Of a stretch of DNA of 64,000 nucleotides, positions 1-64,000 are shown piece after piece. The translations under genes were made by a program, and so were the position numbers. This stretch comes from Ectothiorhodospiraceae bacterium 2226 (GTDB lineage Bacteria; Pseudomonadota; Gammaproteobacteria; GCA-013348725). The notes beneath the pieces are model-generated. The model saw only the letters and a program-made list of their open reading frames with translations. It searched no databases and was not told where the DNA came from. The DNA lies in NCBI GenBank assembly GCA_013348725.1, contig CP054689.1, positions 2,414,501-2,478,500 of the forward strand, given 5' to 3'. The number at the start of each line of letters is the position of its first letter. The first letter of the stretch is position 1.

Positions 1-479
1 TGAAGGTGCTGCGTCCCGCCCTCCGGCGTGTGCAGCAACAGTCGGTGGCTGCGGGTGTCGGCGATGAACAGCCGCCCGCTCGCTTCGTCCAGGTGGAACT
101 TGAAGGTGCCGACGAAGGTGGAGTCGTCGGCCTCGAACAGCGTGGCGCAGGCGCCACGTGCGGGATCGCAGCGCAGGATGCGCTTGTCGGCGGCATCGCC
201 GATCAGCACCTCGCCACCGGCGAGCACCTGCAGATCGGCCGTGATGCCACGGATGCCCAAGCTCGTCAACGCGACCTCGTGCACGGATTGACCCTGCTCA
301 TCCGCGCAGTGCAAGGTGTCGCCCAGTACCGTGCAGAGCAACCCATCGGCGGCGGCCAGCAGTTCCGGCCCCTGTAACGTCGAGGCGGTGTTGCCGGCTG
401 TTGCGCGGATGCCGATCGCGCCCAGCAACGCGAGCGTCAGCAGGACGGCTAGCGCGTTCTGTGTCGGTGTGCCTTTCAT
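1..479 (-). CDS. Exported beta-propeller-like protein, 5' part only
   Basis: The gene begins at the ATG at 479 and runs off the left edge, so only about 159 codons are visible and the C-terminus is missing. Residues 1-28 form a signal peptide or membrane anchor (basic start, then a hydrophobic core ending near ATAG). The rest has short repeated blocks of the kind seen in NHL or SMP-30-type beta-propellers, for example GGEVLIGDAADKRILRCD followed later by GRLFIADTRSHRLLLHT. A periplasmic or surface-exposed ligand-binding or scaffold role is inferred from fold only. The CDS is open throughout with no frameshift. The 237 bases between it and the divergent transporter gene hold the presumed promoters, with nothing else recognisable. 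Confidence 0.6.
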   Translation of the reverse strand, partial: MKGTPTQNALAVLLTLALLGAIGIRATAGNTASTLQGPELLAAADGLLCTVLGDTLHCADEQGQSVHEVALTSLGIRGITADLQVLAGGEVLIGDAADKRILRCDPARGACATLFEADDSTFVGTFKFHLDEASGRLFIADTRSHRLLLHTPEGGTQHL

Positions 480-716
480 GGTGTCCACTCTCATTCTTGT
501 TGTTTTTTAGCGGCCTAACAGTACAGGAATCGCGGCGCGCCAGCGAGGCGGGGCTGCCGCGCATCCATGACGGGGGGAGTTGCGCAATGGGCGCGCGCCA
601 TTGATGCTAGTGACCCCATCGGTCAACGAGGACGTGAGCCGCGGTCGACGCCCCGGTACACGCCCGCCCGCCTCGGCGCGCGCGTCGCGGCGTCCCCTAG
701 TTCAGCTTGGAGGCGC

Positions 717-2030
717 ATGAACCTCGCTCGCCTGGTCAACGTCGAGCCGCACGAAGTCCGCGCGGTGCTTTGGTCGTTCGTCTATTTCTTCGCGTTGCTG
801 TGCAGCTACTACGTGCTGCGCCCGGTGCGCGACGAAATGGGCATCACCGCGGGCGTGGAGAACCTGCAATGGCTGTTCACCGGCACCTTCATCGCCATGC
901 TGGTGGCGGTGCCCATCTACGGCTATGCGGTGCGGCGCTTCGCGCGGCGGCGGCTGGTGCCGGTGGTGTACGGCTTCTTCGTGCTCAATCTGCTGGGCTT
1001 TTATGCGCTGTTCCAGTCGCCCGTCCCGCCCGCGTATGTGGCGATGGCGTTCTTCGTCTGGGTGAGCGTGTTCAATCTGTTCGTGGTGTCGGTGTTCTGG
1101 AGCTTCATGGCCGACCTCTACAGCGACGCGCAGGCGCGCCGCTTGTTCGGGTTCATCGCGGCGGGCGGCAGCGCGGGCGCCATCCTCGGTCCCATGATCA
1201 CCACGCTGCTGGCCGTGCCGCTGGGGCCGGTAAACCTGCTCCTGATCTCGGCGGCGCTGCTGCTGGTGGCGACCTTCGCGGTGTCGCGCCTGGGGCGCGG
1301 GGCCCCGGTGCGCGCGCTGAGCGCGGGGGAGCGGGATGCCGTGGAGCGCCCGGTGGGCGGGGGCGTGTTCGCGGGCTTTCGGCTGTTCGTGCGCTCGCCC
1401 TACCTGCTGGGCATCGGCGCCTACATCCTGCTGTACACCACGCTCGCGACCTTTCTCTATTTCCAGCAGGCGCACATCGTGCGCGACGCCTTCGACGACT
1501 CGGCGACCCGCACGGCTGTTTTTGCCGCGGTCGACCTCGCGGTGAACACGCTCACGCTGCTCACGCAGATCTTCATCACCAGCCGCCTGGTGAAGGGGCT
1601 CGGCTTAGGACGCACGCTGGCGCTGGTGCCGGCCTTTCTGCTGTTCGGCTTCGCCGCGCTGGCGGCGGCGCCCGTGCTGGTAACCATCCTCGCGGTGCAG
1701 ATCCTGCGCCGGGCGGGCAACTTCGCCATCGCGCGCCCTGCGCGCGAGATGCTGTTCACCGTGGTATCGCGTGAAGAGAAGTACAAGGCCAAGAGCGTGA
1801 TCGACACGGTGGTCTACCGCGGCGGCGACGCGGTGAGCGGCTGGGCGTTCGCGGGGCTGATGGCGCTGGGGCTCGGCCTCGGCGGGATCGCGCTGGTGGC
1901 CGTGCCGCTGGCGGCGCTATGGTTGGGCGTAGGGCTATGGCTCGGGCGTCGCCAGGAGGCGCTGGGCGGTGCGCGCCGCGCGACAGCGGCGCCGGGTCCG
2001 GCCGTGCCCGTGCCTGCCGAGGAACGCTGA
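717..2030 (+). CDS. TLC/MFS-type transporter (ATP/ADP-carrier-like)
   Basis: Polytopic inner-membrane protein of 437 residues with about 12 hydrophobic segments. The N-terminal stretch YYVLRPVRDEMG is typical of the bacterial NTP/NDP-exchange-like (TLC) branch of the major facilitator superfamily. The family includes nucleotide translocases of intracellular bacteria, but free-living proteobacteria carry homologues of unknown substrate, so nucleotide transport is not claimed here. The ATG at 717 is chosen because it follows TTGGAGGCGC and begins just before the first conserved segment; longer in-frame starts upstream would add about 50 low-complexity residues. The next gene starts 12 bases after the stop, which suggests co-transcription. 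Confidence 0.75.
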   Translation: MNLARLVNVEPHEVRAVLWSFVYFFALLCSYYVLRPVRDEMGITAGVENLQWLFTGTFIAMLVAVPIYGYAVRRFARRRLVPVVYGFFVLNLLGFYALFQSPVPPAYVAMAFFVWVSVFNLFVVSVFWSFMADLYSDAQARRLFGFIAAGGSAGAILGPMITTLLAVPLGPVNLLLISAALLLVATFAVSRLGRGAPVRALSAGERDAVERPVGGGVFAGFRLFVRSPYLLGIGAYILLYTTLATFLYFQQAHIVRDAFDDSATRTAVFAAVDLAVNTLTLLTQIFITSRLVKGLGLGRTLALVPAFLLFGFAALAAAPVLVTILAVQILRRAGNFAIARPAREMLFTVVSREEKYKAKSVIDTVVYRGGDAVSGWAFAGLMALGLGLGGIALVAVPLAALWLGVGLWLGRRQEALGGARRATAAPGPAVPVPAEER

Positions 2031-2041
2031 CGGAGGATGAT

Positions 2042-2986
2042 ATGAAGGACTGGCGTTGCACACGGCGCGCTCTCTTAAAGGGCGCGGCGGGCGTGGTCGG
2101 CCTGGGGGCGGTGGGCGCCCTGGGGGTGAGCGGCGCGGCGTCGGCCGCCGCCGCGCCTTCACCGCACGCCCGACCCATCGGCCGCGCCGGTGAGCGCGTG
2201 CCGGTGATCGGCCTGGGCACCTACCGCACCTTCGATCTGGCTGCAGGCGACCCGGCCAATGCGGATCGCGCGCAGGTGCTGGAGCGCTTCGTCGCCCTGG
2301 GCGGGCGCGTGATCGACAGCTCCCCGATGTACGGCGAGGCGGAGGGCGCCGTGGGGCGGCTCGCCGGACAGGTCGGCGTGGCCGACCGCCTGTTCTATGC
2401 GACCAAGGTCTGGACCCAGGGCGCGCAGGCAGGCGTGCGCCAGATGGAGGCCTCGGCGCGGCTGATGGGCGCGCCGGTCATCGACCTGATGCAGATCCAC
2501 AACCTGCTCGACTGGCAGACGCATCTCGAGACCCTCTACGAATGGAAGGCGGCAGGGCGTATTCGCTACATCGGCATCACGCACTACACCAACACCGCCT
2601 TGGACGATCTCGCGCGGATCATCGAGCGCGAGGACATCGACAGCGTGCAACTCGCCTACAACATCGCCAACCGCGAGCCCGAACGGCGCCTGTTGCCGCT
2701 CGCGCGCGAGAAGGGCGTGGCGGTGCTGGTCAACCGCCCGTTTCAGCAGGGAGCCTTGTTCCGCGCCACGCGCGGCAGCGACCTGCCGGGCTGGGCGTCC
2801 GAATGCGACTGCGACACCTGGGCGCAGGTGTTCCTCAAGTTCATCGTCTCCCATCCGGCCGTGACAGTCGCCCTGCCGGCCACCTCACGCCTGCGCCACC
2901 TGGAGGACAATATGCAGGCCAGCTTTGGGCGCCTGCCCGACGAGCCACTGCGCGAGCGCATGGCGGCTCACCTCGCGACGCTGTAA
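2042..2986 (+). CDS. Tat-exported aldo/keto reductase
   Basis: 314 residues. The N-terminus (CTRRALLKG followed by a long Ala/Gly-rich hydrophobic run) is a twin-arginine signal peptide, so the protein should be exported folded, probably with its nicotinamide cofactor bound. The mature part is an aldo/keto reductase TIM barrel: the catalytic Asp and Tyr lie in DSSPMYGEAEG, the Lys in TKVW and the His in MQIHN. Substrate is unknown. Start ATG at 2042 follows GGAGGATGAT. It sits 12 bases downstream of the transporter gene and is probably in the same operon. Periplasmic aldo/keto reductases with Tat signals are a known but little-studied subgroup. Confidence 0.85.
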   Translation: MKDWRCTRRALLKGAAGVVGLGAVGALGVSGAASAAAAPSPHARPIGRAGERVPVIGLGTYRTFDLAAGDPANADRAQVLERFVALGGRVIDSSPMYGEAEGAVGRLAGQVGVADRLFYATKVWTQGAQAGVRQMEASARLMGAPVIDLMQIHNLLDWQTHLETLYEWKAAGRIRYIGITHYTNTALDDLARIIEREDIDSVQLAYNIANREPERRLLPLAREKGVAVLVNRPFQQGALFRATRGSDLPGWASECDCDTWAQVFLKFIVSHPAVTVALPATSRLRHLEDNMQASFGRLPDEPLRERMAAHLATL

Positions 2987-3070
2987 ACGGGCCGCAACCA
3001 GCCGCTTTTCCCATGACCCCAGACGGAGTAAGGTTTCTTTAGCGCCGCCGGATGCGACCGAGGGGGGAGG

Positions 3071-3589
3071 ATGAGTAAGAAGATCGAGCAGTTGGACGTT
3101 CCGTTGAACCGCGACGTATTCCTGCGCGAGTTGCTACGCGAGCTGGCCGGCACGCTGGAGGAGGTGGTCGGCTTCGAGGAAGCGGCCGGGTTCATCAGCA
3201 TCGTCGGGCAGCACATCGGGGACTGGATCAACGCCGACTATCGCGCCGCGCTAGGGGCCGAGCAGCTGTCGCGTGAGCAGGTGGCGGAGGTCCTGGTGGA
3301 CCTGAAGCGCCGTATTCAAGGCGACTTCCATCTGATTTCCGCGGACGCCGACAAGCTCGTGCTCGGTAATCGGGCCTGCCCCTTCGGGGACAAGGTGAAG
3401 GACCGCAATTCCCTTTGCATGATGACGTCCAACGTATTCGGCACCGTCGCGGCCGAGAACCTCGCTTACGCGAAGGTCGCCCTGCATCAGACCATCGCGC
3501 GTGGTGACGCGGCCTGCCGCATCGTGGTCCATCTGCGCGACGGGCAGGAAGCGGAACAGGACCAGGGCATCGAGTATTTCGGGTCCTGA
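3071..3589 (+). CDS. Stand-alone metOD1 (methanogen output domain 1) protein
   Basis: 172 residues, soluble, no signal peptide. From about residue 10 onward it resembles the metOD1 domain, usually found as the output part of archaeal and bacterial two-component proteins; here it stands alone. Three cysteine-containing segments line up with conserved positions in the family: RACPFG, NSLCMM and AACRIVVHL, which hints at a metal or redox cofactor. The gene starts after a GAGGGGGGAGG ribosome-binding site and ends 4 bases before the GGDEF-EAL gene, so the two are almost certainly co-translated. A sensory partner role for the downstream c-di-GMP protein is inferred from this linkage. Family assignment is from memory of the sequence pattern and should be confirmed by HMM search. 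Confidence 0.7.
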
Positions 3590-3593
3590 ACCC

Positions 3594-5702
3594 ATGTCGG
3601 CCGAACAGTTTCTGCGCCTCGCGGACGGTCTACCCGAGGCGCTGCTGCTGGTGGCCCGCGACGGGACCGTGCTCAGCGTCAATCGCGCAGCCGGCCGCTT
3701 GCTAGGTCTTCCACGCGCCTGCTCGGGTGACCTCAAGTTACATGCGCTGGTGGATAACCCGCCCGCACAGATCGACAAGCTGTTGCGCGACTGGACGCGC
3801 AGCAGCCAGCCGTTGCCCGCACCCATCCGCTGGCGCCCCGGACGTGCAGGCGACCTGTCGGGCTGGCGCTGCACGGCGTTCACATTCGCAAACCCGGGCG
3901 ATGCCGCGCGTGGGCACGTTGTGCTGCGCTGCCAGCCGGGGCGGACGGCGCTCAGCGACTTCCAGGCCCTGAATCGGGAGTTGGCGCGCCAGCAGGCCAC
4001 GTTGCGCAAGCTGCACGCGAGCCGCGAAGCGTTGGAGCGCGCCCACGAGAATGCCCTGGTGACGCTGATGAGCATCGGAGATGCCGTCATCGCGACCGAC
4101 GCTCGGGCGCGGGTCGAGACCATGAATCCGGTGGCGGAGGCGCTCACGGGCTGGCCGCAGCACGAGGCGGCGGGCAAGCCGCTCGGCGAGGTGTTTCGCA
4201 TCGTGAATGAGTTCACGCGGGAGCCGGCTCTCGATCCGGTCGCGCGCTGCATTGCGGAAGGGCGTACCGTCGGGCTGGCGAGCCACACGGCACTCCTCGC
4301 GCGCGACGGCACCGAGTACGTCGTCGAGAATTCCGCCGCCCCCATACGCCGCCGAGACGGCGAGATCATCGGCGTGGTGCTCGTGTTCCGCGACGTCACC
4401 GAGGATCGCCTGGCGCAACGCCAACTCCACTACCTTGCGCAGCACGATGCGCTCACCGCGCTGTACAACCGCCACTACTTCGAGCGGGAGTTGGAGCGTG
4501 CGGTTCAGGTCGCGCGCCGCGGCGCGCTGCGTTACGCCATGCTCTACGTCGATCTCGATCAGTTCAAGGTGGTCAACGACACCGAGGGCCACGCGGTGGG
4601 CGACGAGCTGTTGCGCGAGGTCGGGAGTCTGCTCGGACAGCGGGTGCGCAAGGGCGACCTCATTGCCCGCCTCGGAGGCGACGAGTTCGGGCTGTTGCTG
4701 ACCGACGTGTCGCGGCGTGAGGCCATGGAGTTCGCGCATGAGCTGCTGCAACGCGTAAAGGGCCATCGCTTCGCGCGCCACGGAGTGGATTATGAGATCA
4801 GCGCCAGCATCGGCATCGCGATGGTCGGGTCGGAGACCAGCTCCGCTGCGGAAGCGCTGCGTTTTGCCGACATCGCCTGCTACATCGCCAAGCGCAACGG
4901 ACGCAGCCGCGTGCACATGTACGACGACGCGGAGGAGGTCAACGTCGCCACGGTGGGCGAGATGCAGTTGGTCAACGCGCTGCGCCATGCGCTCGCCAAC
5001 GATGCCTTCGAGTTGCATTTCCAGCCCATCGTGCACATCGCGAGCGGCGAGACGCGGGGCTATGAGGTGTTGTTGCGCATGCGGCGGCCGGACGGCACGT
5101 TGCTGCCTCCCGGCGCCTTCATACCGATCGCCGAACGCTACGGCTTGATGACCGAGATCGATCTGTGGGTGGTGCCGCGCGCGCTGCGCGCGCTGGAGGA
5201 TGCCGACCGACGCGGGCAACCGATCGCGCTGTCCGTCAATCTCTCCGGCTCCTCGCTGGGCGATGCGGCCGCACTTGCCGCCATCAAGAAGCTGTGCCGC
5301 GCTTTGCGGGTGCCCGCCGCCCGCGTCACGTTCGAGATCACCGAGACGGCCGCCATCGCGGTAGTGCACATCGAGCGCGCTCAGGCTTTTATGCGCGAGC
5401 TTCAAGGCCTCGGGTGCCGCTTTGCGCTGGACGATTTCGGCACCGGCTTCAGCTCGTTCGCCTACCTCAAGTGCCTGCCGGTGGACATCGTGAAGATCGA
5501 CGGCACCTTCGTGCGCGACATCCTCTCGGATCCGGTAGACCAGGCCATGGTGCGCTCCCTCAACCAGATCGCGCATTCCCTCGGCAAGGAGACGGTGGCC
5601 GAGTTCGTGGAGAGCGAGGCTGTCCTCGCATGCCTGCGGGAGTTCGGCGTCGACCACGCGCAGGGTTACTACCTGGGCAGGCCCGGCCCGGCCATATCCT
5701 AG
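3594..5702 (+). CDS. PAS-PAS-GGDEF-EAL c-di-GMP signalling protein
   Basis: 702 residues, cytosolic, no membrane segments. An N-terminal PAS-like domain (about 8-115) is followed by a short coiled coil (about 120-152), a second PAS (about 155-280), a GGDEF diguanylate cyclase domain (285-445, GGDEF at 361-365) and an EAL phosphodiesterase domain (460-700). The EAL signature is EVL (491-493) but keeps the metal-binding Glu. The other EAL residues are present in SVNLSG, FEITET, LDDFGTGFSSF, VKIDG and VAEFVE, so both activities are plausible. The GGDEF active site is intact. Start ATG at 3594 lies 4 bases after the metOD1 stop; longer starts would overlap that gene. Confidence 0.92.
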   Translation: MSAEQFLRLADGLPEALLLVARDGTVLSVNRAAGRLLGLPRACSGDLKLHALVDNPPAQIDKLLRDWTRSSQPLPAPIRWRPGRAGDLSGWRCTAFTFANPGDAARGHVVLRCQPGRTALSDFQALNRELARQQATLRKLHASREALERAHENALVTLMSIGDAVIATDARARVETMNPVAEALTGWPQHEAAGKPLGEVFRIVNEFTREPALDPVARCIAEGRTVGLASHTALLARDGTEYVVENSAAPIRRRDGEIIGVVLVFRDVTEDRLAQRQLHYLAQHDALTALYNRHYFERELERAVQVARRGALRYAMLYVDLDQFKVVNDTEGHAVGDELLREVGSLLGQRVRKGDLIARLGGDEFGLLLTDVSRREAMEFAHELLQRVKGHRFARHGVDYEISASIGIAMVGSETSSAAEALRFADIACYIAKRNGRSRVHMYDDAEEVNVATVGEMQLVNALRHALANDAFELHFQPIVHIASGETRGYEVLLRMRRPDGTLLPPGAFIPIAERYGLMTEIDLWVVPRALRALEDADRRGQPIALSVNLSGSSLGDAAALAAIKKLCRALRVPAARVTFEITETAAIAVVHIERAQAFMRELQGLGCRFALDDFGTGFSSFAYLKCLPVDIVKIDGTFVRDILSDPVDQAMVRSLNQIAHSLGKETVAEFVESEAVLACLREFGVDHAQGYYLGRPGPAIS

Positions 5703-6031
5703 GGGTGGCTGATGCCGCCCGCTGCGGCAGAATCACCGCGCGCAGAGCGACCGGCCCGGCAGTGTCCGCACGCCTGCTCGCGGAGCGCGGGACGCACATG
5801 CTTTTGAACGCGTGGCATGCCTTACGCTCATCCTCGCCGTGATCGTGCTCGCCGAGCGTGCAAAGCGGCGGCGCGGAGCAGCCGTTCCCGATCATCCGGG
5901 CGGGGCAGGAGACGCCCCTGGTGCTGTACGACGCGGCGGTGGCTCGGGAGCGGTAGCGCCAGGGTCTCCGAGAGTAAGCGCCTGTGGTGGCCGCAGAATC
6001 GGACTGTGGTATGATGCGGCGCCTGTCCGGA
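5703..6031. other. Intergenic stretch with a possible broken small ORF
   Basis: 329 bases between the GGDEF-EAL gene and the Nudix gene, which face each other. No intact gene is convincing. From 5798 a plus-strand reading gives a short start (MLLNAWHAL), a hydrophobic run in a second frame (LTLILAVIVLAE), and then an ordinary-looking tail in a third frame (EQPFPIIRAGQETPLVLYD) that stops at 5956. This could be a small membrane-anchored protein broken by two indels, or chance. No terminator with a T-run is visible. Confidence 0.25.
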
Positions 6032-6460
6032 CTAGGATTCGGACCCGGCAAGTTGCTCCTGCGCCCAATTCAGCACGCGCCGTAGGCGGGGGACCAGCAG
6101 GGGCCCCGCCTCTTCGGGCGGGCACCAGCGCCACTCGTGGTGTTCGGGGTGGCCGAGTTCAGGATTCACGGGCAGGTGGACCCGCGCGTCGGGCGGCGCT
6201 TCCGCCAGGTAGTAGCGCGCCACTTTGCCGCGCGCGTAGGGTGGGGTCTCGATGAACCCAGTGCCCCACGGCTGATGCAGGTTTCCGAGGCCGGTTTCCT
6301 CGCGAATTTCGCGTCGCGCGGCCGCCAGCGGGCCCTCGCCGGGCTCGATGCGCCCCTTGGGAAAGTCCCAGTTGCGGTAGGCGCGCAGTAGCAGGAACTC
6401 CCAGCCGCGCGGCCCGCGCCGCACCACGATCAGCCCCGCCGAGCGCTCTCCGCCGTTCAT
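6032..6460 (-). CDS. Nudix hydrolase (MutT/NudA-like)
   Basis: 142-residue Nudix hydrolase. The Nudix box is intact: GRIEPGEGPLAAARREIREE followed by TGL matches GX5EX7REUXEEXGU. The N-terminal SAGLIVVRRG and mid-protein HEWRWCPPEEA resemble bis(5'-nucleosyl)-tetraphosphatases of the NudA type, but the substrate cannot be fixed from sequence. The ATG at 6460 is preferred because GAGGGG lies 3 bases upstream and this leaves the suf promoter region intergenic. An upstream start at 6484 would reach into the IscR-like site. The gene is divergent from the suf operon. Confidence 0.85.
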   Translation of the reverse strand: MNGGERSAGLIVVRRGPRGWEFLLLRAYRNWDFPKGRIEPGEGPLAAARREIREETGLGNLHQPWGTGFIETPPYARGKVARYYLAEAPPDARVHLPVNPELGHPEHHEWRWCPPEEAGPLLVPRLRRVLNWAQEQLAGSES

Positions 6461-6483
6461 CAACCCCTCGCGCGCGCTTCCCA

Positions 6484-6515
6484 ATACTTGACCAAATTAG
6501 TCGGGATTCTATATC
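6484..6515 (+). promoter_or_regulatory. suf operon promoter with IscR type-1 site
   Basis: Bases 6484-6508 match the Escherichia coli IscR type-1 operator consensus (ATASYYGACTRWWWYAGTCRRSTAT) at about 22 of 25 positions by eye; the core is CTTGACCAAATTAGTCGGG. The site overlaps a -35 box TTGACC (6488-6493); a -10 box TATATC (6510-6515) follows after 16 bases. In E. coli, IscR carrying its 2Fe-2S cluster represses such promoters, so expression would rise when Fe-S clusters are scarce. No iscR-like gene lies in this window. Confidence 0.75.
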
Positions 6516-6582
6516 CTATGCCGATCCTAAAGGTAGCTTCGGCCGCGTGCGGTAGGCGACGGCCCAGATCGGGAGTCAGTTC

Positions 6583-8028
<1,446 letters not shown>

Positions 8029-8101
8029 GCGATCATCGAGCGATTCGCGCGCGGGGGCCCGAGCGGTCCCCGCGCCATAAGTGACGGAAGGGTATGACAC
8101 T

Positions 8102-8869
8102 ATGTTGAGCATCAAGAATCTTCAGGCCGCCATCGACGGCACGTCCATCCTCAAGGGTATCGACCTGGAGGTGAAGCCGGGCGAGGTACACGCCATCATG
8201 GGCCCCAACGGCTCTGGCAAGAGCACGCTCTCCAACGTGCTGGCCGGGCGCGACAGCTACGAGGTCACCGGCGGCGAGATCCTGTTCGAAGGGCGCGACC
8301 TGACCGAGATGAGCCCCGAGGAGCGCGCCCGCGCCGGCATCTTCCTGGCCTTTCAGTACCCGGTGGAGATTCCCGGCGTCAGCAACGTGTACCTCCTGAA
8401 GGCCGCGCTCAACGCCATCCGCAAGCACCGCGGCGAGGCGGAGCTCGACGCCATGGACTTCCTCACCCTGATCAAGGAGAAGATCAAGGTGGTGGAGATG
8501 CGCGAGGAGTTCCTGTACCGCAACGTGAACGAGGGCTTCTCCGGCGGCGAGAAGAAGCGCAACGAGGTGCTGCAGATGGCGGTGCTGGAGCCCAAGCTCG
8601 CGATCCTGGACGAAACCGATTCGGGCCTCGACATCGACGCCCTGCAGATTGTGGCCAAAGGCGTGAACAGCCTGCGTGACGCGGGTCGCTCGTTCATCTT
8701 GGTGACTCATTACCAGCGCCTGCTGGATTACATCGTGCCGGACTACGTGCACGTGCTCTCGGGCGGGCGCATCGTGAAGTCCGGCGATCGCACGTTGGCG
8801 CTGGAGCTCGAGAAGCAGGGCTACGGTTGGCTGGAGCAGGCGCCCGGCGCCGAAGCCGCGGCGCGCTAA
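8102..8869 (+). CDS. sufC: Fe-S cluster assembly ATPase SufC
   Basis: 255-residue ABC-type ATPase without membrane partner. Walker A is GPNGSGKST, the Q-loop is FQYPVEIPG, the signature is [10 protein letters not shown], and Walker B is [16 protein letters not shown], the last typical of SufC. It drives conformational change of SufBD. The ATG at 8102 is chosen because GGAAGGG lies 8 bases upstream and the product then begins MLSIKNLQA like other SufC proteins; an in-frame GTG at 8081 would add 7 residues. Confidence 0.97.
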
Positions 8870-8878
8870 GGGGGCCGC

Positions 8879-10195
8879 ATGAACACCTACGTGGAAGAGT
8901 TCAAGACGGTCGAGGCCGGGTTGCCGGGGCGCAAGGCGTCGTGGCTCGCGGCACTGCGCCGCGGCGCGCTGGATCAGTTCGCCGAGCATGGTTTTCCCAC
9001 GCTGCGCGACGAGGCGTGGAAGTACACCGACGTGCGGCCGATCGAGAAGCGCGGCTTCACCCTCGCCGGCGCGGACACCCGCGTCACCGAAGCGGCGCTG
9101 CTGCCGCATCTGCTGCGCGATGTGCCTGGGTACCGCCTGGTGTTCGTGAACGGACGCCTCGCCCCCGGGCTCTCGCGGCTCGAACAGCTGCCCAAGGGCG
9201 TGACCATCGCCAATCTGGCGCGCGTGCTCGAGGACGAGCCCCAGCGCGTCGAGGGCTTGCTCGGACGCCATGCCGACGGTAAGTCGCACGGCTTCGCGGC
9301 GCTCAACCTCGCCTTTATGCAGGACGGTGCTTACGTGCACCTGGCGCGCGGCGCGGTGCTCGATGCCCCCCTGCAGGTGGTGTACGTGGCGAGCGGCGCC
9401 ACCGACCAGGCGGCCTATGTGCGCAACCTCATCGTGGCCGAGGAGGCGAGTCAGGGCACGGTGATCGAGAGTTACGTGGCGCTGGAGGACGCGCCGTACC
9501 TGACCAATGCGGTGACCGAGGTGGTGGCCGAGCAGGGCGCCGTGCTCGAGCACTATAAGCTGGAAAGCGAAGCGGCCAAGGCCTACCACGTGGCCGGTCT
9601 GCACGTGCACCAGGCGCGCGACAGCCGCTATACCTCGCACAACGTCTCGGGCGGTGCGCGTCTGGTGCGCAACGACATCACCGCGGACCTCGCCGGCGAG
9701 GGCGCCGAGTGCGAGCTGAACGGCCTGTACCTCGCCGGCGGGCGCCAGCACGTGGACAACCAGACCCGTATCGACCACCGCGCGGCGCATTGCGCGAGCC
9801 GCGAGTGGTACAAGGGCATTCTGGACGGTCATGCGCGCGGCGTGTTCCGCGGCCGGGTGGTGGTGCACCCCGGCGCGCAGAAGACCGATGCGCAGCAGGC
9901 CAACAATAACCTGCTGCTGTCCGATGACGCCGAGGCCGACAGCCTGCCGCAGCTCGAGATCTACGCCGACGACGTGAAGTGCGCGCACGGCTCGACGGTG
10001 GGCCAGCTGGACGAGACCTCGTTGTTCTACCTGCGCTCGCGCGCCATCGATCTGGCTACCGCGCGCAGCCTGCTGGTGTATGCCTTCGCGAGCGACATTC
10101 TGGAACGCATGAAGGTCGCACCGGTGCGCCAGGGCCTGGAGGCCCAGGTGGCGCGGCGGCTGCTCGACGAAGCCCAAACTGAGGGACTGGTATGA
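8879..10195 (+). CDS. sufD: Fe-S cluster assembly protein SufD
   Basis: 438-residue SufD, paralogous to SufB and its partner in the SufBC2D complex. The N-terminal helical part (residues 1-120, containing DEAWKYTDVRPI) is followed by the beta-helix core and the conserved C-terminal block KCAHGSTVGQLDETSLFYL. It begins 9 bases after sufC behind AAGGGGG, and its stop overlaps the sufS start by four bases (ATGA), indicating translational coupling. Confidence 0.96.
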   Translation: MNTYVEEFKTVEAGLPGRKASWLAALRRGALDQFAEHGFPTLRDEAWKYTDVRPIEKRGFTLAGADTRVTEAALLPHLLRDVPGYRLVFVNGRLAPGLSRLEQLPKGVTIANLARVLEDEPQRVEGLLGRHADGKSHGFAALNLAFMQDGAYVHLARGAVLDAPLQVVYVASGATDQAAYVRNLIVAEEASQGTVIESYVALEDAPYLTNAVTEVVAEQGAVLEHYKLESEAAKAYHVAGLHVHQARDSRYTSHNVSGGARLVRNDITADLAGEGAECELNGLYLAGGRQHVDNQTRIDHRAAHCASREWYKGILDGHARGVFRGRVVVHPGAQKTDAQQANNNLLLSDDAEADSLPQLEIYADDVKCAHGSTVGQLDETSLFYLRSRAIDLATARSLLVYAFASDILERMKVAPVRQGLEAQVARRLLDEAQTEGLV

Positions 10196-11454
10196 GCAAT
10201 CTCGAGGCCCTGCGCCACAAGGACACGGCGGGCGCGTACGACATCGAGCGCATTCGCGCCGATTTCCCCGGTCTCTCCCAGGAAGTGCGTGGCAAGCCGC
10301 TCGCCTATCTCGACAACGCCGCGTCGGCGCAGAAGCCGCAGGTGGTGGTGGACACCGTGGCGCACTACCTGGCCTACGACTACGCCAATGTGCACCGCGG
10401 CGTGCATTACCTGGCCGAACGCGCCACGCAGGCCTACGAGGGCGCGCGCGAGAAGGTGCGCGCGTTTCTGAACGCCGCCGACAAGCGCGAGGTGGTGTTC
10501 GTGCGCGGCACGACCGAGGCGATCAACCTGGTGGCGCACAGCTTCGGCGGCGCGCAGCTGCGCGCGGGCGACGAGATCCTCATCACCGAGCTCGAGCATC
10601 ACGCCAACATCGTCCCCTGGCAGCTGCTCGCCGAGCGCACCGGGGTGGTCATCAAAGTCGCACCGGTAAACGATGCCGGCGAGCTGATCATGGAAGGCTT
10701 CGAGGCGCAGTTGTCCGAGCGCACCAAGCTGGTCTCCGTGGCGCACATGTCCAACGCGCTTGGCACCATCCTGCCCGTGAAGCGCATCATCGAGCTCGCC
10801 CATGCGACGGGTGCCAAGGTGCTCATCGACGGCGCGCAGTCGGTGCCGCACATCCCGGTCGACGTGCAGGCGCTCGGCTGCGACTTCTATGCCTTCTCCG
10901 GCCACAAGCTTTACGGGCCGACCGGTATCGGCGTGCTGTGGGCGCGCGCCGACATCCTGGAGAGCATGCCGCCGTTCATGGGCGGGGGTGAGATGATTCG
11001 CGAGGTGAGCTTCGAGAAGTCGACCTTTGCCGGTATTCCGCTGCGCTTCGAGGCCGGTACGCCCGATTTCGTGGGGGCGATCGGCCTCGGCGCCGCGATC
11101 GACTACGTGCTCGACGTCGGGCTGGATAACATCGCGCGCCACGAGCACGAACTGCTCGTCTACGCGACCGAGCAGATGCGCGCGATTCCGCACCTGAACA
11201 TCATCGGCACCGCGGCGGAGAAAGGCGGCATCATCTCCTTCGTGTTCGACGACATCCACTCGCACGACGTCGGCACCATCATCGACATGCAGGGCGTGGC
11301 GATCCGCACCGGCCATCACTGCGCCATGCCGCTCATGAACCGTTGTCACGTGCCGGCCACCTCGCGCGCCTCGTTCGGCATGTACAACACCAAGGACGAG
11401 GTGGACCGTCTGGTGGCGGCCCTGTACAAGGTGAGAGAGGTGTTCGGGCAATGA
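10192..11454 (+). CDS. sufS: Cysteine desulfurase SufS
   Basis: 420-residue group II cysteine desulfurase, a PLP enzyme that takes sulfur from cysteine and passes it as persulfide to SufU. The PLP lysine is K239 in FSGHKLYGPTG and the catalytic cysteine is C377 in RTGHHCAMPLM. ELEHHANIVPW and DGAQSVPH are the usual cofactor-binding segments. It overlaps sufD and sufU by ATGA junctions on both sides, so the three are translated as a unit. Confidence 0.97.
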   Translation: MSNLEALRHKDTAGAYDIERIRADFPGLSQEVRGKPLAYLDNAASAQKPQVVVDTVAHYLAYDYANVHRGVHYLAERATQAYEGAREKVRAFLNAADKREVVFVRGTTEAINLVAHSFGGAQLRAGDEILITELEHHANIVPWQLLAERTGVVIKVAPVNDAGELIMEGFEAQLSERTKLVSVAHMSNALGTILPVKRIIELAHATGAKVLIDGAQSVPHIPVDVQALGCDFYAFSGHKLYGPTGIGVLWARADILESMPPFMGGGEMIREVSFEKSTFAGIPLRFEAGTPDFVGAIGLGAAIDYVLDVGLDNIARHEHELLVYATEQMRAIPHLNIIGTAAEKGGIISFVFDDIHSHDVGTIIDMQGVAIRTGHHCAMPLMNRCHVPATSRASFGMYNTKDEVDRLVAALYKVREVFGQ

Positions 11455-11897
11455 GCGACCTGCGCGACCTGTATCAAGAGGTGATCTTCGATCACAACCG
11501 CAACCCGCGCAATTTCGGTCCGCTGGAGGGCTACACGCACAAGGCGGACGGTTTCAACCCGCTGTGCGGCGACAAGCTCACCGTCTACCTCAAGGTGGGC
11601 GAGGACGGGGCCATTACGGACGTGAGCTTCCAGGGTGCGGGCTGCGCCATCTCCATGGCGAGCGCCTCGCTGATGACCGAGGCGCTGAAGGGCAAGCCGG
11701 TGGAAGTGGCCGAGCAGCTGTTCCAGGGTTTCCATGGCCTGATCATGGACAAGCCGGTGGCAGGCGCCGAGCTCGGTAAGCTGATGGTGCTCGAGGGCGT
11801 GAAGGAGTTCCCCTCGCGCGTGAAGTGCGCAACCCTCTCCTGGCACACCATGCACGCCGCCCTGGAGCAGAAGGGCGAAGCGGTCACCACGGAATAA
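11451..11897 (+). CDS. sufU: SufU sulfur-transfer protein
   Basis: 148-residue IscU-like protein. Cysteines C39 (NPLCGD), C65 (GAGCAIS) and C126 (RVKCATLSW) plus D41 are in the expected positions. The longer segment between C65 and C126 marks it as SufU rather than IscU. In Firmicutes SufU is a zinc-dependent sulfur acceptor for SufS and not a scaffold; the same role is inferred here, replacing SufE, which is not seen in this operon. The start overlaps sufS by four bases. Confidence 0.93.
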   Translation: MSDLRDLYQEVIFDHNRNPRNFGPLEGYTHKADGFNPLCGDKLTVYLKVGEDGAITDVSFQGAGCAISMASASLMTEALKGKPVEVAEQLFQGFHGLIMDKPVAGAELGKLMVLEGVKEFPSRVKCATLSWHTMHAALEQKGEAVTTE

Positions 11898-11900
11898 GAC

Positions 11901-12248
11901 ATGAGCGAGACCGACAACAGTTACAAGAGCCTGCCGCAGCGCATCATGGAAGAGCAGGTGGTCGCCGCACTGCGCACCGTCTATGACCCGGAACTGCCGG
12001 TCAACATCTACGACCTCGGGCTTATCTATGACGTGCAGGCCGACCCGGACGCGGGGCGGGTGGACATCAAAATGACGCTCACCACCCCCGGCTGTCCCGT
12101 GGCACAGACCTTCCCCTGCGCGGTGGAGCAGGCGGTGGTCAAGGAAGTGGAAGGCGTCGAGTGCGCCAGCGTGGAAGTGGTGTGGGACCCGCCCTGGGAC
12201 AAGAGCCGCATGACCGACGCGGTGCGCCTGCAACTGGGTCTGATGTAA
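11901..12248 (+). CDS. sufT: SufT (MIP18/DUF59-type Fe-S maturation factor)
   Basis: 115 residues consisting of a DUF59/MIP18 domain: VYDPELPVNIYDLGLIYDV and the conserved TTPGCPV segment with its single cysteine, ending with VWDPPWDKSRM. SufT proteins help load Fe-S clusters onto apoproteins under high demand. It starts 3 bases after sufU, so it is the last tightly linked gene of the operon. It differs from the long SufT fusions in having no extension. Confidence 0.93.
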   Translation: MSETDNSYKSLPQRIMEEQVVAALRTVYDPELPVNIYDLGLIYDVQADPDAGRVDIKMTLTTPGCPVAQTFPCAVEQAVVKEVEGVECASVEVVWDPPWDKSRMTDAVRLQLGLM

Positions 12249-12263
12249 GCCGCTGTTGGAGTA

Positions 12264-12328
12264 TCTGAGAGAATTTATCCTGGATTTCTCAGACCAAGCA
12301 AAGCGAAAAGCGTGGTTGTCGCTTTGCT
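12264..12328. repeat. Two inverted repeats after sufT
   Basis: Two consecutive inverted repeats lie in the 194-base gap between sufT and the Rieske gene. The first has arms TCTGAGA (12264-12270) and TCTCAGA (12287-12293). The second has perfect 10-base arms AGCAAAGCGA (12297-12306) and TCGCTTTGCT (12319-12328). Neither is followed by a T-run, so they are not classic terminators; they may protect the suf mRNA end or attenuate read-through. Confidence 0.45.
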
Positions 12329-12442
12329 CCGTGATCAACGGCTTGCAGCCGCCGATCGCGACGGCACATCCCTGTGCCGCGGGAGGTTCTGGATCGGTCA
12401 GAGCCTCCCTACTATTTCTTCATTAGAACGAGGAAGCACGCC

Positions 12443-12763
12443 ATGGCCGACTGGGCCGATGTCGCCAAGGTGGAAGACCTGCCCCCTGGCGAACACAAAG
12501 TGGTCGACGTCGATGACGCGCTGATCGCGGTGTTCAACATCGACGGCACCTTCTACGCCATCGAAGACGTGTGCACGCACGACGGCGGCACGCTCACCGG
12601 CGGCCCGGTCGAGGGCTGCGAGATCGTGTGCCCGCGCCACGGGGCTCGCTTCAACATCAAGACCGGCGCCGTCACCGCGCCGCCCGCCTACGAAGGCCTG
12701 TACACCTTCCCGGTGCGGGTGCACGAGGGCATGGTCCAGGTCCAGGACGACCGCTGGGACTGA
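12443..12763 (+). CDS. Rieske-type ferredoxin
   Basis: 106 residues with the Rieske 2Fe-2S ligands C44 and H46 (CTHDGG) and C63 and H66 (CPRHGARF). It resembles the small soluble ferredoxin subunits of ring-hydroxylating oxygenases (BphF/NirD-like), but no oxygenase lies nearby. Such genes are often found beside suf operons, where the protein may be an electron carrier or a cluster carrier; that role is inference. The start at 12443 follows GAGGAAGCACGCC. Confidence 0.88.
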   Translation: MADWADVAKVEDLPPGEHKVVDVDDALIAVFNIDGTFYAIEDVCTHDGGTLTGGPVEGCEIVCPRHGARFNIKTGAVTAPPAYEGLYTFPVRVHEGMVQVQDDRWD

Positions 12764-12812
12764 GTCCGGCCGTGCGCCGGCGTACCGCCGACGTGCTTCC
12801 CCTCCTAATTCT

Positions 12813-12824
12813 CCCCCCCCCCCC
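12813..12824 (+). repeat. C12 homopolymer tract
   Basis: A run of twelve C residues in the 155-base gap between the Rieske gene and the first DUF2173 gene, ending 94 bases before that start codon. Tracts of this length are prone to slippage. It could tune a promoter by length change or be a sequencing artefact. Confidence 0.8.
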
Positions 12825-12918
12825 GCTCGGCTTCCTCGTCGCGCCCTCTCGCGTTCCCCGTTCACAGGCGCCGTGCGTCGACTAAGCTTGAACTAAATCA
12901 AAAGCGCAGGGGAAACGA

Positions 12919-13278
12919 ATGCGATTGATTTCCGAGCTGATTGAAGAACCCGGCGTCCGCTTGGCGGCGGACTATCCCTACCGCGGTGACCGCACCAGCA
13001 TCGAGGGTGACATGCCCCGCGAGAACGTGGATCTGCTGGCGGTGGTGTGCCGCTCCAACACGACCGCGGTGCGCATGGAGAGCGACATCCTCAGCCTGCT
13101 GGCGGGTGGACCCGACAAGTTCCCACCATTCCGCGGCTGGATGGCGCATGGCGCCAACTACAGCCTGTGCGTGGTCTCCAACACCTTGGTGCTGTGCAAC
13201 AACGAACAGGCCTCGTTCACGCGTGTGGTGCGCCGCATGTTGACGGGCCTGCACGACGCGCCGGACGAACGGATCTAG
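12919..13278 (+). CDS. DUF2173 (roadblock-like) protein 1
   Basis: 119 residues, soluble. Similar in size and pattern to DUF2173, a small alpha/beta family with a roadblock/LC7-like fold. This copy is the most divergent of the three: it keeps the RGWMAHGANYSLCVVSNTLVLC core with two cysteines and the C-terminal helix FTRVVRRML. The start follows AGGGGAAACGA. The next copy begins 114 bases downstream. Function unknown; roadblock proteins often bind small GTPases or act as dimeric scaffolds, but no GTPase gene is adjacent. Confidence 0.7.
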   Translation: MRLISELIEEPGVRLAADYPYRGDRTSIEGDMPRENVDLLAVVCRSNTTAVRMESDILSLLAGGPDKFPPFRGWMAHGANYSLCVVSNTLVLCNNEQASFTRVVRRMLTGLHDAPDERI

Positions 13279-13392
13279 CGGTACGCGTACAGTGCCCATG
13301 GGGCGGTGCGCGCGGACAACCAGCAAGGGCGTCGGCAGGTCCGACGCCGGATGGCCCCGACGGAGCGGGGCAGGCGAATCTAGGGGGAACGT

Positions 13393-13731
13393 ATGACTTC
13401 GATGGACCAATTGATCGCCCTGCCGGGCGTGGTGGCGGCCTTCGCCTTCAGCGATCGCGGCGAGTTGACGGAGGCCAAGCGGCGCGGCGAGTGTCCGCTC
13501 GACGACCGCAAACTCGACCTGCTGAGCCACCTGTGCGTCGCCAACCTCGCCGTGGCGACCATGCAGGCCCGCGGCTGGGGCACCCTGACCCAGAGCGCGG
13601 ATTACTATCCGGTGGAAGCGGTGACGTTGATCGGCGACAAGTGGTCCGCGATGGCCTCGCCGACGCACGGCGTACTGCTCGACACGTCGCAGGCGGATTT
13701 CGATGCCGCCTACGACGCACTCACCGGTTAG
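13393..13731 (+). CDS. DUF2173 (roadblock-like) protein 2
   Basis: 112 residues, a typical DUF2173 protein. It opens with MDQLIALPGVVAAFAFSD, the family's usual start, then LSHLCVANLAVATMQARGW, a central sheet (VEAVTLIGDKWSA) and a short final helix (FDAAYDALTG). The ribosome-binding site is AGGGGGAAC. It lies 9 bases before copy 3, so copies 2 and 3 are co-translated. No catalytic motif is visible. The paralogues differ enough that they probably form a heteromer and not redundant copies, but this is inference. Confidence 0.8.
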   Translation: MTSMDQLIALPGVVAAFAFSDRGELTEAKRRGECPLDDRKLDLLSHLCVANLAVATMQARGWGTLTQSADYYPVEAVTLIGDKWSAMASPTHGVLLDTSQADFDAAYDALTG

Positions 13732-13740
13732 GAGGGGCCC

Positions 13741-14076
13741 ATGCTAGAGCGTTTGCTGAGGCTGGACGGTGTGGTGGCGGCGGTCCATTTTCGCGAGGGC
13801 GGCGGATTGCTGAACGGCGTCGGCCAGTTGAGCGGAGAACAGATGGAACTGGTCGCGCGCTTCGCGAACGACCACAAGCGCATCACGCAAAGTAACGGCG
13901 ATCAATTCTCGGTGCTGGCGCAGATGAACGGCTGGGCCCCGGCGCGCGGCTGGATCGTGCACGGGCCGCGCATGTCGGCGGTGGGCATGGCGGACATCGC
14001 CTGTGTGTTTCGCAACGGCGCGGCCAAGTACAACGAGTTGCTCGAGGAGATGCGTCAGACGCTCACCACGCTGTAG
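13741..14076 (+). CDS. DUF2173 (roadblock-like) protein 3
   Basis: 111 residues. It begins MLERLLRLDGVVAAVHF, parallel to copy 2, and has the family's GWAPARGWIVHGP turn and a final amphipathic helix (YNELLEEMRQTLTTL). It lacks cysteines. It follows copy 2 by 9 bases behind GGAGGGGCCC and faces the AsmA-like gene, ending 10 bases before that gene's stop. No transcription terminator is seen between the two. Confidence 0.78.
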   Translation: MLERLLRLDGVVAAVHFREGGGLLNGVGQLSGEQMELVARFANDHKRITQSNGDQFSVLAQMNGWAPARGWIVHGPRMSAVGMADIACVFRNGAAKYNELLEEMRQTLTTL

Positions 14077-14086
14077 CTGGGGTCCG

Positions 14087-15958
14087 TCATTCCTCCTCGA
14101 AGGTCTCGCCTAATTCCTGAAACAGCGCCTGACAGTCGTGATCCTCGGCGGCATCCGGTTCGATGAACGGCAGTACAGCGGCCAAGGGGGCGGCGACCGC
14201 CCCCAGAAGCGCGGCCGCAGCGCCGCGCGCGATTGCTTCGCCCGCCTCGATGCCGAAGTCCGGATCCATCCACGACCCTTCGATGTTCACGGGCGTTTGC
14301 AAGGACAGCCCACCGGCTTCCTTGGCGTGCGCCTCCAGCTCGAAGGCGAAACGTTCCTCGCGTAGATCCACGTTGCCATCGCCCGTGATGACGCGCTCGT
14401 CAGTGTCGATCAAGAGGAGTTCCGACACCATTTCGCCGCCGCCGACGTCGAAGGCGGCGACGCCGCAACGTACGCGCTGATCGGGCTCCCCATCGCCGAA
14501 CAGCAGCTCGATGATATTGAGCGCGATCCCCTCGGCGACCAGCCGGTCGAGCGCGCCGCGGGTGAGTGCCAGCCCCACTTGGCCTTCGGCTTCGCCCAAG
14601 GCTTCTGCGACGGAGGCCCCGCGTCCCTCCAATTCGATGCGCCCGGACAGGCGTCCGCGGATGAACTGTGCCGCCTCGGTATTCTCCAACATGTGCTCGA
14701 GGGACGCCGAGCGCAGGCCGATATCGGTGACGAATCCCGGTACGCCGTCGCGCGAACTCAGTTGGAAGGCGCCGGCGATCTCGCCTTCGGCGACGCTCAT
14801 GCGGAAGGGGTCGATGCGCAAGGTGCCCTCTTGCAGTTGCACGTCCAGCATCATGTCGTGCCCTTCGATCACCCAGAGCGCGGCATCGGCGGTACTCAAG
14901 GTGACGTGGACCTCAAACGCACTGAGCCAGTCGACAGGGATCGGATCATCGGGCAGCAGACGCTCGCGCTCCTCTTCGGGGGGGGCGTCGAGGCCGAAGA
15001 ATTCAAACAGGTTCTGCACATCGAGCCGCGCCAGATGCAGTTCGCCTTCCACGCGCGGCGGCTCGGCGGCCGTGTCGGCATGCAGCTCGCCCCGCTCAAG
15101 ACGCGTCTCCTTGAGCCGTCCTTGGATGTCCCGCACCCGCCACTGCTCCCCTTGGCGACTTACCTCGCCGGAGAGCTCAAAGGCGTCCATGTCCGGGGCC
15201 GGTACATCGAGCGCTTGCAGCAGCGTGCCGAGGTCGTCGCCCTCGGCCGCCAAGGTGAAGGTGAAGCGCTCGAGCGGCTCCTGGGGGTCATCGAACGCGC
15301 CTTGCGCGCTGAGGTACTGTGCGGCGTACCAGATCTCCAGTTCCAGCGGGAAGGGCTCCGCACCGTCCACCAGCGCCGGCAGCTCGCCCGCCTGACCCAC
15401 CACCTTGAGGGGCGCCTCGCGGTAGGTGCCGTCCGCCTGCAGGTGGGTGCGGCCGTCCTCGGTGTAGAGCTGGCCCTCGATGCGGGTCTGCAGCGGCGCG
15501 TCGGTATAGACGAAGTGGCCCTCGTGCACGCTCAGCGCCGTGATCCGCGGCGGGTCCTCGTCCGGGTCGTCTTCGAGAAAGTCCCAGTTGGCCGCGCCCT
15601 GGGGGTTACGCTCCAGGTGTACCCGGGGGCGTTCCACCACCACGTCCCGAAACTCGGGATCGCCGCGCAGCACGCTGCCGAGCGGAATCGACGCGCTCAG
15701 CCGCTCGACTTCCGCCATGTGCTCACGCCCGGCCCAGGGCGCGTCCGCGATGCGCAACCCGTGCACGTGCACGCGCGGCGTCCAGCCCAACTCGACGTCG
15801 AGGTCGCCGTCGATGGACACCGTACGTTCCAATTCCCGACTCGCGAACTCGGCGAGCGGTCCGCGCAGGTGATTCCAGTCCAGCCACCACAGCGCGACGG
15901 CGAGCATGAGCACCAGCACGAGCAGCGCCCATCCGATGCCTTTCACAACGCGATTCAC
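14087..15958 (-). CDS. AsmA-family inner-membrane/periplasmic protein
   Basis: 623 residues from a GTG start at 15958 (product begins MNRVVKGIGW). One N-terminal transmembrane helix (about 7-25) anchors a large periplasmic domain. The segment DLDVELGWTPRVHVHGLRIA and the C-terminal block with GDGNVDLREERFAFELEAH are typical of AsmA, a family related to bridge-like lipid transfer proteins that affects outer-membrane assembly. The chosen GTG follows GAGGCACAGGGAA. An upstream ATG at 16159 would add 67 residues without membrane logic. The gene stands alone on the minus strand. Confidence 0.88.
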   Translation of the reverse strand: MNRVVKGIGWALLVLVLMLAVALWWLDWNHLRGPLAEFASRELERTVSIDGDLDVELGWTPRVHVHGLRIADAPWAGREHMAEVERLSASIPLGSVLRGDPEFRDVVVERPRVHLERNPQGAANWDFLEDDPDEDPPRITALSVHEGHFVYTDAPLQTRIEGQLYTEDGRTHLQADGTYREAPLKVVGQAGELPALVDGAEPFPLELEIWYAAQYLSAQGAFDDPQEPLERFTFTLAAEGDDLGTLLQALDVPAPDMDAFELSGEVSRQGEQWRVRDIQGRLKETRLERGELHADTAAEPPRVEGELHLARLDVQNLFEFFGLDAPPEEERERLLPDDPIPVDWLSAFEVHVTLSTADAALWVIEGHDMMLDVQLQEGTLRIDPFRMSVAEGEIAGAFQLSSRDGVPGFVTDIGLRSASLEHMLENTEAAQFIRGRLSGRIELEGRGASVAEALGEAEGQVGLALTRGALDRLVAEGIALNIIELLFGDGEPDQRVRCGVAAFDVGGGEMVSELLLIDTDERVITGDGNVDLREERFAFELEAHAKEAGGLSLQTPVNIEGSWMDPDFGIEAGEAIARGAAAALLGAVAAPLAAVLPFIEPDAAEDHDCQALFQELGETFEEE

Positions 15959-16179
15959 TTCCCTGTGCCTCGCTAGCGTGATGAGGGTCGACCCTGAGCA
16001 TAGCAGTGCCCCTTGTAGCTCACGCACCTGGGCGTGAGTGAAGCAGGGGCGCGCGAGCTGGTAGATCTCCGGCAGCGCGTCCGGTCGGCGGCAGCGCAGA
16101 TTTACCTGAAGCGCGCCGAGCGCGGCAGGTGGTCTGGTAGAATGGCCACCCCAGTCCACGCGGTCTTCGAGAAGGTGTT

Positions 16180-16479
16180 ATGAAGCAGCCCCTCAATCCA
16201 TTCGATGAAGCCGCCGGCCAGGTGGTGGACCTTGCCAATCGTCTCGCCGACGAGGATCAGGACGCCAGCCTGTGGGATATCGCCGATGGCCTGCTGGCCG
16301 GCGCGCTCCACTATTGGCTGTACGTGCGCCAGCCTTGCGGCGACCCCCGCTGCGAGGACTGCGCCGAGACCGCGACCGCCGAACAGCGTCTCGCCGTGCT
16401 GCAGCGCCTGACCGAGCAGCTGGCGCGGGACAGTGAGTACTTTCACGCGCCGACCGATCTCAACGTGGGGCGCGCGTAG
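16180..16479 (+). CDS. Conserved hypothetical protein with Cys cluster
   Basis: 99 residues, acidic, mostly helical. I do not recognise the family. The visible feature is a cysteine cluster CGDPRCEDC in the middle, flanked by helices; it could bind zinc or a disulfide-linked partner. No signal peptide. It starts at the first ATG of the frame. A GC-rich hairpin follows 14 bases after the stop. Confidence 0.6.
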   Translation: MKQPLNPFDEAAGQVVDLANRLADEDQDASLWDIADGLLAGALHYWLYVRQPCGDPRCEDCAETATAEQRLAVLQRLTEQLARDSEYFHAPTDLNVGRA

Positions 16480-16493
16480 CCGTTGGGAAAATG

Positions 16494-16527
16494 CCGCCCC
16501 GCCGGTGACGACGGTCCGGCGGGGCGG
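16494..16527 (-). terminator. Rho-independent terminator for the OMP gene
   Basis: Perfect 12-bp stem: CCGCCCCGCCGG (16494-16505) and CCGGCGGGGCGG (16516-16527), loop of 10. On the minus strand it is followed by CATTTTCC, a short T-tract, and lies 10 bases past the stop of the outer-membrane gene. It may also stop the convergent plus-strand gene. Confidence 0.7.
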
Positions 16528-16537
16528 TGGTGCGGCC

Positions 16538-17158
16538 TCAGAACTGGAAGGCGTAACCGATCGTCGTCTCCCAGGTGTTGAGAGAATCGTCGAAGTTGTC
16601 GACCACCTTGTCGAGGTAGCGGTAACGCACGTCCCAGCGCAAAGCATGACCGTCCTGCAAGGGCCATTTGAGACCGCCGCCCGCGTTGAGCGTGAAGCTG
16701 TCGTCCCCGTCGACGGTTTGGCCGTTGAGCTGTATCTCGCGATCCAGGCGAGCGAAGCTCCAGCCCGCGCCGGCCGTGAGGTACCAGCTCGGCGTACCGG
16801 GCGTTATGTCCTGCGCGAGGCCGCCCATCGGAAAGTGGGCGAGATAGTTCACGTCCACCAGGTGCAGCGGCATGCTGATGCTGCCCTCGGGTGTGCCGTC
16901 AAGATCGGTGTCTGCGTAGGTGTAACGCAGTTCCCATCCGTGCAGGCCGAATGCGCCTCCCCAGCTCAGCCCAAACGCTCCGCCGTTGGACAGCTCCGGC
17001 TGTGGACCGGCCGTCCCGCTGACCGCCGTGTCACCCCACAGGTAACCCGCGTGTACCCCGATCTCCTGCGTTCCCGGGCCGTATTGCGCCAGTGCGCCCT
17101 GCGACATGGCCAGGCTTCCTGCCGCGACCATGGTCGAGATCATGGCGACGCCTTTCAT
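16538..17158 (-). CDS. Outer-membrane beta-barrel protein
   Basis: 206 residues: a signal peptide (about 1-22, ending SQGALAQ) and an eight-stranded-barrel-like remainder with alternating hydrophobic strands, ending in the aromatic YAFQF that the Bam machinery recognises. It resembles OmpA/OmpW-size barrels, but no specific family is certain. The ATG at 17158 is chosen because AAGGAGG is 6 bases upstream; a GTG two codons earlier would overlap the Shine-Dalgarno. Its upstream region carries a long palindrome, suggesting regulated expression. Confidence 0.8.
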   Translation of the reverse strand: MKGVAMISTMVAAGSLAMSQGALAQYGPGTQEIGVHAGYLWGDTAVSGTAGPQPELSNGGAFGLSWGGAFGLHGWELRYTYADTDLDGTPEGSISMPLHLVDVNYLAHFPMGGLAQDITPGTPSWYLTAGAGWSFARLDREIQLNGQTVDGDDSFTLNAGGGLKWPLQDGHALRWDVRYRYLDKVVDNFDDSLNTWETTIGYAFQF

Positions 17159-17197
17159 AAACACCTCCTTGTGTCTTGTCGTGCGTCGAGGATTGTG

Positions 17198-17231
17198 CAG
17201 TCTGCCGACCGATCGATCGGTCGGCAGACTG
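17198..17231. promoter_or_regulatory. Perfect 34-bp palindrome upstream of the OMP gene
   Basis: Every base of 17198-17214 pairs with 17215-17231; the centre is GACCGATCGATCGGTC. It lies 40 bases upstream of the outer-membrane gene start. There is no T-run, and it lies ahead of the gene, so an operator is likelier than a terminator. The ACCG...CGGT half-sites are reminiscent of TetR-family operators, but this is inference. Confidence 0.6.
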
Positions 17232-17320
17232 ACATGCCGGCGGGTTCCGAATCGCGCCCCCCGTCACCCAAAGTTTAGCAATCCGCCCCCGTTCAGGCGC
17301 GGGATGAGGTGGCGCGGGAA

Positions 17321-17761
17321 TCAGTAATGCGAGGCGATGATCAGCGCGGCACCCAACATGATCAGCGCGCCCCCCGCGGCCACGGCCGGCGTGAGATGGA
17401 CCTGGCGGAACAGCAGCCAGGTAAACAGCACGATGAACAGCGGATAGGTGATCTCGATCAGGCTCGCCAGGGTGGCGTTTTTGTTGCCGATCGTGGTGAA
17501 CAGCAGCACGGTCCCGCCCAGGCTGGTCAGGGCCAGGGCGAAGATGGGCAGGCGCGCGCGCCAGTCGAGCTCACCGAGCAGGACGAGATCGCGCGCCAGG
17601 TTATGTCGGTAGATCACGGCCACCGCCAGGATCGGCAGCGCGGTGAGCAGCAGCACGGCCGCCAGCGAGACCTTGCGCAAGGCGTGCTCCACCAGGGGGT
17701 AGTGGATCCCCCACATCAGGGCGGCGCCTAGGCCGGTAATGTACCAGGGGAGGTGTTGCAC
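17321..17761 (-). CDS. Single-domain EamA/DMT-type membrane protein
   Basis: 146 residues with five hydrophobic segments and one EamA repeat (LPWYITGLGAALMWGIHYP at the start; LIEITYPLFIVLFTWLLFRQ near the end). Typical drug/metabolite transporters have two such repeats, so this is a half-size, SMR-like form that would need to dimerise. The GTG at 17761 follows GAAGGACTCTC and puts the first helix at the N-terminus. Substrate unknown. Confidence 0.82.
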   Translation of the reverse strand: MQHLPWYITGLGAALMWGIHYPLVEHALRKVSLAAVLLLTALPILAVAVIYRHNLARDLVLLGELDWRARLPIFALALTSLGGTVLLFTTIGNKNATLASLIEITYPLFIVLFTWLLFRQVHLTPAVAAGGALIMLGAALIIASHY

Positions 17762-17893
17762 GAGAGTCCTTCTCCGGTTGCAGTGCGGCGCGCTCAATGT
17801 ACCGGAACCCGCCGCGTGGCGCACGGCTGCCCGCGCCAACGGCTTGACTACACTCGAAGCCATGATCCCCGACGCCCCTTACGGCGACCGCCC

Positions 17894-18991
17894 ATGAGTT
17901 CGAGCGATTGGTTCGCCGTGCCGCGCTGGCGCCGCCTTGCGCTGATGGCGGCGCTCCTGGTGCTGCTGGTGATCTGGCTTGCAAGCGGGGTGCTCACGCG
18001 CCAGGCACCGCAGCCGCCCGAGGCGCGTGCGCCCCTTGCCACGCTGGTGGCGGTGGAGACCCAGGAGGCGCGGCCGGTGCAACGGCGCTTGACCCTGCAG
18101 GGCGACGTGGAGCCCGATCAGGTGGTGCGGGTGCGCGCCCGCACCGCCGGGCCGGTGGAGCGCTGGGAGGCGCGCCTCGGCGAGCTGGTCGGGGCCGGCG
18201 ATCTGCTCGCGCACGTGGCCGTGGACGAGCGCGAGGCGCAGCTGCGCCAGGCCGAAGCGGCGCTGCGGTCGGCGCAGTCGGAGTATCGGGCCGCGCAGCA
18301 GTTGCTGGCCGAGGGCTTCGTGGCGGAAGGTGAACTCGAGCGCCGCGAGGCCGACTTGGAGGGCGCCCGCGCCCAAGTCGAGGCCATGCGCCAGGAGGTC
18401 GAGCACACGCGCGTGCGCGCCCCCATCGAGGGGGTGCTGAATGCGCGTTTGGCGGAGGTGGGGGACTTCGTGGCGGTGGGCGGGGAGGTCGCGGAGGTGG
18501 TCGACAACGATCCCTTGGTGGCTGTGGTGCGCGTGCCGCAGCACGCCGTGCACCGCCTGCGCGCGGGTGCGGCGGCCGAGGTGCGCTTTGTGGGCGGCGG
18601 TACCGCCGAGGGCACGTTGCGCTTTGTGGCGGTCCGCGCCGACCCGGCCACGCGCACCTTCCGGGCCGAGGTCGAGATACCCAACCCGGAGCGTGCGCTG
18701 CCCTCCGGCATCAGCGCCGAGGTGACGCTGCTCACCGGCGAGGCCGAGGCCCACAAGGTCTCGCCCGCCATCCTCTCGCTGGACGACGCCGGTCGCGTGG
18801 GGGTGCGCACGGTGGATGAGGGGCAGCGCGTGCGGTTCTACCCCGTCGAGATCGTGCGTGCCGAGGTCGACGGGGTGTGGGTCAGCGGCCTGCCGCGCAC
18901 CGCGCACATCATCACGGTGGGACACGGCTTCGTGAGCGATGGGGAGCAGGTGCGCGTCGAACCGCAGCACGCGGAGGCCGGCGCGTCATGA
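17894..18991 (+). CDS. RND efflux membrane-fusion (adaptor) subunit
   Basis: 365 residues. An N-terminal anchor (about 15-35) is followed by the usual adaptor order: a first barrel half, a split biotinyl-lipoyl motif (GPVERWEARLGELVGAGDLL and later VRAPIEGVLNARLAEVGDFV), between them an alpha-hairpin rich in Ala/Glu/Arg (about 120-180), then a beta-barrel and membrane-proximal domain. It links the inner-membrane pump to an outer-membrane channel. It overlaps the pump gene by ATGA. No TolC-like gene is adjacent, so the channel is presumably encoded elsewhere. Confidence 0.93.
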   Translation: MSSSDWFAVPRWRRLALMAALLVLLVIWLASGVLTRQAPQPPEARAPLATLVAVETQEARPVQRRLTLQGDVEPDQVVRVRARTAGPVERWEARLGELVGAGDLLAHVAVDEREAQLRQAEAALRSAQSEYRAAQQLLAEGFVAEGELERREADLEGARAQVEAMRQEVEHTRVRAPIEGVLNARLAEVGDFVAVGGEVAEVVDNDPLVAVVRVPQHAVHRLRAGAAAEVRFVGGGTAEGTLRFVAVRADPATRTFRAEVEIPNPERALPSGISAEVTLLTGEAEAHKVSPAILSLDDAGRVGVRTVDEGQRVRFYPVEIVRAEVDGVWVSGLPRTAHIITVGHGFVSDGEQVRVEPQHAEAGAS

Positions 18992-21900
18992 ACGCGCTGA
19001 TTGCCGCGGTCGCGGCACGCGGCCGCTCGGTGCTAATCGTGTTCCTGTTGTTGGTGCTCGCCGGGGCCTACGCCTACAGCGTCATCCCCAAGGAAGCCGC
19101 GCCCGACATCGATATCCCCATTTTCTTCATCAACGTCGTGCAGCAGGGCCTCTCGCCCGCCGACGCCGAGCGTTTGCTGGTGCGCCCGCTGGAGCGGGTG
19201 CTGCAACCGCTGGCGGGGCTGCGCGACATCACGGCCTACGCGGGCGAAGGCTTCGGCCTGGTGCAGCTGGAGTTCGATCCGCAGCGCGACAACCGCACGG
19301 CGCTGGAGGATGTGCGCGCAGAGGTCGACCAGGTACTGGCCGAGCTGCCGCCGGGCGCGGAGCGGCCGCACATCACGGAGGTGGACCTCACCCTGTTCCC
19401 GGTGCTCAGCGTGATCCTCTCCGGCCCCACGGGCGAGCGCGTCTTGCAGCGCATCGCGCGCCAGTTGGAGGATCGCCTGGAGGCCTTGCCCGGGGTGCTG
19501 GAGGTGGACATCGGCGGCGAGCGCGAGCACCTGATGGAGATACTCGCCGATCCCATGGTGATGGTGTCCTACGGTATCGGCTTCGACGAGTTGGCACAGG
19601 CGGTGCGGCGTAACAATCAGCTCGTTGCGGCCGGCGCGGCCGACACGGGCACGGGGCGCGTCGCCATCCGCATACCCGAGCTTATCGAAGGTGCCGCCGA
19701 GGTGCTCGACACTGTGGTGCGGGAGAGCGACGGCGCTGTGGTGCGCGTGCGCGATATTGCCGAGGTGCGCGAGACCTTCGAGGATCCGCAGGGCTTTGCG
19801 CGCGTGGACGGTCAGCCCGCCATCGCGCTCGAGGTCCGCAAGCAGGTCGAGGCCAACGTGATCGATCTGGTGCAGCAGGTGCGCGCCACTGTGGACGAGG
19901 CCGCGCGGGACTGGCCGGCGGGGTTGCAGGTCACCTTTCTGCAGGATCAGGCCGAAGCCGTGCAGCGCCAGATCGGCGACATGGAGAACGCGGTGGTGGT
20001 TGCGGTGATCCTGGTCATGTTGGTCGCCTTGGCCGCGCTCAGCGTGCGCGCGTCGCTGCTGGTGGCGCTGGCGGTACTGGGCTCCTTCCTCACGAGCATC
20101 CTGCTGGTTTCGCTGTTGGGCTTTACGCTCAACATCGTGGTGATGTTCGGCTTCATCCTGGTGATCGGGCTGTTGGTGGATGGCGCCGTCGTCGTGGTCG
20201 AGCTCGCGGACCGCTACCTCGCCGCCGGCGTCGGTGGCAGGCAGGCCTACGTACGTGCCGCGCAGCGCATGGCGTGGCCCATCACCACCGGCGCGGCCAC
20301 CACCGTCGCCGCGTTCGTGCCCATGCTGCTGTGGCCGGGCGTGGCGGGGCAGTTCATGCTGTATATCCCCGCCACGGTCATCGTCACGCTCGTCGTCGCA
20401 CTGCTCATGGCGCTGCTGGTGATCCCCACCCTGGGTACCTTGTTGCCGCGTGGTCGTCGCGCCGACCCAGAGCAGCAAGCGGTCGCGCGAGCGCTGGAGG
20501 AGGGGCACTTGGAGCGCGTGGGGCGGTTCACGCGCGGCTACGTGGCCGTACTGCGTCCGGCGGTGGCGCATCCGCTGCTCACGGTGGGAGCGGCTCTGGT
20601 GCTGATGATGGCTTTGTACACGGCCTATGCGGCGTTGGGGCGCGGGGTGGAGTTTTTTCCGCGCGTCGACCCGGACTTCCTGCAGATGCAGGTACAGGCG
20701 CGCGGCAATCTCTCGGTGCGCGAGGCCGACGCCTTGGTGCAGCAGGTGGAGCGGCGTGTGCTCGGCGTCGAGGGGGTGCGGGCGGTCTATGCGCGCACCC
20801 ATGGCGAGGTGCTGCAGCGCGTGCAGGCCAATGTGGCGCAGGACGTGGTGGGCGTGTTGCAGCTGGAGCTGCACCATTGGCGCGTGCGGCCGCCGGGGAC
20901 GGACATCGTCGCGGAGCTGCGGCGCCTGACCGCGGATATCCCCGGAGTGCGCGTGCAGGTGCGCGAGCAGCAGGGCGGGCCGCAGAGAGGCAAACCCATC
21001 GTGGTGCAACTCAGCGGCGCGGACGACGCCGCGCGGGAGCAGGCGGTGCGCCACGTACGCGCGCTCATGGCCGGGCTCGGCGGCTTCATCGACGTGGAGG
21101 ACGACCGTCCGCTGCCTGGCGTGGACGTGCGCGTGGTGGTCGACCGCGAGGCCGCCGCACGCCATGGCGCGGACATCGCGGTGCTGGGTCAGGCGGTGCA
21201 GATGATCACGCGCGGGGTGCCGCTGGACGTATACCGGCCCGCGCACACGGACGAGGAAGTCGACATCCGTCTGCGCTACCCGCCGCATCAGCGCAGCCTG
21301 CACCAGCTCGCGCAGCTCCAGGTGCCGACCGCGCGCGGCTTGGTGCCGGCCGCGCACTTCATCGAGTTTCAGCCGGTGCCGGCGCAGACGCTCATCCAGC
21401 GCTTGGACGGCACACGCGCCAACACGGTGGAGGCGGACGCGGCGCCGGACGAGCTGCCCGCCGACCTGATCGATCGACTGCGCCGCGCCCTGGCGCAGGA
21501 GCCGGTGCCGGAGGGCGTGCACGTCGCCTTTCGCGGCCAAGCGGAGGACCAGGCCGAGGTGGGCGCATTTCTGCCGCTCGCGGCGCTCACGGCCTTGTTC
21601 CTGATGGTGTTGATCCTGGTCACGCAGTTCAACAGCGTGTTTCAGGCGTTGTTGGTGCTCTCGGCCATCGTGTTCTCCACCGCCGGGGTCCTGCTGGGGC
21701 TGCTGCTGCGCGGCGAGCCGTTCGGCTTGATCATGAGCGGCATCGGCGTGCTGGCGCTGGCCGGCATCGTGGTGAACAACAACATCGTGCTGCTCGATAC
21801 CTACAACGCCTTGCGCGGCGAGGGTCTGGCCGCCGCGCACGCGGCGGTGCGCGCGGGCGCGCAGCGCCTGCGTCCCGTGTTGCTCACCTCCGCGACCACC

Positions 21901-22113
21901 GCGGCGGGGCTGATGCCCATGGTGCTGGGGCTGACGGTGGACATCCCGGGGCGCGACATCTATTTCGGCGCCCCGTCCACGCAGTACTGGATGCAGCTTG
22001 CCACGGCGGTGGTGGGCGGGCTTGTGCTCGCCGCGCCGCTGACGTTGCTGGTGACGCCGGCGGCCGTGTCCGGCTGGGACCGCTGGCGCGAGCGCCGCCG
22101 CGCGGCCGCGTGA
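18988..22113 (+). CDS. RND efflux pump, inner-membrane transporter
   Basis: 1041 residues, the AcrB/HAE-like size, with twelve membrane helices in two groups of six and two large periplasmic loops. In helix 4 the proton-relay motif reads GLLVDGAVVVVE: one Asp is kept, while the second position, Asp in AcrB, is Gly. The C-terminal half carries GIVVNNNIVLLDTYN. Substrate unknown; the sequence suggests organic compounds more than metals. It starts within the adaptor stop codon. The MarR gene lies convergent downstream and could control another promoter. Confidence 0.93.
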   Translation: MNALIAAVAARGRSVLIVFLLLVLAGAYAYSVIPKEAAPDIDIPIFFINVVQQGLSPADAERLLVRPLERVLQPLAGLRDITAYAGEGFGLVQLEFDPQRDNRTALEDVRAEVDQVLAELPPGAERPHITEVDLTLFPVLSVILSGPTGERVLQRIARQLEDRLEALPGVLEVDIGGEREHLMEILADPMVMVSYGIGFDELAQAVRRNNQLVAAGAADTGTGRVAIRIPELIEGAAEVLDTVVRESDGAVVRVRDIAEVRETFEDPQGFARVDGQPAIALEVRKQVEANVIDLVQQVRATVDEAARDWPAGLQVTFLQDQAEAVQRQIGDMENAVVVAVILVMLVALAALSVRASLLVALAVLGSFLTSILLVSLLGFTLNIVVMFGFILVIGLLVDGAVVVVELADRYLAAGVGGRQAYVRAAQRMAWPITTGAATTVAAFVPMLLWPGVAGQFMLYIPATVIVTLVVALLMALLVIPTLGTLLPRGRRADPEQQAVARALEEGHLERVGRFTRGYVAVLRPAVAHPLLTVGAALVLMMALYTAYAALGRGVEFFPRVDPDFLQMQVQARGNLSVREADALVQQVERRVLGVEGVRAVYARTHGEVLQRVQANVAQDVVGVLQLELHHWRVRPPGTDIVAELRRLTADIPGVRVQVREQQGGPQRGKPIVVQLSGADDAAREQAVRHVRALMAGLGGFIDVEDDRPLPGVDVRVVVDREAAARHGADIAVLGQAVQMITRGVPLDVYRPAHTDEEVDIRLRYPPHQRSLHQLAQLQVPTARGLVPAAHFIEFQPVPAQTLIQRLDGTRANTVEADAAPDELPADLIDRLRRALAQEPVPEGVHVAFRGQAEDQAEVGAFLPLAALTALFLMVLILVTQFNSVFQALLVLSAIVFSTAGVLLGLLLRGEPFGLIMSGIGVLALAGIVVNNNIVLLDTYNALRGEGLAAAHAAVRAGAQRLRPVLLTSATTAAGLMPMVLGLTVDIPGRDIYFGAPSTQYWMQLATAVVGGLVLAAPLTLLVTPAAVSGWDRWRERRRAAA

Positions 22114-22134
22114 CGCGGCGCCGGTGCGCGGCGC

Positions 22135-22587
22135 TCAGGAGAAGGCGCGGCGCAGCGCGCGCAGAGCTGCCTCGGCCTGATGCATTTCCTCCTCGCTGAG
22201 CCGGTCGAAGCGTTCCTTGATGCGCCGGATCTGGCGGGGGAACAGGCGTTCGAAGACCTCCACGCCCGCGCGCGTGAGCTCGACGCGCGTACAACGTCGA
22301 TCCTCGGGCAGCACGATGCGCTGCACGAGGCCCTTGGCCTCCAGGCGGTCGATCACCCCGGTGAGCGTACCCTTGGTGATCAAGGTCAACTCGCCGATCT
22401 CCTTGAAGGTCATGCCGTCGGTGTTGCCCAGCGTGAAGATGACGTCCGCCTGCGGGCCGGTCAGGCCAGTGCCGCGATAGCCGGCGTTGTCGTAGGCCGT
22501 GAAGGCCTGGTAGGCGCGCGCGAGTTCGCGCATCACGGGCATGAAGCGTTGCTGCGCGGCGTTCTTGGCGGTGATGTCGTCGCTCAT
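22135..22587 (-). CDS. MarR-family transcriptional regulator
   Basis: 150 residues with a winged helix-turn-helix: MTFKEIGELTLITKGTLTGV is the recognition region and LPEDRRCTRVELTRAG forms the wing. The ATG at 22587 follows GGAGTACCG; a longer frame upstream has no family similarity. It is convergent with the RND genes and divergent from the DUF1328-CDF group, so either could be its target. A 14-bp palindrome (22618-22631) lies just upstream and is a possible autoregulatory site. Confidence 0.9.
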   Translation of the reverse strand: MSDDITAKNAAQQRFMPVMRELARAYQAFTAYDNAGYRGTGLTGPQADVIFTLGNTDGMTFKEIGELTLITKGTLTGVIDRLEAKGLVQRIVLPEDRRCTRVELTRAGVEVFERLFPRQIRRIKERFDRLSEEEMHQAEAALRALRRAFS

Positions 22588-22815
22588 CGGTACTCCGCAA
22601 TGGATCTCGTACTGTAGTGCGCCGCGGCGCACAGGGTCAACGCACCCGCGCCGCGCGACAAGCCGGGGCTGCTCGGCTATAAGAATTTGTTGTGTTGCAA
22701 AGGGTTTTTCCTTTCGCGCAGTGGGCCAAGGAGCGGCCCCGTAACGCGGCCGCCGGCGACGTAACGCGCGGTGCGCAGTCACTTCATACCCACCAAGAAC
22801 GACAAGGAGGTTCGC

Positions 22816-23019
22816 ATGGGATTGTTGGCTTGGGCCCTCGTCTCGTTGGTCGTGGCCGTCATCGCCGCCGCCGTAGGATTCACCGGCGTGGCGGCCGGTG
22901 CCGCGATGATCGCGAAATGGCTGTTCGGAATCTTTCTCCTGATTGCCGTCATTTTGCTGATCCTCGGGCTAATGAACGGCGGCGGGCCGGCGATCGCGCT
23001 CGGCCTGCTGGGGCTGTAG
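22816..23019 (+). CDS. DUF1328 small membrane protein 1
   Basis: 67 residues with two hydrophobic helices separated by AAGAAMIAKWLFGIF, the signature segment of DUF1328 (YtjA-like) proteins. These are small inner-membrane proteins of unknown role, often stress-linked. The ribosome-binding site is AAGGAGG. The ATG at 22816 is chosen over an earlier in-frame start because of this site. A second copy follows after 9 bases. Confidence 0.85.
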   Translation: MGLLAWALVSLVVAVIAAAVGFTGVAAGAAMIAKWLFGIFLLIAVILLILGLMNGGGPAIALGLLGL

Positions 23020-23028
23020 GAGGCGGGC

Positions 23029-23208
23029 ATGGAGCTGATTTGGTTCGCCGTGGTGGCCTTGATCGTCTCGGTAGTGGCCGGCGCGCTCGGCTTCGCGGGC
23101 GTGGCCGGGCGCGCCGCCACGCTCGCCAAATGGCTGTTTGCGATCTTTCTCGTGCTCGCGGTCATCCTCATCATCTTGGTGGTGCTCGGCGTTCGGGCGT
23201 TGAACTGA
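23029..23208 (+). CDS. DUF1328 small membrane protein 2
   Basis: 59 residues (MELIWFAVVALIVSVV... to ...VVLGVRALN), a clear paralogue of the preceding gene with the same two helices and the segment GRAATLAKWLFAIFLVLA. Its ribosome-binding site is TAGGAGGCGGGC. The CDF transporter starts 18 bases downstream. The two copies could form hetero-oligomers; there is no direct evidence for function. Confidence 0.85.
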   Translation: MELIWFAVVALIVSVVAGALGFAGVAGRAATLAKWLFAIFLVLAVILIILVVLGVRALN

Positions 23209-23226
23209 CGCGCGGAGCGCGCCCGC

Positions 23227-24153
23227 ATGGCCCACGCGCACGACCATCACGCGCACGCGCACGGGACGCACGCGCACCGCCCGAGCAGTCGCCGCGTACT
23301 GCTCGCCGCCGTGGTACTGACGCTGACCTTCGGGCTGGTCGAGGGGCTGGCCGGCTGGTGGGCACAGTCGCTCGCCTTGATGTCGGATGCGGCGCACATG
23401 TTGTCGGATGCGTTCGCGCTGGGGCTGGCCGCGTTGGCGGCGCACGTCGCGCTGGCGCCGCCGACGCGTCGCCATTCTTTCGGGCTCGGCCGGGCCGAGG
23501 TGCTGGCGGCGCTGGTCAACGGACTGGTCATGCTGGCCATCGTCACCGCCATCGTGGTCGAGGCGGTGCGGCGGCTGTTCGCGCCCGCGCCGGTGGCGGG
23601 CGGGGTGGTGATGGGCGTGGCGCTGCTCGGCCTGACGGTGAACGTGGCGGTGGCCTGGATGCTCACGCGCGGCGAGCGCACGCTGAACGTGCGCGGGGCC
23701 TTGTTGCACGTGCTGGGCGATCTGCTCGGCTCGGTGGCGGCGCTGTTGGCCGGGGCGGTGATCTTCTTTACCGGTTGGACGCCGGCCGATCCGATTCTGT
23801 CGCTGGTCGTGTGTGCGCTGATTCTGTTCGCCAGTCTGCGTTTGCTGCGCGAGGCCCTGCACGTCATCATGGAGGGCGTGCCGTTGCACCTGGATCTGCA
23901 CGAAGTCGGGCGGGCGATGGCGGCCGCGGACCCGCGTATCCGCTCGGTGCACGACGTGCATATCTGGAGTCTATCGTCCGGAACCGCGGCGGTGTCGGCA
24001 CACGTGGTGCTGGACGATCTGCGGGCCTGGGACGCGGTGCTCGCGGCCCTGCGGCAGACACTGCACGACGATTTTGCGATCGATCACGTCACACTGCAGC
24101 CGGAGGCGACCGTCACCCACGTGCTGCAGCCCATGCCACGACCGAACCGTTGA
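23227..24153 (+). CDS. Cation diffusion facilitator (CzcD/ZitB-like metal exporter)
   Basis: 308 residues. A His-rich cytosolic N-terminus (AHAHDHHAHAHGTHAH) precedes six membrane helices. Helix 2 holds the metal site in LMSDAAHMLSDAF and helix 5 the matching one in LLHVLGDLLGSVAA. A cytosolic ferredoxin-like C-terminal domain follows with VHDVHIWSLSSG. The HxxxD/DxxxD arrangement fits zinc or cobalt export by proton antiport. It probably belongs to one operon with the two DUF1328 genes and the downstream methyltransferase. Confidence 0.94.
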   Translation: MAHAHDHHAHAHGTHAHRPSSRRVLLAAVVLTLTFGLVEGLAGWWAQSLALMSDAAHMLSDAFALGLAALAAHVALAPPTRRHSFGLGRAEVLAALVNGLVMLAIVTAIVVEAVRRLFAPAPVAGGVVMGVALLGLTVNVAVAWMLTRGERTLNVRGALLHVLGDLLGSVAALLAGAVIFFTGWTPADPILSLVVCALILFASLRLLREALHVIMEGVPLHLDLHEVGRAMAAADPRIRSVHDVHIWSLSSGTAAVSAHVVLDDLRAWDAVLAALRQTLHDDFAIDHVTLQPEATVTHVLQPMPRPNR

Positions 24154-24163
24154 GGAGGTGGTA

Positions 24164-24871
24164 ATGCGCTGGCTAAGGATTTCCTTGGTTCTCGTCCTGT
24201 CGCTGTTGCTGATGCCCGCGGGCGCAGTGGCCGAGTCGCCCGGGCTCGCGCCGACGGGGGCCGATCCGGCCATCAATCGGCCGTACCTCGACCCCGATTT
24301 TGAACAATGGAAGGGCCGCTTCGAGCGACCGGGGCGCGAGGTCTACGACCATCGCGAGCGCATCCTCGAGGCCTTGGCGCTCGAGTCGGGCGCGGCCGTG
24401 GCGGACGTCGGCGCGGGTACCGGCCTGTTCACCCTGCTGTTCGCCGAGGCGGTGGGGGAGGAGGGGCGCGTCTACGCGGTCGATATCTCGCGCACCTTCG
24501 TCGACAACATCGAGCGGCGTGCCGCGGCGGCCGGTCACGAGAACGTGATCGGCATCATCGGCGAGCAGGCAGGGGTCGGCCTCGACGCGGAATCGGTCGA
24601 CCTGGTGTTCACCTCCGACACCTACCACCACTTCGAGCAGCCCGAGGCCATGGTGCGCGCCATCCACGCGGCGCTGCGCCCGGGCGGCGAGTTCGTGTTG
24701 ATCGATTTCGAGCGCATCGAGGGTCACAGCTCGCGCTGGATTCTGGAGCACGTGCGCGCCGGCAAGGAGACGGTGATCGAGGAGGTCGAGGCGGAGGGTT
24801 TTCGCCTGATCGGCGAAGAGGACTTCCTTAACGAGAACTACTTCCTGCGCTTCGAGAAGCCGGCCTCCTGA
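24164..24871 (+). CDS. SAM-dependent methyltransferase with signal peptide
   Basis: 235 residues. Residues 1-23 (MRWLRISLVLVLSLLLMPAG then AVA) are a good Sec signal peptide. After it comes a class I methyltransferase core: VADVGAGTGLFTLLFAEAVG (SAM-binding loop I), VYAVDIS, and SVDLVFTSDTYHHFEQP. Related exported methyltransferases are common in proteobacteria, although SAM is a cytosolic cofactor, so the real site and reaction are unclear. The ribosome-binding site is GAGGAGGTGGTA. Its stop overlaps the start of the DUF488 gene by one base. Confidence 0.83.
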   Translation: MRWLRISLVLVLSLLLMPAGAVAESPGLAPTGADPAINRPYLDPDFEQWKGRFERPGREVYDHRERILEALALESGAAVADVGAGTGLFTLLFAEAVGEEGRVYAVDISRTFVDNIERRAAAAGHENVIGIIGEQAGVGLDAESVDLVFTSDTYHHFEQPEAMVRAIHAALRPGGEFVLIDFERIEGHSSRWILEHVRAGKETVIEEVEAEGFRLIGEEDFLNENYFLRFEKPAS

Positions 24872-25409
24872 TGCACGCGGATGTGCTCTATACCATCGGG
24901 CACGGGGCGCGCCCCGCCGCCGAGTTATTGGACATGCTCGCCGCGCACGGCATCGCGACCCTGGTCGACATACGCGCCTATCCGCGCTCGCGTCGGCACC
25001 CCCAGTTCGACCAGGGCGCGCTGCGCGAGGCGGTCGAGGCGCGCGGCCTGCGCTACCACTGGGCGGGGCGCCAACTCGGCGGACGCCGCCCGGTGCAGCC
25101 GCGCTCTGCGCCTTGCCCGAGGGGCTGCGCGGTTTCGCAGACTACATGGACAGCGAGGCGTTTGCGCGCGCGGCGGCTCAGCTCCAACGCTTGGCCGCGC
25201 GGGCGCCCGCCGCCGTGCTGTGCGCCGAGCGCGACCCGGCGCAGTGCCATCGCAGCTTGCTCGCCGATTACCTCGCCCTGCGCGGTGTGCAGGTGGTCCA
25301 CCTCCTTGGGCCCGGCGTGCGGCGCGCGCATGTGCTGCATCCGGGCGCGCGGCGCGAGTCGCAGCGCCTGGTTTACGATCGCGCCAGCGGTACGCTGGAC
25401 CTGCACTGA
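24871..25409 (+). pseudogene. DUF488 protein, frameshifted
   Basis: The first 70 codons encode a normal DUF488 N-terminus (VLYTIGHGARPAAELLDML, VDIRAYPRSRRHPQFDQGA, WAGRQLGGRRP). Around 25083-25112 the frame shifts by -1; from there the third frame gives the family's C-terminal half (LPEGLRGFADYMDSE, CAERDPAQCHRSLLADYLAL) to a stop at 25407-25409. A single missing base explains it. The repaired protein would be about 180 residues, the usual size. Either a recent lesion or a sequencing error. Confidence 0.85.
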
Positions 25410-25430
25410 TCGGCCGCGAGAGGGTAAGTC

Positions 25431-25835
25431 ATGAACGCCGACCAACATATCGTGACGGTGCGGCCCGCGCAGGCGGTCGACACCCTGCAGCGGTTGCCGT
25501 ACTTCGTCGGCATCGGCGCGGACACGGTCGGCAGCAGCGGCCTGTCCATGAGCCTCGTGGTCATTCCGCCCGGGGCGGTCTCCGAACCCCATTACCATGA
25601 GGGCTACGAAACCGCGATCTACGTGTTGAGCGGGCGGGTGGAGACGCGTTACGGGGCGGCGCTCGAGCATGTGGTGATTAACGGGCCCGGCGACTTCGTG
25701 TTCGTGCCGCCGGGGCTCCCCCACCAGGCCCGGAACCTCACCGACACCGAATCCGCCCGCGCGATCGTGGCCCGTAACGACCCGGCCGAGCGCGAGCGCG
25801 TCCAGCCCTACGCGGTGCCGATGAAGCCGGAATGA
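25431..25835 (+). CDS. Cupin-domain protein
   Basis: 134 residues forming one cupin barrel. Motif 1 is PHYHEGYETAIYVLSG (two His and a Glu as metal ligands) and motif 2 is GDFVFVPPGLPHQARN (third His). This metal set suits a dioxygenase, isomerase or sugar-binding role; none can be singled out. The ribosome-binding site is GAGAGGGTAAGTC. It follows the DUF488 gene by 21 bases and may share its transcript. Confidence 0.88.
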   Translation: MNADQHIVTVRPAQAVDTLQRLPYFVGIGADTVGSSGLSMSLVVIPPGAVSEPHYHEGYETAIYVLSGRVETRYGAALEHVVINGPGDFVFVPPGLPHQARNLTDTESARAIVARNDPAERERVQPYAVPMKPE

Positions 25836-25886
25836 GTCCGAAACGGTTGCGGGTGCGGCGCGCACGGGGCCGGTAGCGATCGGCGG

Positions 25887-26897
25887 TCAGTTCCAGGTCA
25901 GCGCGGCGCGCCGCTGCCAGTAGTCCTCCGGGGGTTCGGTAAGATTGGCCAGCGCCGCGCGGGCCTCGGCGTCCAAGCGCACGTCCAGGGCGGCGAGATT
26001 GGCATCGAGTTGCGCCACATCGGCGACGCCGCTCAGCACCACGTCGGCCCACGGCCGCTCGAGGGCGGCGGCCAGTACCAGCGTCTCCATCGGAACGCCG
26101 AGGCGCCGCGCCTGCGTCTCCAGTACCGCGCGCTGCACCGCGAAGGCAGGGTCGGTATTGCGCCCGGTCAGGCGCCCGTTCGCCAAGGCCTCTTTGACGA
26201 TGATGCCCATGCCGGTGGCGGCGGCCGCCGCGGCCGCTTCCTCGACCGAGGTCTCCAGCGGGTTCCAGGTCAGCTGCGCGCAGTCGAACAGAGGCTGCCC
26301 GTCGCGCCGCAGCGCGCGCGCCGCCGCCAGGATCTGCGGCTGTCGGGTCCCGCTGACGCTGAGTCCGATGCGTATCCCCGTGCGCTTGAGCGCCCACAGG
26401 CCGTCCAGCACCGCGGCATTCTCCAACACCCGGCTCTCGAAGGTGGCCGAGTGAATCTGGTACAGGTCGAGGTGGGCGCCGAGCAAGGCGCGCGACTCGC
26501 CCCACTGGCGTTCCAGCATCGCGGCGGAGTGTTCCTTGATCTCGTGCGCGGGCGCGTCGACTTGCCAGTCGGCGGTGTAGCGGTAGCCCCATTTGGAGCC
26601 GACCACGGCCTCGGCGGGCGCGATGCCGCGCGCGGCCAGCCAGCTGCCCAGAAATGCCTCCGCCCGCCCGTACGAGCGCGCGGCATCGAAGTAGCGCATC
26701 CCCGCCGCCCAGGCGGCATCCAGCACACGGTGGGCGCGCGCCTCCATCGCGGCCGGCGCGTAGTCGCCCTGGAGATCCGTGGCGTGGCCGAGGTTGATGT
26801 AGCCGGGGCGCCCCAACGCGGCGAGCCCGAGCCCGAGCCGGGATACGGTGAGGCCCGTGGCACCCAGGGCGCGTCGGGCGGGTGTTGTTTGCTGCAT
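25887..26897 (-). CDS. Aldo/keto reductase
   Basis: 336 residues, cytosolic, no signal peptide. Catalytic residues of the family are visible: Asp and Tyr in YFDAARSYGRAEA, Lys in GSKWGY and His in YQIHSATFES. NADPH-binding segments lie near the C-terminus (VVLSGVADVAQLDANL). It is not closely similar to the Tat-exported reductase at 2 kb. Divergent from msrA; the 107-base gap holds both promoters. Confidence 0.9.
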   Translation of the reverse strand: MQQTTPARRALGATGLTVSRLGLGLAALGRPGYINLGHATDLQGDYAPAAMEARAHRVLDAAWAAGMRYFDAARSYGRAEAFLGSWLAARGIAPAEAVVGSKWGYRYTADWQVDAPAHEIKEHSAAMLERQWGESRALLGAHLDLYQIHSATFESRVLENAAVLDGLWALKRTGIRIGLSVSGTRQPQILAAARALRRDGQPLFDCAQLTWNPLETSVEEAAAAAAATGMGIIVKEALANGRLTGRNTDPAFAVQRAVLETQARRLGVPMETLVLAAALERPWADVVLSGVADVAQLDANLAALDVRLDAEARAALANLTEPPEDYWQRRAALTWN

Positions 26898-27004
26898 GGC
26901 GGTCTCCTGTGGTGGTCCGATTATAAAGGGGCGCGGGCTGCGCCGGTCGCGAGCACCGCGCGCCGGCGTTACACTTTTCGCAGGTGTTTTGCGGAGCCGA
27001 CCCG

Positions 27005-27655
27005 ATGTGGAATCTCAGCAGCAAGATCGATATGCCCCGCCCGGAGGAGGCGCTGCCGGGGCGCGACGAGCCGATGCCGGTGCCGGCGCGGCACGCGGTG
27101 AACGGACATCCGCTGGTGCCGCCGTTTTCGGCGGACCTGCAACTTGCGCTGTTCGGGATGGGGTGTTTCTGGGGCGCGGAGCGGTGCTACTGGCAGTTGC
27201 CGGGCGTGTATTCCACCGCGGTGGGGTACGCCGCCGGCTACACCCCGAATCCGACCTACCGCGAGGTGTGCAGCGGGCGCACGGGTCACAATGAGGTGGT
27301 GCGTGTGGTGTTCGACCCGCGCGGGGTGAGCTACAGCGAGCTGCTCAAGGTGTTCTGGGAGTCGCACGATCCTACGCAGGGGATGCGCCAGGGGAATGAC
27401 GTCGGTACCCAATACCGATCGGGTATCTACACTTACGACGCCGCTCAGCGCGAGGCCGCGCTGGCCTCCCGCGCGGCCTATCAGGCGGCCTTGGAGGCGG
27501 CAGGGCGCGGCGAGATCACGACCGAGATCCTCGAGGCGCCGACCTTCTACTACGCCGAGGAGTACCACCAGCAGTACCTGTACAAGAATCCCGGCGGCTA
27601 CTGCGGGCTCGGCGGTTGCGGCGTCGCCTATCCCGCCACCCAGGCCGTGGGCTGA
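27005..27655 (+). CDS. msrA: Peptide methionine sulfoxide reductase MsrA
   Basis: 216 residues, the long (E. coli-type) form. The catalytic cysteine is in [10 protein letters not shown], and resolving cysteines lie in the C-terminal [12 protein letters not shown]. Conserved segments [22 protein letters not shown] and [21 protein letters not shown] are present. It repairs oxidised methionine (S-epimer) using thioredoxin. The ATG at 27005 follows GGAGCCGACCCG; an in-frame ATG at 26984 is less supported. Confidence 0.97.
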
Positions 27656-27665
27656 GCATCGCGGG

Positions 27666-28235
27666 GTGGAGGCCCAGACGCACAAGAGCGCCCTGGTCTT
27701 GATCCCGCCCCGCCCGCTGTGGGCGCCCCTGCAGGCGATTCGGCGCGCCTACGACCCGCAGTACCAGCGCTGGATGCCGCACATCACGCTGTTGTATCCC
27801 TTTCGCGCGCGCGAGGCGTGGCCGGCGCTGCTGCCGGCGCTGCGGGCGTCCGCCGCCGCCTTGGCGCCGTTCGAGGTGCGGTTGAGCGAGACGCGCGTGT
27901 TCCGCCAGGGCCCGAACCGCCATGTGATCGCTCTGACGCCGCAACCGGCCGCCGCCGTGGAGCGCCTGCACCAGGCGCTGTGGCGGGTGGTGCCCGATTG
28001 CGACGCGGTACGCCGCCATGCGGGCGGCTACACGCCCCATCTGACGCTGGCGCGGGTCAACCGGCGTCGGACGCTCGAGACGTTGCTGGCGCAACTGCGC
28101 GACGAGTGGCAGGAGCTACGCTTCAGGGTCGACTGCGTGAGCCTCATCTGGCGCGGCGATCCCCCCGAGGACCGCTTCCGGTTGGGGGAAACGCTGCTCC
28201 TGGGCGGCGCGGCTTCGTCAGGCAGGCTCCGCTGA
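27666..28235 (+). CDS. 2H phosphoesterase (2'-5' RNA ligase-like)
   Basis: About 189 residues from a GTG at 27666. Two HxT motifs, PHITLLYPF near residue 40 and PHLTLARVN near 125, define the 2H phosphoesterase superfamily (ThpR/2'-5' RNA ligase group), which cleaves or joins 2'-5' linkages or hydrolyses cyclic phosphates. It starts 10 bases after msrA and is probably cotranscribed. The start codon is uncertain because no strong ribosome-binding site precedes it; the upstream limit is set by the msrA stop. Confidence 0.8.
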   Translation: MEAQTHKSALVLIPPRPLWAPLQAIRRAYDPQYQRWMPHITLLYPFRAREAWPALLPALRASAAALAPFEVRLSETRVFRQGPNRHVIALTPQPAAAVERLHQALWRVVPDCDAVRRHAGGYTPHLTLARVNRRRTLETLLAQLRDEWQELRFRVDCVSLIWRGDPPEDRFRLGETLLLGGAASSGRLR

Positions 28236-28296
28236 GGGCTGGGCGGCACCGCTTAAGCCTAGGCGGCGCACTGGGCGGCACCGGCGCGGAACCCGG

Positions 28297-28701
28297 CTAC
28301 AGCGCCTGGTCGATCACGATCTCCAGCCCTGCGGTGCCCGGCGCGACCACCTGGCTGCGGCCCTCGAGGTCGCCGGGCTGCGCCCCCGCCATGCCGCTCT
28401 TGGAGACGCGCGCCACGATCAGCACGCGCTCGGCCTGCGACAGGCGCATCTCGGTCATGGCATGGGAGTCGTCCAGCACGAAACTGGCCGGCAGGTCCCG
28501 CACCTGCAGACGCTGTACCGCAAGCGGCATGGGCGGCCCTTCCGGCATGCGCGCGAACAGGAAGACCGTGTCGTCCGGGTCGGCGCGCTCGGCAAGGTCG
28601 GGGGCGAGGGACACGGTGCCGCTGATGCCGCCATCGACCGGGTCACCGCCGCAGCCGACCAGGAGTAATGCGAACAGCAGCAGTGGGATGAGCTTGGGCA
28701 T
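28297..28701 (-). CDS. Lipoprotein with CycH/CcmI C-terminal-like domain
   Basis: 134 residues. The start MPKLIPLLLFALLLVGCGG is a lipoprotein signal with lipobox LVGC. The rest, from DPDDTVFLFARMPEGPPMP through LPASFVLDDSHAM to QPGDLEGRSQVV, looks like the Ig-like C-terminal domain of the cytochrome c maturation factor CcmI/CycH. Here it is free of the TPR and membrane parts. An accessory role in apocytochrome handling is possible but unproven; the window does hold a c-type cytochrome (fccA) 29 kb away. The start at 28701 follows GGAGATTACTGT. Confidence 0.72.
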   Translation of the reverse strand: MPKLIPLLLFALLLVGCGGDPVDGGISGTVSLAPDLAERADPDDTVFLFARMPEGPPMPLAVQRLQVRDLPASFVLDDSHAMTEMRLSQAERVLIVARVSKSGMAGAQPGDLEGRSQVVAPGTAGLEIVIDQAL

Positions 28702-28771
28702 ACAGTAATCTCCATAAGACAACGCCGAGGGCCGCCGATGGGCCCCGTGCGGGGCGGGCGGCGCGAGGCGT

Positions 28772-29114
28772 TAGTCTATCCCAGCCGCGCGGCGCCCGCC
28801 GAGGCGCGGGTGGCGTATCTTGCAGATCGTCGAAGAGGAAGCTGGCCGGATCCGCTTCGCGCAGGTCCAGATCCTCGGCGGTGGTGTGAAAGCTTGGCTG
28901 CGCCCAGGCGATGTGTGGCGCGGGCGTCGTTGAACAGTTCGTTGAACATGACCACGCCGGGGTGGCAGGTCAGTGCGCTGCGAATCAGGTTGGAGCCGCT
29001 GCGACCCATGCCGAGCAAGATGAAGCGGCCATAGCGGGTCTGGCGGGGGAGCAGGTGCTTTTCGCAGGCCGAGTGCTGCAATCGACGCCAGCGCGTCGTG
29101 ATCCCGCGTCGCAT
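28772..29114 (-). pseudogene. Sulfotransferase fragment, frameshifted and truncated
   Basis: From 29114 the frame gives YGRFILLGMGRSGSNLIRSA then CHPGVVMFNELFND, the PAPS-binding start of a sulfotransferase. After FND the frame becomes nonsense, but a +1 frame continues as PHIAWAQPSFHTTAEDLDL and ASFLFDDLQDTP, after which similarity fades. The catalytic C-terminal two thirds are absent. It appears to be the remnant of a larger gene cut away by deletion. The N-terminal extension (MRRGITTRWRRL) is of doubtful coding value. Confidence 0.6.
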
Positions 29115-29230
29115 ATGCCTTCCCTTGCGCCTGCCACGCGTGTCTGCCGATCGTTGTCATCGGCTATCCGTTGGGGAGTGGCGCCTCGCCGGTGGCGTCC
29201 CTGCCGCCCACGAGTGCCACGCGTGTGCCG

Positions 29231-29695
29231 CTAGTCGGCGCGCAGCCGGGCGGAAAGGCGCTGCGCTTCGGCAACCTTGCCCGCGCCCAGGCGCGCCCCG
29301 GTGGCGTCGCGGAACTCGCGGGCCTTCTGGTCCCCCTGGCGGGCGGCGAGGTCGAACCAAGCCCAGGCATGTACCTCGTCTTGTGTCACGCCGGTGCCTG
29401 AGCCGTACATGAAGCCCATGGTGAACTGGGCCTCGGGATGGCCTTGTGCGGCCGCGCGCTGGTACCACTGGGCGGCCTTGTTGAAGCTGGGCGCCACGCC
29501 CTGCCCCCATTCGTGCATGGCGCCGACGCGTAGCTGCGCCTCGGGATGGCCGGCTTCGGCCATGGGTTCGAGGAGTCGGTATGCGGTTTCGTAATCCCCG
29601 GCGGCATAGGCCGCGGCGCCGCGATCGTAGTCGGCGCTGACCGCGCCGGTGGCCAGCAGCAACAGCAGGCCACTACAGGCAGGAAGGTATCGCAT
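29231..29695 (-). CDS. Exported Sel1-repeat protein
   Basis: 154 residues. Signal peptide at 1-21 (MRYLPACSGLLLLLATGAVS). About two and a half Sel1/TPR-like repeats follow: AEAGHPEAQLRVGAMHEWGQG, AAAQGHPEAQFTMGFMYGSGTG and AWAWFDLAARQGDQKA. Sel1 proteins act as adaptors between envelope complexes. The ribosome-binding site is GGAGGCGATGTA. No neighbour points to a specific partner. Confidence 0.88.
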   Translation of the reverse strand: MRYLPACSGLLLLLATGAVSADYDRGAAAYAAGDYETAYRLLEPMAEAGHPEAQLRVGAMHEWGQGVAPSFNKAAQWYQRAAAQGHPEAQFTMGFMYGSGTGVTQDEVHAWAWFDLAARQGDQKAREFRDATGARLGAGKVAEAQRLSARLRAD

Positions 29696-29924
29696 TACAT
29701 CGCCTCCGGATTAGGGTTTGTGCCTTTGGCTGTACAGCGACCGTTCGGTTCTGAATAGCACGCGGTTTTGGAGCTTGTCAAAGCGCCGTCCGCGCGCGTG
29801 TCGCGGGCGCGCACGCTAAGGTTCGGATCATGCGAGGAATTCGCGCGCACAGGCGCGGGCCGTTATTCTCTGGAGCATGCCGGGTTCGCCGGGCGCGGAA
29901 TCCGAGGACGGCGACGGGGAGGCG

Positions 29925-30923
29925 ATGGACGGAGCGATGGTGTGGAAGTGGCTGCTGTGGGCGGTGGTGTGGCTGGGTCTGGCTGCCCTGCTGGCGGCGG
30001 GAGCCGTCACCTTGCTGCTGGTGCAGCCGGTGTGGCAGGCGCAGCCCGAGCGGGTCGCACTGCGCGTGGACCCCGAGCGGCTGGAGCGCCACGTGCGGAT
30101 GTTGGCCGAGGAGTTCGTGCCGCGCAATTACGCGCATCCTGAGAACCTCGACCGCGTGGCGGCCTATATCGGCGAGCAATTCGCCGCGGCGGGCGCGGCG
30201 GTGAGCGAACAGGTCTATACCGCCGATGGGCGCACCTACCGCAACGTGATCGCGCGCTTCGGCCCCGCCACCGAGGAGCGACTGGTGGTCGGGGCGCATT
30301 ACGACACCGACGGGGAGCAGCCCGGGGCGGACGACAACGCCAGCGGGGTCGCGGGGCTGCTGGAGCTGGCTCGGCTGCTGCAGGGCGAGGCCTTGCCGCT
30401 GCGCGTGGAACTCGTCGGCTACACCCTGGAGGAGATGCCCTATGCCGGCACACCCTACATGGGCAGCGCCGTGCATGCGCGCGCCTTGCGCGAGGCGGGC
30501 GTGCCGGTGCGGCTGATGATCTCGCTGGAGATGCTCGGCTACTTCCGCGACGAGCCCGGCTCGCAGCGCTATCCGTCGCCGCTGCTGCGGCTGTTCTACC
30601 CCGATCGCGGCGACTTCATCGCGGTGGTGGGGCGTTTCCTGCGTGACTGGCAGGTGCGGCCGGTCAAACGGGCGATGCGGGGCGCGACGCCGCTGCCGGT
30701 TTATTCCATCAACGCGCCGGCCGACCTGCCCGGCATTGCCTGGTCCGACCACGGCAGCTTCTGGGCCGAGGGCTACGACGCCCTGATGATCACCGACACG
30801 GCGTTCTACCGCAATCCGCACTACCACACCGTTCACGACCTGCCTCACACGTTGGACTACCGCCGCATGGCTTACGCGGTACAGGCGACCCATGCCGCGC
30901 TGCTGGCGATCGCGCACCGCTGA
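29925..30923 (+). CDS. Membrane-anchored M28-family peptidase
   Basis: 332 residues from the ATG at 29925. One N-terminal helix (KWLLWAVVWLGLAALLAAGA) anchors a periplasmic catalytic domain. Zinc-binding residues are visible: His and Asp in VGAHYDTDGEQPGADDNASG, the catalytic Glu pair in GYTLEEMPYAG and a later His in NPHYHTVHDLPHTLDY. The family are zinc aminopeptidases. Two other in-frame ATGs (29877, 29937) are possible; none has an ideal ribosome-binding site, so the exact N-terminus is uncertain. Confidence 0.83.
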   Translation: MDGAMVWKWLLWAVVWLGLAALLAAGAVTLLLVQPVWQAQPERVALRVDPERLERHVRMLAEEFVPRNYAHPENLDRVAAYIGEQFAAAGAAVSEQVYTADGRTYRNVIARFGPATEERLVVGAHYDTDGEQPGADDNASGVAGLLELARLLQGEALPLRVELVGYTLEEMPYAGTPYMGSAVHARALREAGVPVRLMISLEMLGYFRDEPGSQRYPSPLLRLFYPDRGDFIAVVGRFLRDWQVRPVKRAMRGATPLPVYSINAPADLPGIAWSDHGSFWAEGYDALMITDTAFYRNPHYHTVHDLPHTLDYRRMAYAVQATHAALLAIAHR

Positions 30924-30941
30924 GGGCAGTGCCCGCGCCGG

Positions 30942-32876
30942 TCAGCGCGCGCTGTCGATGGGCAGGTTGAGCGAGGGCAGCGGGCAGTCGAGCAGGGCGC
31001 ACACCGCGCGCAGCAGTTCCGCTTCGTCCAGCGTGAGCTGGCCGTCGTGGATGGTGGTCGCGAACAGCCCCTCCACCAGCTTGGGTTGCTCCTCCGGCAC
31101 CAGGCCCTCCAACTGCGCGAGTGCGGCGTCCAGCGCGTCGACCCACGCCGTGTCGGTGGGCGCGGGGCGCTCGGCCAGGGGCGGGGCGCTGCTCAGCACG
31201 CGCGCCAGCCCGGCGCGATACGCGCCGAGCGCGGCGTGTGCATCCCGATGGCCCACGTGGGCCAGGGTGGCGAACACGGTGGCGAGGGCGTCGCGGGCCT
31301 GTGCGAGCTTGACCGGCCGGGCGCGCCGGTCGGGGCGCTCGCTGCTGCGGGCGAGCTTGTGCAGCAGACGGGAGAGGGCGAACTCCGACACCGACACCCG
31401 GCCGTCGAGGTGCACCAGCGCGTCGGCGATGTCGGCAATCGCGTTCAACTGGGCCGGCGTGCGCAGCTTCAGCGCCGGCACACTGAGTTCGAACAGGGGT
31501 AGTCGGTAGGCGGGACCGAGCCCGGCAAGCGCCTCATAGAGCCCCGTCGCCGCCCGCTCGGCGGCAGACCCCGCGCGCTCCCCGACCAGCGCCAGTTGCT
31601 TCTCCCGCACCGCCGGCTCGGCGCTGAGCACCAGCGCCAGGGCCAGCGCGGGCGCGCGGCCCTGTTCGCGTGCCGCCTCCGCGAGCGCCGGCGGCAGCCC
31701 CACGCGCAGCGCTTCGGCGTGCGCATAATGGGCGGGTTGTGGATTGCCCACCAGCGCCGCCATGGCCTCGGGCTGCACCGCGACGTTCGGCGCGAAGGCG
31801 GGCGCGAGCCCCGCCGCGGCGCGGCGTTCGGCGGTCGCGCTGGCCTCGGCATAGGACGGGCGGCGCATCTGCTCGGGGCGGAAGCTCGGGTCGATAGCGC
31901 GGATGCGTTGCTCGATGGGAGGGTGGGTGGCGAACAACGAGCGCAGACGCCCGCTGGCGAACAGCATGTGGCTGACCTCCTCGGCGTCTGAGGCCTGCAG
32001 CGCCGAGCCGCTGTGGCCCCAGCCGATCTTCTTGAGCGCGCCCGCCAAGCCCTGCGGGTGGCGCGTGAACTGCACGGCCGAGGCGTCGGCCAGCAGCTCG
32101 CGCTGGCGCGACACGGCGGCCTTGATGAGCCGCGCGCCGAGCACGCCGATGGCGCCCACCACCACCAGCGCCAGTCCCACCAGCAGCAGGGCCGCTTCGG
32201 CCCCCTGCTGGTCGCGCCCGCGGCGGCCCACCATGGCGCGCCGGCTGCCCGCGTGCAGCAGCACGCGCCCCACCACGGTCAGCGACAGGATGCCGAACAG
32301 CACGGCCATCACACGGATGTTGAGGCGCATATCGCCGTTCAGGATGTGGCTGAACTCGTGCGCGATGACGCCCTGTATCTCCTCGCGCGTGAACTGCTCC
32401 AGCGCGCCGCGGGTCACTGCCACGGCCGCATCGCCCGTGCCCCAACCGGCGGCGAAGGCGTTGAGGCCCGGCTCGTGCTCCAGTACGTACACCTCGGGGA
32501 CCGGCACCCCGGAGGCGATGGCCACTTCCTCGACGATGTTGCGCAGTTGGCGGTGCTGGGGGTCGCTGGTGTCGGGCAGGATCGGGGTGCCGCCCATGGC
32601 GCGGGCCACCGCCCCGCCGCCCCCGCGCAGCTGGGCGGCGCGAAACAGGCTGGCGAGCAGGATGAGCCCCGCGGTGATGACGGCGCTCCACAGCAGCGTG
32701 GGCTGGTTGAGGCGCAGCCATTGCTGCCAGGAGGCCCCCGGCGGGGCGGGCTGACCCATGGTCAAGAGCGCGATGAGCGCCACCGCGGCGACGATGGCCA
32801 GCACGGTCAGCGTGAACAGCACGACCAGCTGGCGGGAGCGTTGGCGGGCGCGTGCTTGGTGGGCGAAGAAGTCCAT
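30942..32876 (-). CDS. M48-family (HtpX-like) membrane metalloprotease, long form
   Basis: 644 residues, about twice HtpX. Two N-terminal membrane helices (18-40, 61-79) and two further ones near 190-260 surround the protease domain. The zinc site is HEFSH (173-177), with the downstream Glu in RELLADASA. Residues from about 330 onward form a helical extension with a TerB-like look near the C-terminus (VSVSEFALSRLLHKL, GQLTLDEAELLRAVC). It follows lemA by 16 bases. LemA-M48 pairs are recurrent; a membrane protein quality-control role is inferred. Confidence 0.88.
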   Translation of the reverse strand: MDFFAHQARARQRSRQLVVLFTLTVLAIVAAVALIALLTMGQPAPPGASWQQWLRLNQPTLLWSAVITAGLILLASLFRAAQLRGGGGAVARAMGGTPILPDTSDPQHRQLRNIVEEVAIASGVPVPEVYVLEHEPGLNAFAAGWGTGDAAVAVTRGALEQFTREEIQGVIAHEFSHILNGDMRLNIRVMAVLFGILSLTVVGRVLLHAGSRRAMVGRRGRDQQGAEAALLLVGLALVVVGAIGVLGARLIKAAVSRQRELLADASAVQFTRHPQGLAGALKKIGWGHSGSALQASDAEEVSHMLFASGRLRSLFATHPPIEQRIRAIDPSFRPEQMRRPSYAEASATAERRAAAGLAPAFAPNVAVQPEAMAALVGNPQPAHYAHAEALRVGLPPALAEAAREQGRAPALALALVLSAEPAVREKQLALVGERAGSAAERAATGLYEALAGLGPAYRLPLFELSVPALKLRTPAQLNAIADIADALVHLDGRVSVSEFALSRLLHKLARSSERPDRRARPVKLAQARDALATVFATLAHVGHRDAHAALGAYRAGLARVLSSAPPLAERPAPTDTAWVDALDAALAQLEGLVPEEQPKLVEGLFATTIHDGQLTLDEAELLRAVCALLDCPLPSLNLPIDSAR

Positions 32877-32892
32877 GCCGGCGGAACGTGCC

Positions 32893-33477
32893 TCAGGTGA
32901 AGCTGACGCGCGGCACCTCGCGCTTGGCGCGGTCCTCCATCTCCAGCAGCGGGGCGTGGCCGAAGCCGAACGGGCCGGCCAGCATCACCGCCGGGAAGCT
33001 CTCGCGCGCGGTGTTGTAGGTCATCACCGCGTCGTTGTACGCCTGGCGCGCGAAGGCGACCCGGTTTTCGGTGGTGGTCAGCTCCTCGCTGAGCTGCATC
33101 ATGTTCTGGTTGGCCTTGAGGTCGGGGTAGGCCTCGGACAGCGCGAACAAACGCCCCAGCATGCCGCTCAGGGCGCTCTCGGCGCCGGCCAGTTGGGCCA
33201 TGGCCTGGGCGTTGCCGGGGTCGGCCGCGGCCGCTTTCAGCCCCGAGACGGCCTGATTGCGCGCCTGGATGACCGCCTCCAGGGTCTCGCGCTCGTGCTT
33301 CATGTAGCCCTTGGCGATCTCAACCAGGTTGGGGATCAGGTCGTGGCGGCGGGTGAGCTGCACGTCGATCTGCGCGAAGGCGTTCTTGAACCGGTTGCGC
33401 AGCGCGACCAGGCGGTTGTAGATGACGATGGTGCCGCCCACGATCAGCACCGCCAAGCCCAACAGTATCCACTCCAT
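32893..33477 (-). CDS. lemA: LemA family protein
   Basis: 194 residues: an N-terminal membrane helix (about 2-20) and a long helical bundle with the hallmark LRNRFKNAFAQIDVQLTRR, HDLIPNLVEIAKGYM and AYPDLKANQNMMQLSEEL. LemA proteins form a single-anchor helical module at the membrane, often alongside an M48 protease as here. The ribosome-binding site is GAGGAAACGGCG. It heads the lemA-M48 unit. Confidence 0.95.
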   Translation of the reverse strand: MEWILLGLAVLIVGGTIVIYNRLVALRNRFKNAFAQIDVQLTRRHDLIPNLVEIAKGYMKHERETLEAVIQARNQAVSGLKAAAADPGNAQAMAQLAGAESALSGMLGRLFALSEAYPDLKANQNMMQLSEELTTTENRVAFARQAYNDAVMTYNTARESFPAVMLAGPFGFGHAPLLEMEDRAKREVPRVSFT

Positions 33478-33527
33478 CGCCGTTTCCTCTTGTTGTCGTT
33501 CTGGCGCGCCGCCGTACCGGGGCTAGC

Positions 33528-34352
33528 CTAGCCTCGCCGACCCATGCGGTCGAGCTTTTCGTTCAAGGCCTTGAGCTCGTGCAGGATCTGTACGCGCTCG
33601 TCGTGCGCGATCGCCTCGGCGCCGGCGCGTTTGGCCTCTTCCTCCTCCATGTGCAGCGACTGCATGGTGCTGACGATGATGGCGATGAACAGGTTCAGCA
33701 TGGTGAAGGTGGACACCAGGATGAACGGCACGAAGTACAGCCAGGCGTAGGGATATGCCTCGATCACCGGGCGCGCGATGCCCATGGACCAACTCTCCAG
33801 GGTCATGATCTGGAACAGGGTGTACAGCGAGCCCCCCAGGGTGCCGAACCAGTCGGGGAAGCTCTGGCCGAACAGGTTGGTGCCCAGCACCGCGAAGATG
33901 TAGAACACCAGCGCGAGCAGCAGCGCCACCCAGCCGATGGAGGGGATGGCGTGCAGCAGTGACTCGATGATGCCGCGCAGGCGCGGGATGGTGGTGATCA
34001 GACGCAGCACACGCAAGATGCGCAGCGCGCGCAGTACTGAGAAGGCGCCGGTCGCCGGCATCAGCGCGATCACGACGATGATGAAGTCGAACCAGTTCCA
34101 GCCGCTGCGGAAGAAGTTCAGGCCGCGGCCGATGATCTTCAGCGCGATCTCGAGCGCGAACAGGGTAACGATCATCTGCTCGAGGCTGACCAGCAGTCCG
34201 CCGGCATAGTGCTGCACGGTGACGGAGGTCTCCAGCCCCAGCGTGATGGCGTTGATCACGATGAGCGCGATGATGAAGCGCTGCGGGCCGGTGCTCTCGA
34301 TCCAGTCGCCGATGCGCGCGCGGCGCTCGGTCAGTGTCAGGGTTCCGTTCAT
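33528..34352 (-). CDS. Bacterial voltage-gated sodium channel (BacNav, NaChBac-like)
   Basis: 274 residues with the six-helix plan of a one-domain tetrameric channel. The S4 voltage sensor is SVLRALRILRVLRLITT (106-121), with arginines at every third position. The pore selectivity filter is TLESWSMG (184-191), close to TLESWAS of NaChBac, so sodium selectivity is expected. S6 is about 207-232, followed by an acidic linker (MEEEEA) and a short coiled coil (VQILHELKALNEKL), as in known BacNav channels. The ATG at 34352 fits the family's length; an upstream ATG adds a low-complexity tail. Found mainly in marine, halophilic or alkaliphilic bacteria. Confidence 0.92.
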   Translation of the reverse strand: MNGTLTLTERRARIGDWIESTGPQRFIIALIVINAITLGLETSVTVQHYAGGLLVSLEQMIVTLFALEIALKIIGRGLNFFRSGWNWFDFIIVVIALMPATGAFSVLRALRILRVLRLITTIPRLRGIIESLLHAIPSIGWVALLLALVFYIFAVLGTNLFGQSFPDWFGTLGGSLYTLFQIMTLESWSMGIARPVIEAYPYAWLYFVPFILVSTFTMLNLFIAIIVSTMQSLHMEEEEAKRAGAEAIAHDERVQILHELKALNEKLDRMGRRG

Positions 34353-34507
34353 AAAGGGTGGTCGAACCTGGGTGATGAAATGCGGCGGGTATTGTAATGA
34401 GCTTGGCGCGCCGCGCCTACCGCGCCGGGGGAAGGGCGGGGGCGGCACAGGCCGTGCGCAGGCATTACACTAGGGTCTGAGTTCCGCCCACTTAGCCCGA
34501 GAATCTC

Positions 34508-35410
34508 ATGAACGAGCCCAATTGCGAGGCGCTGAACCGTGCCCACGCCCTCGAGGGTCTGCGCTTCGAGCAGACGCGCGGCCCGCTGGTGGAGGCCGTG
34601 GTGGAGACGCCCGTCGCGCGCGCCCGGGTGGCTCTGCAAGGCGCCCAGGTGTTGCACTATGTGCCCGCCGGCGCGCGCCCGGTCATCTGGAGTTCGCGGG
34701 TGGCTGCCTATACGCAGGGTAAGGGCGTGCGGGGCGGGGTGCCGGTGTGTTGGCCCTGGTTCGGTCCGCATCCCGAGGGGCTCGGCCAGCACGGCTTCGT
34801 GCGCACCCGGGTGTGGCACTTCGCCGGGGCCGAGCGGGTGGGGGACGCGGTGGTGCTGCGCTTTGGCATCGAAGACGACGCCGACACGCGCCGAGTGTGG
34901 GATCATGCCTTCCGGCTCACATTGGAGGTGCGCGTCGGCCCCGCATTGGACCTTGAGCTGGTCACCGAGAATCGCGGCGCACAGGCGGTCACGGTTACCC
35001 AGGCGCTGCACAGCTACCTGGCGGTCGGCGACCTGCATGCGGCCACGGTTCAGGGGCTGGACGGCGTGAGCTATATCGACAAGCTGGCCGACGGCGAGCG
35101 GCGCCGCACCGCGGGCGTGCTCGTCTTCGACGGCCCGATGGACCGCATCTACCTCGGCAGCCGGGACGAGCTGGTGCTCGACGACCCGGCGTGGGGACGG
35201 TGCGTGCGGATCGCACGCCGCGGCAGCGGCTCGACGGTGGTGTGGACGCCGTGGGAGAGCGGCGCCGCGGCGTTCGCCGACATGGACCCGGCCGAGTACC
35301 GCGACATGGTGTGCATCGAGGCCACCAACGCCGCCGACGATGCGGTGACGGTCCCGCCCGGCGGCGAGGTAAGGCTCGGCACCACGCTGACGGTGGCGGC
35401 GCGCCCCTGA
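34508..35410 (+). CDS. yeaD: D-hexose-6-phosphate mutarotase (YeaD-like)
   Basis: 300 residues of the galactose-mutarotase superfamily, aldose-6-phosphate epimerase branch. The catalytic His is in QALHSYLAVGD and the Glu in VCIEATNAADD; GGVPVCWPWFGPHP is a family hallmark. It speeds interconversion of glucose-6-phosphate anomers. Intracellular, no signal peptide. The DUF2058 gene follows 32 bases later and may be cotranscribed. Confidence 0.92.
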   Translation: MNEPNCEALNRAHALEGLRFEQTRGPLVEAVVETPVARARVALQGAQVLHYVPAGARPVIWSSRVAAYTQGKGVRGGVPVCWPWFGPHPEGLGQHGFVRTRVWHFAGAERVGDAVVLRFGIEDDADTRRVWDHAFRLTLEVRVGPALDLELVTENRGAQAVTVTQALHSYLAVGDLHAATVQGLDGVSYIDKLADGERRRTAGVLVFDGPMDRIYLGSRDELVLDDPAWGRCVRIARRGSGSTVVWTPWESGAAAFADMDPAEYRDMVCIEATNAADDAVTVPPGGEVRLGTTLTVAARP

Positions 35411-35442
35411 GGCGGCGCGCGATTTATTCAGGAGAACATGGC

Positions 35443-35979
35443 ATGTCCAACGCATTGCGCGACCAGTTGTTGAAGGCCGGTCTGGTCGACGAAAAACGCC
35501 TCAAGCAGGCCCGCGCGCCCAAGAAGCGCAAGCACCGCGGCGCGCCGCCGGCGCCCGATCCGCAGGCCGAGGCGGCGCGCCAGGCGCGCGCCCAGGAGGC
35601 CGAGCGTTCCCGCGAGCTCAACCGCAAGCAGCAGCAGGCGGCCGAGCGCAAGGCGCGCGCGGCACAGATCCGCCAGATCGTGGAGGCCAACCGCCTACCG
35701 CGAGACAACGCGGAGATTGCCTACGGCTTTCAGCACGACACCAAGGTGCGGCGGGTGTACGTGACGCCGGAGCAGCAACGCCAGCTGGTGGCGGGGCAGT
35801 TGGCGGTGGTGTCGCTCGCCGGCGGTTACGAACTGGTGCCGCGCGAGGCGGCCGATAAGATTCGCGAGCGGGATCCCGCTCGGGTCGTGGCGTGGAACGA
35901 TCCCGACGCGCCGCCTTCGGCGCCGGCCGAGGACGATCCGTATGCCGGCTATCAGGTGCCGGACGATCTGATGTGGTGA
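35443..35979 (+). CDS. DUF2058 family protein (YaiL-like)
   Basis: 178 residues. The N-terminus, ALRDQLLKAGLVDEKRLKQA, is the DUF2058 start. It is followed by a highly charged Arg/Lys/Ala/Gln-rich coiled coil (about 30-85) and a compact C-terminal part with IAYGFQHDTKVRRVYVTPE. E. coli YaiL is annotated as nucleoprotein- or polynucleotide-associated on slight evidence, and the basic middle fits nucleic-acid or ribosome binding. The start follows AGGAGAACATGGC. Confidence 0.87.
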   Translation: MSNALRDQLLKAGLVDEKRLKQARAPKKRKHRGAPPAPDPQAEAARQARAQEAERSRELNRKQQQAAERKARAAQIRQIVEANRLPRDNAEIAYGFQHDTKVRRVYVTPEQQRQLVAGQLAVVSLAGGYELVPREAADKIRERDPARVVAWNDPDAPPSAPAEDDPYAGYQVPDDLMW

Positions 35980-36077
35980 GGGGCCCCTGGTGGGCGCGCC
36001 CGGGGGCCGGCCCGTCGATGGACCAGCACCCGGGTTACGGGGTTCGCGCGGGCGTTGTGCCCCGCCTAGGAGGTTGA

Positions 36078-36908
36078 GTGGCTGTACAGTTGGAAACAAG
36101 AAACATGGCGTTGTTCTGCGACTTCGAGAACATCGCGCTCGGCGTGCGGGATGCCAATTACGCCAAGTTCGATATCGGTCAGGTGCTGGAGCGTTTGCTG
36201 CTCAAGGGCAACATCGTGGTCAAGAAGGCCTACTGCGATTGGGACCGCTACAAGGCCTTCAAGGCGCCCATGCACGAAGCCAACTTCGAGCTGATCGAGA
36301 TCCCCCACGTGCGCCAATCGGGCAAGAATTCGGCCGATATCCGCATGGTGGTGGACGCGCTGGACCTCTGCTACACCAAGGCGCACGTGGACACCTTCGT
36401 GATCATCAGCGGCGACTCGGACTTCTCGCCCCTGGTGAGCAAGTTGCGCGAGAACGCCAAGATCGTGATCGGCGTGGGCGTGAAGTCCTCGACCTCGGAT
36501 CTGTTGATCGGCAACTGCGACGAGTTCATTTATTACGACGATCTGGTGCGCGAGAAGCCGGGCCGCAAGCGCGCGCGCAAGAAGAAGGCCGGCACGACGG
36601 CCAAGCCGCAGGAACAGGAACCCGAGGCCCAGAGCGAGGAGTTGCGCCGCCAGGAGGCGGTGGACTTCGTCATGGAGACCATCGACGCGCTGCTCGCCGA
36701 GCGCGGCGAGGAGGACAAGATCTGGGGTTCGATGGTCAAGCAGGCACTCAAGCGCCGCAAGCCGGGATTCAACGAATCCTATTACGGCTTTTCGACCTTC
36801 AGCCGGCTGCTCGAAGAGGCTCAGAAGCGCGGCATGCTGTCCTTGGAACGGGACGAGAAGTCCGGCGGCTATCTGATCCAGGCCACCGGCGAAGACGAGG
36901 TCGCCTGA
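36078..36908 (+). CDS. NYN-domain protein with C-terminal OST-HTH/LOTUS domain
   Basis: 276 residues from GTG (TAGGAGG upstream). Residues 9-150 are a NYN/LabA-like PIN domain: FCDFENIALG at the start, then SADIRMVVDALDL and VIISGDSDFSPLV supply the Asp residues of the metal-dependent nuclease site. A basic linker (KPGRKRARKKKAG, about 155-170) leads to a LOTUS-type winged helix (VDFVMETIDALLAERGEED to SGGYLIQATG). Together these suggest an RNA-directed nuclease or RNA-binding regulator. It stands alone on its strand, and a hairpin follows the stop. Confidence 0.9.
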   Translation: MAVQLETRNMALFCDFENIALGVRDANYAKFDIGQVLERLLLKGNIVVKKAYCDWDRYKAFKAPMHEANFELIEIPHVRQSGKNSADIRMVVDALDLCYTKAHVDTFVIISGDSDFSPLVSKLRENAKIVIGVGVKSSTSDLLIGNCDEFIYYDDLVREKPGRKRARKKKAGTTAKPQEQEPEAQSEELRRQEAVDFVMETIDALLAERGEEDKIWGSMVKQALKRRKPGFNESYYGFSTFSRLLEEAQKRGMLSLERDEKSGGYLIQATGEDEVA

Positions 36909-36934
36909 GGCGGCGAGGCAGGGCGGCGCGGGTT

Positions 36935-36953
36935 GAGCGGGCGGCGCCCGCTC
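36935..36953. terminator. Hairpin between convergent genes
   Basis: Perfect 8-bp stem GAGCGGGC (36935-36942) and GCCCGCTC (36946-36953) with a 3-base loop, 27 bases after the NYN stop and 23 bases past the minus-strand gene's stop. No T-run, so it is at best a weak bidirectional terminator. Confidence 0.4.
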
Positions 36954-36975
36954 CGGCGCCGCCGGCCGGCCCCGC

Positions 36976-37353
36976 TCAATGGATGGCGAAGCCGCCGGAG
37001 CGGCGCAGGAAGTCGATGAACGCGTGCACCTCATCGCGGGTGACGCGGTAGGGCGGCGGCCCCTCGCCCTCGTAATCCTCGCCCTTGCGCAACTGGTCCA
37101 CGCGTACCGGATCGCTCGCCCAGACGAACAAGTTGTCGGCATGGGTGGCGAGAAATCCCTCCAGCCGGTCGGCCAGGCGCCGGCACTCGTCCGGATCGGC
37201 CAAGCCCGCGCCGGTGCGGTCGGTCCACTCGGTCGGCACGTTGTAACCGGCGTCATGCACCACCCGCAGCAGTGCCCGCCAAGTGGCGTCCGGTACGGCG
37301 TAACGCTCGCCCCGCGGGGCCTCTGGATCCCTGCCGCGCACGTCCATGTGCAT
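36976..37353 (-). CDS. Conserved hypothetical protein
   Basis: 125 residues, acidic, soluble. No family recognised. Sequence is mixed helix and coil with several Trp residues (DATWRALL, VPTEWTD, LFVWASD) and a C-terminal helix (DEVHAFIDFLRRSGGFAIH). The ribosome-binding site GGAGGTCTGACG supports the ATG at 37353. It follows the small ferredoxin-fold gene by 16 bases in what looks like a two-gene unit. Confidence 0.65.
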   Translation of the reverse strand: MHMDVRGRDPEAPRGERYAVPDATWRALLRVVHDAGYNVPTEWTDRTGAGLADPDECRRLADRLEGFLATHADNLFVWASDPVRVDQLRKGEDYEGEGPPPYRVTRDEVHAFIDFLRRSGGFAIH

Positions 37354-37369
37354 CGTCAGACCTCCTCGT

Positions 37370-37600
37370 TCACAGTCCGATGAGTTCGCCGTGGACGCCG
37401 CGCGTCTTCAAGGCGTCGAGCAACTCGACCGCCTCCATACGGTCGGCGTCGTAGGTCACGATCATGAGGTGGGGTTTGTCGTCGTTGAAGTTGGCATCTA
37501 CCACGCCTTCGCGGCTGCGCAGCGTTTGCGTGATGTCCAAGCGTCGATCGGGCCCCAGGCCCTCGTCGACGTGCAGGGTAACGTCTACCACTCGACTCAT
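37370..37600 (-). CDS. Small ferredoxin-fold (HMA-like) protein
   Basis: 76 residues predicted to form beta-alpha-beta-beta-alpha-beta: MSRVVDVTLHVDEG, then a helix (DITQTLRSREG), VVDANFNDDKPHLMIVTYD and a second helix (MEAVELLDALKTRG). It resembles heavy-metal-associated domains in shape but lacks the CxxC metal site. The start at 37600 follows AAGGAGGCTGCT; an in-frame upstream start gives an unlikely extension. Role unknown. Confidence 0.7.
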   Translation of the reverse strand: MSRVVDVTLHVDEGLGPDRRLDITQTLRSREGVVDANFNDDKPHLMIVTYDADRMEAVELLDALKTRGVHGELIGL

Positions 37601-37822
37601 AGCAGCCTCCTTGCCGCTTGTGTGACGGGTTCCGGAGCGCACTGGCTGTCAGGCGCTCCCGCTGTGGCTCTCCCTAAGTATAGTTGCGGGCCCCGGCGTG
37701 CCGCGGCCCGCTGCGTGCCGGTCCCTCGCCTGCTCGTCCCCCGGCGCGTGGCTGCACCGACCCCCGACTGCACGCTACGGCAGTTCTGTTAGAATGCAGA
37801 GTTGCTGCCACACGCCTCGACC

Positions 37823-38764
37823 ATGACCAGCGCACTCTCGATTCGCAATCTCACCAAGACCTACAAGAACGGCTTTCAGGCCCTCAAGGGGATCGACCTC
37901 GATGTGCCGGAAGGCGAGTTCTTCGCCTTGCTGGGGCCCAACGGCGCGGGTAAATCGACCACCATCGGGATCGTGACCTCGCTGGTGAACAAGAGCGGGG
38001 GCACGGTGCGGGTGTTCGATAAGGACATCGACACCGAGTTCAGCGCCGCCAAGTCCTACATCGGACTGGTGCCGCAGGAAGTGAACTTCAACATGTTCGA
38101 GCCCTGCGTCGAGATCGTGGTGAACCAGGCCGGCTACTACGGAATCGACCGGCGCCTGGCGTATGAGCGGGCGGAGCACTACCTGCGCCGCCTCGGGCTA
38201 TGGGATAAACGTACGACGATGGCGCGCAACCTCTCCGGCGGGCAGAAGCGCCGGCTGATGATCGCGCGCGCGCTGGTGCACGAGCCGCGCCTCCTGATCC
38301 TGGATGAGCCCACCGCCGGCGTCGACATCGAGGTGCGCCGCTCCATGTGGGACTTCCTGCGCGAGATCAACGCGCGCGGGACCACCATCATCCTCACCAC
38401 GCACTACCTCGAAGAAGCCGAAAGCCTGTGCCGGCACATCGCCATTATCGACCACGGTCAGCTGGCGGAGAACACCAGCATGAAGGCGCTGCTCGCCCGC
38501 CTACAGATGGAGACCTTCGTGCTGGACCTCAAGGCGCCGCTCGCGCGGGCGCCGCAGCTGCCCGGCCAGCGCCTGCGCCTGATCGACGAGCACACGCTGG
38601 AGGCGGACGTGTCCAAGGAGGAGAGCCTCAACGCCCTGTTCGACGCCCTCTCGGCGCAGGGTATCGAGGTACTCAGCATGCGCAACAAGCGCAACCGCCT
38701 GGAGGAGTTGTTCCTCACCCTGGTCGAGGACGGACAGGCGAAGCGGCAGGCGGCGGCGATATGA
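37823..38764 (+). CDS. ABC exporter ATP-binding subunit (YadG-like)
   Basis: 313 residues. Walker A GPNGAGKST, Q-loop VPQEVNF, signature NLSGGQKRRLMIAR, Walker B LLILDEPTAGVD and the switch His in TTHYLEE are all present. The C-terminal 80 residues are the usual extension of YadG/NodI-type exporters. It pairs with the permease, whose start overlaps the stop by ATGA. Substrate unknown; lipids, polysaccharides or drugs are typical. The 222 bases upstream hold a possible -10 (TAGAAT, 37790-37795) but no clear -35. Confidence 0.94.
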   Translation: MTSALSIRNLTKTYKNGFQALKGIDLDVPEGEFFALLGPNGAGKSTTIGIVTSLVNKSGGTVRVFDKDIDTEFSAAKSYIGLVPQEVNFNMFEPCVEIVVNQAGYYGIDRRLAYERAEHYLRRLGLWDKRTTMARNLSGGQKRRLMIARALVHEPRLLILDEPTAGVDIEVRRSMWDFLREINARGTTIILTTHYLEEAESLCRHIAIIDHGQLAENTSMKALLARLQMETFVLDLKAPLARAPQLPGQRLRLIDEHTLEADVSKEESLNALFDALSAQGIEVLSMRNKRNRLEELFLTLVEDGQAKRQAAAI

Positions 38765-39534
38765 CGTTCGTCGAACAGTACGTCGCGTTCAGGACCATCC
38801 TGATCAAGGAGATCCTGCGCTTCGGGCGCATCTGGGTGCAGACCATCCTGCCGCCGATGGTCACCACGGCGCTTTACTTCATCATCTTCGGCGGCCTGAT
38901 CGGCAGCCAGATCGGCGACATGGAGGGGATCCGGTACATGGAGTACATCGTGCCCGGCCTGATCCTGATGGCGGTGATCACCAACTCCTATGCCAATGTC
39001 GTATCGTCCTTCTTCGGCGCCAAGTTCCAGCGTCACATCGAGGAGATGATGGTCTCGCCGGTGCCGAGCCACCTCATCCTGCTCGGGTTCATCGCCGGGG
39101 GTGTCGCGCGCGGGCTTGCGGTGGGGGTCGGGGTGACGCTGGTTGCCGCGACGGTTGCGAGCGTGCAGGTCCACAGCCTGGCGGTCGCGCTCAGCGTGGT
39201 GGTGCTCACCTCCATCCTGTTCTCGCTCGCCGGCTTTATCAACGGCGTGTTTGCGCGCAGCTTCGACGACATCTCCATCATTCCCACCTTCGTGCTCACG
39301 CCGCTGACTTACCTCGGCGGCGTGTTCTACACCATCCAGATGCTGCCGGACTTCTGGCAGAGCGTTTCGCTGGCCAACCCGATCCTGTACATGGTCAACG
39401 CCTTTCGCTACGGCCTGCTGGGTGTCAGCGATATCCCGCTGGCGCTTTCCTACGCCATCATCACCGGCTTCATCGTGGTGCTGTACGCGCTCAGCCTGTA
39501 CCTGCTCGAGCGCGGCTACGGGATCCGCAGCTGA
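38761..39534 (+). CDS. ABC-2 type permease (YadH-like)
   Basis: 257 residues with six hydrophobic segments. The typical ABC-2 motif is FVLTPLTYLGGVFYTIQMLP near residue 180, followed by SLANPILYMVNAFRYGLLG. An amphipathic connecting helix lies at the N-terminus (FRTILIKEILRFGRIWVQ). It overlaps the ATPase gene by four bases and forms the exporter with it; the closest E. coli analogue is YadH. Confidence 0.94.
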   Translation: MTFVEQYVAFRTILIKEILRFGRIWVQTILPPMVTTALYFIIFGGLIGSQIGDMEGIRYMEYIVPGLILMAVITNSYANVVSSFFGAKFQRHIEEMMVSPVPSHLILLGFIAGGVARGLAVGVGVTLVAATVASVQVHSLAVALSVVVLTSILFSLAGFINGVFARSFDDISIIPTFVLTPLTYLGGVFYTIQMLPDFWQSVSLANPILYMVNAFRYGLLGVSDIPLALSYAIITGFIVVLYALSLYLLERGYGIRS

Positions 39535-39696
39535 GGCCATGCGTCTACTCACAAGGGTCTGAAAAGGATAGGGAAGTCCCGCAAGGGCCCGCGCTTCGCG
39601 TGAACCGGGCGGCGGCAGACGGTCTGCTATAGTAAAAACGGGCGCACCGGATGGCGCCCGGCGGCGGACGCCGTCAACCGGCTCAAGGATGGGAGC

Positions 39697-40422
39697 ATGG
39701 CGGGAGTGTTCACGAGCAAGGACGATGCGCGGCGCGCGGTCTGGGATGGATTGGTAGAGGCCGGGGTGGCGCGGTTTCCGTTCCCACCCCACGGACGTAT
39801 CCCGAACTTCGAGGGGGCCCCGCAAGCGGCCGAGCGCCTGTTGAATCACCCGCTGTTTCACGACGTCAAGGCCATCAAGGTCAACGCCGACGCGCCGCAG
39901 CGGGCAGTGCGCGAGGCGGCTCTGGCGCGCGGGATCGTCCTGTATGTCGCCACCCCGCGGCTGCGGGACGGCATCAAGAGACTCGACCCCGAGCAGATTC
40001 CCCCTCAGAAGTTCGCCCAGGCCGCGACCCTGACCAAGGGGCATCGCTGGGCACAGCCCGTGCCGCTGGAGGAGCTTCCCTCGGTGGACCTGGTGGTGAC
40101 CGGCGCGGTGGGTGTCACGCGCGAAGGCCACTGCCTCGGTAAGGGTTCAGGCGAAGGGGATATCGAGTACGCCATCCTGCACGAACTCGGTCACGCCCCG
40201 GTGCCGATCGTGACCACCGTGCATCCCCTGCAGATCTTGGCGGGGTTCCCCATCGCAGCGCACGATTTGCCGCTGTCTCTGATCGCCACGCCGGACGAGG
40301 TGATCGAGGTCGCCGGCGCCCCCGGTGCCTCCCACGGCATCGACTGGGAACGCCTGCCGCCGGACTTCTACACGCCGATGGAAGGCTTGCGTCAGGCCAA
40401 GGGCGCCCACCGCGCTCGCTGA
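39697..40422 (+). CDS. 5-formyltetrahydrofolate cyclo-ligase-like protein
   Basis: 241 residues of the 5-FCL/MTHFS-like superfamily. RFPFPPHGRIPNFEGAPQAA is the start segment of the MTHFSD-like branch, and the C-terminal TGAVGVTREGHCLGKGSGEG DIEYAIL region matches the ATP/folate site of 5-FCL. The N-terminal part differs from YgfA, so a true folate cyclo-ligase activity is uncertain. The ribosome-binding site is AGGATGGGAGC. The 162-base upstream gap contains TATAGT, a likely -10, and a GGGCGC...GCGCCC hairpin. Confidence 0.8.
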   Translation: MAGVFTSKDDARRAVWDGLVEAGVARFPFPPHGRIPNFEGAPQAAERLLNHPLFHDVKAIKVNADAPQRAVREAALARGIVLYVATPRLRDGIKRLDPEQIPPQKFAQAATLTKGHRWAQPVPLEELPSVDLVVTGAVGVTREGHCLGKGSGEGDIEYAILHELGHAPVPIVTTVHPLQILAGFPIAAHDLPLSLIATPDEVIEVAGAPGASHGIDWERLPPDFYTPMEGLRQAKGAHRAR

Positions 40423-40535
40423 GCAGGCGCGGTTGCACGGCTCCGGCCCCGCGCTTCATACTGTCGAAAATCCGAAACTCAGCGAAAGGACTTGGGGATA
40501 ACCGCGCGCGGTTGCTCCGAGAAAGGGGGAAAAGC

Positions 40536-41195
40536 ATGGACATCGAGGCGGTCCAACGGGCCTATCGGCGCTACGCGCAGCTGTACGACGTGTACTTCGG
40601 GCTGATCTTTCAGCCCGGGCGCAAGGCCATCCTCCAGCGTATGGACTGCCACCCCGGTGAACACATCCTCGAAGTGGGCGTGGGTACCGGCATGTCGCTC
40701 CCGCTCTATCCGCAGGGTACCCACGTGACCGGCATCGACATCTCCCACGAGATGTTGGAGCGAGCCCGCGCCCGTAAGCAGCGCCACCGGTTGGACAACG
40801 TGGTCGCCCTGCAGCAGATGGACGCCGAGGACATGGACTTCCCGGACAACAGCTTCGACAAAGTGACGGCCATGTACGTCGCCTCGGTGGTGCCGAGCCC
40901 CGAGCGCCTGGTCAACGAGATGCGCCGCGTGTGCAAGCCCGACGGTGAGCTCTTCATCGTCAACCACTTCCAGCACAAGAACGCCCTGGTCGGGGGGGTG
41001 GAGCGGCTGATCGCGCCGCTGTCCAAGGTGTTGGGCTTTAGGCCGGACTTCTCGCTCGACGAGTTTATCGCTGAGACCGGGCTGGACGTGGTGGAGCAGA
41101 GCCCGGTCAACCTGTTCGGTTATTGGACCCTACTGCGCGCCTCCAACAACAAATCCGTGCTGGCGGAGCGTCCCGCGGTCTCCGCCAGCGCCTGA
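40536..41195 (+). CDS. Class I methyltransferase (PmtA-like)
   Basis: 219 residues with the SAM loop ILEVGVGTGMSLPLYP, VTGIDISHEML and the post-core MDAEDMDFPDNSFDKVTAMYV. The order and the start YRRYAQLYDVYFGLIFQPGR resemble phosphatidylethanolamine N-methyltransferases of the PmtA type, so phospholipid methylation (to phosphatidylcholine) is the best guess; ubiquinone-type methyltransferases are the alternative. The start follows GGGGGAAAAGC. Its last 66 bases overlap the 3' end of the mechanosensitive channel gene on the other strand. Confidence 0.85.
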   Translation: MDIEAVQRAYRRYAQLYDVYFGLIFQPGRKAILQRMDCHPGEHILEVGVGTGMSLPLYPQGTHVTGIDISHEMLERARARKQRHRLDNVVALQQMDAEDMDFPDNSFDKVTAMYVASVVPSPERLVNEMRRVCKPDGELFIVNHFQHKNALVGGVERLIAPLSKVLGFRPDFSLDEFIAETGLDVVEQSPVNLFGYWTLLRASNNKSVLAERPAVSASA

Positions 41196-44189
41196 GGACA
41201 GGGCGCGTTCGGGGTCCACGGGTAGATGCCGTATGTGCACGTCCTGCTGCGGGTAGGGCAGGGTGAGCCCCTCGCGTCGTAGCGCGGCCAGCACGCCCAT
41301 CAGCACCTGGGACTTCACGGTCGGCCCCGACGAGGCGCTCATGTCGGTGTAGAACTGCACCCGCAGCTCCAGCGACGAGTTTCCGAATCCGTCCAGCAAC
41401 ACGCTGGGGCCCGGTTCGTCCAGGACCTCGGGGTGGTCCGTGAGCACCTCGCGGATTATCGTCTGGGCGAGTTCCGGGTCGTCGTCGAAGCCGATCCCGA
41501 CGATGAAGACGGTGCGGATCACGTTGTCCGAGTGCGTCCAGTTGGTGAACGGCTGGGAGATAATGTCCGCATTGGGGATGATCACCTCCTGGTTGTCCCA
41601 GGTGCGCACCGTGAGCGACCGGATGCCGATGCGGCTCACGTTGCCGCTGTTCGCGCCGATGCTCACCGTATCGCCGGCCCGCACCGGGCGCTCGGCCAGC
41701 AGGATCAGCCCACTGATGAAATTGTTCGCGATGTTCTGCAGGCCGAAGCCCAGGCCGACGCCGAGCGCGCCCGCAAACACCGTGATGGTGGTCAGATCGA
41801 TGCCCAAAAGGTTGATCGCCACCAGGACGCCGATCAGCACCACGCTGTACTGGGTGAACACCGCCAGGCTGTTGCGGGCGCCGCTGTCGCTCACCCCCGC
41901 GAACAACCAGCGGTAGGTCAGCTCGCGCGACCAGCGCGCGATCCAGTACATGCTCACCAGCACCAAGGCGCTCAGCAGCAGCAGTTTGAGGGTGATGCGG
42001 TTGCTGCCCAGGGTGACCAGCGGGGTGTCCAGTAGGGCGAGGGCGCCTTGCACCACCGGCGACTCGCCGTCCCAGCCATATAAATAGAAGAGCGCGACCC
42101 ACGCCAGCAGCGCCAGCGCCGCACGCAGCAGACGATGAAAAGGTTCGATCACGCCTTGCGTCCACAGCAGGCCGTAGCCCGCGTGGCGCACCGTCCAGTC
42201 CTTGAGATGGTCGACGCCCTGGCGGAGTATGCTGCGCGAGGTCAACCAGGCGACGCTCACGGCCACCGCCGCCGCCAGGTAACCCAGGGCAGCCCAAGCG
42301 AGATTCACGTAACCGACCAGCCCCACAGCGGCGCTCGCCAGTACCACCAGCGGCACCAGCAGCGTGCCGACCGCCGCGGCCTGCGCGCGCCCGCCCTCGG
42401 CCGGCAGCCCCATGCGTGTGATGCGGTTCAGCAGCAGGCGCCGCAGGCGCAGCAGCGGGAAGATGAGGATGAACAGCAGCAGCATGAAGCCGCGTCCGGC
42501 CAACTCGCTGAGCAAGGGGGAGACCGGCAGCTGCGCGAGCAGCAGCATGGAGAGGGTGGCCGCGGCGCCCGCGTAGGTCAGCCGCCGCAGGTCGCGTGCC
42601 AAGCGCTGCTGGACGGGCCGCCGGGGGCGGCCGAGGGTGGCGCGCAGGGCGCCCCAGGTCAAACGCGCGGCGAGTACCGTCGCCAGGGCGTAGAGCAGCA
42701 GGCTGCGGGCCGGGTCGGGCACCTCCAGGAGCAGCGCGGTCCACGCCGCCATCCCGCCGAACAGCATAAAGCGCGCGTTGTCGCTGATGCTGGCCGCCAC
42801 GATGTGGACGAGCCGATAGGCGCGCCGGGTACGTACGCGCAGGCCCGTCGTATAGCGCCCCAATACGTAAATGAGCATCGCCCAACCGGCCAGCACCGAG
42901 GCGGCGACCATGCGCTCAGCGGCGCTGGCCCCCTGCAGGCGGGCACCCGCCGCCTCCATGGCCTGGCCGGAGGTGACGGCGAAGGCGGAGGGGATCTCGG
43001 CCAGGCGCTCACGCAGTTGACTCCACTCGGCGGCGCCGACGGGCAGGGCGCGCCGAACCCACAGACCCTGCTGGACCGCGCTGTCGTGCATCGCCTTGAG
43101 GTCCGCGTGCTTCGCGGCAAAGGCGCTCAGCAACGGCCCGAAGGCCTGCTGCGCCTCGGCGAGGTCGGCAACCAGCGCCGCCAGCAAGTCCTTTTCTTTG
43201 TGCACCGCGTCCCCGGCCTGGCCCTGCAGCGCCTGGCGGCGCGCCGCCACCTCGAACTGCTGCTGGATGACCCCGCCTTTGCGTTGCACGAGATTTTCCT
43301 GGGTCTGCAGCTCGGCGAGGGTGACCTCGGCCTGCTCGATGAGCGTTTCGATGTCGCGCGCGTCCTGGGCCGCCGCCGCGCCTTCCTCCAGCGCTTGCAG
43401 GCGGTGCTGGGCACGGGCGCGCAGGAGCTCCAGTTGCACCAGCTTGGCGCGCTCCCCGGCGTCGGTGATGCGCGCGCGCAACAAGCGGCGCTCGGCCTCG
43501 GTCTCCGGCGTATCGCCCAGTACCGCTTCGAGGGCCTTCCGATGCGCCGCCGCGTGCTGTGCCCAGTGCGCCTCCTGCGCCTTCACGCGTTCCTGCAGTT
43601 CATCCAGGGCCGCTTGGCGGTTCAACTCCTGGTGCGAGTGGAACTTGGTCTTGAGCACCTGCGCCCACTCGCGCGCCAGCGCCAAGCGCAGTTGTGCCTC
43701 CGCCAGTCCGGCGCGTAGCTGCTGTGCATTGAGGCGTGCGCTGGCGAGCGCGGTCTCCTTATCGGCGATCTCCTGGTTGACGGCGGCCAGGCGCTCCTGC
43801 TGCGGATCGTCGCGCTGGCCCTCCGCGGGCGCCGCCTTCAGCGCGCGTTGACGCTCGCGCAGACTGCTTAAGGCGCCTTCCTGGTTGCCGATAAGAATAT
43901 CAGTGGCAGTGAGTTCGACTTCGATGCCTTCCACCGCCACGCGCGCGCTGGCAACGTCCAGGTCGGCCTGCTCGATGGTGGCCTCATCGATGCTCTCTGG
44001 GTCGAGTTCCTGCAGGCGCTGATGGTGGGCCGCTCGCTGTTCCGCGGTGGCGTCCTCGCTCGGAGCCGCGGGCTCGGGGGCGGCGGCAGCGGCGCCTGCG
44101 GCGAGGCCGAACAGGACGATGAGCACCAGCCACAGGCGCGTAGCGCCGCGGGGGCGGTGCGTGGAAAGGCGGTCCTTCGCAGTGTCCAT
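41130..44189 (-). CDS. Large mechanosensitive channel (MscK/KefA-like)
   Basis: 1019 residues. A signal peptide (to about residue 37) precedes a long periplasmic coiled-coil domain (about 40-400), then about eleven membrane helices and the conserved MscS pore and cytosolic module. The pore region reads TVFAGALGVGLGFGLQNIANN, followed by FISGLILLAERPVRAGDTV and the MscS beta-domain (VIIPNADIISQPFTNWTHSD). It would open under osmotic downshock. The stop lies inside the last codons of the convergent methyltransferase gene, with no room for an independent terminator. Confidence 0.94.
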   Translation of the reverse strand: MDTAKDRLSTHRPRGATRLWLVLIVLFGLAAGAAAAAPEPAAPSEDATAEQRAAHHQRLQELDPESIDEATIEQADLDVASARVAVEGIEVELTATDILIGNQEGALSSLRERQRALKAAPAEGQRDDPQQERLAAVNQEIADKETALASARLNAQQLRAGLAEAQLRLALAREWAQVLKTKFHSHQELNRQAALDELQERVKAQEAHWAQHAAAHRKALEAVLGDTPETEAERRLLRARITDAGERAKLVQLELLRARAQHRLQALEEGAAAAQDARDIETLIEQAEVTLAELQTQENLVQRKGGVIQQQFEVAARRQALQGQAGDAVHKEKDLLAALVADLAEAQQAFGPLLSAFAAKHADLKAMHDSAVQQGLWVRRALPVGAAEWSQLRERLAEIPSAFAVTSGQAMEAAGARLQGASAAERMVAASVLAGWAMLIYVLGRYTTGLRVRTRRAYRLVHIVAASISDNARFMLFGGMAAWTALLLEVPDPARSLLLYALATVLAARLTWGALRATLGRPRRPVQQRLARDLRRLTYAGAAATLSMLLLAQLPVSPLLSELAGRGFMLLLFILIFPLLRLRRLLLNRITRMGLPAEGGRAQAAAVGTLLVPLVVLASAAVGLVGYVNLAWAALGYLAAAVAVSVAWLTSRSILRQGVDHLKDWTVRHAGYGLLWTQGVIEPFHRLLRAALALLAWVALFYLYGWDGESPVVQGALALLDTPLVTLGSNRITLKLLLLSALVLVSMYWIARWSRELTYRWLFAGVSDSGARNSLAVFTQYSVVLIGVLVAINLLGIDLTTITVFAGALGVGLGFGLQNIANNFISGLILLAERPVRAGDTVSIGANSGNVSRIGIRSLTVRTWDNQEVIIPNADIISQPFTNWTHSDNVIRTVFIVGIGFDDDPELAQTIIREVLTDHPEVLDEPGPSVLLDGFGNSSLELRVQFYTDMSASSGPTVKSQVLMGVLAALRREGLTLPYPQQDVHIRHLPVDPERALSSGAGGDRGTLRQHGFVVGGAQ

Positions 44190-44535
44190 AGGGCGCTTGT
44201 TTTAGCACGAGACCCCCAAGCGGCGCGTGTTGGGACTCCCAACTTCCGCCGCGGCGGGGGGCGCCCGCGGGATGGGATGGGGATCGCAGTCGGCGGCGCT
44301 GGCGCGCGATATGAATGGCAGGGTGATTCGTCTACATTAAGGATTGAGCGCCCCGCCGGGCGTTCTTTCCCAGGCACGCGAATCGCGCGCCCTTACAGCC
44401 GGGCGAAGGAGCGCCGCCGAGCCGCCGAGCAGGGAGAACTAGACCAAACCGGGGCGGTCCAAAGATTCTGGAAGAACATGTGTTGGGGTGGAAGAGGTAT
44501 GAGCTAAACGAGCCAATAAAGCGAGGATGCAGGTC
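44190..44535. other. Divergent promoter region between mscK-like gene and prkA
   Basis: 346 bases, no gene. It must hold the promoters of both flanking units. A small hairpin CGCCC-CGCC-GGGCG followed by TTCTTT lies near 44349-44368 on the plus strand and could attenuate transcription. I searched for a sigma-54 (GG-N10-GC) motif because yeaGH is nitrogen-regulated in E. coli and found only a poor candidate, TGGCAG, without the downstream GC. Confidence 0.5.
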
Positions 44536-46467
44536 ATGGGTGAAGACAAGCGCACATTTGCGGACATCATCGCCAAGGATCGCGAACAACGGGAGCACAA
44601 GGCATGGCGCGGGACATTCATCGACTATTTGGAGAAGGTGAAGGCTGACCCGACCATTGCGACACTGGCCCATGCCAGGATGTATCGGGCGATAACCAGG
44701 GACGGGGTTAGCGATTTAAGCGAGGTTGCGGATCCGCGGATCCGCCGTTTGTACGGCGACGAGCCGATACGGGTCTACAACTTCTTCAAGGACGAGTTTT
44801 TCGGCATCGAGCGCACCATTCAGCAGATCGTGCGCTACTTCCATTCCGCCGCGCTGCACGGTGAGGAGAGCCGCCAGGTGCTCTACCTGATGGGTCCCGT
44901 CGGTGCCGGCAAGAGCTCCTTGGTCGAGAAGCTCCAGCGTGGTCTGGAGGGCGCCGACCCGGTGTACGCCATCGACGGCTGCCCGATGCGCGAGGAGCCC
45001 CTGCATCTCATCCCGCGCCACCTCCGTAAAGAGTTCGAGAAGATGCTGGACGTGCACATCGAGGGCGAACTCTGCCCGGTGTGCCGCCATCGCCTCAAGG
45101 AGGAGTTCAACGGCCGGTACGAAGACGTGCCGGTGGTGACGGTTACCTTCTCCAAGCACGAGCGCCGCGGCGTGGGCGTGGTGCCCCCGGTCGATCCCAA
45201 CAACCAGGACACCTCGGTCCTGATCGGCTCGGAAGACATCTCCAAACTCGATACCTATTCGGAAGGCGACCCGCGCGTGCTGGACCTGAACGGCGCGTTC
45301 AACGTCGGCAACCGCGGCATGACCGAGTTCATCGAGGTGTTCAAGAACGAGGCCGAGTACCTGCACACCATGATCACGGCCACGCAGGAGAAGTTCATTC
45401 CCGCGCCGGGCCGCCATGGCACGGTCTACGTCGACACCGTCATCGTGGCGCACTCCAACGAGGCCGAGTGGCAGAAGTTCAAGGGTGACCATACCAACGA
45501 GGCGATCCTGGACCGTATCGTGGTGGTCAAGGTGCCGTACAACCTGTGCCTCACCGAGGAAATCCGCATCTACGAGAAGATGCTGGAGCACTCGGAGTTC
45601 CGCGCCCATATCGCGCCCCATACCCTGGAGGTGGCCTCCATGTTCGCCATCCTCAGCCGTCTGGAGCCCACTTCGAAGTGCGACCTGATGACCAAGTTGC
45701 ACTTGTACAACGGCGAGGAGGTGGTGGAGAAGGGTCGCAACTCCAAGGTCAACGTGCGTGAGTTGCGCGAGGAGGCCCGGCGCGAGGGGATGTTCGGCGT
45801 GTCCACCCGCTTCATCATGAAGGCGCTGGACAACGCGCTGACCGAGAACCCCGAGGGCATCAACCCGATCAACGTGCGTGAGTCGCTCATCAACATGGTG
45901 AAGTCCACCGATCTGCCGGACGACACCCGCAAGCGCTACCTCGAGTTTCTGCAGGACACGCTCCACAAGGCGTACTTGGAGATCCTCGAGAAGGAAATCA
46001 CCAAGGCCTTTGTCTACTCCTTCGAGGAGCAGGCCGAATCGCTGTTCCAGAATTACCTGGATCACGCCGAGGCCTACGTGAACAAGACGCGGGTGAAGGA
46101 CCGCAACACCGCCGAGGAGCTACAGCCCGACGAGGGCTTCCTGAAGTCGGTGGAGGAGCAGATCGCGATCGTCGGCTCGGCGGCCGACGGCTTCCGCCAG
46201 GAGGTCATGGCCTACCTGTGGGCCGCGGCGCGGCGCGACGAGAAGGTCAGCTATCACTCCTACGAGCCGCTCAAGGAGGCGATCGAGAAGAAGCTGATGA
46301 GCTCGGTGCGCGACATGAGCCGCATCATCACCAAGGCCCGTACCCGCGACGAGGAGCAGGCCAAGAAGTACGATGATCTGGTGGCGGGGCTGATCGAGCG
46401 CGGCTATGACGAGCACTCGGCGGAGGTCGTGCTGAAGTACGCCGCCAACAACCTCTGGAAGGACTGA
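44536..46467 (+). CDS. prkA: PrkA/YeaG serine protein kinase
   Basis: 643 residues. An AAA-type ATPase domain (Walker A GPVGAGKSSL, K126) precedes the PrkA kinase-like C-terminal domain. Conserved segments include CPVCRHRLKEEF with its cysteine pair, RGMTEFIEVFKNEAEYLHTM, HSNEAEWQKFK and VREMLFTV-like regions replaced here by VRESLINMVKSTD. PrkA/YeaG proteins act in stationary phase, stress and nitrogen starvation, and some homologues may be proteases rather than kinases. The ATG at 44536 is chosen because GAGG sits 9 bases upstream; an ATG at 44527 would sit directly on it. Confidence 0.93.
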   Translation: MGEDKRTFADIIAKDREQREHKAWRGTFIDYLEKVKADPTIATLAHARMYRAITRDGVSDLSEVADPRIRRLYGDEPIRVYNFFKDEFFGIERTIQQIVRYFHSAALHGEESRQVLYLMGPVGAGKSSLVEKLQRGLEGADPVYAIDGCPMREEPLHLIPRHLRKEFEKMLDVHIEGELCPVCRHRLKEEFNGRYEDVPVVTVTFSKHERRGVGVVPPVDPNNQDTSVLIGSEDISKLDTYSEGDPRVLDLNGAFNVGNRGMTEFIEVFKNEAEYLHTMITATQEKFIPAPGRHGTVYVDTVIVAHSNEAEWQKFKGDHTNEAILDRIVVVKVPYNLCLTEEIRIYEKMLEHSEFRAHIAPHTLEVASMFAILSRLEPTSKCDLMTKLHLYNGEEVVEKGRNSKVNVRELREEARREGMFGVSTRFIMKALDNALTENPEGINPINVRESLINMVKSTDLPDDTRKRYLEFLQDTLHKAYLEILEKEITKAFVYSFEEQAESLFQNYLDHAEAYVNKTRVKDRNTAEELQPDEGFLKSVEEQIAIVGSAADGFRQEVMAYLWAAARRDEKVSYHSYEPLKEAIEKKLMSSVRDMSRIITKARTRDEEQAKKYDDLVAGLIERGYDEHSAEVVLKYAANNLWKD

Positions 46468-46578
46468 GCCGCCGGCGGGCGCGCGTTGCGCGCCCGCCGC
46501 TCCGGCAGGTATGCGCTGCTATCGGGCGCAGTGACCAGTGTGGCCGCTGCGGCCATTCGCTCGGGAGGATCCTTCTGT

Positions 46579-47784
46579 ATGGCGATATTCCGCCCTTACT
46601 CCGAATCCGAGGCCCTACGCTCCGACCGCTCGGCGGGCGACCGCCAGCGCCACCGGCAAAAGGTGCGCGAGGCCATCCGCGGCAACATCGCGGACATCGT
46701 GGCGGAGGAGTCCATCATCGGGCAAAGCCGCGACAAGATCATCAAGGTGCCGATACGCGGCATCAAGGAGTACCGCTTCGTCTATGGCGACAACTCGCCG
46801 GGGGCGGGCACCGGTACCGGTGACTCGGAGCCCGGGCAGGTGATCGGCAAGGCCGATCAGGAAGGCGAGGGTGCCGGCGCCGCGGGTAACCAGCCCGGCG
46901 TGGACTACTACGAAACGGACGTGACGCTCGAGGAACTGATCGAGATCATGTTCGAGGACCTCGAACTGCCCGCCATGGAGCGCAAGCGCCTGCGCGAGGT
47001 GATGTCCGAGCGGCTCAGCAAGCGCAAGGGTTTCCGCAAGGTGGGCGTGCGCGTGCACCTGGACAAGCGGCGCACCGCCATCGCGCGCCTGCGCCGGCGC
47101 ATGGCCACGCGCGGCGGGGTGAAGGCCGAGCAGGCCGTCGAGGCGCCCGAAGGCGAGACACAGGAGCCGCGCTTCCCGTTTCACCGCGATGACATGACCT
47201 ACAAGCGCTTGTCGCGCGACATCCGGCCGCAGTCCAATGCCGTGGTGATGTGCATCATGGACACCTCGGGTTCCATGGACACGCTCAAGAAGTATCTGGC
47301 GCGCAGCTTCTTTTTCCTGCTCTATCAGTTCGTACGCACCAAGTACGCCAACGTGGAGGTGGTGTTCATCGCCCACCATACGGCGGCGCGCGAGGTGAGC
47401 GAGGAGGAGTTCTTCCACAAGGGTGAGTCGGGCGGCACGCTGATCTCATCGGGCTACAACAAGGCCTTGGAGATCATCCAGGAGCGCTACCACCCGTCGC
47501 TGTGGAACATCTACGCCTTCCACTGTTCCGACGGCGACAACTGGGCGAGCGACAACGCCGCGGCGGTAAAGGCCGCGCGCGAGCTTTGCAGCGTGGCGAA
47601 CCTGTTCGGGTATGGGGAGATCAAGCCGCTGAACGCGGGTCACTACGAGAGCTCCATGCTGGACATCTTCGACGAGGTGGACGAACCCAATTTTCACAGC
47701 CTGGTGATCGAGCGCAAGGAGGATATCTGGCCGGGATTCAAGGCCTTCTTGACGCAGGAACAGGCAGCGGCGGAGGTCGGCTGA
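46579..47784 (+). CDS. yeaH: YeaH/DUF444 family protein (VWA-like)
   Basis: 401 residues. The C-terminal half is a von Willebrand A-like domain with MIDAS residues in VMCIMDTSGSMDTLKKY and FHCSDGDNWASDNAAA. The N-terminal half is basic and includes GDRQRHRQKVREAIRGNIAD, typical of DUF444. In E. coli YeaH is the partner of the YeaG kinase. The ribosome-binding site is GGGAGG. It follows prkA by 111 bases and spoVR begins 6 bases later. Confidence 0.94.
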   Translation: MAIFRPYSESEALRSDRSAGDRQRHRQKVREAIRGNIADIVAEESIIGQSRDKIIKVPIRGIKEYRFVYGDNSPGAGTGTGDSEPGQVIGKADQEGEGAGAAGNQPGVDYYETDVTLEELIEIMFEDLELPAMERKRLREVMSERLSKRKGFRKVGVRVHLDKRRTAIARLRRRMATRGGVKAEQAVEAPEGETQEPRFPFHRDDMTYKRLSRDIRPQSNAVVMCIMDTSGSMDTLKKYLARSFFFLLYQFVRTKYANVEVVFIAHHTAAREVSEEEFFHKGESGGTLISSGYNKALEIIQERYHPSLWNIYAFHCSDGDNWASDNAAAVKAARELCSVANLFGYGEIKPLNAGHYESSMLDIFDEVDEPNFHSLVIERKEDIWPGFKAFLTQEQAAAEVG

Positions 47785-47790
47785 GCGTTT

Positions 47791-49227
47791 ATGGCGAGCA
47801 CCAACTGGACGATCAAGGATCTGGAGCACTGGGACGCGCGCATACGCGCGAAGGCGGAGGAGTTCGGGCTGTCCTGCTTCGCGCAGGAGTTCGAGGTCTG
47901 CGACCACAACCAGATGATGGGCTACATGTCCTACTCGGGCATGCCGGCGCACTACCCGCACTGGTCCTACGGCAAGGCCTACGAGAAACTCAAGACGTTG
48001 TACGACCATGGCGTGTCGGGCCTGCCGTACGAGATGGTGATCAACTCCAACCCCTCCCTGGCGTACTTGATGGAGGGCAACTCCTTGTGCCTGCAGCTGC
48101 TCACCATCGCGCACGTATACGGGCACAATGACTTTTTCGCCAACAACTTCACCTTCCGCGAGACGCGGCCCGAGCTCACCCTCAGCAATTTCAAGCTGCG
48201 CGCCGAGCGGGTGCGCGACTACATCGAGGACCCCTCCATTGGCCAGGAGCGGGTGGAGGAGGTGCTGGACGCGGCGCACGCGCTGTCGCTCAACTGCCGG
48301 CGCCACCACGCCATACGCAAGCTCTCGCGCGAGGAGCAGGTCGAGCGGGCGCTGGCGTCCGAGCTCCCGCCTCACGACCCCTACGGCGGCATCCACAAGG
48401 CCGCCGAGCGGCGCGAAGTCGATCTGAACAAGGTCCCGCTGGAGCCCGAGGAGGACATCCTGCTGTTCATCCGCGACCACAATCCCTACCTCGGGGATTG
48501 GGCCAAGGACCTGCTCACCATCGTGCACGACGAGGCGCAGTACTTCATCCCGCAGATCGAGACCAAGATCATGAACGAGGGTTGGGCCAGCTTCTGGCAC
48601 CACCGCATCATGAATTCGCTCGAGCTGCCGCCCGACCTGCACATGGAGTTCCTGGTGCACCACAACCAGGTGGTGCGCCCGCACCCGGGCAGCATCAACC
48701 CCTATTACCTCGGTTTCAAGCTGTGGCATGACATCCTGCGCCGCTACGACGAACCTACCGCCGACGAGATCGAGAAGTACGGGCCGCCGGACAAGAGCGG
48801 CATGGAAAAGATCTTCGAGGTGCGCGAGGTCGACCGCGACGTCTCCTTCCTGCGCCGTTTTCTCACCGAGGAGATGATGCGCGAGATGGACATGATCCAG
48901 TACGAGCGCGACCAGGGGGATATGGTCATCACCCGGGTCTCCGACAGCGAGAACTGGCGCGTGGTGAAGGAGACCCTGTTGCGCAGTGTGGGTATGGGCT
49001 CGCTACCGGTGCTACGCATCGAAGACGCCGACTACGGTCATAATCGCGTGCTGTTCGTCCGCCACATGCACGACGGGCGCGACCTGCACATCGAGTACGC
49101 CGAGAAGACGCTGGCCTATTTGCATCAGCTGTGGGGCCGCGAGGTGATCCTGCACACCCAGTTGCAGGGCAACGAGGTGTTGCTGTCCTATAGCGCCGAG
49201 GGCTTCGCCCGCAAGCGCGTGCGCTGA
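47791..49227 (+). CDS. spoVR: SpoVR family protein (YcgB-like)
   Basis: 478 residues, full-length SpoVR/YcgB. Hallmarks are EEFGLSCFAQEFEVCDHNQM, GMPAHYPHWSYGKAYE, AHVYGHNDFFANN and WASFWHHRIMN, rich in His, Tyr and Trp. It is the third member of the widespread prkA-yeaH-spoVR module that is linked to starvation and stress survival; its biochemical activity is unknown. It begins 6 bases after yeaH, so the two are co-translated. Confidence 0.95.
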   Translation: MASTNWTIKDLEHWDARIRAKAEEFGLSCFAQEFEVCDHNQMMGYMSYSGMPAHYPHWSYGKAYEKLKTLYDHGVSGLPYEMVINSNPSLAYLMEGNSLCLQLLTIAHVYGHNDFFANNFTFRETRPELTLSNFKLRAERVRDYIEDPSIGQERVEEVLDAAHALSLNCRRHHAIRKLSREEQVERALASELPPHDPYGGIHKAAERREVDLNKVPLEPEEDILLFIRDHNPYLGDWAKDLLTIVHDEAQYFIPQIETKIMNEGWASFWHHRIMNSLELPPDLHMEFLVHHNQVVRPHPGSINPYYLGFKLWHDILRRYDEPTADEIEKYGPPDKSGMEKIFEVREVDRDVSFLRRFLTEEMMREMDMIQYERDQGDMVITRVSDSENWRVVKETLLRSVGMGSLPVLRIEDADYGHNRVLFVRHMHDGRDLHIEYAEKTLAYLHQLWGREVILHTQLQGNEVLLSYSAEGFARKRVR

Positions 49228-49263
49228 CGCGCACAGCGGCGGCCACGCCACCCAGGAGCGCCC

Positions 49264-49692
49264 ATGCCGGTCATCGAACAGACAGTGCACATCGAGGCGC
49301 CGCCCGCGCGGGTGTTCGGGCTCATCTCCCAGGTGGAGGGCTTCGCCGACTACACCGACCTCATCGAACGCATCGACCCCCTCGGCGACGACCGTTACCG
49401 CTGGTGTGTGCGGGTCGCCGGCATGTCACTCAAGTGGGATGTGGAGATCGTGGAGTGCGTGCCGGTGGAGCGCTTCGCCTGGCGCTCCGTTTCGGGTGTG
49501 CCGAACCACGGGTGCTACCGCCTCACCCCGGTCGGCGAAGGCACCAAGGTATCGCTGTCCATGGAGTACCAGCTCAAGAACCGCTTGGTCGAGAAGGTGG
49601 TGGAACGCACCGCCACGCCCATGATCAAGAAGGTGGGTCTACAAATCCTTGAGCGCGTACGCGCTCGGCTGGAAACGCCCGCCGGCGCCTGA
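49264..49692 (+). CDS. SRPBCC/cyclase-dehydrase-like protein
   Basis: 142 residues forming one START/SRPBCC domain (polyketide cyclase/RatA-like fold): VIEQTVHIEAPPARVFGLIS at the start, a central sheet with WDVEIVECVPVERFAW, and a long C-terminal helix (MIKKVGLQILERVRARL). It binds a hydrophobic ligand in related proteins. It starts 36 bases after spoVR, so it is likely the last gene of that operon and may be an unrecognised accessory factor of the PrkA module. Confidence 0.85.
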   Translation: MPVIEQTVHIEAPPARVFGLISQVEGFADYTDLIERIDPLGDDRYRWCVRVAGMSLKWDVEIVECVPVERFAWRSVSGVPNHGCYRLTPVGEGTKVSLSMEYQLKNRLVEKVVERTATPMIKKVGLQILERVRARLETPAGA

Positions 49693-49783
49693 TTGCCACG
49701 CTGTACGGTCTGGCGCGTGGCCTCCGGAGTCCGCCTTGTGACTACGATGGCGCGGCGTCGCGCGTTGCGCCGCCCCCGCAAAC

Positions 49784-49821
49784 AAAAAAACCGGGCGGGG
49801 ATCGTCCTGATCCCCGTCCGG
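49784..49821 (-). terminator. Rho-independent terminator of slt
   Basis: Stem CCGGGCGGGGATC (49791-49803) and GATCCCCGTCCGG (49809-49821), loop GTCCT. On the minus strand it is followed by TTTTTTTG (A-run 49784-49790 on the plus strand). It lies 78 bases past the slt stop. Confidence 0.92.
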
Positions 49822-49898
49822 CCGTGGGTCGCGCGATCCCCACGCGCGAACCCGTAGCGCTCGTCCCTGTGCGCCTGTGGGCAGGCGTTGAGCCTGCC

Positions 49899-51881
49899 TC
49901 ACCCCCCGGAAGTCGAAGCTTCGATCGTGTCGCCGGCGCGGATGGCGTCTGGCGCTTGCACCGGACGCATGTGCTCACTCAGGCGCGTCGGGACGAGCCC
50001 CAGACGCTGTTCGTAGATCGCGCGATAGGAGAGCACGCTCTGCACGTAGCCGCGCGTCTCGCGGAAGGGAATCAGTTCCACCCACAGGTCGGCCTCCACC
50101 TCGCCCTCGGCGGGTAGCCACTGGCGCACGCGATGATGGCCGGCGTTGTACGCCGCCGCCGCGAGCACCGCGTGGCCGCCGAAACGCTCGAGTGAGGTAC
50201 GCAGATAGCTGGTGCCGAGGCGGATGTTGAGCGGGGCCTCGTAGACCTCGGCAATGTTGGCGAGTCGCACGTCCTGGTGGCGCGCCACCATGCGCGCGGT
50301 GGCCGGCATGAGCTGCATCAGCCCCATGGCCCCGGCGGGCGAGCGGGCGTCCACTTGAAAGGCGCTCTCCTGCCGTATCACGGCAAAGGCGTAGGCGGGC
50401 GCGATGCCGGCGCGCTCGGCATGCTCCTGCACGAGATCGGTGTGGGCGAGCGGGAAGCGCAGCTCCAGGTCATCCCAGTAGCGCACCTGCGCCACGGTCA
50501 GGATGGCGCGGTCGTGCCAGCCCCATTCATGGGCGAGGCGGGCCGCGGCGCGCGTCTGCTGCTCGTTCATCTGGCGCAGGGCGTCGTTCCACTCGCGGCG
50601 CGCGTCCAGCGCGCGATCGAGCCGGTAGAGTTCGTGGGCGCGTAGCACCGCCGCTACGCTGTACAAGGCGGTCACGTCGGTGCGCTGGACGACCAGCGGG
50701 CGGTGTCCGAGGGCGTAGGCGCTGCCGAGCCGGTCGGCCGCCAGAAAGCCGTAGTAGCTGCGTTGTCCGGCCAGCGCGCGGTAGATCGTCTCGGCGGAGG
50801 CGCTGTCGCCCAACGCCTCCAGGGCGCGGGCGCGCCAGTAGCGCCAGCGGTCGCTGTCCGCCTCGGCGGGCGCCAGGGCGGCGATGCGCTCCAAGGTCGC
50901 GTGCCAGTTCCGGTCGCGCAAGCTATTGACGACGTTCAGTTCGGCGACGCGCTGGTCGGCCTGATGAATGGCGGGGTCGGCCAGCAGCGGGTGCTCGGCG
51001 CGGCGCTGGATGGCCAGGCGCAGCGCGAGCGCGCGTTGCATCTCCAGGCGTTCGGCCTCGCTGTAGTCCAGACGCTCGCTCAGCGCCTCCCAGGCCTCGG
51101 CGGCACGGGCTGCGTCCTGGCGCATGAGCCGCTGCACGCCATGCAGGCCGATGCGTCGCGCGGCGTTGTGATCCTGTTTGAGGCGCGGGTGGGTCAGTAC
51201 GCTGGCGGGGCGCTGGTGCACCGTGCGCCACAGTTCCACCCAGCGACGGTCATCCGGCGCGAGATAGCGAGCGAGGTAGCTGGCGAGGCCGGTCTGGCCA
51301 TTCGCCATCGCCAGATCGATACGTTGCCAGACCTGCTCCTGCGTGAGCTTGCCGGCTGTGCGCCAAGCCTCGAAGACGGGATCGCAAGCGGCGTTCTGCG
51401 AGCGCCCCACGAGCCACAACGGTTCGACCGCCGCAAAAGCCTGATCGCTCTCGCCGGTACGGATCAGGGCGTGCAGGCGGTGGCACTGCAGCGCCGCGTC
51501 CGCCGTGGGCGCCCAGAAGGCCAGATAGTCGTTCCACGCCCCGCGCGCGGCCAGCACGTTCAGCCACCGGTGGCGCAGCTGGCGGCCGAGGGCGGTGTCG
51601 CCGTACTGCGTAAGAAAGGCGTCGACCTCCTCGGACCGGGCGCTGTACAGGCGCCGATCGAGGTCGGCGTGCAGCAGATAGGCCAGTAGCGGGTAGTCGT
51701 GCAGCCGTCGCACCAGACGTTTGAAGGTCGCCTCGTCACCCTGTTGAAGGGCCTGCTCCGCTTGCACATACAGCGCGCGCTGGGCGTCCAGGCGCTCGAA
51801 GTCGACCGCGGCCCATGCGTAGTTGCAGAAAATAAGCCACCACGCCGTTACAAGGGCGGGGAGGCCGGTAGTGATCTTCAT
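49899..51881 (-). CDS. slt: Soluble lytic murein transglycosylase
   Basis: 660 residues, periplasmic, signal peptide at 1-24. A long helical superhelix (U-domain, about 30-450) is followed by the linker and the SLT catalytic domain near 485-640. The catalytic Glu lies in AFAVIRQESAFQVDARS, followed by GAMGLMQLMPATA, and AAAYNAGHHRVRQWLP supplies substrate contacts. It cleaves peptidoglycan to 1,6-anhydro-MurNAc. The start at 51881 is chosen for the signal peptide; a longer frame upstream lacks one. The stop codon sits inside a small hairpin, and a strong terminator follows. Confidence 0.95.
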   Translation of the reverse strand: MKITTGLPALVTAWWLIFCNYAWAAVDFERLDAQRALYVQAEQALQQGDEATFKRLVRRLHDYPLLAYLLHADLDRRLYSARSEEVDAFLTQYGDTALGRQLRHRWLNVLAARGAWNDYLAFWAPTADAALQCHRLHALIRTGESDQAFAAVEPLWLVGRSQNAACDPVFEAWRTAGKLTQEQVWQRIDLAMANGQTGLASYLARYLAPDDRRWVELWRTVHQRPASVLTHPRLKQDHNAARRIGLHGVQRLMRQDAARAAEAWEALSERLDYSEAERLEMQRALALRLAIQRRAEHPLLADPAIHQADQRVAELNVVNSLRDRNWHATLERIAALAPAEADSDRWRYWRARALEALGDSASAETIYRALAGQRSYYGFLAADRLGSAYALGHRPLVVQRTDVTALYSVAAVLRAHELYRLDRALDARREWNDALRQMNEQQTRAAARLAHEWGWHDRAILTVAQVRYWDDLELRFPLAHTDLVQEHAERAGIAPAYAFAVIRQESAFQVDARSPAGAMGLMQLMPATARMVARHQDVRLANIAEVYEAPLNIRLGTSYLRTSLERFGGHAVLAAAAYNAGHHRVRQWLPAEGEVEADLWVELIPFRETRGYVQSVLSYRAIYEQRLGLVPTRLSEHMRPVQAPDAIRAGDTIEASTSGG

Positions 51882-52101
51882 GTGGCGTGCGCTTCTCTTT
51901 TCGTTCGGAGACGCCCAGTTGATCCAGGGGGCCCATGGGCCCATCGGCGAGCACCACCGGGATCGGCGCTGCGCGAGGTGCCCATACACTAAAGCGGCAG
52001 CTCTGCGTCGAGCTTGACCGGCTTCCCATCGCCTTGAAAAAAAAACGAGCTAAGAAGGGGATCAGGTCCTGGAGGGGGGATTTGGGAGAAGGATCACGCA
52101 C

Positions 52102-52138
52102 AAAAAAGCCCCCCGGGCGTTCAGCCGCCCGGGGGGCT
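52102..52138 (-). terminator. Rho-independent terminator of the cold-shock gene
   Basis: Perfect 13-bp stem AGCCCCCCGGGCG (52107-52119) and CGCCCGGGGGGCT (52126-52138), loop of 6, followed on the minus strand by a T-run (A-run at 52102-52107). It lies 37 bases past the stop of the csp gene. Confidence 0.95.
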
Positions 52139-52174
52139 CATAGAGTCGGGTCGATGCGACGTGAAGCGTTCGCT

Positions 52175-52381
52175 TTAGCTCACGATCTCCACGGCCGTCG
52201 CCTGCAGGCCCTTGGGGCCGCGCTCGGCGGTGAACTGCACGGTCTGCCCTTCGGCGAGGGACTTGAAACCCGCCGACTTAATGGCGGAGTAATGCACGAA
52301 AACGTCTTCACCACCGCCCTCGGGGGAGATGAAACCAAACCCCTTGGAGTCGTTGAACCACTTCACGGTACCGGTCTGCAT
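52175..52381 (-). CDS. Cold-shock protein (CspA family)
   Basis: 68 residues, the full CspA size. RNP1-type [10 protein letters not shown] and RNP2-type VFVHYSAI are intact, so it should bind single-stranded RNA and DNA as an RNA chaperone. No cysteine. It stands alone between slt and the lipoprotein operon, with its own strong terminator. The roughly 140-base upstream region fits the long 5' leader usual in csp genes, but no cold-box sequence was identified. Confidence 0.96.
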
Positions 52382-52522
52382 TGGACTACAACCTCATGAA
52401 AAAGAACACAAGTACGCGGCACGAGCACTTACGAAACGCTGCGTCCCGGCTCGGGCCACGTTTGCCACTATAGTCCAAGCTTCCCGGAGTGCCTATAGCG
52501 ATGGACGCCTTTGTGGCGCTGC

Positions 52523-53536
52523 TCAGGGGGTGCCGAGCAGCAGCGTACGCAGGTGTCGGGCGAGCAGCGCTTCGGCCTCGGCCTGCAGGCGCCGTTCCGC
52601 CAGTGCGGGCGCGGTGCCCGCCTGCTTGAGCGGCCAGCTGCGCGCGCGCGCGGGCAGGCCCGCCTCCCACAGTGACAGCGTGAGCTGTCCGCGCTGCCAG
52701 TACCAGCCGTCTTCCTGCAGCAGGGGCTCCAGTTCCAAGTCCACCCGCAAAATCAGCGGCGCCCCGCTCGCCGCGCGCAGACCCAAGGCGTGAGCGGCCT
52801 CGCGCAGGGCGGGCGCGAGTGCGGGCGGTTCGGCCTCCAGCGCGAGCGTCAGGGCCGCCAGGAACTCATGCATCCGTGCCTCAAAGCCCCAGCGCGGCTC
52901 GGGCAAGGTGGACTCGTCGCGTTCCAGAATGGCGATATCGCGCTGGAGCGGCACCAGCCTTTGCTCGATGGCGCGCCCCTGCGTCAAAACGGTGAGTTGC
53001 TGCAGCGGATCGTGCATCGCCTGGACTCGCGCCAGCAGGGCGTCGCCTTCCGCCTCCAACTCGCGCACGTGGCGCCGCACCTGAGCGGCGGCGGTGGCGC
53101 GCGGCAGGCGCGCCAGTGCGTAATGCTCGCCGGTGCTCGGGTCACGCCACAGATCGGCAATCTCGCTGCCGTGGATTACGCGCTCGGTCTCGGAGGTCAG
53201 GGCGCGGCCGGTGCTCTGCGCAAGCAGGCCGTCGACCGCATGGATGTGGTCCCAACGCGCATCGTGCACATGCGTTTCGAAGATGCGCGCGATCTCCGCG
53301 CGGGCGGCCTGCTGCGCCTGCTCCAGGGTGGGGCCACTGCCGCGCCCATAGAGGTGCTGCGTGTCGTCCGGGGCACCCGCCAGCCACAGAGGCGGCGTCG
53401 CGGGGGCCGGCTCCTCGCGCGGTAAGGGTGCGCCCGGTTCCTCGGCGGGGGGCGGCGCCGTGGCGCACGCGCCGAGCAGGAGCAGGGCGGCCCCGATGGT
53501 TGCCGCCAGCCCGGCGAGGCGCAGCCGGCCGCTCAC
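52523..53536 (-). CDS. LPP20-like lipoprotein with C-terminal extension
   Basis: 337 residues from GTG at 53536, which overlaps the previous stop (GTGA). The lipoprotein signal ends LLLLGACA. Residues 50-160 resemble LPP20: LWLAGAPDDTQHLYGRGSG, ARAEIARIFETHVHD, and the segment HGSEIADLWRDPSTGEHYALARL. The last 170 residues are helical and not recognised. Same pattern as the first gene of the operon (55459-56004), so the two are probably paralogues. It is the last gene of the four-lipoprotein operon. Confidence 0.8.
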   Translation of the reverse strand: MSGRLRLAGLAATIGAALLLLGACATAPPPAEEPGAPLPREEPAPATPPLWLAGAPDDTQHLYGRGSGPTLEQAQQAARAEIARIFETHVHDARWDHIHAVDGLLAQSTGRALTSETERVIHGSEIADLWRDPSTGEHYALARLPRATAAAQVRRHVRELEAEGDALLARVQAMHDPLQQLTVLTQGRAIEQRLVPLQRDIAILERDESTLPEPRWGFEARMHEFLAALTLALEAEPPALAPALREAAHALGLRAASGAPLILRVDLELEPLLQEDGWYWQRGQLTLSLWEAGLPARARSWPLKQAGTAPALAERRLQAEAEALLARHLRTLLLGTP

Positions 53537-54840
53537 GAGCCGATGCTCCCCGGCAGGTGCGGCGCCAGGAAGGCGCGCTCGCCCGCTGCGAGGGCGGGTA
53601 CTTCGACGGTTATCCGGTGCCGTCCCGCCCCCGTGCCCACCTCCACGTGCACGGTATGGGCCCCGGGCGGCACGTGCAGCCGCGCCACGTGCAACTGCGC
53701 GGGGAGGGTGAGCCAACTGCGGGTGTCCGCGCGTTCGGTCATGGCGGTGGCGACGTTGGTCAGCAGGCCCAGGGCCGGGTCGCGGTCGGCGGCCTGGCGC
53801 ACCGCCTGCGTCTTGATCACCGCGCGCGCGACGGCGCGCGCCATGATGGCGCCCATCTGATCGTCCAGGACGCGGCGGCTCAGTGCATCGAGATCCTGTA
53901 GCAGCGTGCTGCGTACCTCCGAGGCGGGATTGTCGATGCTGACCCGCACCGTCGCGTTGCCGGACCGTGGCGGGTAGTAGGGGGCCGCGATGCGGTAGAA
54001 ACGTCCGCTGTGCGGATCCAGGGCCTGCACCGCCTGTTCGCGCTTGGGTGGCACGAGACCGGCCTGGATCAACAGCACCAGCTCGGCGGCGTCGGGGTCG
54101 CGATCCGCGGGGCGGGGGCCGAAGCGCTGCTCGAGGGTCGTGTACTCCTCGCTGAGCCCGAGCCGGTGACTGAGTTGCAACAGGCTCTCGCGCAGCGGGC
54201 CGGGTACCTCGGCCTTGGCGCGGTCCAGTGCCGCGAGCGCGAGACGGTAGGCCACCATGGCCTGGTCCGGTTCGGCCAGATGCTCGAACACCAGGCCCGC
54301 GACGTAGCGCAGCGCCGGCTCGGCGGCGCGCGCGCGCTGCTCGGGCTTGAGGCTGCGCAGGAAGAGGTCGGCCTGCAGCATTTCCACGCGCGCCGAGTGT
54401 GCGTCGTCGAGCGCGAGGTAGTTGAGGGCCTTGTAGAGGTAAATGAGGCTTTGTTCGTACGGCTCGCCGAGGTAGGCGCGCCGCCCCTCGGACACGGCCA
54501 GCGCGCCGGCCTGTTCGCTCAGGCTGAGCGCGCGCAGGCTTTCGATGCGCTGCTTGGCTTCTTCCAGCGCCACGTTGCTATCCACGAACTCGCCCTGGAA
54601 GCGCAGCAGCATGCCCTGATTGAGCCGGTAGAGCACCTCATCCGCCCGGCTGCGCTGCGCGCCGTCGAGCACGCGCTGCGCCGCGGCCGGGTTGGCGGCG
54701 CTGACCTGCGCCTGCAGGCGCTCGTTGCTGTCGCCCAGCGTGGCGCAGCCGCCGACGAGCACGGCCAGCGCCGCCGCCCCGGCGAGGGCGGCGGCGCGCC
54801 GCCACCCGCCGCGCGGAGGAGTCGGACCGATCGCGGTCAC
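53533..54840 (-). CDS. COG3014-type lipoprotein with TPR-like helices
   Basis: 435 residues. The lipobox is VLVGGCA. The main part is helical and TPR-like (ADEVLYRLNQGMLLRFQGEF, YEQSLIYLYKALNYLALDD, VAYRLALAALDRAK). The last third is beta-rich, with HVARLHVPPGAHTVHVEVG. COG3014 proteins are recurrent neighbours of lpoB in gammaproteobacteria; function unproven but probably connected to peptidoglycan synthesis control at the outer membrane. It starts 16 bases after lpoB. Confidence 0.82.
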   Translation of the reverse strand: MTAIGPTPPRGGWRRAAALAGAAALAVLVGGCATLGDSNERLQAQVSAANPAAAQRVLDGAQRSRADEVLYRLNQGMLLRFQGEFVDSNVALEEAKQRIESLRALSLSEQAGALAVSEGRRAYLGEPYEQSLIYLYKALNYLALDDAHSARVEMLQADLFLRSLKPEQRARAAEPALRYVAGLVFEHLAEPDQAMVAYRLALAALDRAKAEVPGPLRESLLQLSHRLGLSEEYTTLEQRFGPRPADRDPDAAELVLLIQAGLVPPKREQAVQALDPHSGRFYRIAAPYYPPRSGNATVRVSIDNPASEVRSTLLQDLDALSRRVLDDQMGAIMARAVARAVIKTQAVRQAADRDPALGLLTNVATAMTERADTRSWLTLPAQLHVARLHVPPGAHTVHVEVGTGAGRHRITVEVPALAAGERAFLAPHLPGSIGS

Positions 54841-54856
54841 TTTACTTCCGGGTGCC

Positions 54857-55462
54857 TCAGGGGCGCAGGCTGGCGCGCGAGACGTACTTCTTGATCTTCT
54901 TCTGGCCCTGCCAGACGATGCGGTTGTCCGCCAGGCTGGTGAGGGTCAGATCCACCTGGTAGTAGCGCACCTCGCGCTTGCCCTCGCGGTCGAAGATGGT
55001 GTTGATGCTGCCGCCCAGCATGAAGTCGGCGCCGAGCTCCTGGCCCATCGCCTTGCGCGTATCCTCGCGCGCATGGAGTTCCTGCTCGCGACGCTCCTCG
55101 CGCAGGTCCTCGCGCTCGCCGCGCGCGGCCACGAAATCGACCCGCCCGGAGTTGATCAGCGCGCGCTGCATGTCGTTCACGAAGGTGCCCACGTTGATGT
55201 GCTCGTGGCTCAGGTTGCGTACCGTGCCCACGGTGACCGCCGGCTGGCGGTTGTGGGAGCGCACGTAGTTGCCCACCCAGGGATGCACGAGCACGTCCTG
55301 GATCATCTCCTCGGACACCAGGCGCGAGTCGGTGTCGTTCCAGGCGCCCGACAGGTCGCGCACCTCGCTGGTTTCGAGCCGGTCCACGCGCGTCGCGCAG
55401 CCGCTGGTGAGCACGACGGCGCCGAGCGCCAGTACGCCGACGAACAGTAAACGCCTCTTCAC
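54857..55462 (-). CDS. lpoB: Penicillin-binding protein activator LpoB
   Basis: 201 residues. The lipobox is LTSGCAT and the N-terminal linker is short. The core has VGNYVRSHNRQPAVTVGTVR, HINVGTFVNDMQRALINSGR, a helical basic stretch rich in Arg/Glu, and GADFMLGGSINTIFDREGKR. This is the LpoB fold that reaches through the peptidoglycan mesh to stimulate PBP1b. The start overlaps the LPP20 gene stop by ATGA, tying the genes together. Confidence 0.9.
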   Translation of the reverse strand: MKRRLLFVGVLALGAVVLTSGCATRVDRLETSEVRDLSGAWNDTDSRLVSEEMIQDVLVHPWVGNYVRSHNRQPAVTVGTVRNLSHEHINVGTFVNDMQRALINSGRVDFVAARGEREDLREERREQELHAREDTRKAMGQELGADFMLGGSINTIFDREGKREVRYYQVDLTLTSLADNRIVWQGQKKIKKYVSRASLRP

Positions 55463-56004
55463 GGTGTGTTCCCCTCGCTGAGTGAATCGAATGCGGTGGT
55501 CAGCCGGTCGGCCACCGCGGCGGCCTCGCCGGGCTGGTTGCGCAGGTGGCGTTCCACCTGCTGCAGGTCCAGTTCGGCCAGGCTGTATACGTCGCCGGTA
55601 CGTGGGTCGCGCCAGCGTCCCACGATGCGCGCGCCGTGCAGCGTCGCCCGGCTGCTGGTGTAGATCTCGCGGTAGATCGCCTGCTGGGTGGCGTCCCCCT
55701 GGGTCTGTACGAAGTCCCGCGTCGCGACGTCGACGACGCTGGTCAGCAGGCGCGCGATCTCGGCCCGCGCGCGGTCGTCGGCCGCGCCGCTCTGCAGCGA
55801 GAGGTCGCCCAGCGGCGCCGCCATGCCCACGCCGTGCAGCAGGCGCCCGCCGCGGTCGCGGAGCACCTGGGTGCCCTTATTCACCCAGTCGGGCGCGCCG
55901 CGCACCTGCATGTCTGCCGGCACCTGGGTGCGCCCCGCGCAGCCGCTGGCGAGCACCAGCGCGAGCGCGGCCAACGCCGTCAGCGCATAGAGTCGGTTAC
56001 GCAT
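55459..56004 (-). CDS. LPP20-family lipoprotein
   Basis: 181 residues. The lipobox is LASGCAG (after a Leu/Ala core). The mature part has the LPP20 pattern: APDWVNKGTQVLRDRGGRLL HGVG region, then RARAEIARLLTSVVDVATRD and VGRWRDPRTGDVYSLAELDL. First gene of the lipoprotein operon; ribosome-binding site GAGGAACTTCCCC. An in-frame start 15 codons earlier gives no sensible signal peptide. LPP20-like genes are common beside lpoB. Confidence 0.87.
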   Translation of the reverse strand: MRNRLYALTALAALALVLASGCAGRTQVPADMQVRGAPDWVNKGTQVLRDRGGRLLHGVGMAAPLGDLSLQSGAADDRARAEIARLLTSVVDVATRDFVQTQGDATQQAIYREIYTSSRATLHGARIVGRWRDPRTGDVYSLAELDLQQVERHLRNQPGEAAAVADRLTTAFDSLSEGNTP

Positions 56005-56255
56005 GGGGAAGTTCCTCGCAAAGCGTATGAAGTGACTCGCATTATTCATGAAGTTGCTTAGCCCGGGCTAGCCTTCTGATTGCAGCGCCGCGCGGTGGCC
56101 GATCCTAGCGCGCCGGAGGCCCGGCGGCCATGCGGGGGGTGTGAAATTGGAAGCCGATGCACAGGGGGGTGGCGTAGGGGCGCGGCCACGAACCGCAGGG
56201 CGTGCCCGCACCGCAGGCGCCGACGATTGAGCTCCCCGTGTATTCCGACCGGCAA

Positions 56256-56293
56256 AGAAAAACGCCGTCCCCCCTTACGCGGAGGGACGGCGT
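56256..56293 (-). terminator. Rho-independent terminator of fccAB
   Basis: Stem CGCCGTCCC (56263-56271) and GGGACGGCG (56284-56292), loop of 12; on the minus strand the stem is followed by TTTTTCTTTG. It lies 15 bases past the fccB stop. Confidence 0.9.
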
Positions 56294-56307
56294 CGGGCGG
56301 GCCTACC

Positions 56308-57591
56308 TCAACCCCAGGTGTCCTCGGTGATGCTGGCGTACCAGCCGAGGGTGTAGCGCGCTTCGGCCTCGCGGTAGTCCTTGCCCACATCGGCCGGGCT
56401 CACGCCGCCGGCGCCTTCCACGCCCGCGATGCTGCCGTTCTCCAGGCGGTAGACCGCGGCCACGGAGATGCCGTAGTCGGGCGCCACTAGGCTGTAGCAG
56501 GTGTTCACATGCGAGGGGCTTGGCACTTCCTGATCACGCATCATGGCGATGATGGCCGCGGCGGTCATCTTGGCCTGGTTGTTGGCCGAGTGGCCCGACT
56601 TGGGCATGGCACCCGCCACCGAGGCGTCGCCGATGACGTGGATTCCCGGATGCACCATGGACTCGAAGGTGGCCTGGTTGACGTTGCACCAGCCCTGCTC
56701 GTTGGTCAGTCCGGCCTGCTCCGCGATTTCGCCCGCCTTCTGCGCCGGGATGAAGTTCACCACGTCGCCGCGGTGATCGCCCTGATCGGTGCGCAGGGTG
56801 CGGGTGTTCGCGTCGACCGCGGTCACCTGCCCGCCCTGCGAGCCCGGCATCCACTCGATCATGTCGCCGTAGAGTTCGTTCCAGCCGGCCTCGAACAGCC
56901 CCTGCTTGGAGAAGCTCTCGCCGCTGTCCAGGATCAGGATCTTGGAGCGCGGCTTATGCTGCTTGAAGTAGTGCGCCACCATGCTGGCACGCTCGTAGGG
57001 CCCCGGCGGGCAGCGGAACGGCGCCGGCGGTACGCGCATGATGAAGGTGCCGCCGTCGCGCATCTCCTCGAGCGCCTTGCGCAGGCGTTCGGTCTGCAAG
57101 CCCGCGCGCCAAGCGTGCGGCATGGAAATCGCCGCCTGCGGGCTATAGCCCTCCACGGCATCCCAGTCGAAGCCGATGCCGGGAGCGATCACCAGGCGGT
57201 CGTAGGTGAGCGACTGGCCGTTGTCGAGTTGCACCCGGCGGCGCTCCGGGTCGATGCGCGTGGCACGCGCCTGCACGAACTCCACGCCGTGCTTGCCGAG
57301 CGCGTCGAAGCGCTGCGTGATGTCGCTGATCTGGCGCAGCCCGCCGAGCACCCAGTTACTGCCGGGGCAGGTGACGTAGCGGTCGTTGACCTCCACCAGG
57401 GTGACGCGGATGTTCGGATCGAAGCGGCGCAGGTACTTGGCGCAGGTGGCGCCGCCGAAGCCGCCGCCGATCACCACCACGTGCGGCTGGGCGCCGCCCT
57501 GCTGTGCGAAGGAACTGCCGGCCCAGGGAGCCAATGCGAGCGCGCCGCCCGCGCCCATGAGGCGGAAGAACTGACGTCGTGAAGTCTTCAT
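56308..57591 (-). CDS. fccB: Sulfide dehydrogenase flavoprotein subunit FccB
   Basis: 427 residues. A Tat signal (SRRQFFRLMGAGGALAL) leads into the FAD-binding domain (VVIGGGFGGATCAKYLRR). TCPGSNWVLGG and GWCNVNQATF carry the cysteine pair that, in flavocytochrome c sulfide dehydrogenase, forms the redox-active disulfide. VHPGIHVIGDAS and a C-terminal FCSD flavin-binding region complete the enzyme. It oxidises sulfide in the periplasm and passes electrons to the cytochrome encoded by fccA. Start ATG at 57591; fccA ends 9 bases upstream. Confidence 0.92.
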   Translation of the reverse strand: MKTSRRQFFRLMGAGGALALAPWAGSSFAQQGGAQPHVVVIGGGFGGATCAKYLRRFDPNIRVTLVEVNDRYVTCPGSNWVLGGLRQISDITQRFDALGKHGVEFVQARATRIDPERRRVQLDNGQSLTYDRLVIAPGIGFDWDAVEGYSPQAAISMPHAWRAGLQTERLRKALEEMRDGGTFIMRVPPAPFRCPPGPYERASMVAHYFKQHKPRSKILILDSGESFSKQGLFEAGWNELYGDMIEWMPGSQGGQVTAVDANTRTLRTDQGDHRGDVVNFIPAQKAGEIAEQAGLTNEQGWCNVNQATFESMVHPGIHVIGDASVAGAMPKSGHSANNQAKMTAAAIIAMMRDQEVPSPSHVNTCYSLVAPDYGISVAAVYRLENGSIAGVEGAGGVSPADVGKDYREAEARYTLGWYASITEDTWG

Positions 57592-57600
57592 GGGCGCCTC

Positions 57601-57921
57601 CTACTGCTGCAACTGGGCGAGGAAGCGCGCGATGGCGCGCAGCTCGTCGTCGGTGTAGCCACGCGCGTGGCGGTCCATGATGGTCGCGCGGCGTTCGCCG
57701 GTGCGAAACGCCTGCAGGGTCTCCACCATGGTGTCCTCGGGCCAGCCGACGATGGACGGCATGCTGTTCGCGCCGCCGCCGGTGGTGCCATGGCAGGTAA
57801 AGCAGGTGCTGGCGAGTACCGAGTCGTGCGAAATCTCGTCCGCGGCGACCGCAGTGAAGGGCAGCCCGCCGGCGAGGGCCGCGGCTGCCAGTGATGTGGT
57901 CCACTGTTTCTTTTTGTTCAT
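57601..57921 (-). CDS. fccA: Monoheme cytochrome c subunit, FccA-type
   Basis: 106 residues. Signal peptide at about 1-26 (ending AVAAD), then one heme-binding site CFTCHGT and an axial Met in RATIMDRHARGY. C-terminal helix typical of class I cytochromes. It is the single-heme form seen in some sulfide dehydrogenases, unlike the diheme subunit of Allochromatium vinosum. It lies 9 bases upstream of fccB on the same strand, and its product is the electron acceptor of the flavoprotein. The start at 57921 gives the best signal peptide. Confidence 0.88.
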   Translation of the reverse strand: MNKKKQWTTSLAAAALAGGLPFTAVAADEISHDSVLASTCFTCHGTTGGGANSMPSIVGWPEDTMVETLQAFRTGERRATIMDRHARGYTDDELRAIARFLAQLQQ

Positions 57922-58154
57922 GGACTGTCCTCCATTAGGGCGGTGGTTGTAGTCGGACAATACTGGGTGGTTCCTCCCGGCGGATGGTTGACGTGCGTCA
58001 AGGCGGGAGAGTCCGATCGGTGCATCCCCCCGCAGCTGCGCTAGCCTGCTGTTTTTACAACAGGCTGATTACCGATTCTGGTGCAAGGGGCGGGGGGCGT
58101 CAAACCGCCGATATACTGGACAGAGGGAATTCCCTGTCAGGCGGGAAGGAGAAC

Positions 58155-58625
58155 ATGCTCGACGCTATTACGCGCTTCTTCAAACAACACATCAGTGTGC
58201 AGGACGACGCGCCGTCGCAGGACGGCGAGCACCGCCTGCACCTGGCCACCGCGGCACTGCTTATCGAGATGACGCGCATGGACGAGGAGACCCGGAACGA
58301 CCAGTGCGACGTCGCCGCGCAGGCAGTGCAGACCAAGTTCGGGCTGTCGGACGCGGAGACGCGGGAGTTGCTGCGGCTTGCCGAGGCGGAGGTGAAGGAC
58401 GCCACGGATTACTACCAGTTCACCTCGCTCATCAACCGCCACTTCAGCTACCCGCAGCGCGTGAAGGTGATGGACTACCTATGGGACGTGGCCTATGCCG
58501 ACGGCAAGGTCGCGCTGTACGAAGAGCACCTCGCACGCAAACTGGCCGAGCTGCTGTACGTCGACCACGTCGACTTCATCGCCGCCAAGCACCGCTCCGC
58601 CGCCCGCGCGGGCGTCGAAAGCTGA
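58155..58625 (+). CDS. TerB-like protein
   Basis: 156 residues, soluble, all-helical. TerB-type segments: LHLATAALLIEMTRMDEETR, LSDAETRELLRLAEAEVKDA and MDYLWDVAYADGKVALYEE, with acidic residues at the expected metal-binding positions. TerB proteins bind divalent metal and are linked to tellurite and envelope stress. The ribosome-binding site is GAAGGAGAAC; the ATG at 58155 is chosen over long upstream frames. Divergent from fccA; the 233-base gap holds both promoters. Confidence 0.87.
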   Translation: MLDAITRFFKQHISVQDDAPSQDGEHRLHLATAALLIEMTRMDEETRNDQCDVAAQAVQTKFGLSDAETRELLRLAEAEVKDATDYYQFTSLINRHFSYPQRVKVMDYLWDVAYADGKVALYEEHLARKLAELLYVDHVDFIAAKHRSAARAGVES

Positions 58626-58711
58626 TTCGGGGACTGGGGTGGACTGGGGCCCAAGTAATGCTCGTGGTCCTGCAGCACAGGGATGTGCTGCCACCCGGCC
58701 CGCCGGATGAA

Positions 58712-58776
58712 GGCGGCTGAAAACCATGCTTTTCAGCCGCCGTGTCTGAGCGGCCCAAGGAAGGGCCGTCTCAGAC
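58712..58776. terminator. Two tandem hairpins
   Basis: First hairpin: perfect 12-bp stem GGCGGCTGAAAA (58712-58723) and TTTTCAGCCGCC (58730-58741), loop of 6. Second: 13-bp stem with one bulged T (GTCTGAGCGGCCC, 58744-58756, and GGGCCG-T-CTCAGAC, 58763-58776). They lie between the convergent TerB and PhyH genes, so they probably end both. The T/A runs inside the first stem make it work in either direction. Confidence 0.7.
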
Positions 58777-58788
58777 TTCAAACAGCCT

Positions 58789-59571
58789 TCAGACGACCAC
58801 CTCCGGCAGCGAGGCCGAGCGGGTCCCGGGCAGCGGCGCGTTGTCCTCGCCGCGGTAGGTGAACACCAACGACAGCTTCACCTCGTCGGTGCGGTTCGCG
58901 CCCGCCGCGTGCAGGGTGCGCGCGTGGAACAGCAGCACATCGCCCGGCTCGAGCTCCACCGCCACGCGGCTGTCGATCAGCGGTTGGTTCTCCGGCAGAT
59001 CGGTGCGCAGGAACAGCGCGTCGTCGAAGCGTTCGCGGGCGAGCGGCACGCGGTGGGTGCCGGGCAGCACGTACAGGCAGCCGTTCTCGGGCCGCTCGCG
59101 CCCGAGCGCCAGCCACGCGCTGATCAGTTCCGGCCGCGCGTACTGCCAGTAGCGCACGTCCTGGTGCCACAGCGTGGCGCTGCTGTAGCCGGGGTGCTTG
59201 GTCATGATGCAGTTGTGATGCGCCTGCGCGAGGTGCGGGCGGCTGCCGAGCAGGGCGTGCAGGTACTCGCCGACCAAGGGGTCCAACGCCCGCGCCGCGA
59301 ATGCGGGATGGCGCGCATAGGCCTGCAGCAGCCGGCGCACGGTGCGCCCGCCGGGGGCGTCCAGGCTGGCCGGCGCGCCGGGGTAGCCGACCTGCGCCTC
59401 GTACTCCAGCGGCGCCTCGGCGCGCGCTAGCGCCTCGCCGGCCAGCGCGCGCAGGCGCGCCACCTCGGCCGGCCCCACCAGGGCGCGCAGGATGAGATAG
59501 CCCTCGGCTTCGAACTGCGCGCGTTGGGCGTCGGTGAGCGAGGGGTGGGGCGTGACCGGCAGGGCGGACAT
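58789..59571 (-). CDS. Phytanoyl-CoA dioxygenase (PhyH) family protein
   Basis: 260 residues, a Fe(II)/2-oxoglutarate dioxygenase. The HxD iron ligands are in WHQDVRYW, the distal His in LLFHARTLHAAGANRT, and the Arg for 2-oxoglutarate follows it. Start segment MSALPVTPHPSLTD then QFEAEGYLILRALVG is typical. Substrate unknown: PhyH members include ectoine hydroxylases and small-molecule hydroxylases. It starts 9 bases after nadC and is probably cotranscribed. Ribosome-binding site GAGGAACGCCG. Confidence 0.92.
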   Translation of the reverse strand: MSALPVTPHPSLTDAQRAQFEAEGYLILRALVGPAEVARLRALAGEALARAEAPLEYEAQVGYPGAPASLDAPGGRTVRRLLQAYARHPAFAARALDPLVGEYLHALLGSRPHLAQAHHNCIMTKHPGYSSATLWHQDVRYWQYARPELISAWLALGRERPENGCLYVLPGTHRVPLARERFDDALFLRTDLPENQPLIDSRVAVELEPGDVLLFHARTLHAAGANRTDEVKLSLVFTYRGEDNAPLPGTRSASLPEVVV

Positions 59572-59580
59572 CGGCGTTCC

Positions 59581-60453
59581 TCAGCAGGACGTGAAACGCA
59601 TGGACAGGTCCACGGCCTGCACATGCTTGGTCAGGGCGCCGACCGAGATGTAATCCACCCCCGTCTGCGCAAATTCGCGCACCGTCTCGAGCGTCACCCC
59701 GCCGGAGATCTCCAGCTTGGCGCGCGCGCCGGTGAGCGCGACGGCCTCGCGCAGCGTGGCGAGATCCATGTTGTCGAGCAGCACGATGTCGGCGCCGGCG
59801 TCCAGTGCCTCGCGCAACTCGGCCAGGTTCTCCACCTCGACCTCCACCGTGCGCCCGCCGGCCGCGGCGCGTGCCGCGCGCACGGCCTGTGCAATGGACC
59901 CTGCGGCCGCGATATGGTTCTCTTTGATCAGCACGGCGTCGTACAGCCCCAGGCGGTGGTTGCGGCAGCCGCCGCACAGCACCGCGTACTTCTGCGCGAG
60001 GCGCAGGCCCGGGAGCGTCTTGCGCGTGTCGAGGATCGCCACGCCGGTGCCCGCCACGGCGTCGGCATAGCGGCGCGCGGCGGTCGCCACGGCCGACAGC
60101 GTCTGCAGGAAGTTGAGCGCGGTGCGCTCGCCGGTGAGCAGCGGCGCGGCGGGCCCGGTGAGGGTGCACAGGCGCTGGTCGGCGCTCACCGCCTCGCCCT
60201 CGCGCACCGCCCAGTCGATGGCGATGGCCGGGTCCAGCGCCGCGAACACGGCGTCGAACCAGGGGCGGCCGGCGAGGGTGGCCGCCTCGCGCGCGATCAC
60301 GTGCGCGGTGGCCTGCGCCTCGGCCGGCACCAGCGCCGCCGTCAGGTCGCCCGCGCCCACGTCCTCGTCCAGGGCACGCCGCACGTCGGCGCGCACGGCG
60401 TCCAAGGTGAGGTAGGCGGGCAGCTCGGGGGCGGATGCGGGTGTGCGGTTCAT
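59581..60453 (-). CDS. nadC: Nicotinate-nucleotide pyrophosphorylase
   Basis: 290 residues, quinolinate phosphoribosyltransferase of NAD biosynthesis. [57 protein letters not shown] and the C-terminal [20 protein letters not shown] are all in place. The ATG at 60453 is the family's usual start; an upstream ATG would add 78 unrelated residues. Leader of a two-gene unit with the PhyH gene. Confidence 0.96.
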
Positions 60454-60583
60454 GCGGCTCGGCCGGTGCGAAACGGGCGTGTCAGTATGCCAGATCGAGC
60501 GCCACGCGCCGAGCGGTGCATGGGGCGGATCGAGGTCGATTGCGCGCGCCGGGCAGGGGTGGCGCCGAATATTGGGAACGAGT

Positions 60584-61468
60584 ATGAACCCGCACCACGA
60601 CGCAGTCTGCCTGAGCATGAGTCCGCGCGCCCTCTGGGGTGCGGCGCTCGGCCTGCTCGCGTTCACGCTGCTGCTGTTCTGGCTCACCGACCCGTTGCCG
60701 CAGGACCCCGCCTACCACCACTTCGCCGACCAGCGCGCGTGGCTCGGCGTGCCCGCCGCTTGGAACGTGCTCAGCAACCTCGCGTTCGTGCTGGTGGGCG
60801 CGGCCGGGATGGCGCTGGTGGTCTGGCTGCGGCGCGCGCGCCGGGCGCCGGTGCACCGCGCCTACCTTGTGCTGTTCGCCGGCGTGCTGCTTACCGGCTT
60901 CGGGTCGGCCTACTACCACCTCGCGCCGAGCAACACGACGCTGTTCTGGGACCGCCTGCCGATGACCGTGGCGTTCATGGGCTTTTTCTGCAGCGTGCTT
61001 GTCGAGCGGGTGGATCGGCGCCTGGCCGACCGCCTGCTGCTTCCGCTGCTGCTGGTCGGTGCCGGCACCGTGGTCTACTGGTTGCTCAGCGAACGCGCGG
61101 GCGCCGGCGACCTGCGCCCCTACGCGCTGGTGCAGTTCCTGCCGCTGGTGCTCGCGCCGGCCTTGCTCGCGCCGCGCCCGCGCCCGGCGCATTACGCGCC
61201 GTACCTCGTCGGGGCGCTCGCGCTCTACGTGCTCGCCAAGCTCGCGGAGGTGTTCGACGAGGAGATCTACGCCCTCGGCGCCGCGGTGAGCGGCCATGCC
61301 CTCAAGCACCTGCTCGCCGCGGCGGGCGCGGCCTGTCTGGTGGCGATGCTGTACCGGCGCCACGGTGTGCCGGCGAGCGTAGAGCACCATCAGGGCGCGA
61401 CGATTGGCGACCTCGGGCCGGGCGCTCGAAGAGAGATCGCGAGTAGATCCAAACAGAGCACGTCATGA
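60584..61468 (+). CDS. Alkaline-ceramidase-like membrane protein
   Basis: 294 residues with seven or eight hydrophobic segments. It has the hallmarks of the ceramidase/PAQR-like superfamily: [28 protein letters not shown] (His), [11 protein letters not shown] (Asp) and [14 protein letters not shown] (His-x3-His), which bind catalytic zinc in eukaryotic alkaline ceramidases. Substrate in bacteria is unknown. The ATG at 60584 follows GGGAACGAGT; another ATG at 60617 is also possible. The last 40 residues are hydrophilic. Confidence 0.85.
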
Positions 61469-61704
61469 CATGACCCAACCGGACGGCCGCGCAGTGTTGC
61501 GGCTACCTGCGCCTGCGCATTGTCAGGCGATGAGTCGGAAGAGTGGGGCCGTCCGGATGACGGGTCCGTAGGCGAGCTAGCGGGAGGACTGCGAGCCGCT
61601 CGAGACGGGGACGGACGGCGGCGAGCAGAGCGGGGCGTGCCTGAACCCGTAGCGGGTCAGCCTGTCCAAGATCTTACGATTACCCCCGCCGGGAGGAGCA
61701 GCCG

Positions 61705-61971
61705 ATGGCCACGGGATGGGCGAAGGAAGGCGCCGTCCAGGAGCAGATCGACGACACCGTGGACGACGCCGTCCGGCGCGCCCGCAGCCGGCTGCCCCAG
61801 GGCGAGAGTCGCCAGCACTGCGAGGAATGCGGCGAGGCGATCCCCGAGGCACGGCGCAAGGCCGTCCCCGGCGTGCGGCTGTGCATCCGCTGTCAGGAAG
61901 TGCACGACCGGGAACAGCCGACTTTCAGCCCCTACAATCGGCGGGGCAGCAAGGACAGCCAGCTACGCTGA
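61705..61971 (+). CDS. DksA/TraR-type zinc-finger protein
   Basis: 88 residues. The four-cysteine zinc finger is CEECGEAIPEARRKAVPGVR then LCIRCQEVHD. It lacks the coiled-coil tip of DksA, so it belongs to the short YbiI/TraR-like group; it may touch RNA polymerase or act independently. The ribosome-binding site is GGGAGGAGCAGCCG. The 236 bases upstream, after the ceramidase-like gene, show no gene; a weak hairpin with ACCCG/CGGGT arms lies near 61637-61660. Confidence 0.87.
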   Translation: MATGWAKEGAVQEQIDDTVDDAVRRARSRLPQGESRQHCEECGEAIPEARRKAVPGVRLCIRCQEVHDREQPTFSPYNRRGSKDSQLR

Positions 61972-61989
61972 GCGCCGCCGGATCGCGGT

Positions 61990-62430
61990 TCAGTGCTTCT
62001 TCTGCGCCAACTCGGCCGCCTGGGCGCGGATACGCGCTTCCTGTCCCCGCAGCTCGGGTGTGAACTCCTCGCCGAAGTCCTCCGCCTCGTACAACGGGCG
62101 GATCTCGATCTCAGCCTCGGTGCCCGGCATCGGATTGGGACAGCGCTTCACCCACTCGATGGCCTCGTCCATGGACTTCACGTCCCACAGCCAATAGCCG
62201 GCGATCAGCTCCTTGGTCTCGGGGAACGGTCCGTCCACGACCAGGCGCTGGTCGCCCGCGAAGCGCACCCGCGCCCCCTTGCTGCTCGGCTGCAGCCCCT
62301 CGCCCGCGAGCAGGATGCCGGCCTTGGCCAGTTCTTCGTTGTACTGGCCCATCGCCGCCAGCAGCTCTTCGCTCGGCAGCTTGCCGGCCTCCGAGTCCTC
62401 GCTGGCCTTTACGATGATCATGAATCGCAT
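61990..62430 (-). CDS. YciI-like (DGPF domain) protein
   Basis: 146 residues of the YCII/DGPF family. Hallmarks: MRFMIIVKASEDSEAG start, the central VVDGPFPETKELIAGYWLWD with the DGPF motif, and VKRCPNPMPGTEAEIEIRP. The fold is a ferredoxin-like dimer with a putative His/Asp catalytic site; the activity is unknown. The start follows GGAGAGACGACC. Confidence 0.93.
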   Translation of the reverse strand: MRFMIIVKASEDSEAGKLPSEELLAAMGQYNEELAKAGILLAGEGLQPSSKGARVRFAGDQRLVVDGPFPETKELIAGYWLWDVKSMDEAIEWVKRCPNPMPGTEAEIEIRPLYEAEDFGEEFTPELRGQEARIRAQAAELAQKKH

Positions 62431-62639
62431 GGTCGTCTCTCCGTTGGATGAAGTGTTCACCTTACAGTCGCACGAGCGGGGCGGAAATCGACAGGCGGCT
62501 CGAACCCTCGCGATGGGCGGGGGTGGGGGTAGGGTGATCGGGGAGCGTAGCCGGCGGCGCGGCGCAGCCATCGACCCGGCAGCCATGACAGCCTGCGGTA
62601 GGGCACCAAGCCGCCGGGCGCTGCCTCACCAGAGTCCAC

Positions 62640-62909
62640 TCAGTCGTCGTAAGGCTGATCTGAGCGTGGTGCATTCGGCAACTGCTGATCCAAAGACTGC
62701 CGGTATCTGATGCACCCGCGCATGAACTGCGGCCACTCCGGCACGATCGGGAGCCGATCGGTCTTCTCCGGCAGCAAACCCCATAAGGCGGGATGGTGCC
62801 AGCACAGCTCGTGCAGGGTGCTATCGCGATGCTCTCGGATACCTTGTCGCAGCTTTCGGGCTTCCGCGAGGAGTTCTTCGCGGCTCATCTGGTCGAGGTC
62901 CTCGTCCAT
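62640..62909 (-). CDS. Small conserved hypothetical protein
   Basis: 89 residues, acidic at the start (MDEDLDQMSREELLAEARKL) and likely helical through residue 40, then a Trp-rich stretch (LCWHHPALWGLLPEK) ending with a charged tail. I do not recognise the family, though the start resembles small helical proteins found beside toxin-antitoxin or DUF genes. The ATG at 62909 is chosen because GGGAGG is 5-6 bases upstream; an in-frame GTG at 62924 is weaker. Confidence 0.6.
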   Translation of the reverse strand: MDEDLDQMSREELLAEARKLRQGIREHRDSTLHELCWHHPALWGLLPEKTDRLPIVPEWPQFMRGCIRYRQSLDQQLPNAPRSDQPYDD

Positions 62910-63027
62910 GTCGGCCTCCCGCACAAGGTTCGTGGTGGAGCGAGTGTCTGAGAGCAGAGCTTAGAGCGAGCGCTGGTTTAGCGCGATGTGGTGGGGCTCG
63001 TGAGGATCATGATGTCGGCGCAAGTGC

Positions 63028-63766
63028 TCAATGCAGCGCCGTCGCGTCGCCGCAGCACTTCTTGAACTTCCTGCCGGAGCCGCAGGGGCAGGGGTCGTTG
63101 CGGCCCACCTTCGGTTCCTCGCGGCGATAGGTCTCGATGCGCGCCCGTGCGGCCGCCTCCCTAAGTGGCACGAAGTAGTCGCACAAGCTGTCCAGCGCCG
63201 CCTCGATCGCCGCCGGCGCCTCGGCGGGCGCGCGTGCCTTGAGTGACGCCACGTCATGCACGGTCTCTAGGTCCTCGGACTCGGCGTGGGTGATGATGGG
63301 CTCGAGCATCTCGGGTGACTCTTCCAGTAGCGCCGACCACCAAGGTTCGCCGAACACATCCACCGCCAGCATGAACCCGCCGCACCAAAGGTCCACCAGG
63401 GTAAGATCCTGCTCGTCGTTGCCGACGAAAAGCGGGTCGGCTTGGCCCTCGATTACCGCCGCAGCCACGTCGGTGTAGTGGCGCATGATGAGTTCCAGTA
63501 CCGCCTGCGCCTGCTCCTGACTGTCGAACTCGGGCCGCGCCTCGCCCTCGTCCATGTCCCATACCCAGGGAAGCCATTCGCTCGGTGGAATCAGGTCGGG
63601 ATTCAGCGCGCGAGCGCGGTCAGGTAGCCGTCCAGCGTCGACAGCGGCATGGCGGACTCGGGCACGGTGTCGGAGAGCAGGACTCGTCGAGGCGATTCAG
63701 CTCTTCGTCGGAGAGCGGGGTGAGGGCATGGGTTCTCTCGCTACCTAGGGGCGCTATGAGGCGCAC
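63028..63766 (-). pseudogene. YecA/UPF0149-type protein with SEC-C motif, frameshifted
   Basis: The region 63028-63555 encodes an intact C-terminal part ending in a SEC-C zinc motif, [17 protein letters not shown]. Upstream, three frames together give the missing UPF0149 N-terminus: [14 protein letters not shown], then [25 protein letters not shown] after a base lost near 63680-63685, then [18 protein letters not shown] after another loss near 63605-63612. Restoring both bases gives a protein of about 246 residues, normal for the family. A likely start is GTG at 63766. Either two lesions or two base-calling errors. Confidence 0.8.
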
Positions 63767-63917
63767 CGAGCCGCCAGGGTAGATTCCTTCGGGCGCGGCG
63801 GCAAGCGGCCGCGCTTTACGCGCTCACGAGAGATGAACACGCGAGTCAGAGCAGGATAGAAAATAAATCCATCCCCTTCTCGCTACTACGTTCCCTCTCT
63901 TTGCTAAACGCGGCGGT

Positions 63918-63992
63918 CTATCGAAGTCCCAAAAACCCCAGGATGACCAGAACGATGACGATAAGCCCAACTATGTAGATGATGTTGTTCAT
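63918..63992 (-). CDS. 24-residue single-helix membrane protein
   Basis: The ATG at 63992 opens MNNIIYIVGLIVIVLVILGF and then LGLR, ending with TAG at 63918-63920. The product is a single hydrophobic helix of a kind I recall as widespread in proteobacteria (near-identical IYIVGLIVIVLVIL cores), with no assigned function. AAGG lies 4 bases before the start. The window ends 8 bases upstream, so the promoter is not visible. Confidence 0.6.
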   Translation of the reverse strand: MNNIIYIVGLIVIVLVILGFLGLR

Positions 63993-64000
63993 GAAACCTT

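Follow-up and report, generated by a model that had tools for sequence, protein, structure and literature searches.

A fixed-order triplet of divergent DUF2173 paralogues with predicted roadblock/LC7 folds tracks sulfur-oxidation genes in Gammaproteobacteria

The window, the whole stretch of 64,000 nucleotides analysed here, comes from the single-contig, 2.96-Mb genome of Ectothiorhodospiraceae bacterium 2226 and carries three consecutive, intact forward-strand genes for paralogous proteins, A (positions 12919-13278; 119 residues), B (13393-13731; 112 residues) and C (13741-14076; 111 residues), each falling in the clade of the same letter. A and B are separated by 114 bp and B and C by 9 bp, and an AGGAGG-type ribosome site lies directly 5' of gene C. 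The products match the Pfam family DUF2173 (PF09941) with scores of 77, 91 and 104 bits, respectively, all above the gathering cut-off of 26.1 bits; the same model matched 46 of 46 homologues of A, and no NCBIfam model applies to the three window proteins. It is these matches that uphold the initial annotation, which had claimed three consecutive, divergent DUF2173 genes and whose coordinates, codon lengths and 9-bp spacing between the second and third copies also proved correct when the open reading frames were checked. On the 5' side lie the suf genes, a terminator-like hairpin with a weak T tail (12381-12409, + strand), a Rieske gene and an unstranded intergenic region of 155 bp (12764-12918). 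This last region contains a run of 12 C residues (12813-12824), possibly a slippage, phase-variation or assembly-sensitive tract. A consensus scan found no sigma-70-like promoter 5' of window gene A, and the triplet might be transcribed from the suf side.

AF2 models of A and B, built from 46-row alignments, reached pLDDT values of 88 and 92, and both display the alpha-beta-beta-alpha-beta-beta-beta-alpha order of the roadblock/LC7 fold. Compared with the PDB by Foldseek, the top matches of the two models were MglB, Ragulator subunits, p14/MP1 and archaeal roadblock proteins, with MglB and Ragulator leading for A and MglB for B, the best E values being 6e-4 for A and 6e-5 for B. The roadblock-like assignment made earlier thus holds. 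A profile of C found no credible match among PDB sequences, so that the relation to roadblock proteins is visible through the fold; that C adopts the roadblock/LC7 fold too is suggested by its membership of the same Pfam family. Moreover, the glycine described as invariant in the beta1-beta2 turn of the superfamily (as cited in PMC7949163) is present as G23 in A, G23 in B and G21 in C, and is 99-100% conserved.

Among 369 relatives of the same class, DUF2173 occurs in 45 genomes, as a tandem triplet in 40, as a pair in one and as a single gene in four; when 398 genomes were drawn from across the phylum, it was found in this genome and no other, and a search of plasmids gave no match. Scanning GTDB genomes with a profile of C gave 80 loci, and the names of their hosts include Thiohalobacter, Thiogranum, Thiohalophilus, Thioalkalivibrio sulfidiphilus, Solemya symbionts and Sedimenticola. 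The order is A-B-C in all 82 loci that hold the three genes (83 were analysed, the remaining one being cut by a contig end), and again in a further set of loci with divergent triplets. Two apparent exceptions, ACB and CAB, were an artefact of over-long ORF starts, and both revert to A-B-C when the starts are trimmed. Across the triplet loci the spacing between B and C has a median of 9 bp and is often -4, which suggests that the two genes are translationally coupled. In a tree of 63 proteins A, B and C form three groups with one change each (clade support 88/63, moderate, for A; 99/90 and 100/97, both good, for B and C), and none of 500 label shuffles was as clustered as the observed grouping. 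Separate paralogue clades imply that the triplication is old and was inherited as a block, and the simplest reading of the sequences is a single ancient triplication whose products have stayed together since. Thus the earlier proposal of a conserved three-gene module stands, the proteins matching DUF2173 and roadblock models and the tandem copies being present, in fixed order, in related genomes. The single-copy and paired genes lie outside A, B and C, and the single-copy types (L120-L126) branch near B; these share the Pfam family with the trio but differ in type, and are uncharacterised. One pair outside the three types, in genome G503 (L123:9506-10273), is a possible intermediate of the triplication.

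Gene order and conservation make a hetero-oligomer of A, B and C plausible. Three separate homo-oligomers are possible instead, and MglB and MglC are indeed each homodimeric in solution before they bind one another (PMC7949163). If A, B and C worked alone, however, the loss of one or another member would be expected, and partial sets are nearly absent (40 triplets, one pair and four single genes in 45 genomes); even the genes of the pair and single genomes belong to none of the three types. We therefore consider it unlikely that the trio consists of independent homodimer-forming paralogues that share only an operon, their tandem arrangement being a relic of duplication. The pattern of conservation bears on the hetero-oligomer as well. 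Roadblock proteins pair through helix alpha2 and the sheet, and the most conserved columns of A, B and C are enriched in alpha2 (41 of 106 versus 26.5 expected, p = 0.002, with the helix of C assumed by alignment). These columns differ between the three proteins, as expected if each has a partner face of its own.

The neighbourhoods of the triplet vary. In most loci, valS-holC-pepA (reverse), lptF-lptG (forward) and an RDD gene (reverse) precede A-B-C (forward), which is followed by pcnB or purL; valS, holC, pepA and pcnB were identified by eye. Elsewhere the triplet lies by a cbb3 operon (L031, L119) or pyrE/pyrF (L130, L131) and, in the present genome, in an rpoH-cco and a suf-Rieske setting. 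In the two cbb3 loci ccoN lies 3' of divergent triplets (L031:9473-12317 and L119:6569-10075), on the same strand. No neighbour is constant across the triplet loci, most being housekeeping genes, and A-B-C is a self-contained unit without an obligate partner next to it. The suf operon and the AsmA-like protein, which the initial annotation had put forward as the nearest partners, adjoin the window copy only, their places being taken elsewhere by lptFG/RDD, pcnB, purL, rpoH-cco, ccoN or pyrEF, and are thus chance neighbours. A seemingly conserved antisense gene over A was rejected as a mixture of spurious open reading frames and the real, convergent gene of the RDD family.

The host had been taken for a sulfur oxidiser and, in agreement with this, its genome encodes dsrA, soxB and two copies of fccB. 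One of the latter, with a flavocytochrome c sulfide dehydrogenase domain, lies in the window at 56314-56523 on the minus strand. The initial annotation had proposed a check for co-occurrence. Of the 45 genomes with DUF2173, 32 encode dsrA, 42 soxB and 44 one or the other; among the 324 without it the numbers are 85, 110 and 121 (p = 3e-16 for either gene, relatives being non-independent samples). The 45th genome, G734, carries fccB, and it is the only one of 204 genomes lacking both dsrA and soxB in which DUF2173 was found. Further, dsrA scored above its cut-off in 41 of the 50 genomes behind triplet loci. The occurrence of DUF2173 is therefore strongly correlated with sulfur oxidation, as read from rDsr, Sox or FCC genes. 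The family is absent from 74 of 104 genomes with both dsrA and soxB, and so must be dispensable for the pathway; that most dsr-positive genomes lack it marks it as accessory. Within the neighbourhoods, the triplet is not inside any dsr, sox or shdr cluster, its neighbours being housekeeping or cbb3 oxidase genes, and no sulfur-oxidation gene was seen to adjoin it.

Could the link to sulfur be one of descent only, with the job of the trio a general one in the envelope, the oxidase or stress? Conservation of the lptF-lptG/RDD context, with pcnB or purL after it, in many loci indicates vertical descent, and the triplet adjoins cbb3 oxidase genes in two lineages (L007, the second triplet of this genome described below, and L031/L119). 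Yet when one genome per family is taken (n = 56), dsrA or soxB is present in seven of seven DUF2173 genomes against 13 of 49 others (a hand count), and the triplet genomes without dsrA still carry sox or fcc. Descent as the sole reason for the association thus appears doubtful to us. In two Sulfolobaceae, growth on sulfur raises a DUF2173 protein 99-fold and 32-fold, with no function given (PMC11323534); no other paper that names DUF2173 was found in the openly accessible literature. It resembles the trio in that the domain occurs in sulfur oxidisers and is strongly induced by elemental sulfur; unlike the trio it is archaeal, with several transmembrane segments described and no triplet reported (PMC11323534), and as a membrane protein it may not be equivalent. 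In the openly accessible literature we found nothing on COG4831, nor on roadblock proteins in connection with sulfur, and the three-paralogue operon is apparently undescribed there, subscription papers being outside the search.

In bacteria, roadblock proteins are best known for partnering small GTPases, and the family classically regulates such enzymes. A role for the trio as an MglB- or Ragulator-like regulator (GAP, GEF or platform) of a small Ras-like GTPase would fit the fold matches, which are led by MglB, MglA-MglB complexes included, and Ragulator. However, at E 1e-8 this genome shows no GTPase of the Arf/MglA family, and only one of the seven DUF2173 genomes of the 56-genome set has one, a test that covers the Arf/MglA family, the Era, Obg and Rag-like families falling outside it; nor does a GTPase adjoin the triplet in the neighbourhoods examined. 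Binding of a small GTPase of the MglA kind, as raised earlier, is thus not borne out, an MglB-like GAP role is unlikely given the absence of an MglA/Arf-type GTPase here and from six of the seven genomes, and a GTPase regulator of any of these kinds strikes us as quite improbable. MglB and MglC of Myxococcus xanthus are among the closest known systems: these too are bacterial roadblock/LC7 paralogues, MglB is the best fold match, and their mutual binding is known, MglC and MglB associating 2:4 (PMC7949163). Their target, in polarity, is the GTPase MglA, whereas here three paralogues share one operon in a genome without an MglA-family GTPase. Ragulator/LAMTOR and p14/MP1 likewise combine several divergent roadblock subunits, with a high fold match, into a hetero-oligomeric scaffold that is known in their case and a proposal in that of the trio; Ragulator/LAMTOR, in contrast, is eukaryotic and binds Rag GTPases.

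The present genome holds six DUF2173 genes, arranged as two A-B-C triplets, and is the only one among the 45 DUF2173 genomes with two. The second, canonical triplet (L007; contig positions 1117809-1118863) escaped the initial annotation, which covered the window alone. It sits between a gene for an rpoH-like sigma factor, on its 5' side, and a convergent group of cbb3 oxidase genes, of which a copper-type ATPase gene is the nearest. As concatenated proteins, the canonical set is about 64% identical to its best relative and the window set about 43%. At positions that are otherwise nearly invariant, the window copy is changed in about half of the cases for A and in a third for C. The window triplet is a diverged extra copy of the canonical set. 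Among the features affected is a C-x6-C motif, found in 83 of 95 A and 69 of 96 C proteins but not in window A or C; the pair is also missing from A of the f26 and f201 family triplets and from about a quarter of C proteins. In the model of A, strands 81-86 and 89-94 flank the hairpin turn spanned by the motif, and the two thiols are predicted to be opposed across the beta4-beta5 strands. Since the window copy has lost one cysteine of each pair, its role has probably changed.

On balance, and with moderate confidence, we favour a reading in which A, B and C make up, as its three subunits, a cytoplasmic roadblock/LC7 platform that is obligately hetero-oligomeric and serves sulfur oxidation. The three would pair through their alpha2/beta faces, as MglB and MglC or the Ragulator subunits do, and the complex may be a scaffold or sensor by which part of the machinery of sulfur oxidation or of respiration is recruited or regulated. 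Possibly, the cysteine pair on the beta4-beta5 hairpin of A and C is a redox- or sulfane-sensitive element. More tentatively, a GTPase-independent complex of the three paralogues might sense redox state or sulfane sulfur through the hairpin thiols and so gate sulfur oxidation, with a rewired second copy in this genome. In any event, a conserved trio without an MglA-type GTPase, almost confined to genomes that encode sulfur oxidation, suggests that a geochemical pathway of major importance has a component so far overlooked, and that bacteria have a counterpart to the multi-subunit roadblock scaffolds.

Follow-up and report, generated by a model that had tools for sequence, protein, structure and literature searches.

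Why does a perfect palindrome of 34 bp stand in front of the gene for a small outer-membrane protein? The question concerns what we call the window, i.e. the whole stretch of 64,000 nucleotides (64 kb) analysed here, in which the letters at positions 17198 to 17231 read CAGTCTGCCGACCGATCGATCGGTCGGCAGACTG, a sequence that equals its own reverse complement with neither gap nor loop. An earlier note on this DNA had proposed that it was either the binding site of a TetR-like repressor or a mobile REP-like element. We consider it probable (roughly 0.55) that the palindrome is a TetR-family operator, and that its likeliest binder is the TetR protein encoded at the head of an efflux pump operon elsewhere in the genome (pump TetR in the following), which would repress the beta-barrel gene next to the palindrome.

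A single perfect palindrome before a beta-barrel gene

The palindrome is the longest perfect one of the window, the runners-up having 18 bp. Assuming independent bases and the composition of the window (G+C 0.68), perfect palindromes of at least 34 bp are expected 3e-5 times per window and 0.0014 times per genome, and the earlier note was thus right both about the length and perfection of the symmetry and about its improbability by chance. The REP-like element, on the contrary, did not survive the genome-wide search for copies which the same note had suggested: the 22-bp core, with up to three mismatches, was found at one place in the genome of 2,956,257 bases (reversed control, none) and, because it is present in a single copy, the palindrome is not a REP-like repeat. 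With the 16-bp core as query and the same tolerance, 15 places came up in this genome, namely the palindrome itself (exact) and 14 others with three mismatches, against two in the reversed control; these near-matches to GACCGATCGATCGGTC may reflect composition (CGATCG) or be weak sites. Carry-over from a plasmid was also considered and rejected, the 51-bp region being without a match in the plasmid collection (from which records very near to this genome may be left out).

The gene that we propose as the target (16538 to 17158, minus strand) encodes a protein of 206 amino acids with a Pfam match to outer-membrane beta-barrels (OMP_b-brl, E 7.8e-11). Its ATG at 17158 is preceded by the Shine-Dalgarno sequence AGGAGG (17164 to 17169, minus strand) and lies 40 bp from the palindrome, exactly as had been reported before. 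Directly after the palindrome, the hexamer CACAAT (17192 to 17197, minus strand) is a possible -10 element, which by our own count agrees at 4 of 6 positions and has no matching -35; the consensus scan detected no sigma-70 promoter at the palindrome. The candidate site may either overlap the promoter or act as a roadblock. On the other side, 89 bp separate the palindrome from the stop codon of an EamA-type transporter gene transcribed in the same direction (17321 to 17863, minus strand; Pfam EamA, 2.9e-11), whose coordinates are those of the longest frame, the true start being probably further in.

The beta-barrel protein has no match in the PDB at E 1, none in the genome-contig collection (which may leave out this genome and those near it), and its score against the NCBIfam model OMP_myx_plus, 41.5 bits, stays below the cut-off of 60. 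Besides itself, only three weak matches were found among 369 genomes of the class (E 1.7e-7, 8.9e-5 and 4.1e-4), with no clear orthologue among them; none of these three loci (L011 to L013) carries a good site, the best reaching 8.4 bits. It should be noted that all 55 further genomes sampled as relatives share no more than the class with this one.

The neighbours searched in Pfam (EamA, the beta-barrel gene, AsmA, an MFP-RND pair and three DUF2173 genes) do not include a regulator, and the window holds no TetR_N match, in agreement with the earlier remark that no regulator gene adjoins the palindrome; the frame at 22692 to 24164 has no Pfam match. The MFP-RND pair (a HlyD-type protein followed by a member of the AcrB family, 17753 to 22113 of the window) starts 0.5 to 0.7 kb from the palindrome and reads away from it. 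The DUF2173 genes, of an uncharacterised family, form a tandem triplet at 12919 to 14073 (Pfam E 1.6e-21, 7.3e-26 and 6.6e-30).

The pump TetR and the sites of its subfamily

The genome contains eight TetR_N matches, and one of them (G000:C1:626943-627569) is a close member of a TetR subfamily with conserved upstream sites. It opens a TetR-MFP-RND efflux operon, 1.8 Mb along the contig from the palindrome, and stands between the MFP-RND pair of that operon and a gene which, by eye, we take to be argF. Among solved structures the protein finds only distant TetR relatives, the best at E 1.2e-14 (3npi). Upstream of it, ACCGTCCGGTCGGT is placed between TTGCTA (-35-like) and TATACT (-10-like), two hexamers 17 bp apart, and in the complete arrangement, TTGCTA-ACCGTCCGGTCGGTCAG-TATACT, the spacer holds the inverted repeat ACCG-N6-CGGT. 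The centre of the palindrome (17207 to 17222), singled out by the matrix scan, the spacing count and the search of this genome, is GACCG-ATCGAT-CGGTC, i.e. two half-sites at spacing 6, and its ACCG-ATCGAT-CGGT is identical to the repeat of the pump TetR promoter in half-sites and spacing.

How much weight this likeness deserves was evaluated with several counts. The pattern ACCGWYCGRWCGGT, built after both sites had been seen, occurs exactly in the genome only twice, before the pump TetR gene and in the palindrome; at one mismatch four further places appear, and the total of six equals that of the reversed control. ACCG-N2/N6-CGGT lies within 260 bp before the HTH in one of the eight TetR_N loci, and since at least one of eight upstream regions has it in 632 of 5000 shuffled sets, the likeness within this genome, taken alone, is modest evidence. 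The loose form GACCG-N6-CGGTC with up to one mismatch was discarded as uninformative: it has 370 places against 304 in the reversed control, so that the bare architecture is not rare, and exact instances exist at no fewer than four other places among the matches listed. Another TetR gene of this genome (1411 to 2081 of locus L004) is flanked by two inverted repeats that resemble each other, with GACTAGAACGAACGCTCGTTCTAGTC preceding the gene and the perfect TAGAACGAACGTTCGTTCTA following it.

More information comes from the relatives of the pump TetR, present at E 1e-15 or better in 45 of the 369 class genomes, this one included. We read 320 bp upstream in 26 of the 29 loci fetched from the other genomes, dropping three in which the HTH was not located; L052/L053, L059/L060 and L067/L068 are near-duplicates within this set. 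Of the 26 regions, 20 contain GACCG-N-CGGTC with spacing 2 and seven with spacing 6; spacing 10 is seen once, and all other spacings from 0 to 12 are empty. The shorter ACCG-N-CGGT behaves similarly (21 at spacing 2, 11 at 6, three at 10, and one each at 1 and 11). This concentration at spacings 2 and 6 indicates that the subfamily has a conserved upstream site, CTGACCG-N2-CGGTCAG or a form 4 bp longer (spacing 6). The promoter of the pump TetR itself carries a site of the same class as the palindrome, and the class is kept upstream of the related TetR genes.

A half-site matrix was then derived from 25 of the 26 upstream regions, leaving out the genome under study. It assigns 20.6 bits to the pump TetR promoter and 17.2 bits to the palindrome, which ranks first in the window (next independent site, 12.9 bits); over about 161 kb of partly overlapping loci from this genome, the TetR's own site is the only one to score higher. 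Random 34-bp palindromes reach 17.1 bits in 0.085% of cases and arm-shuffled ones in 0.14%, and multiplying the chance rate by the eight TetR genes gives about 1%. Among the training sites this score would rank low, above only three of the 26 promoters, suggesting that the palindrome is a weak or variant site of this class. It has GCCGACCG in place of the CTGACCG flank and contains no exact spacing-2 site. Its core also admits a reading as a pair of spacing-2 sites that overlap with an offset of 4 bp, one half-site of each differing by a single base, and the TetR motif leaves the outer arms CAGTCTGCC and GGCAGACTG unexplained.

From these comparisons, the two-fold-symmetric inverted repeat typical of TetR-family operators is present, perfect over all 34 bp, and its half-sites and spacing match those upstream of TetR genes, at the low end of scores. 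Of the two readings proposed earlier, the TetR-like site is the one that gains support, because the core matches the half-site and spacing found upstream of a TetR subfamily present in this very genome.

The site in other genomes and alternative readings

The exact 16-bp core was absent from all other genomes among the 369 of the class. An exact scan of GTDB with CGACCGATCGATCGGTCG gave 20 places, and at three of these loci (L037, L039 and L049) a relative of the pump TetR is encoded. In L037, from an unrelated genome, CGACCGATCGATCGGTCG closely precedes the TetR gene, with the spacing-2 site CTCGACCGATCGGTCGAC at a distance of 18 bp; in L039, also unrelated, it falls just downstream of a TetR gene, between it and the next gene, and ACCGACCGGTCGGTCGGT stands immediately before that TetR gene; in L049 the TetR gene is about 3 kb away and is preceded by a similar site. 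At the other 17 places no match to the pump TetR was found in the stretch examined. Two of these sit in longer perfect palindromes, of 58 bp in L031 (4741 to 4798) and 36 bp in L033 (around 4342 to 4359), whose length is not explained by the TetR motif; both surround the same 18-bp core on two MAG contigs and may be real or assembly artefacts.

The consensus CTGACCG-N2-CGGTCAG, which does not occur in the genome under study, was found in the 369 class genomes at 24 places in 18 genomes, and its reversed control at 10 places in 10. A match to the pump TetR at E 1e-15 is also present in 15 of those 18 genomes, versus 2 of the 10 control genomes (the lists were compared by eye). Among the 18 loci fetched, the site precedes outer-membrane efflux protein genes in L111 and L124 and an MFS transporter gene in L117, and in L126 it falls within the beginning of an open frame that encodes a HlyD-type protein; further sites, within or next to genes without such a connection (ftsZ and pmbA/tldD, for example), may be due to chance.

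The occurrences in L037 and L039 bear also on the first alternative, by which the palindrome would be the operator of another dimeric regulator, i.e. one of the other TetR proteins encoded here, a TetR that the TetR_N search overlooked, or a protein of another HTH family, its likeness to the pump TetR sites being a taste shared by the family or a coincidence. Because GACCG-type palindromes stand beside other TetR genes in these distant genomes, half-sites of this kind may be common to several TetR subfamilies, and the low-end score for the pump TetR points in the same direction. Against this, ACCG-N2/N6-CGGT is missing from the 260 bp ahead of the HTH in the remaining seven TetR_N loci, of which L004, for example, has GACTAGAACGAACGCTCGTTCTAGTC in that interval. 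We regard a different binder as credible, though unlikely.

A second possibility is a role in RNA, where the 5' leader of the beta-barrel mRNA would form a very stable hairpin that protects the message from decay or attenuates transcription. The palindrome does belong to the short region before the start codon, and the 141-nt stretch from 17150 to 17290 (minus strand) folds to -62.6 kcal/mol, with a z-score of -4.75 and none of 200 shuffles as low; but strong folding is expected of any perfect palindrome. The perfect palindromes of 36 and 58 bp around the same core at two GTDB places would also suit this explanation, as the TetR motif does not require them. On the other hand, the symmetry continues through the centre, which is needless for a hairpin loop, and neither a run of T after the palindrome nor a terminator was found there by the scan, in contrast to the gene just before the pump operon, which has at its end a stem with a T-run behind it. 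An intrinsic terminator was rejected because the stem is without a T-run, and the RNA role as a whole seems quite improbable to us. Finally, a mobile or repetitive palindromic element, a chance event or an assembly artefact is highly improbable, given the single copy, the low chance expectation and a genome assembled in one contig and listed as 100% complete, even if the 58-bp palindrome of L031 could be an artefact, so that such artefacts would occur.

Predicted regulation and comparison with known systems

If the palindrome is the operator of the pump TetR, we propose that one or two dimers of the protein would occupy the pair of GACCG half-sites at spacing 6; the two overlapping spacing-2 sites that can be read in the core would suit two, as described for QacR. 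Bound within the promoter of the beta-barrel gene or a short way upstream of it, the protein would prevent transcription; its release would presumably be triggered by a ligand of the pump system, and by this release the beta-barrel protein and the pump would be co-induced. A bolder version, to which we give little credence, has the 34-bp operator seating two or more dimers of the pump TetR and the same sequence forming a leader hairpin once the repressor has left. Should it be true, an operator for two or more dimers at a lineage-specific beta-barrel gene would tie the make-up of the outer membrane to drug efflux.

Under the operator reading, an orphan outer-membrane protein gains a candidate regulator that can be tested. 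A conserved upstream site class is also described for a TetR subfamily spread over the class, with members of the site class ahead of efflux or transporter genes at three of the loci looked at. Our literature search found no paper linking a TetR operator with GACCGATCGGTC, or a TetR family RND operator with ACTGACCG, though the motif may have been published all the same.

TetR operators before transport or membrane genes are a known kind, and what is unusual here is the length, the perfection and the orphan target; the palindrome would be a switch of a common type whose form is unusually symmetric. The efflux repressors of the TetR family, such as AcrR and MexZ, have as operators inverted repeats at or within promoters; the palindrome is likewise an inverted repeat, possibly at a promoter, and the likeness extends to the related site of this genome, which fills the spacer between the promoter-like hexamers of the TetR-MFP-RND operon. 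MexZ binds a palindrome of 20 bp (PMC9736018). Unlike those operators, the palindrome studied here is far from the gene of its putative regulator, measures 34 bp, is perfect and precedes a small beta-barrel gene. The operator of QacR has 28 bp and takes two dimers on overlapping palindromes with a 6-bp non-palindromic centre (PMC6018408). The two have in common a long palindrome readable as two overlapping sites, with one or two dimers predicted at ours; they differ in the sequence of the half-sites and in the centre, since our palindrome is symmetric throughout, whereas that of QacR is interrupted by its 6-bp centre.
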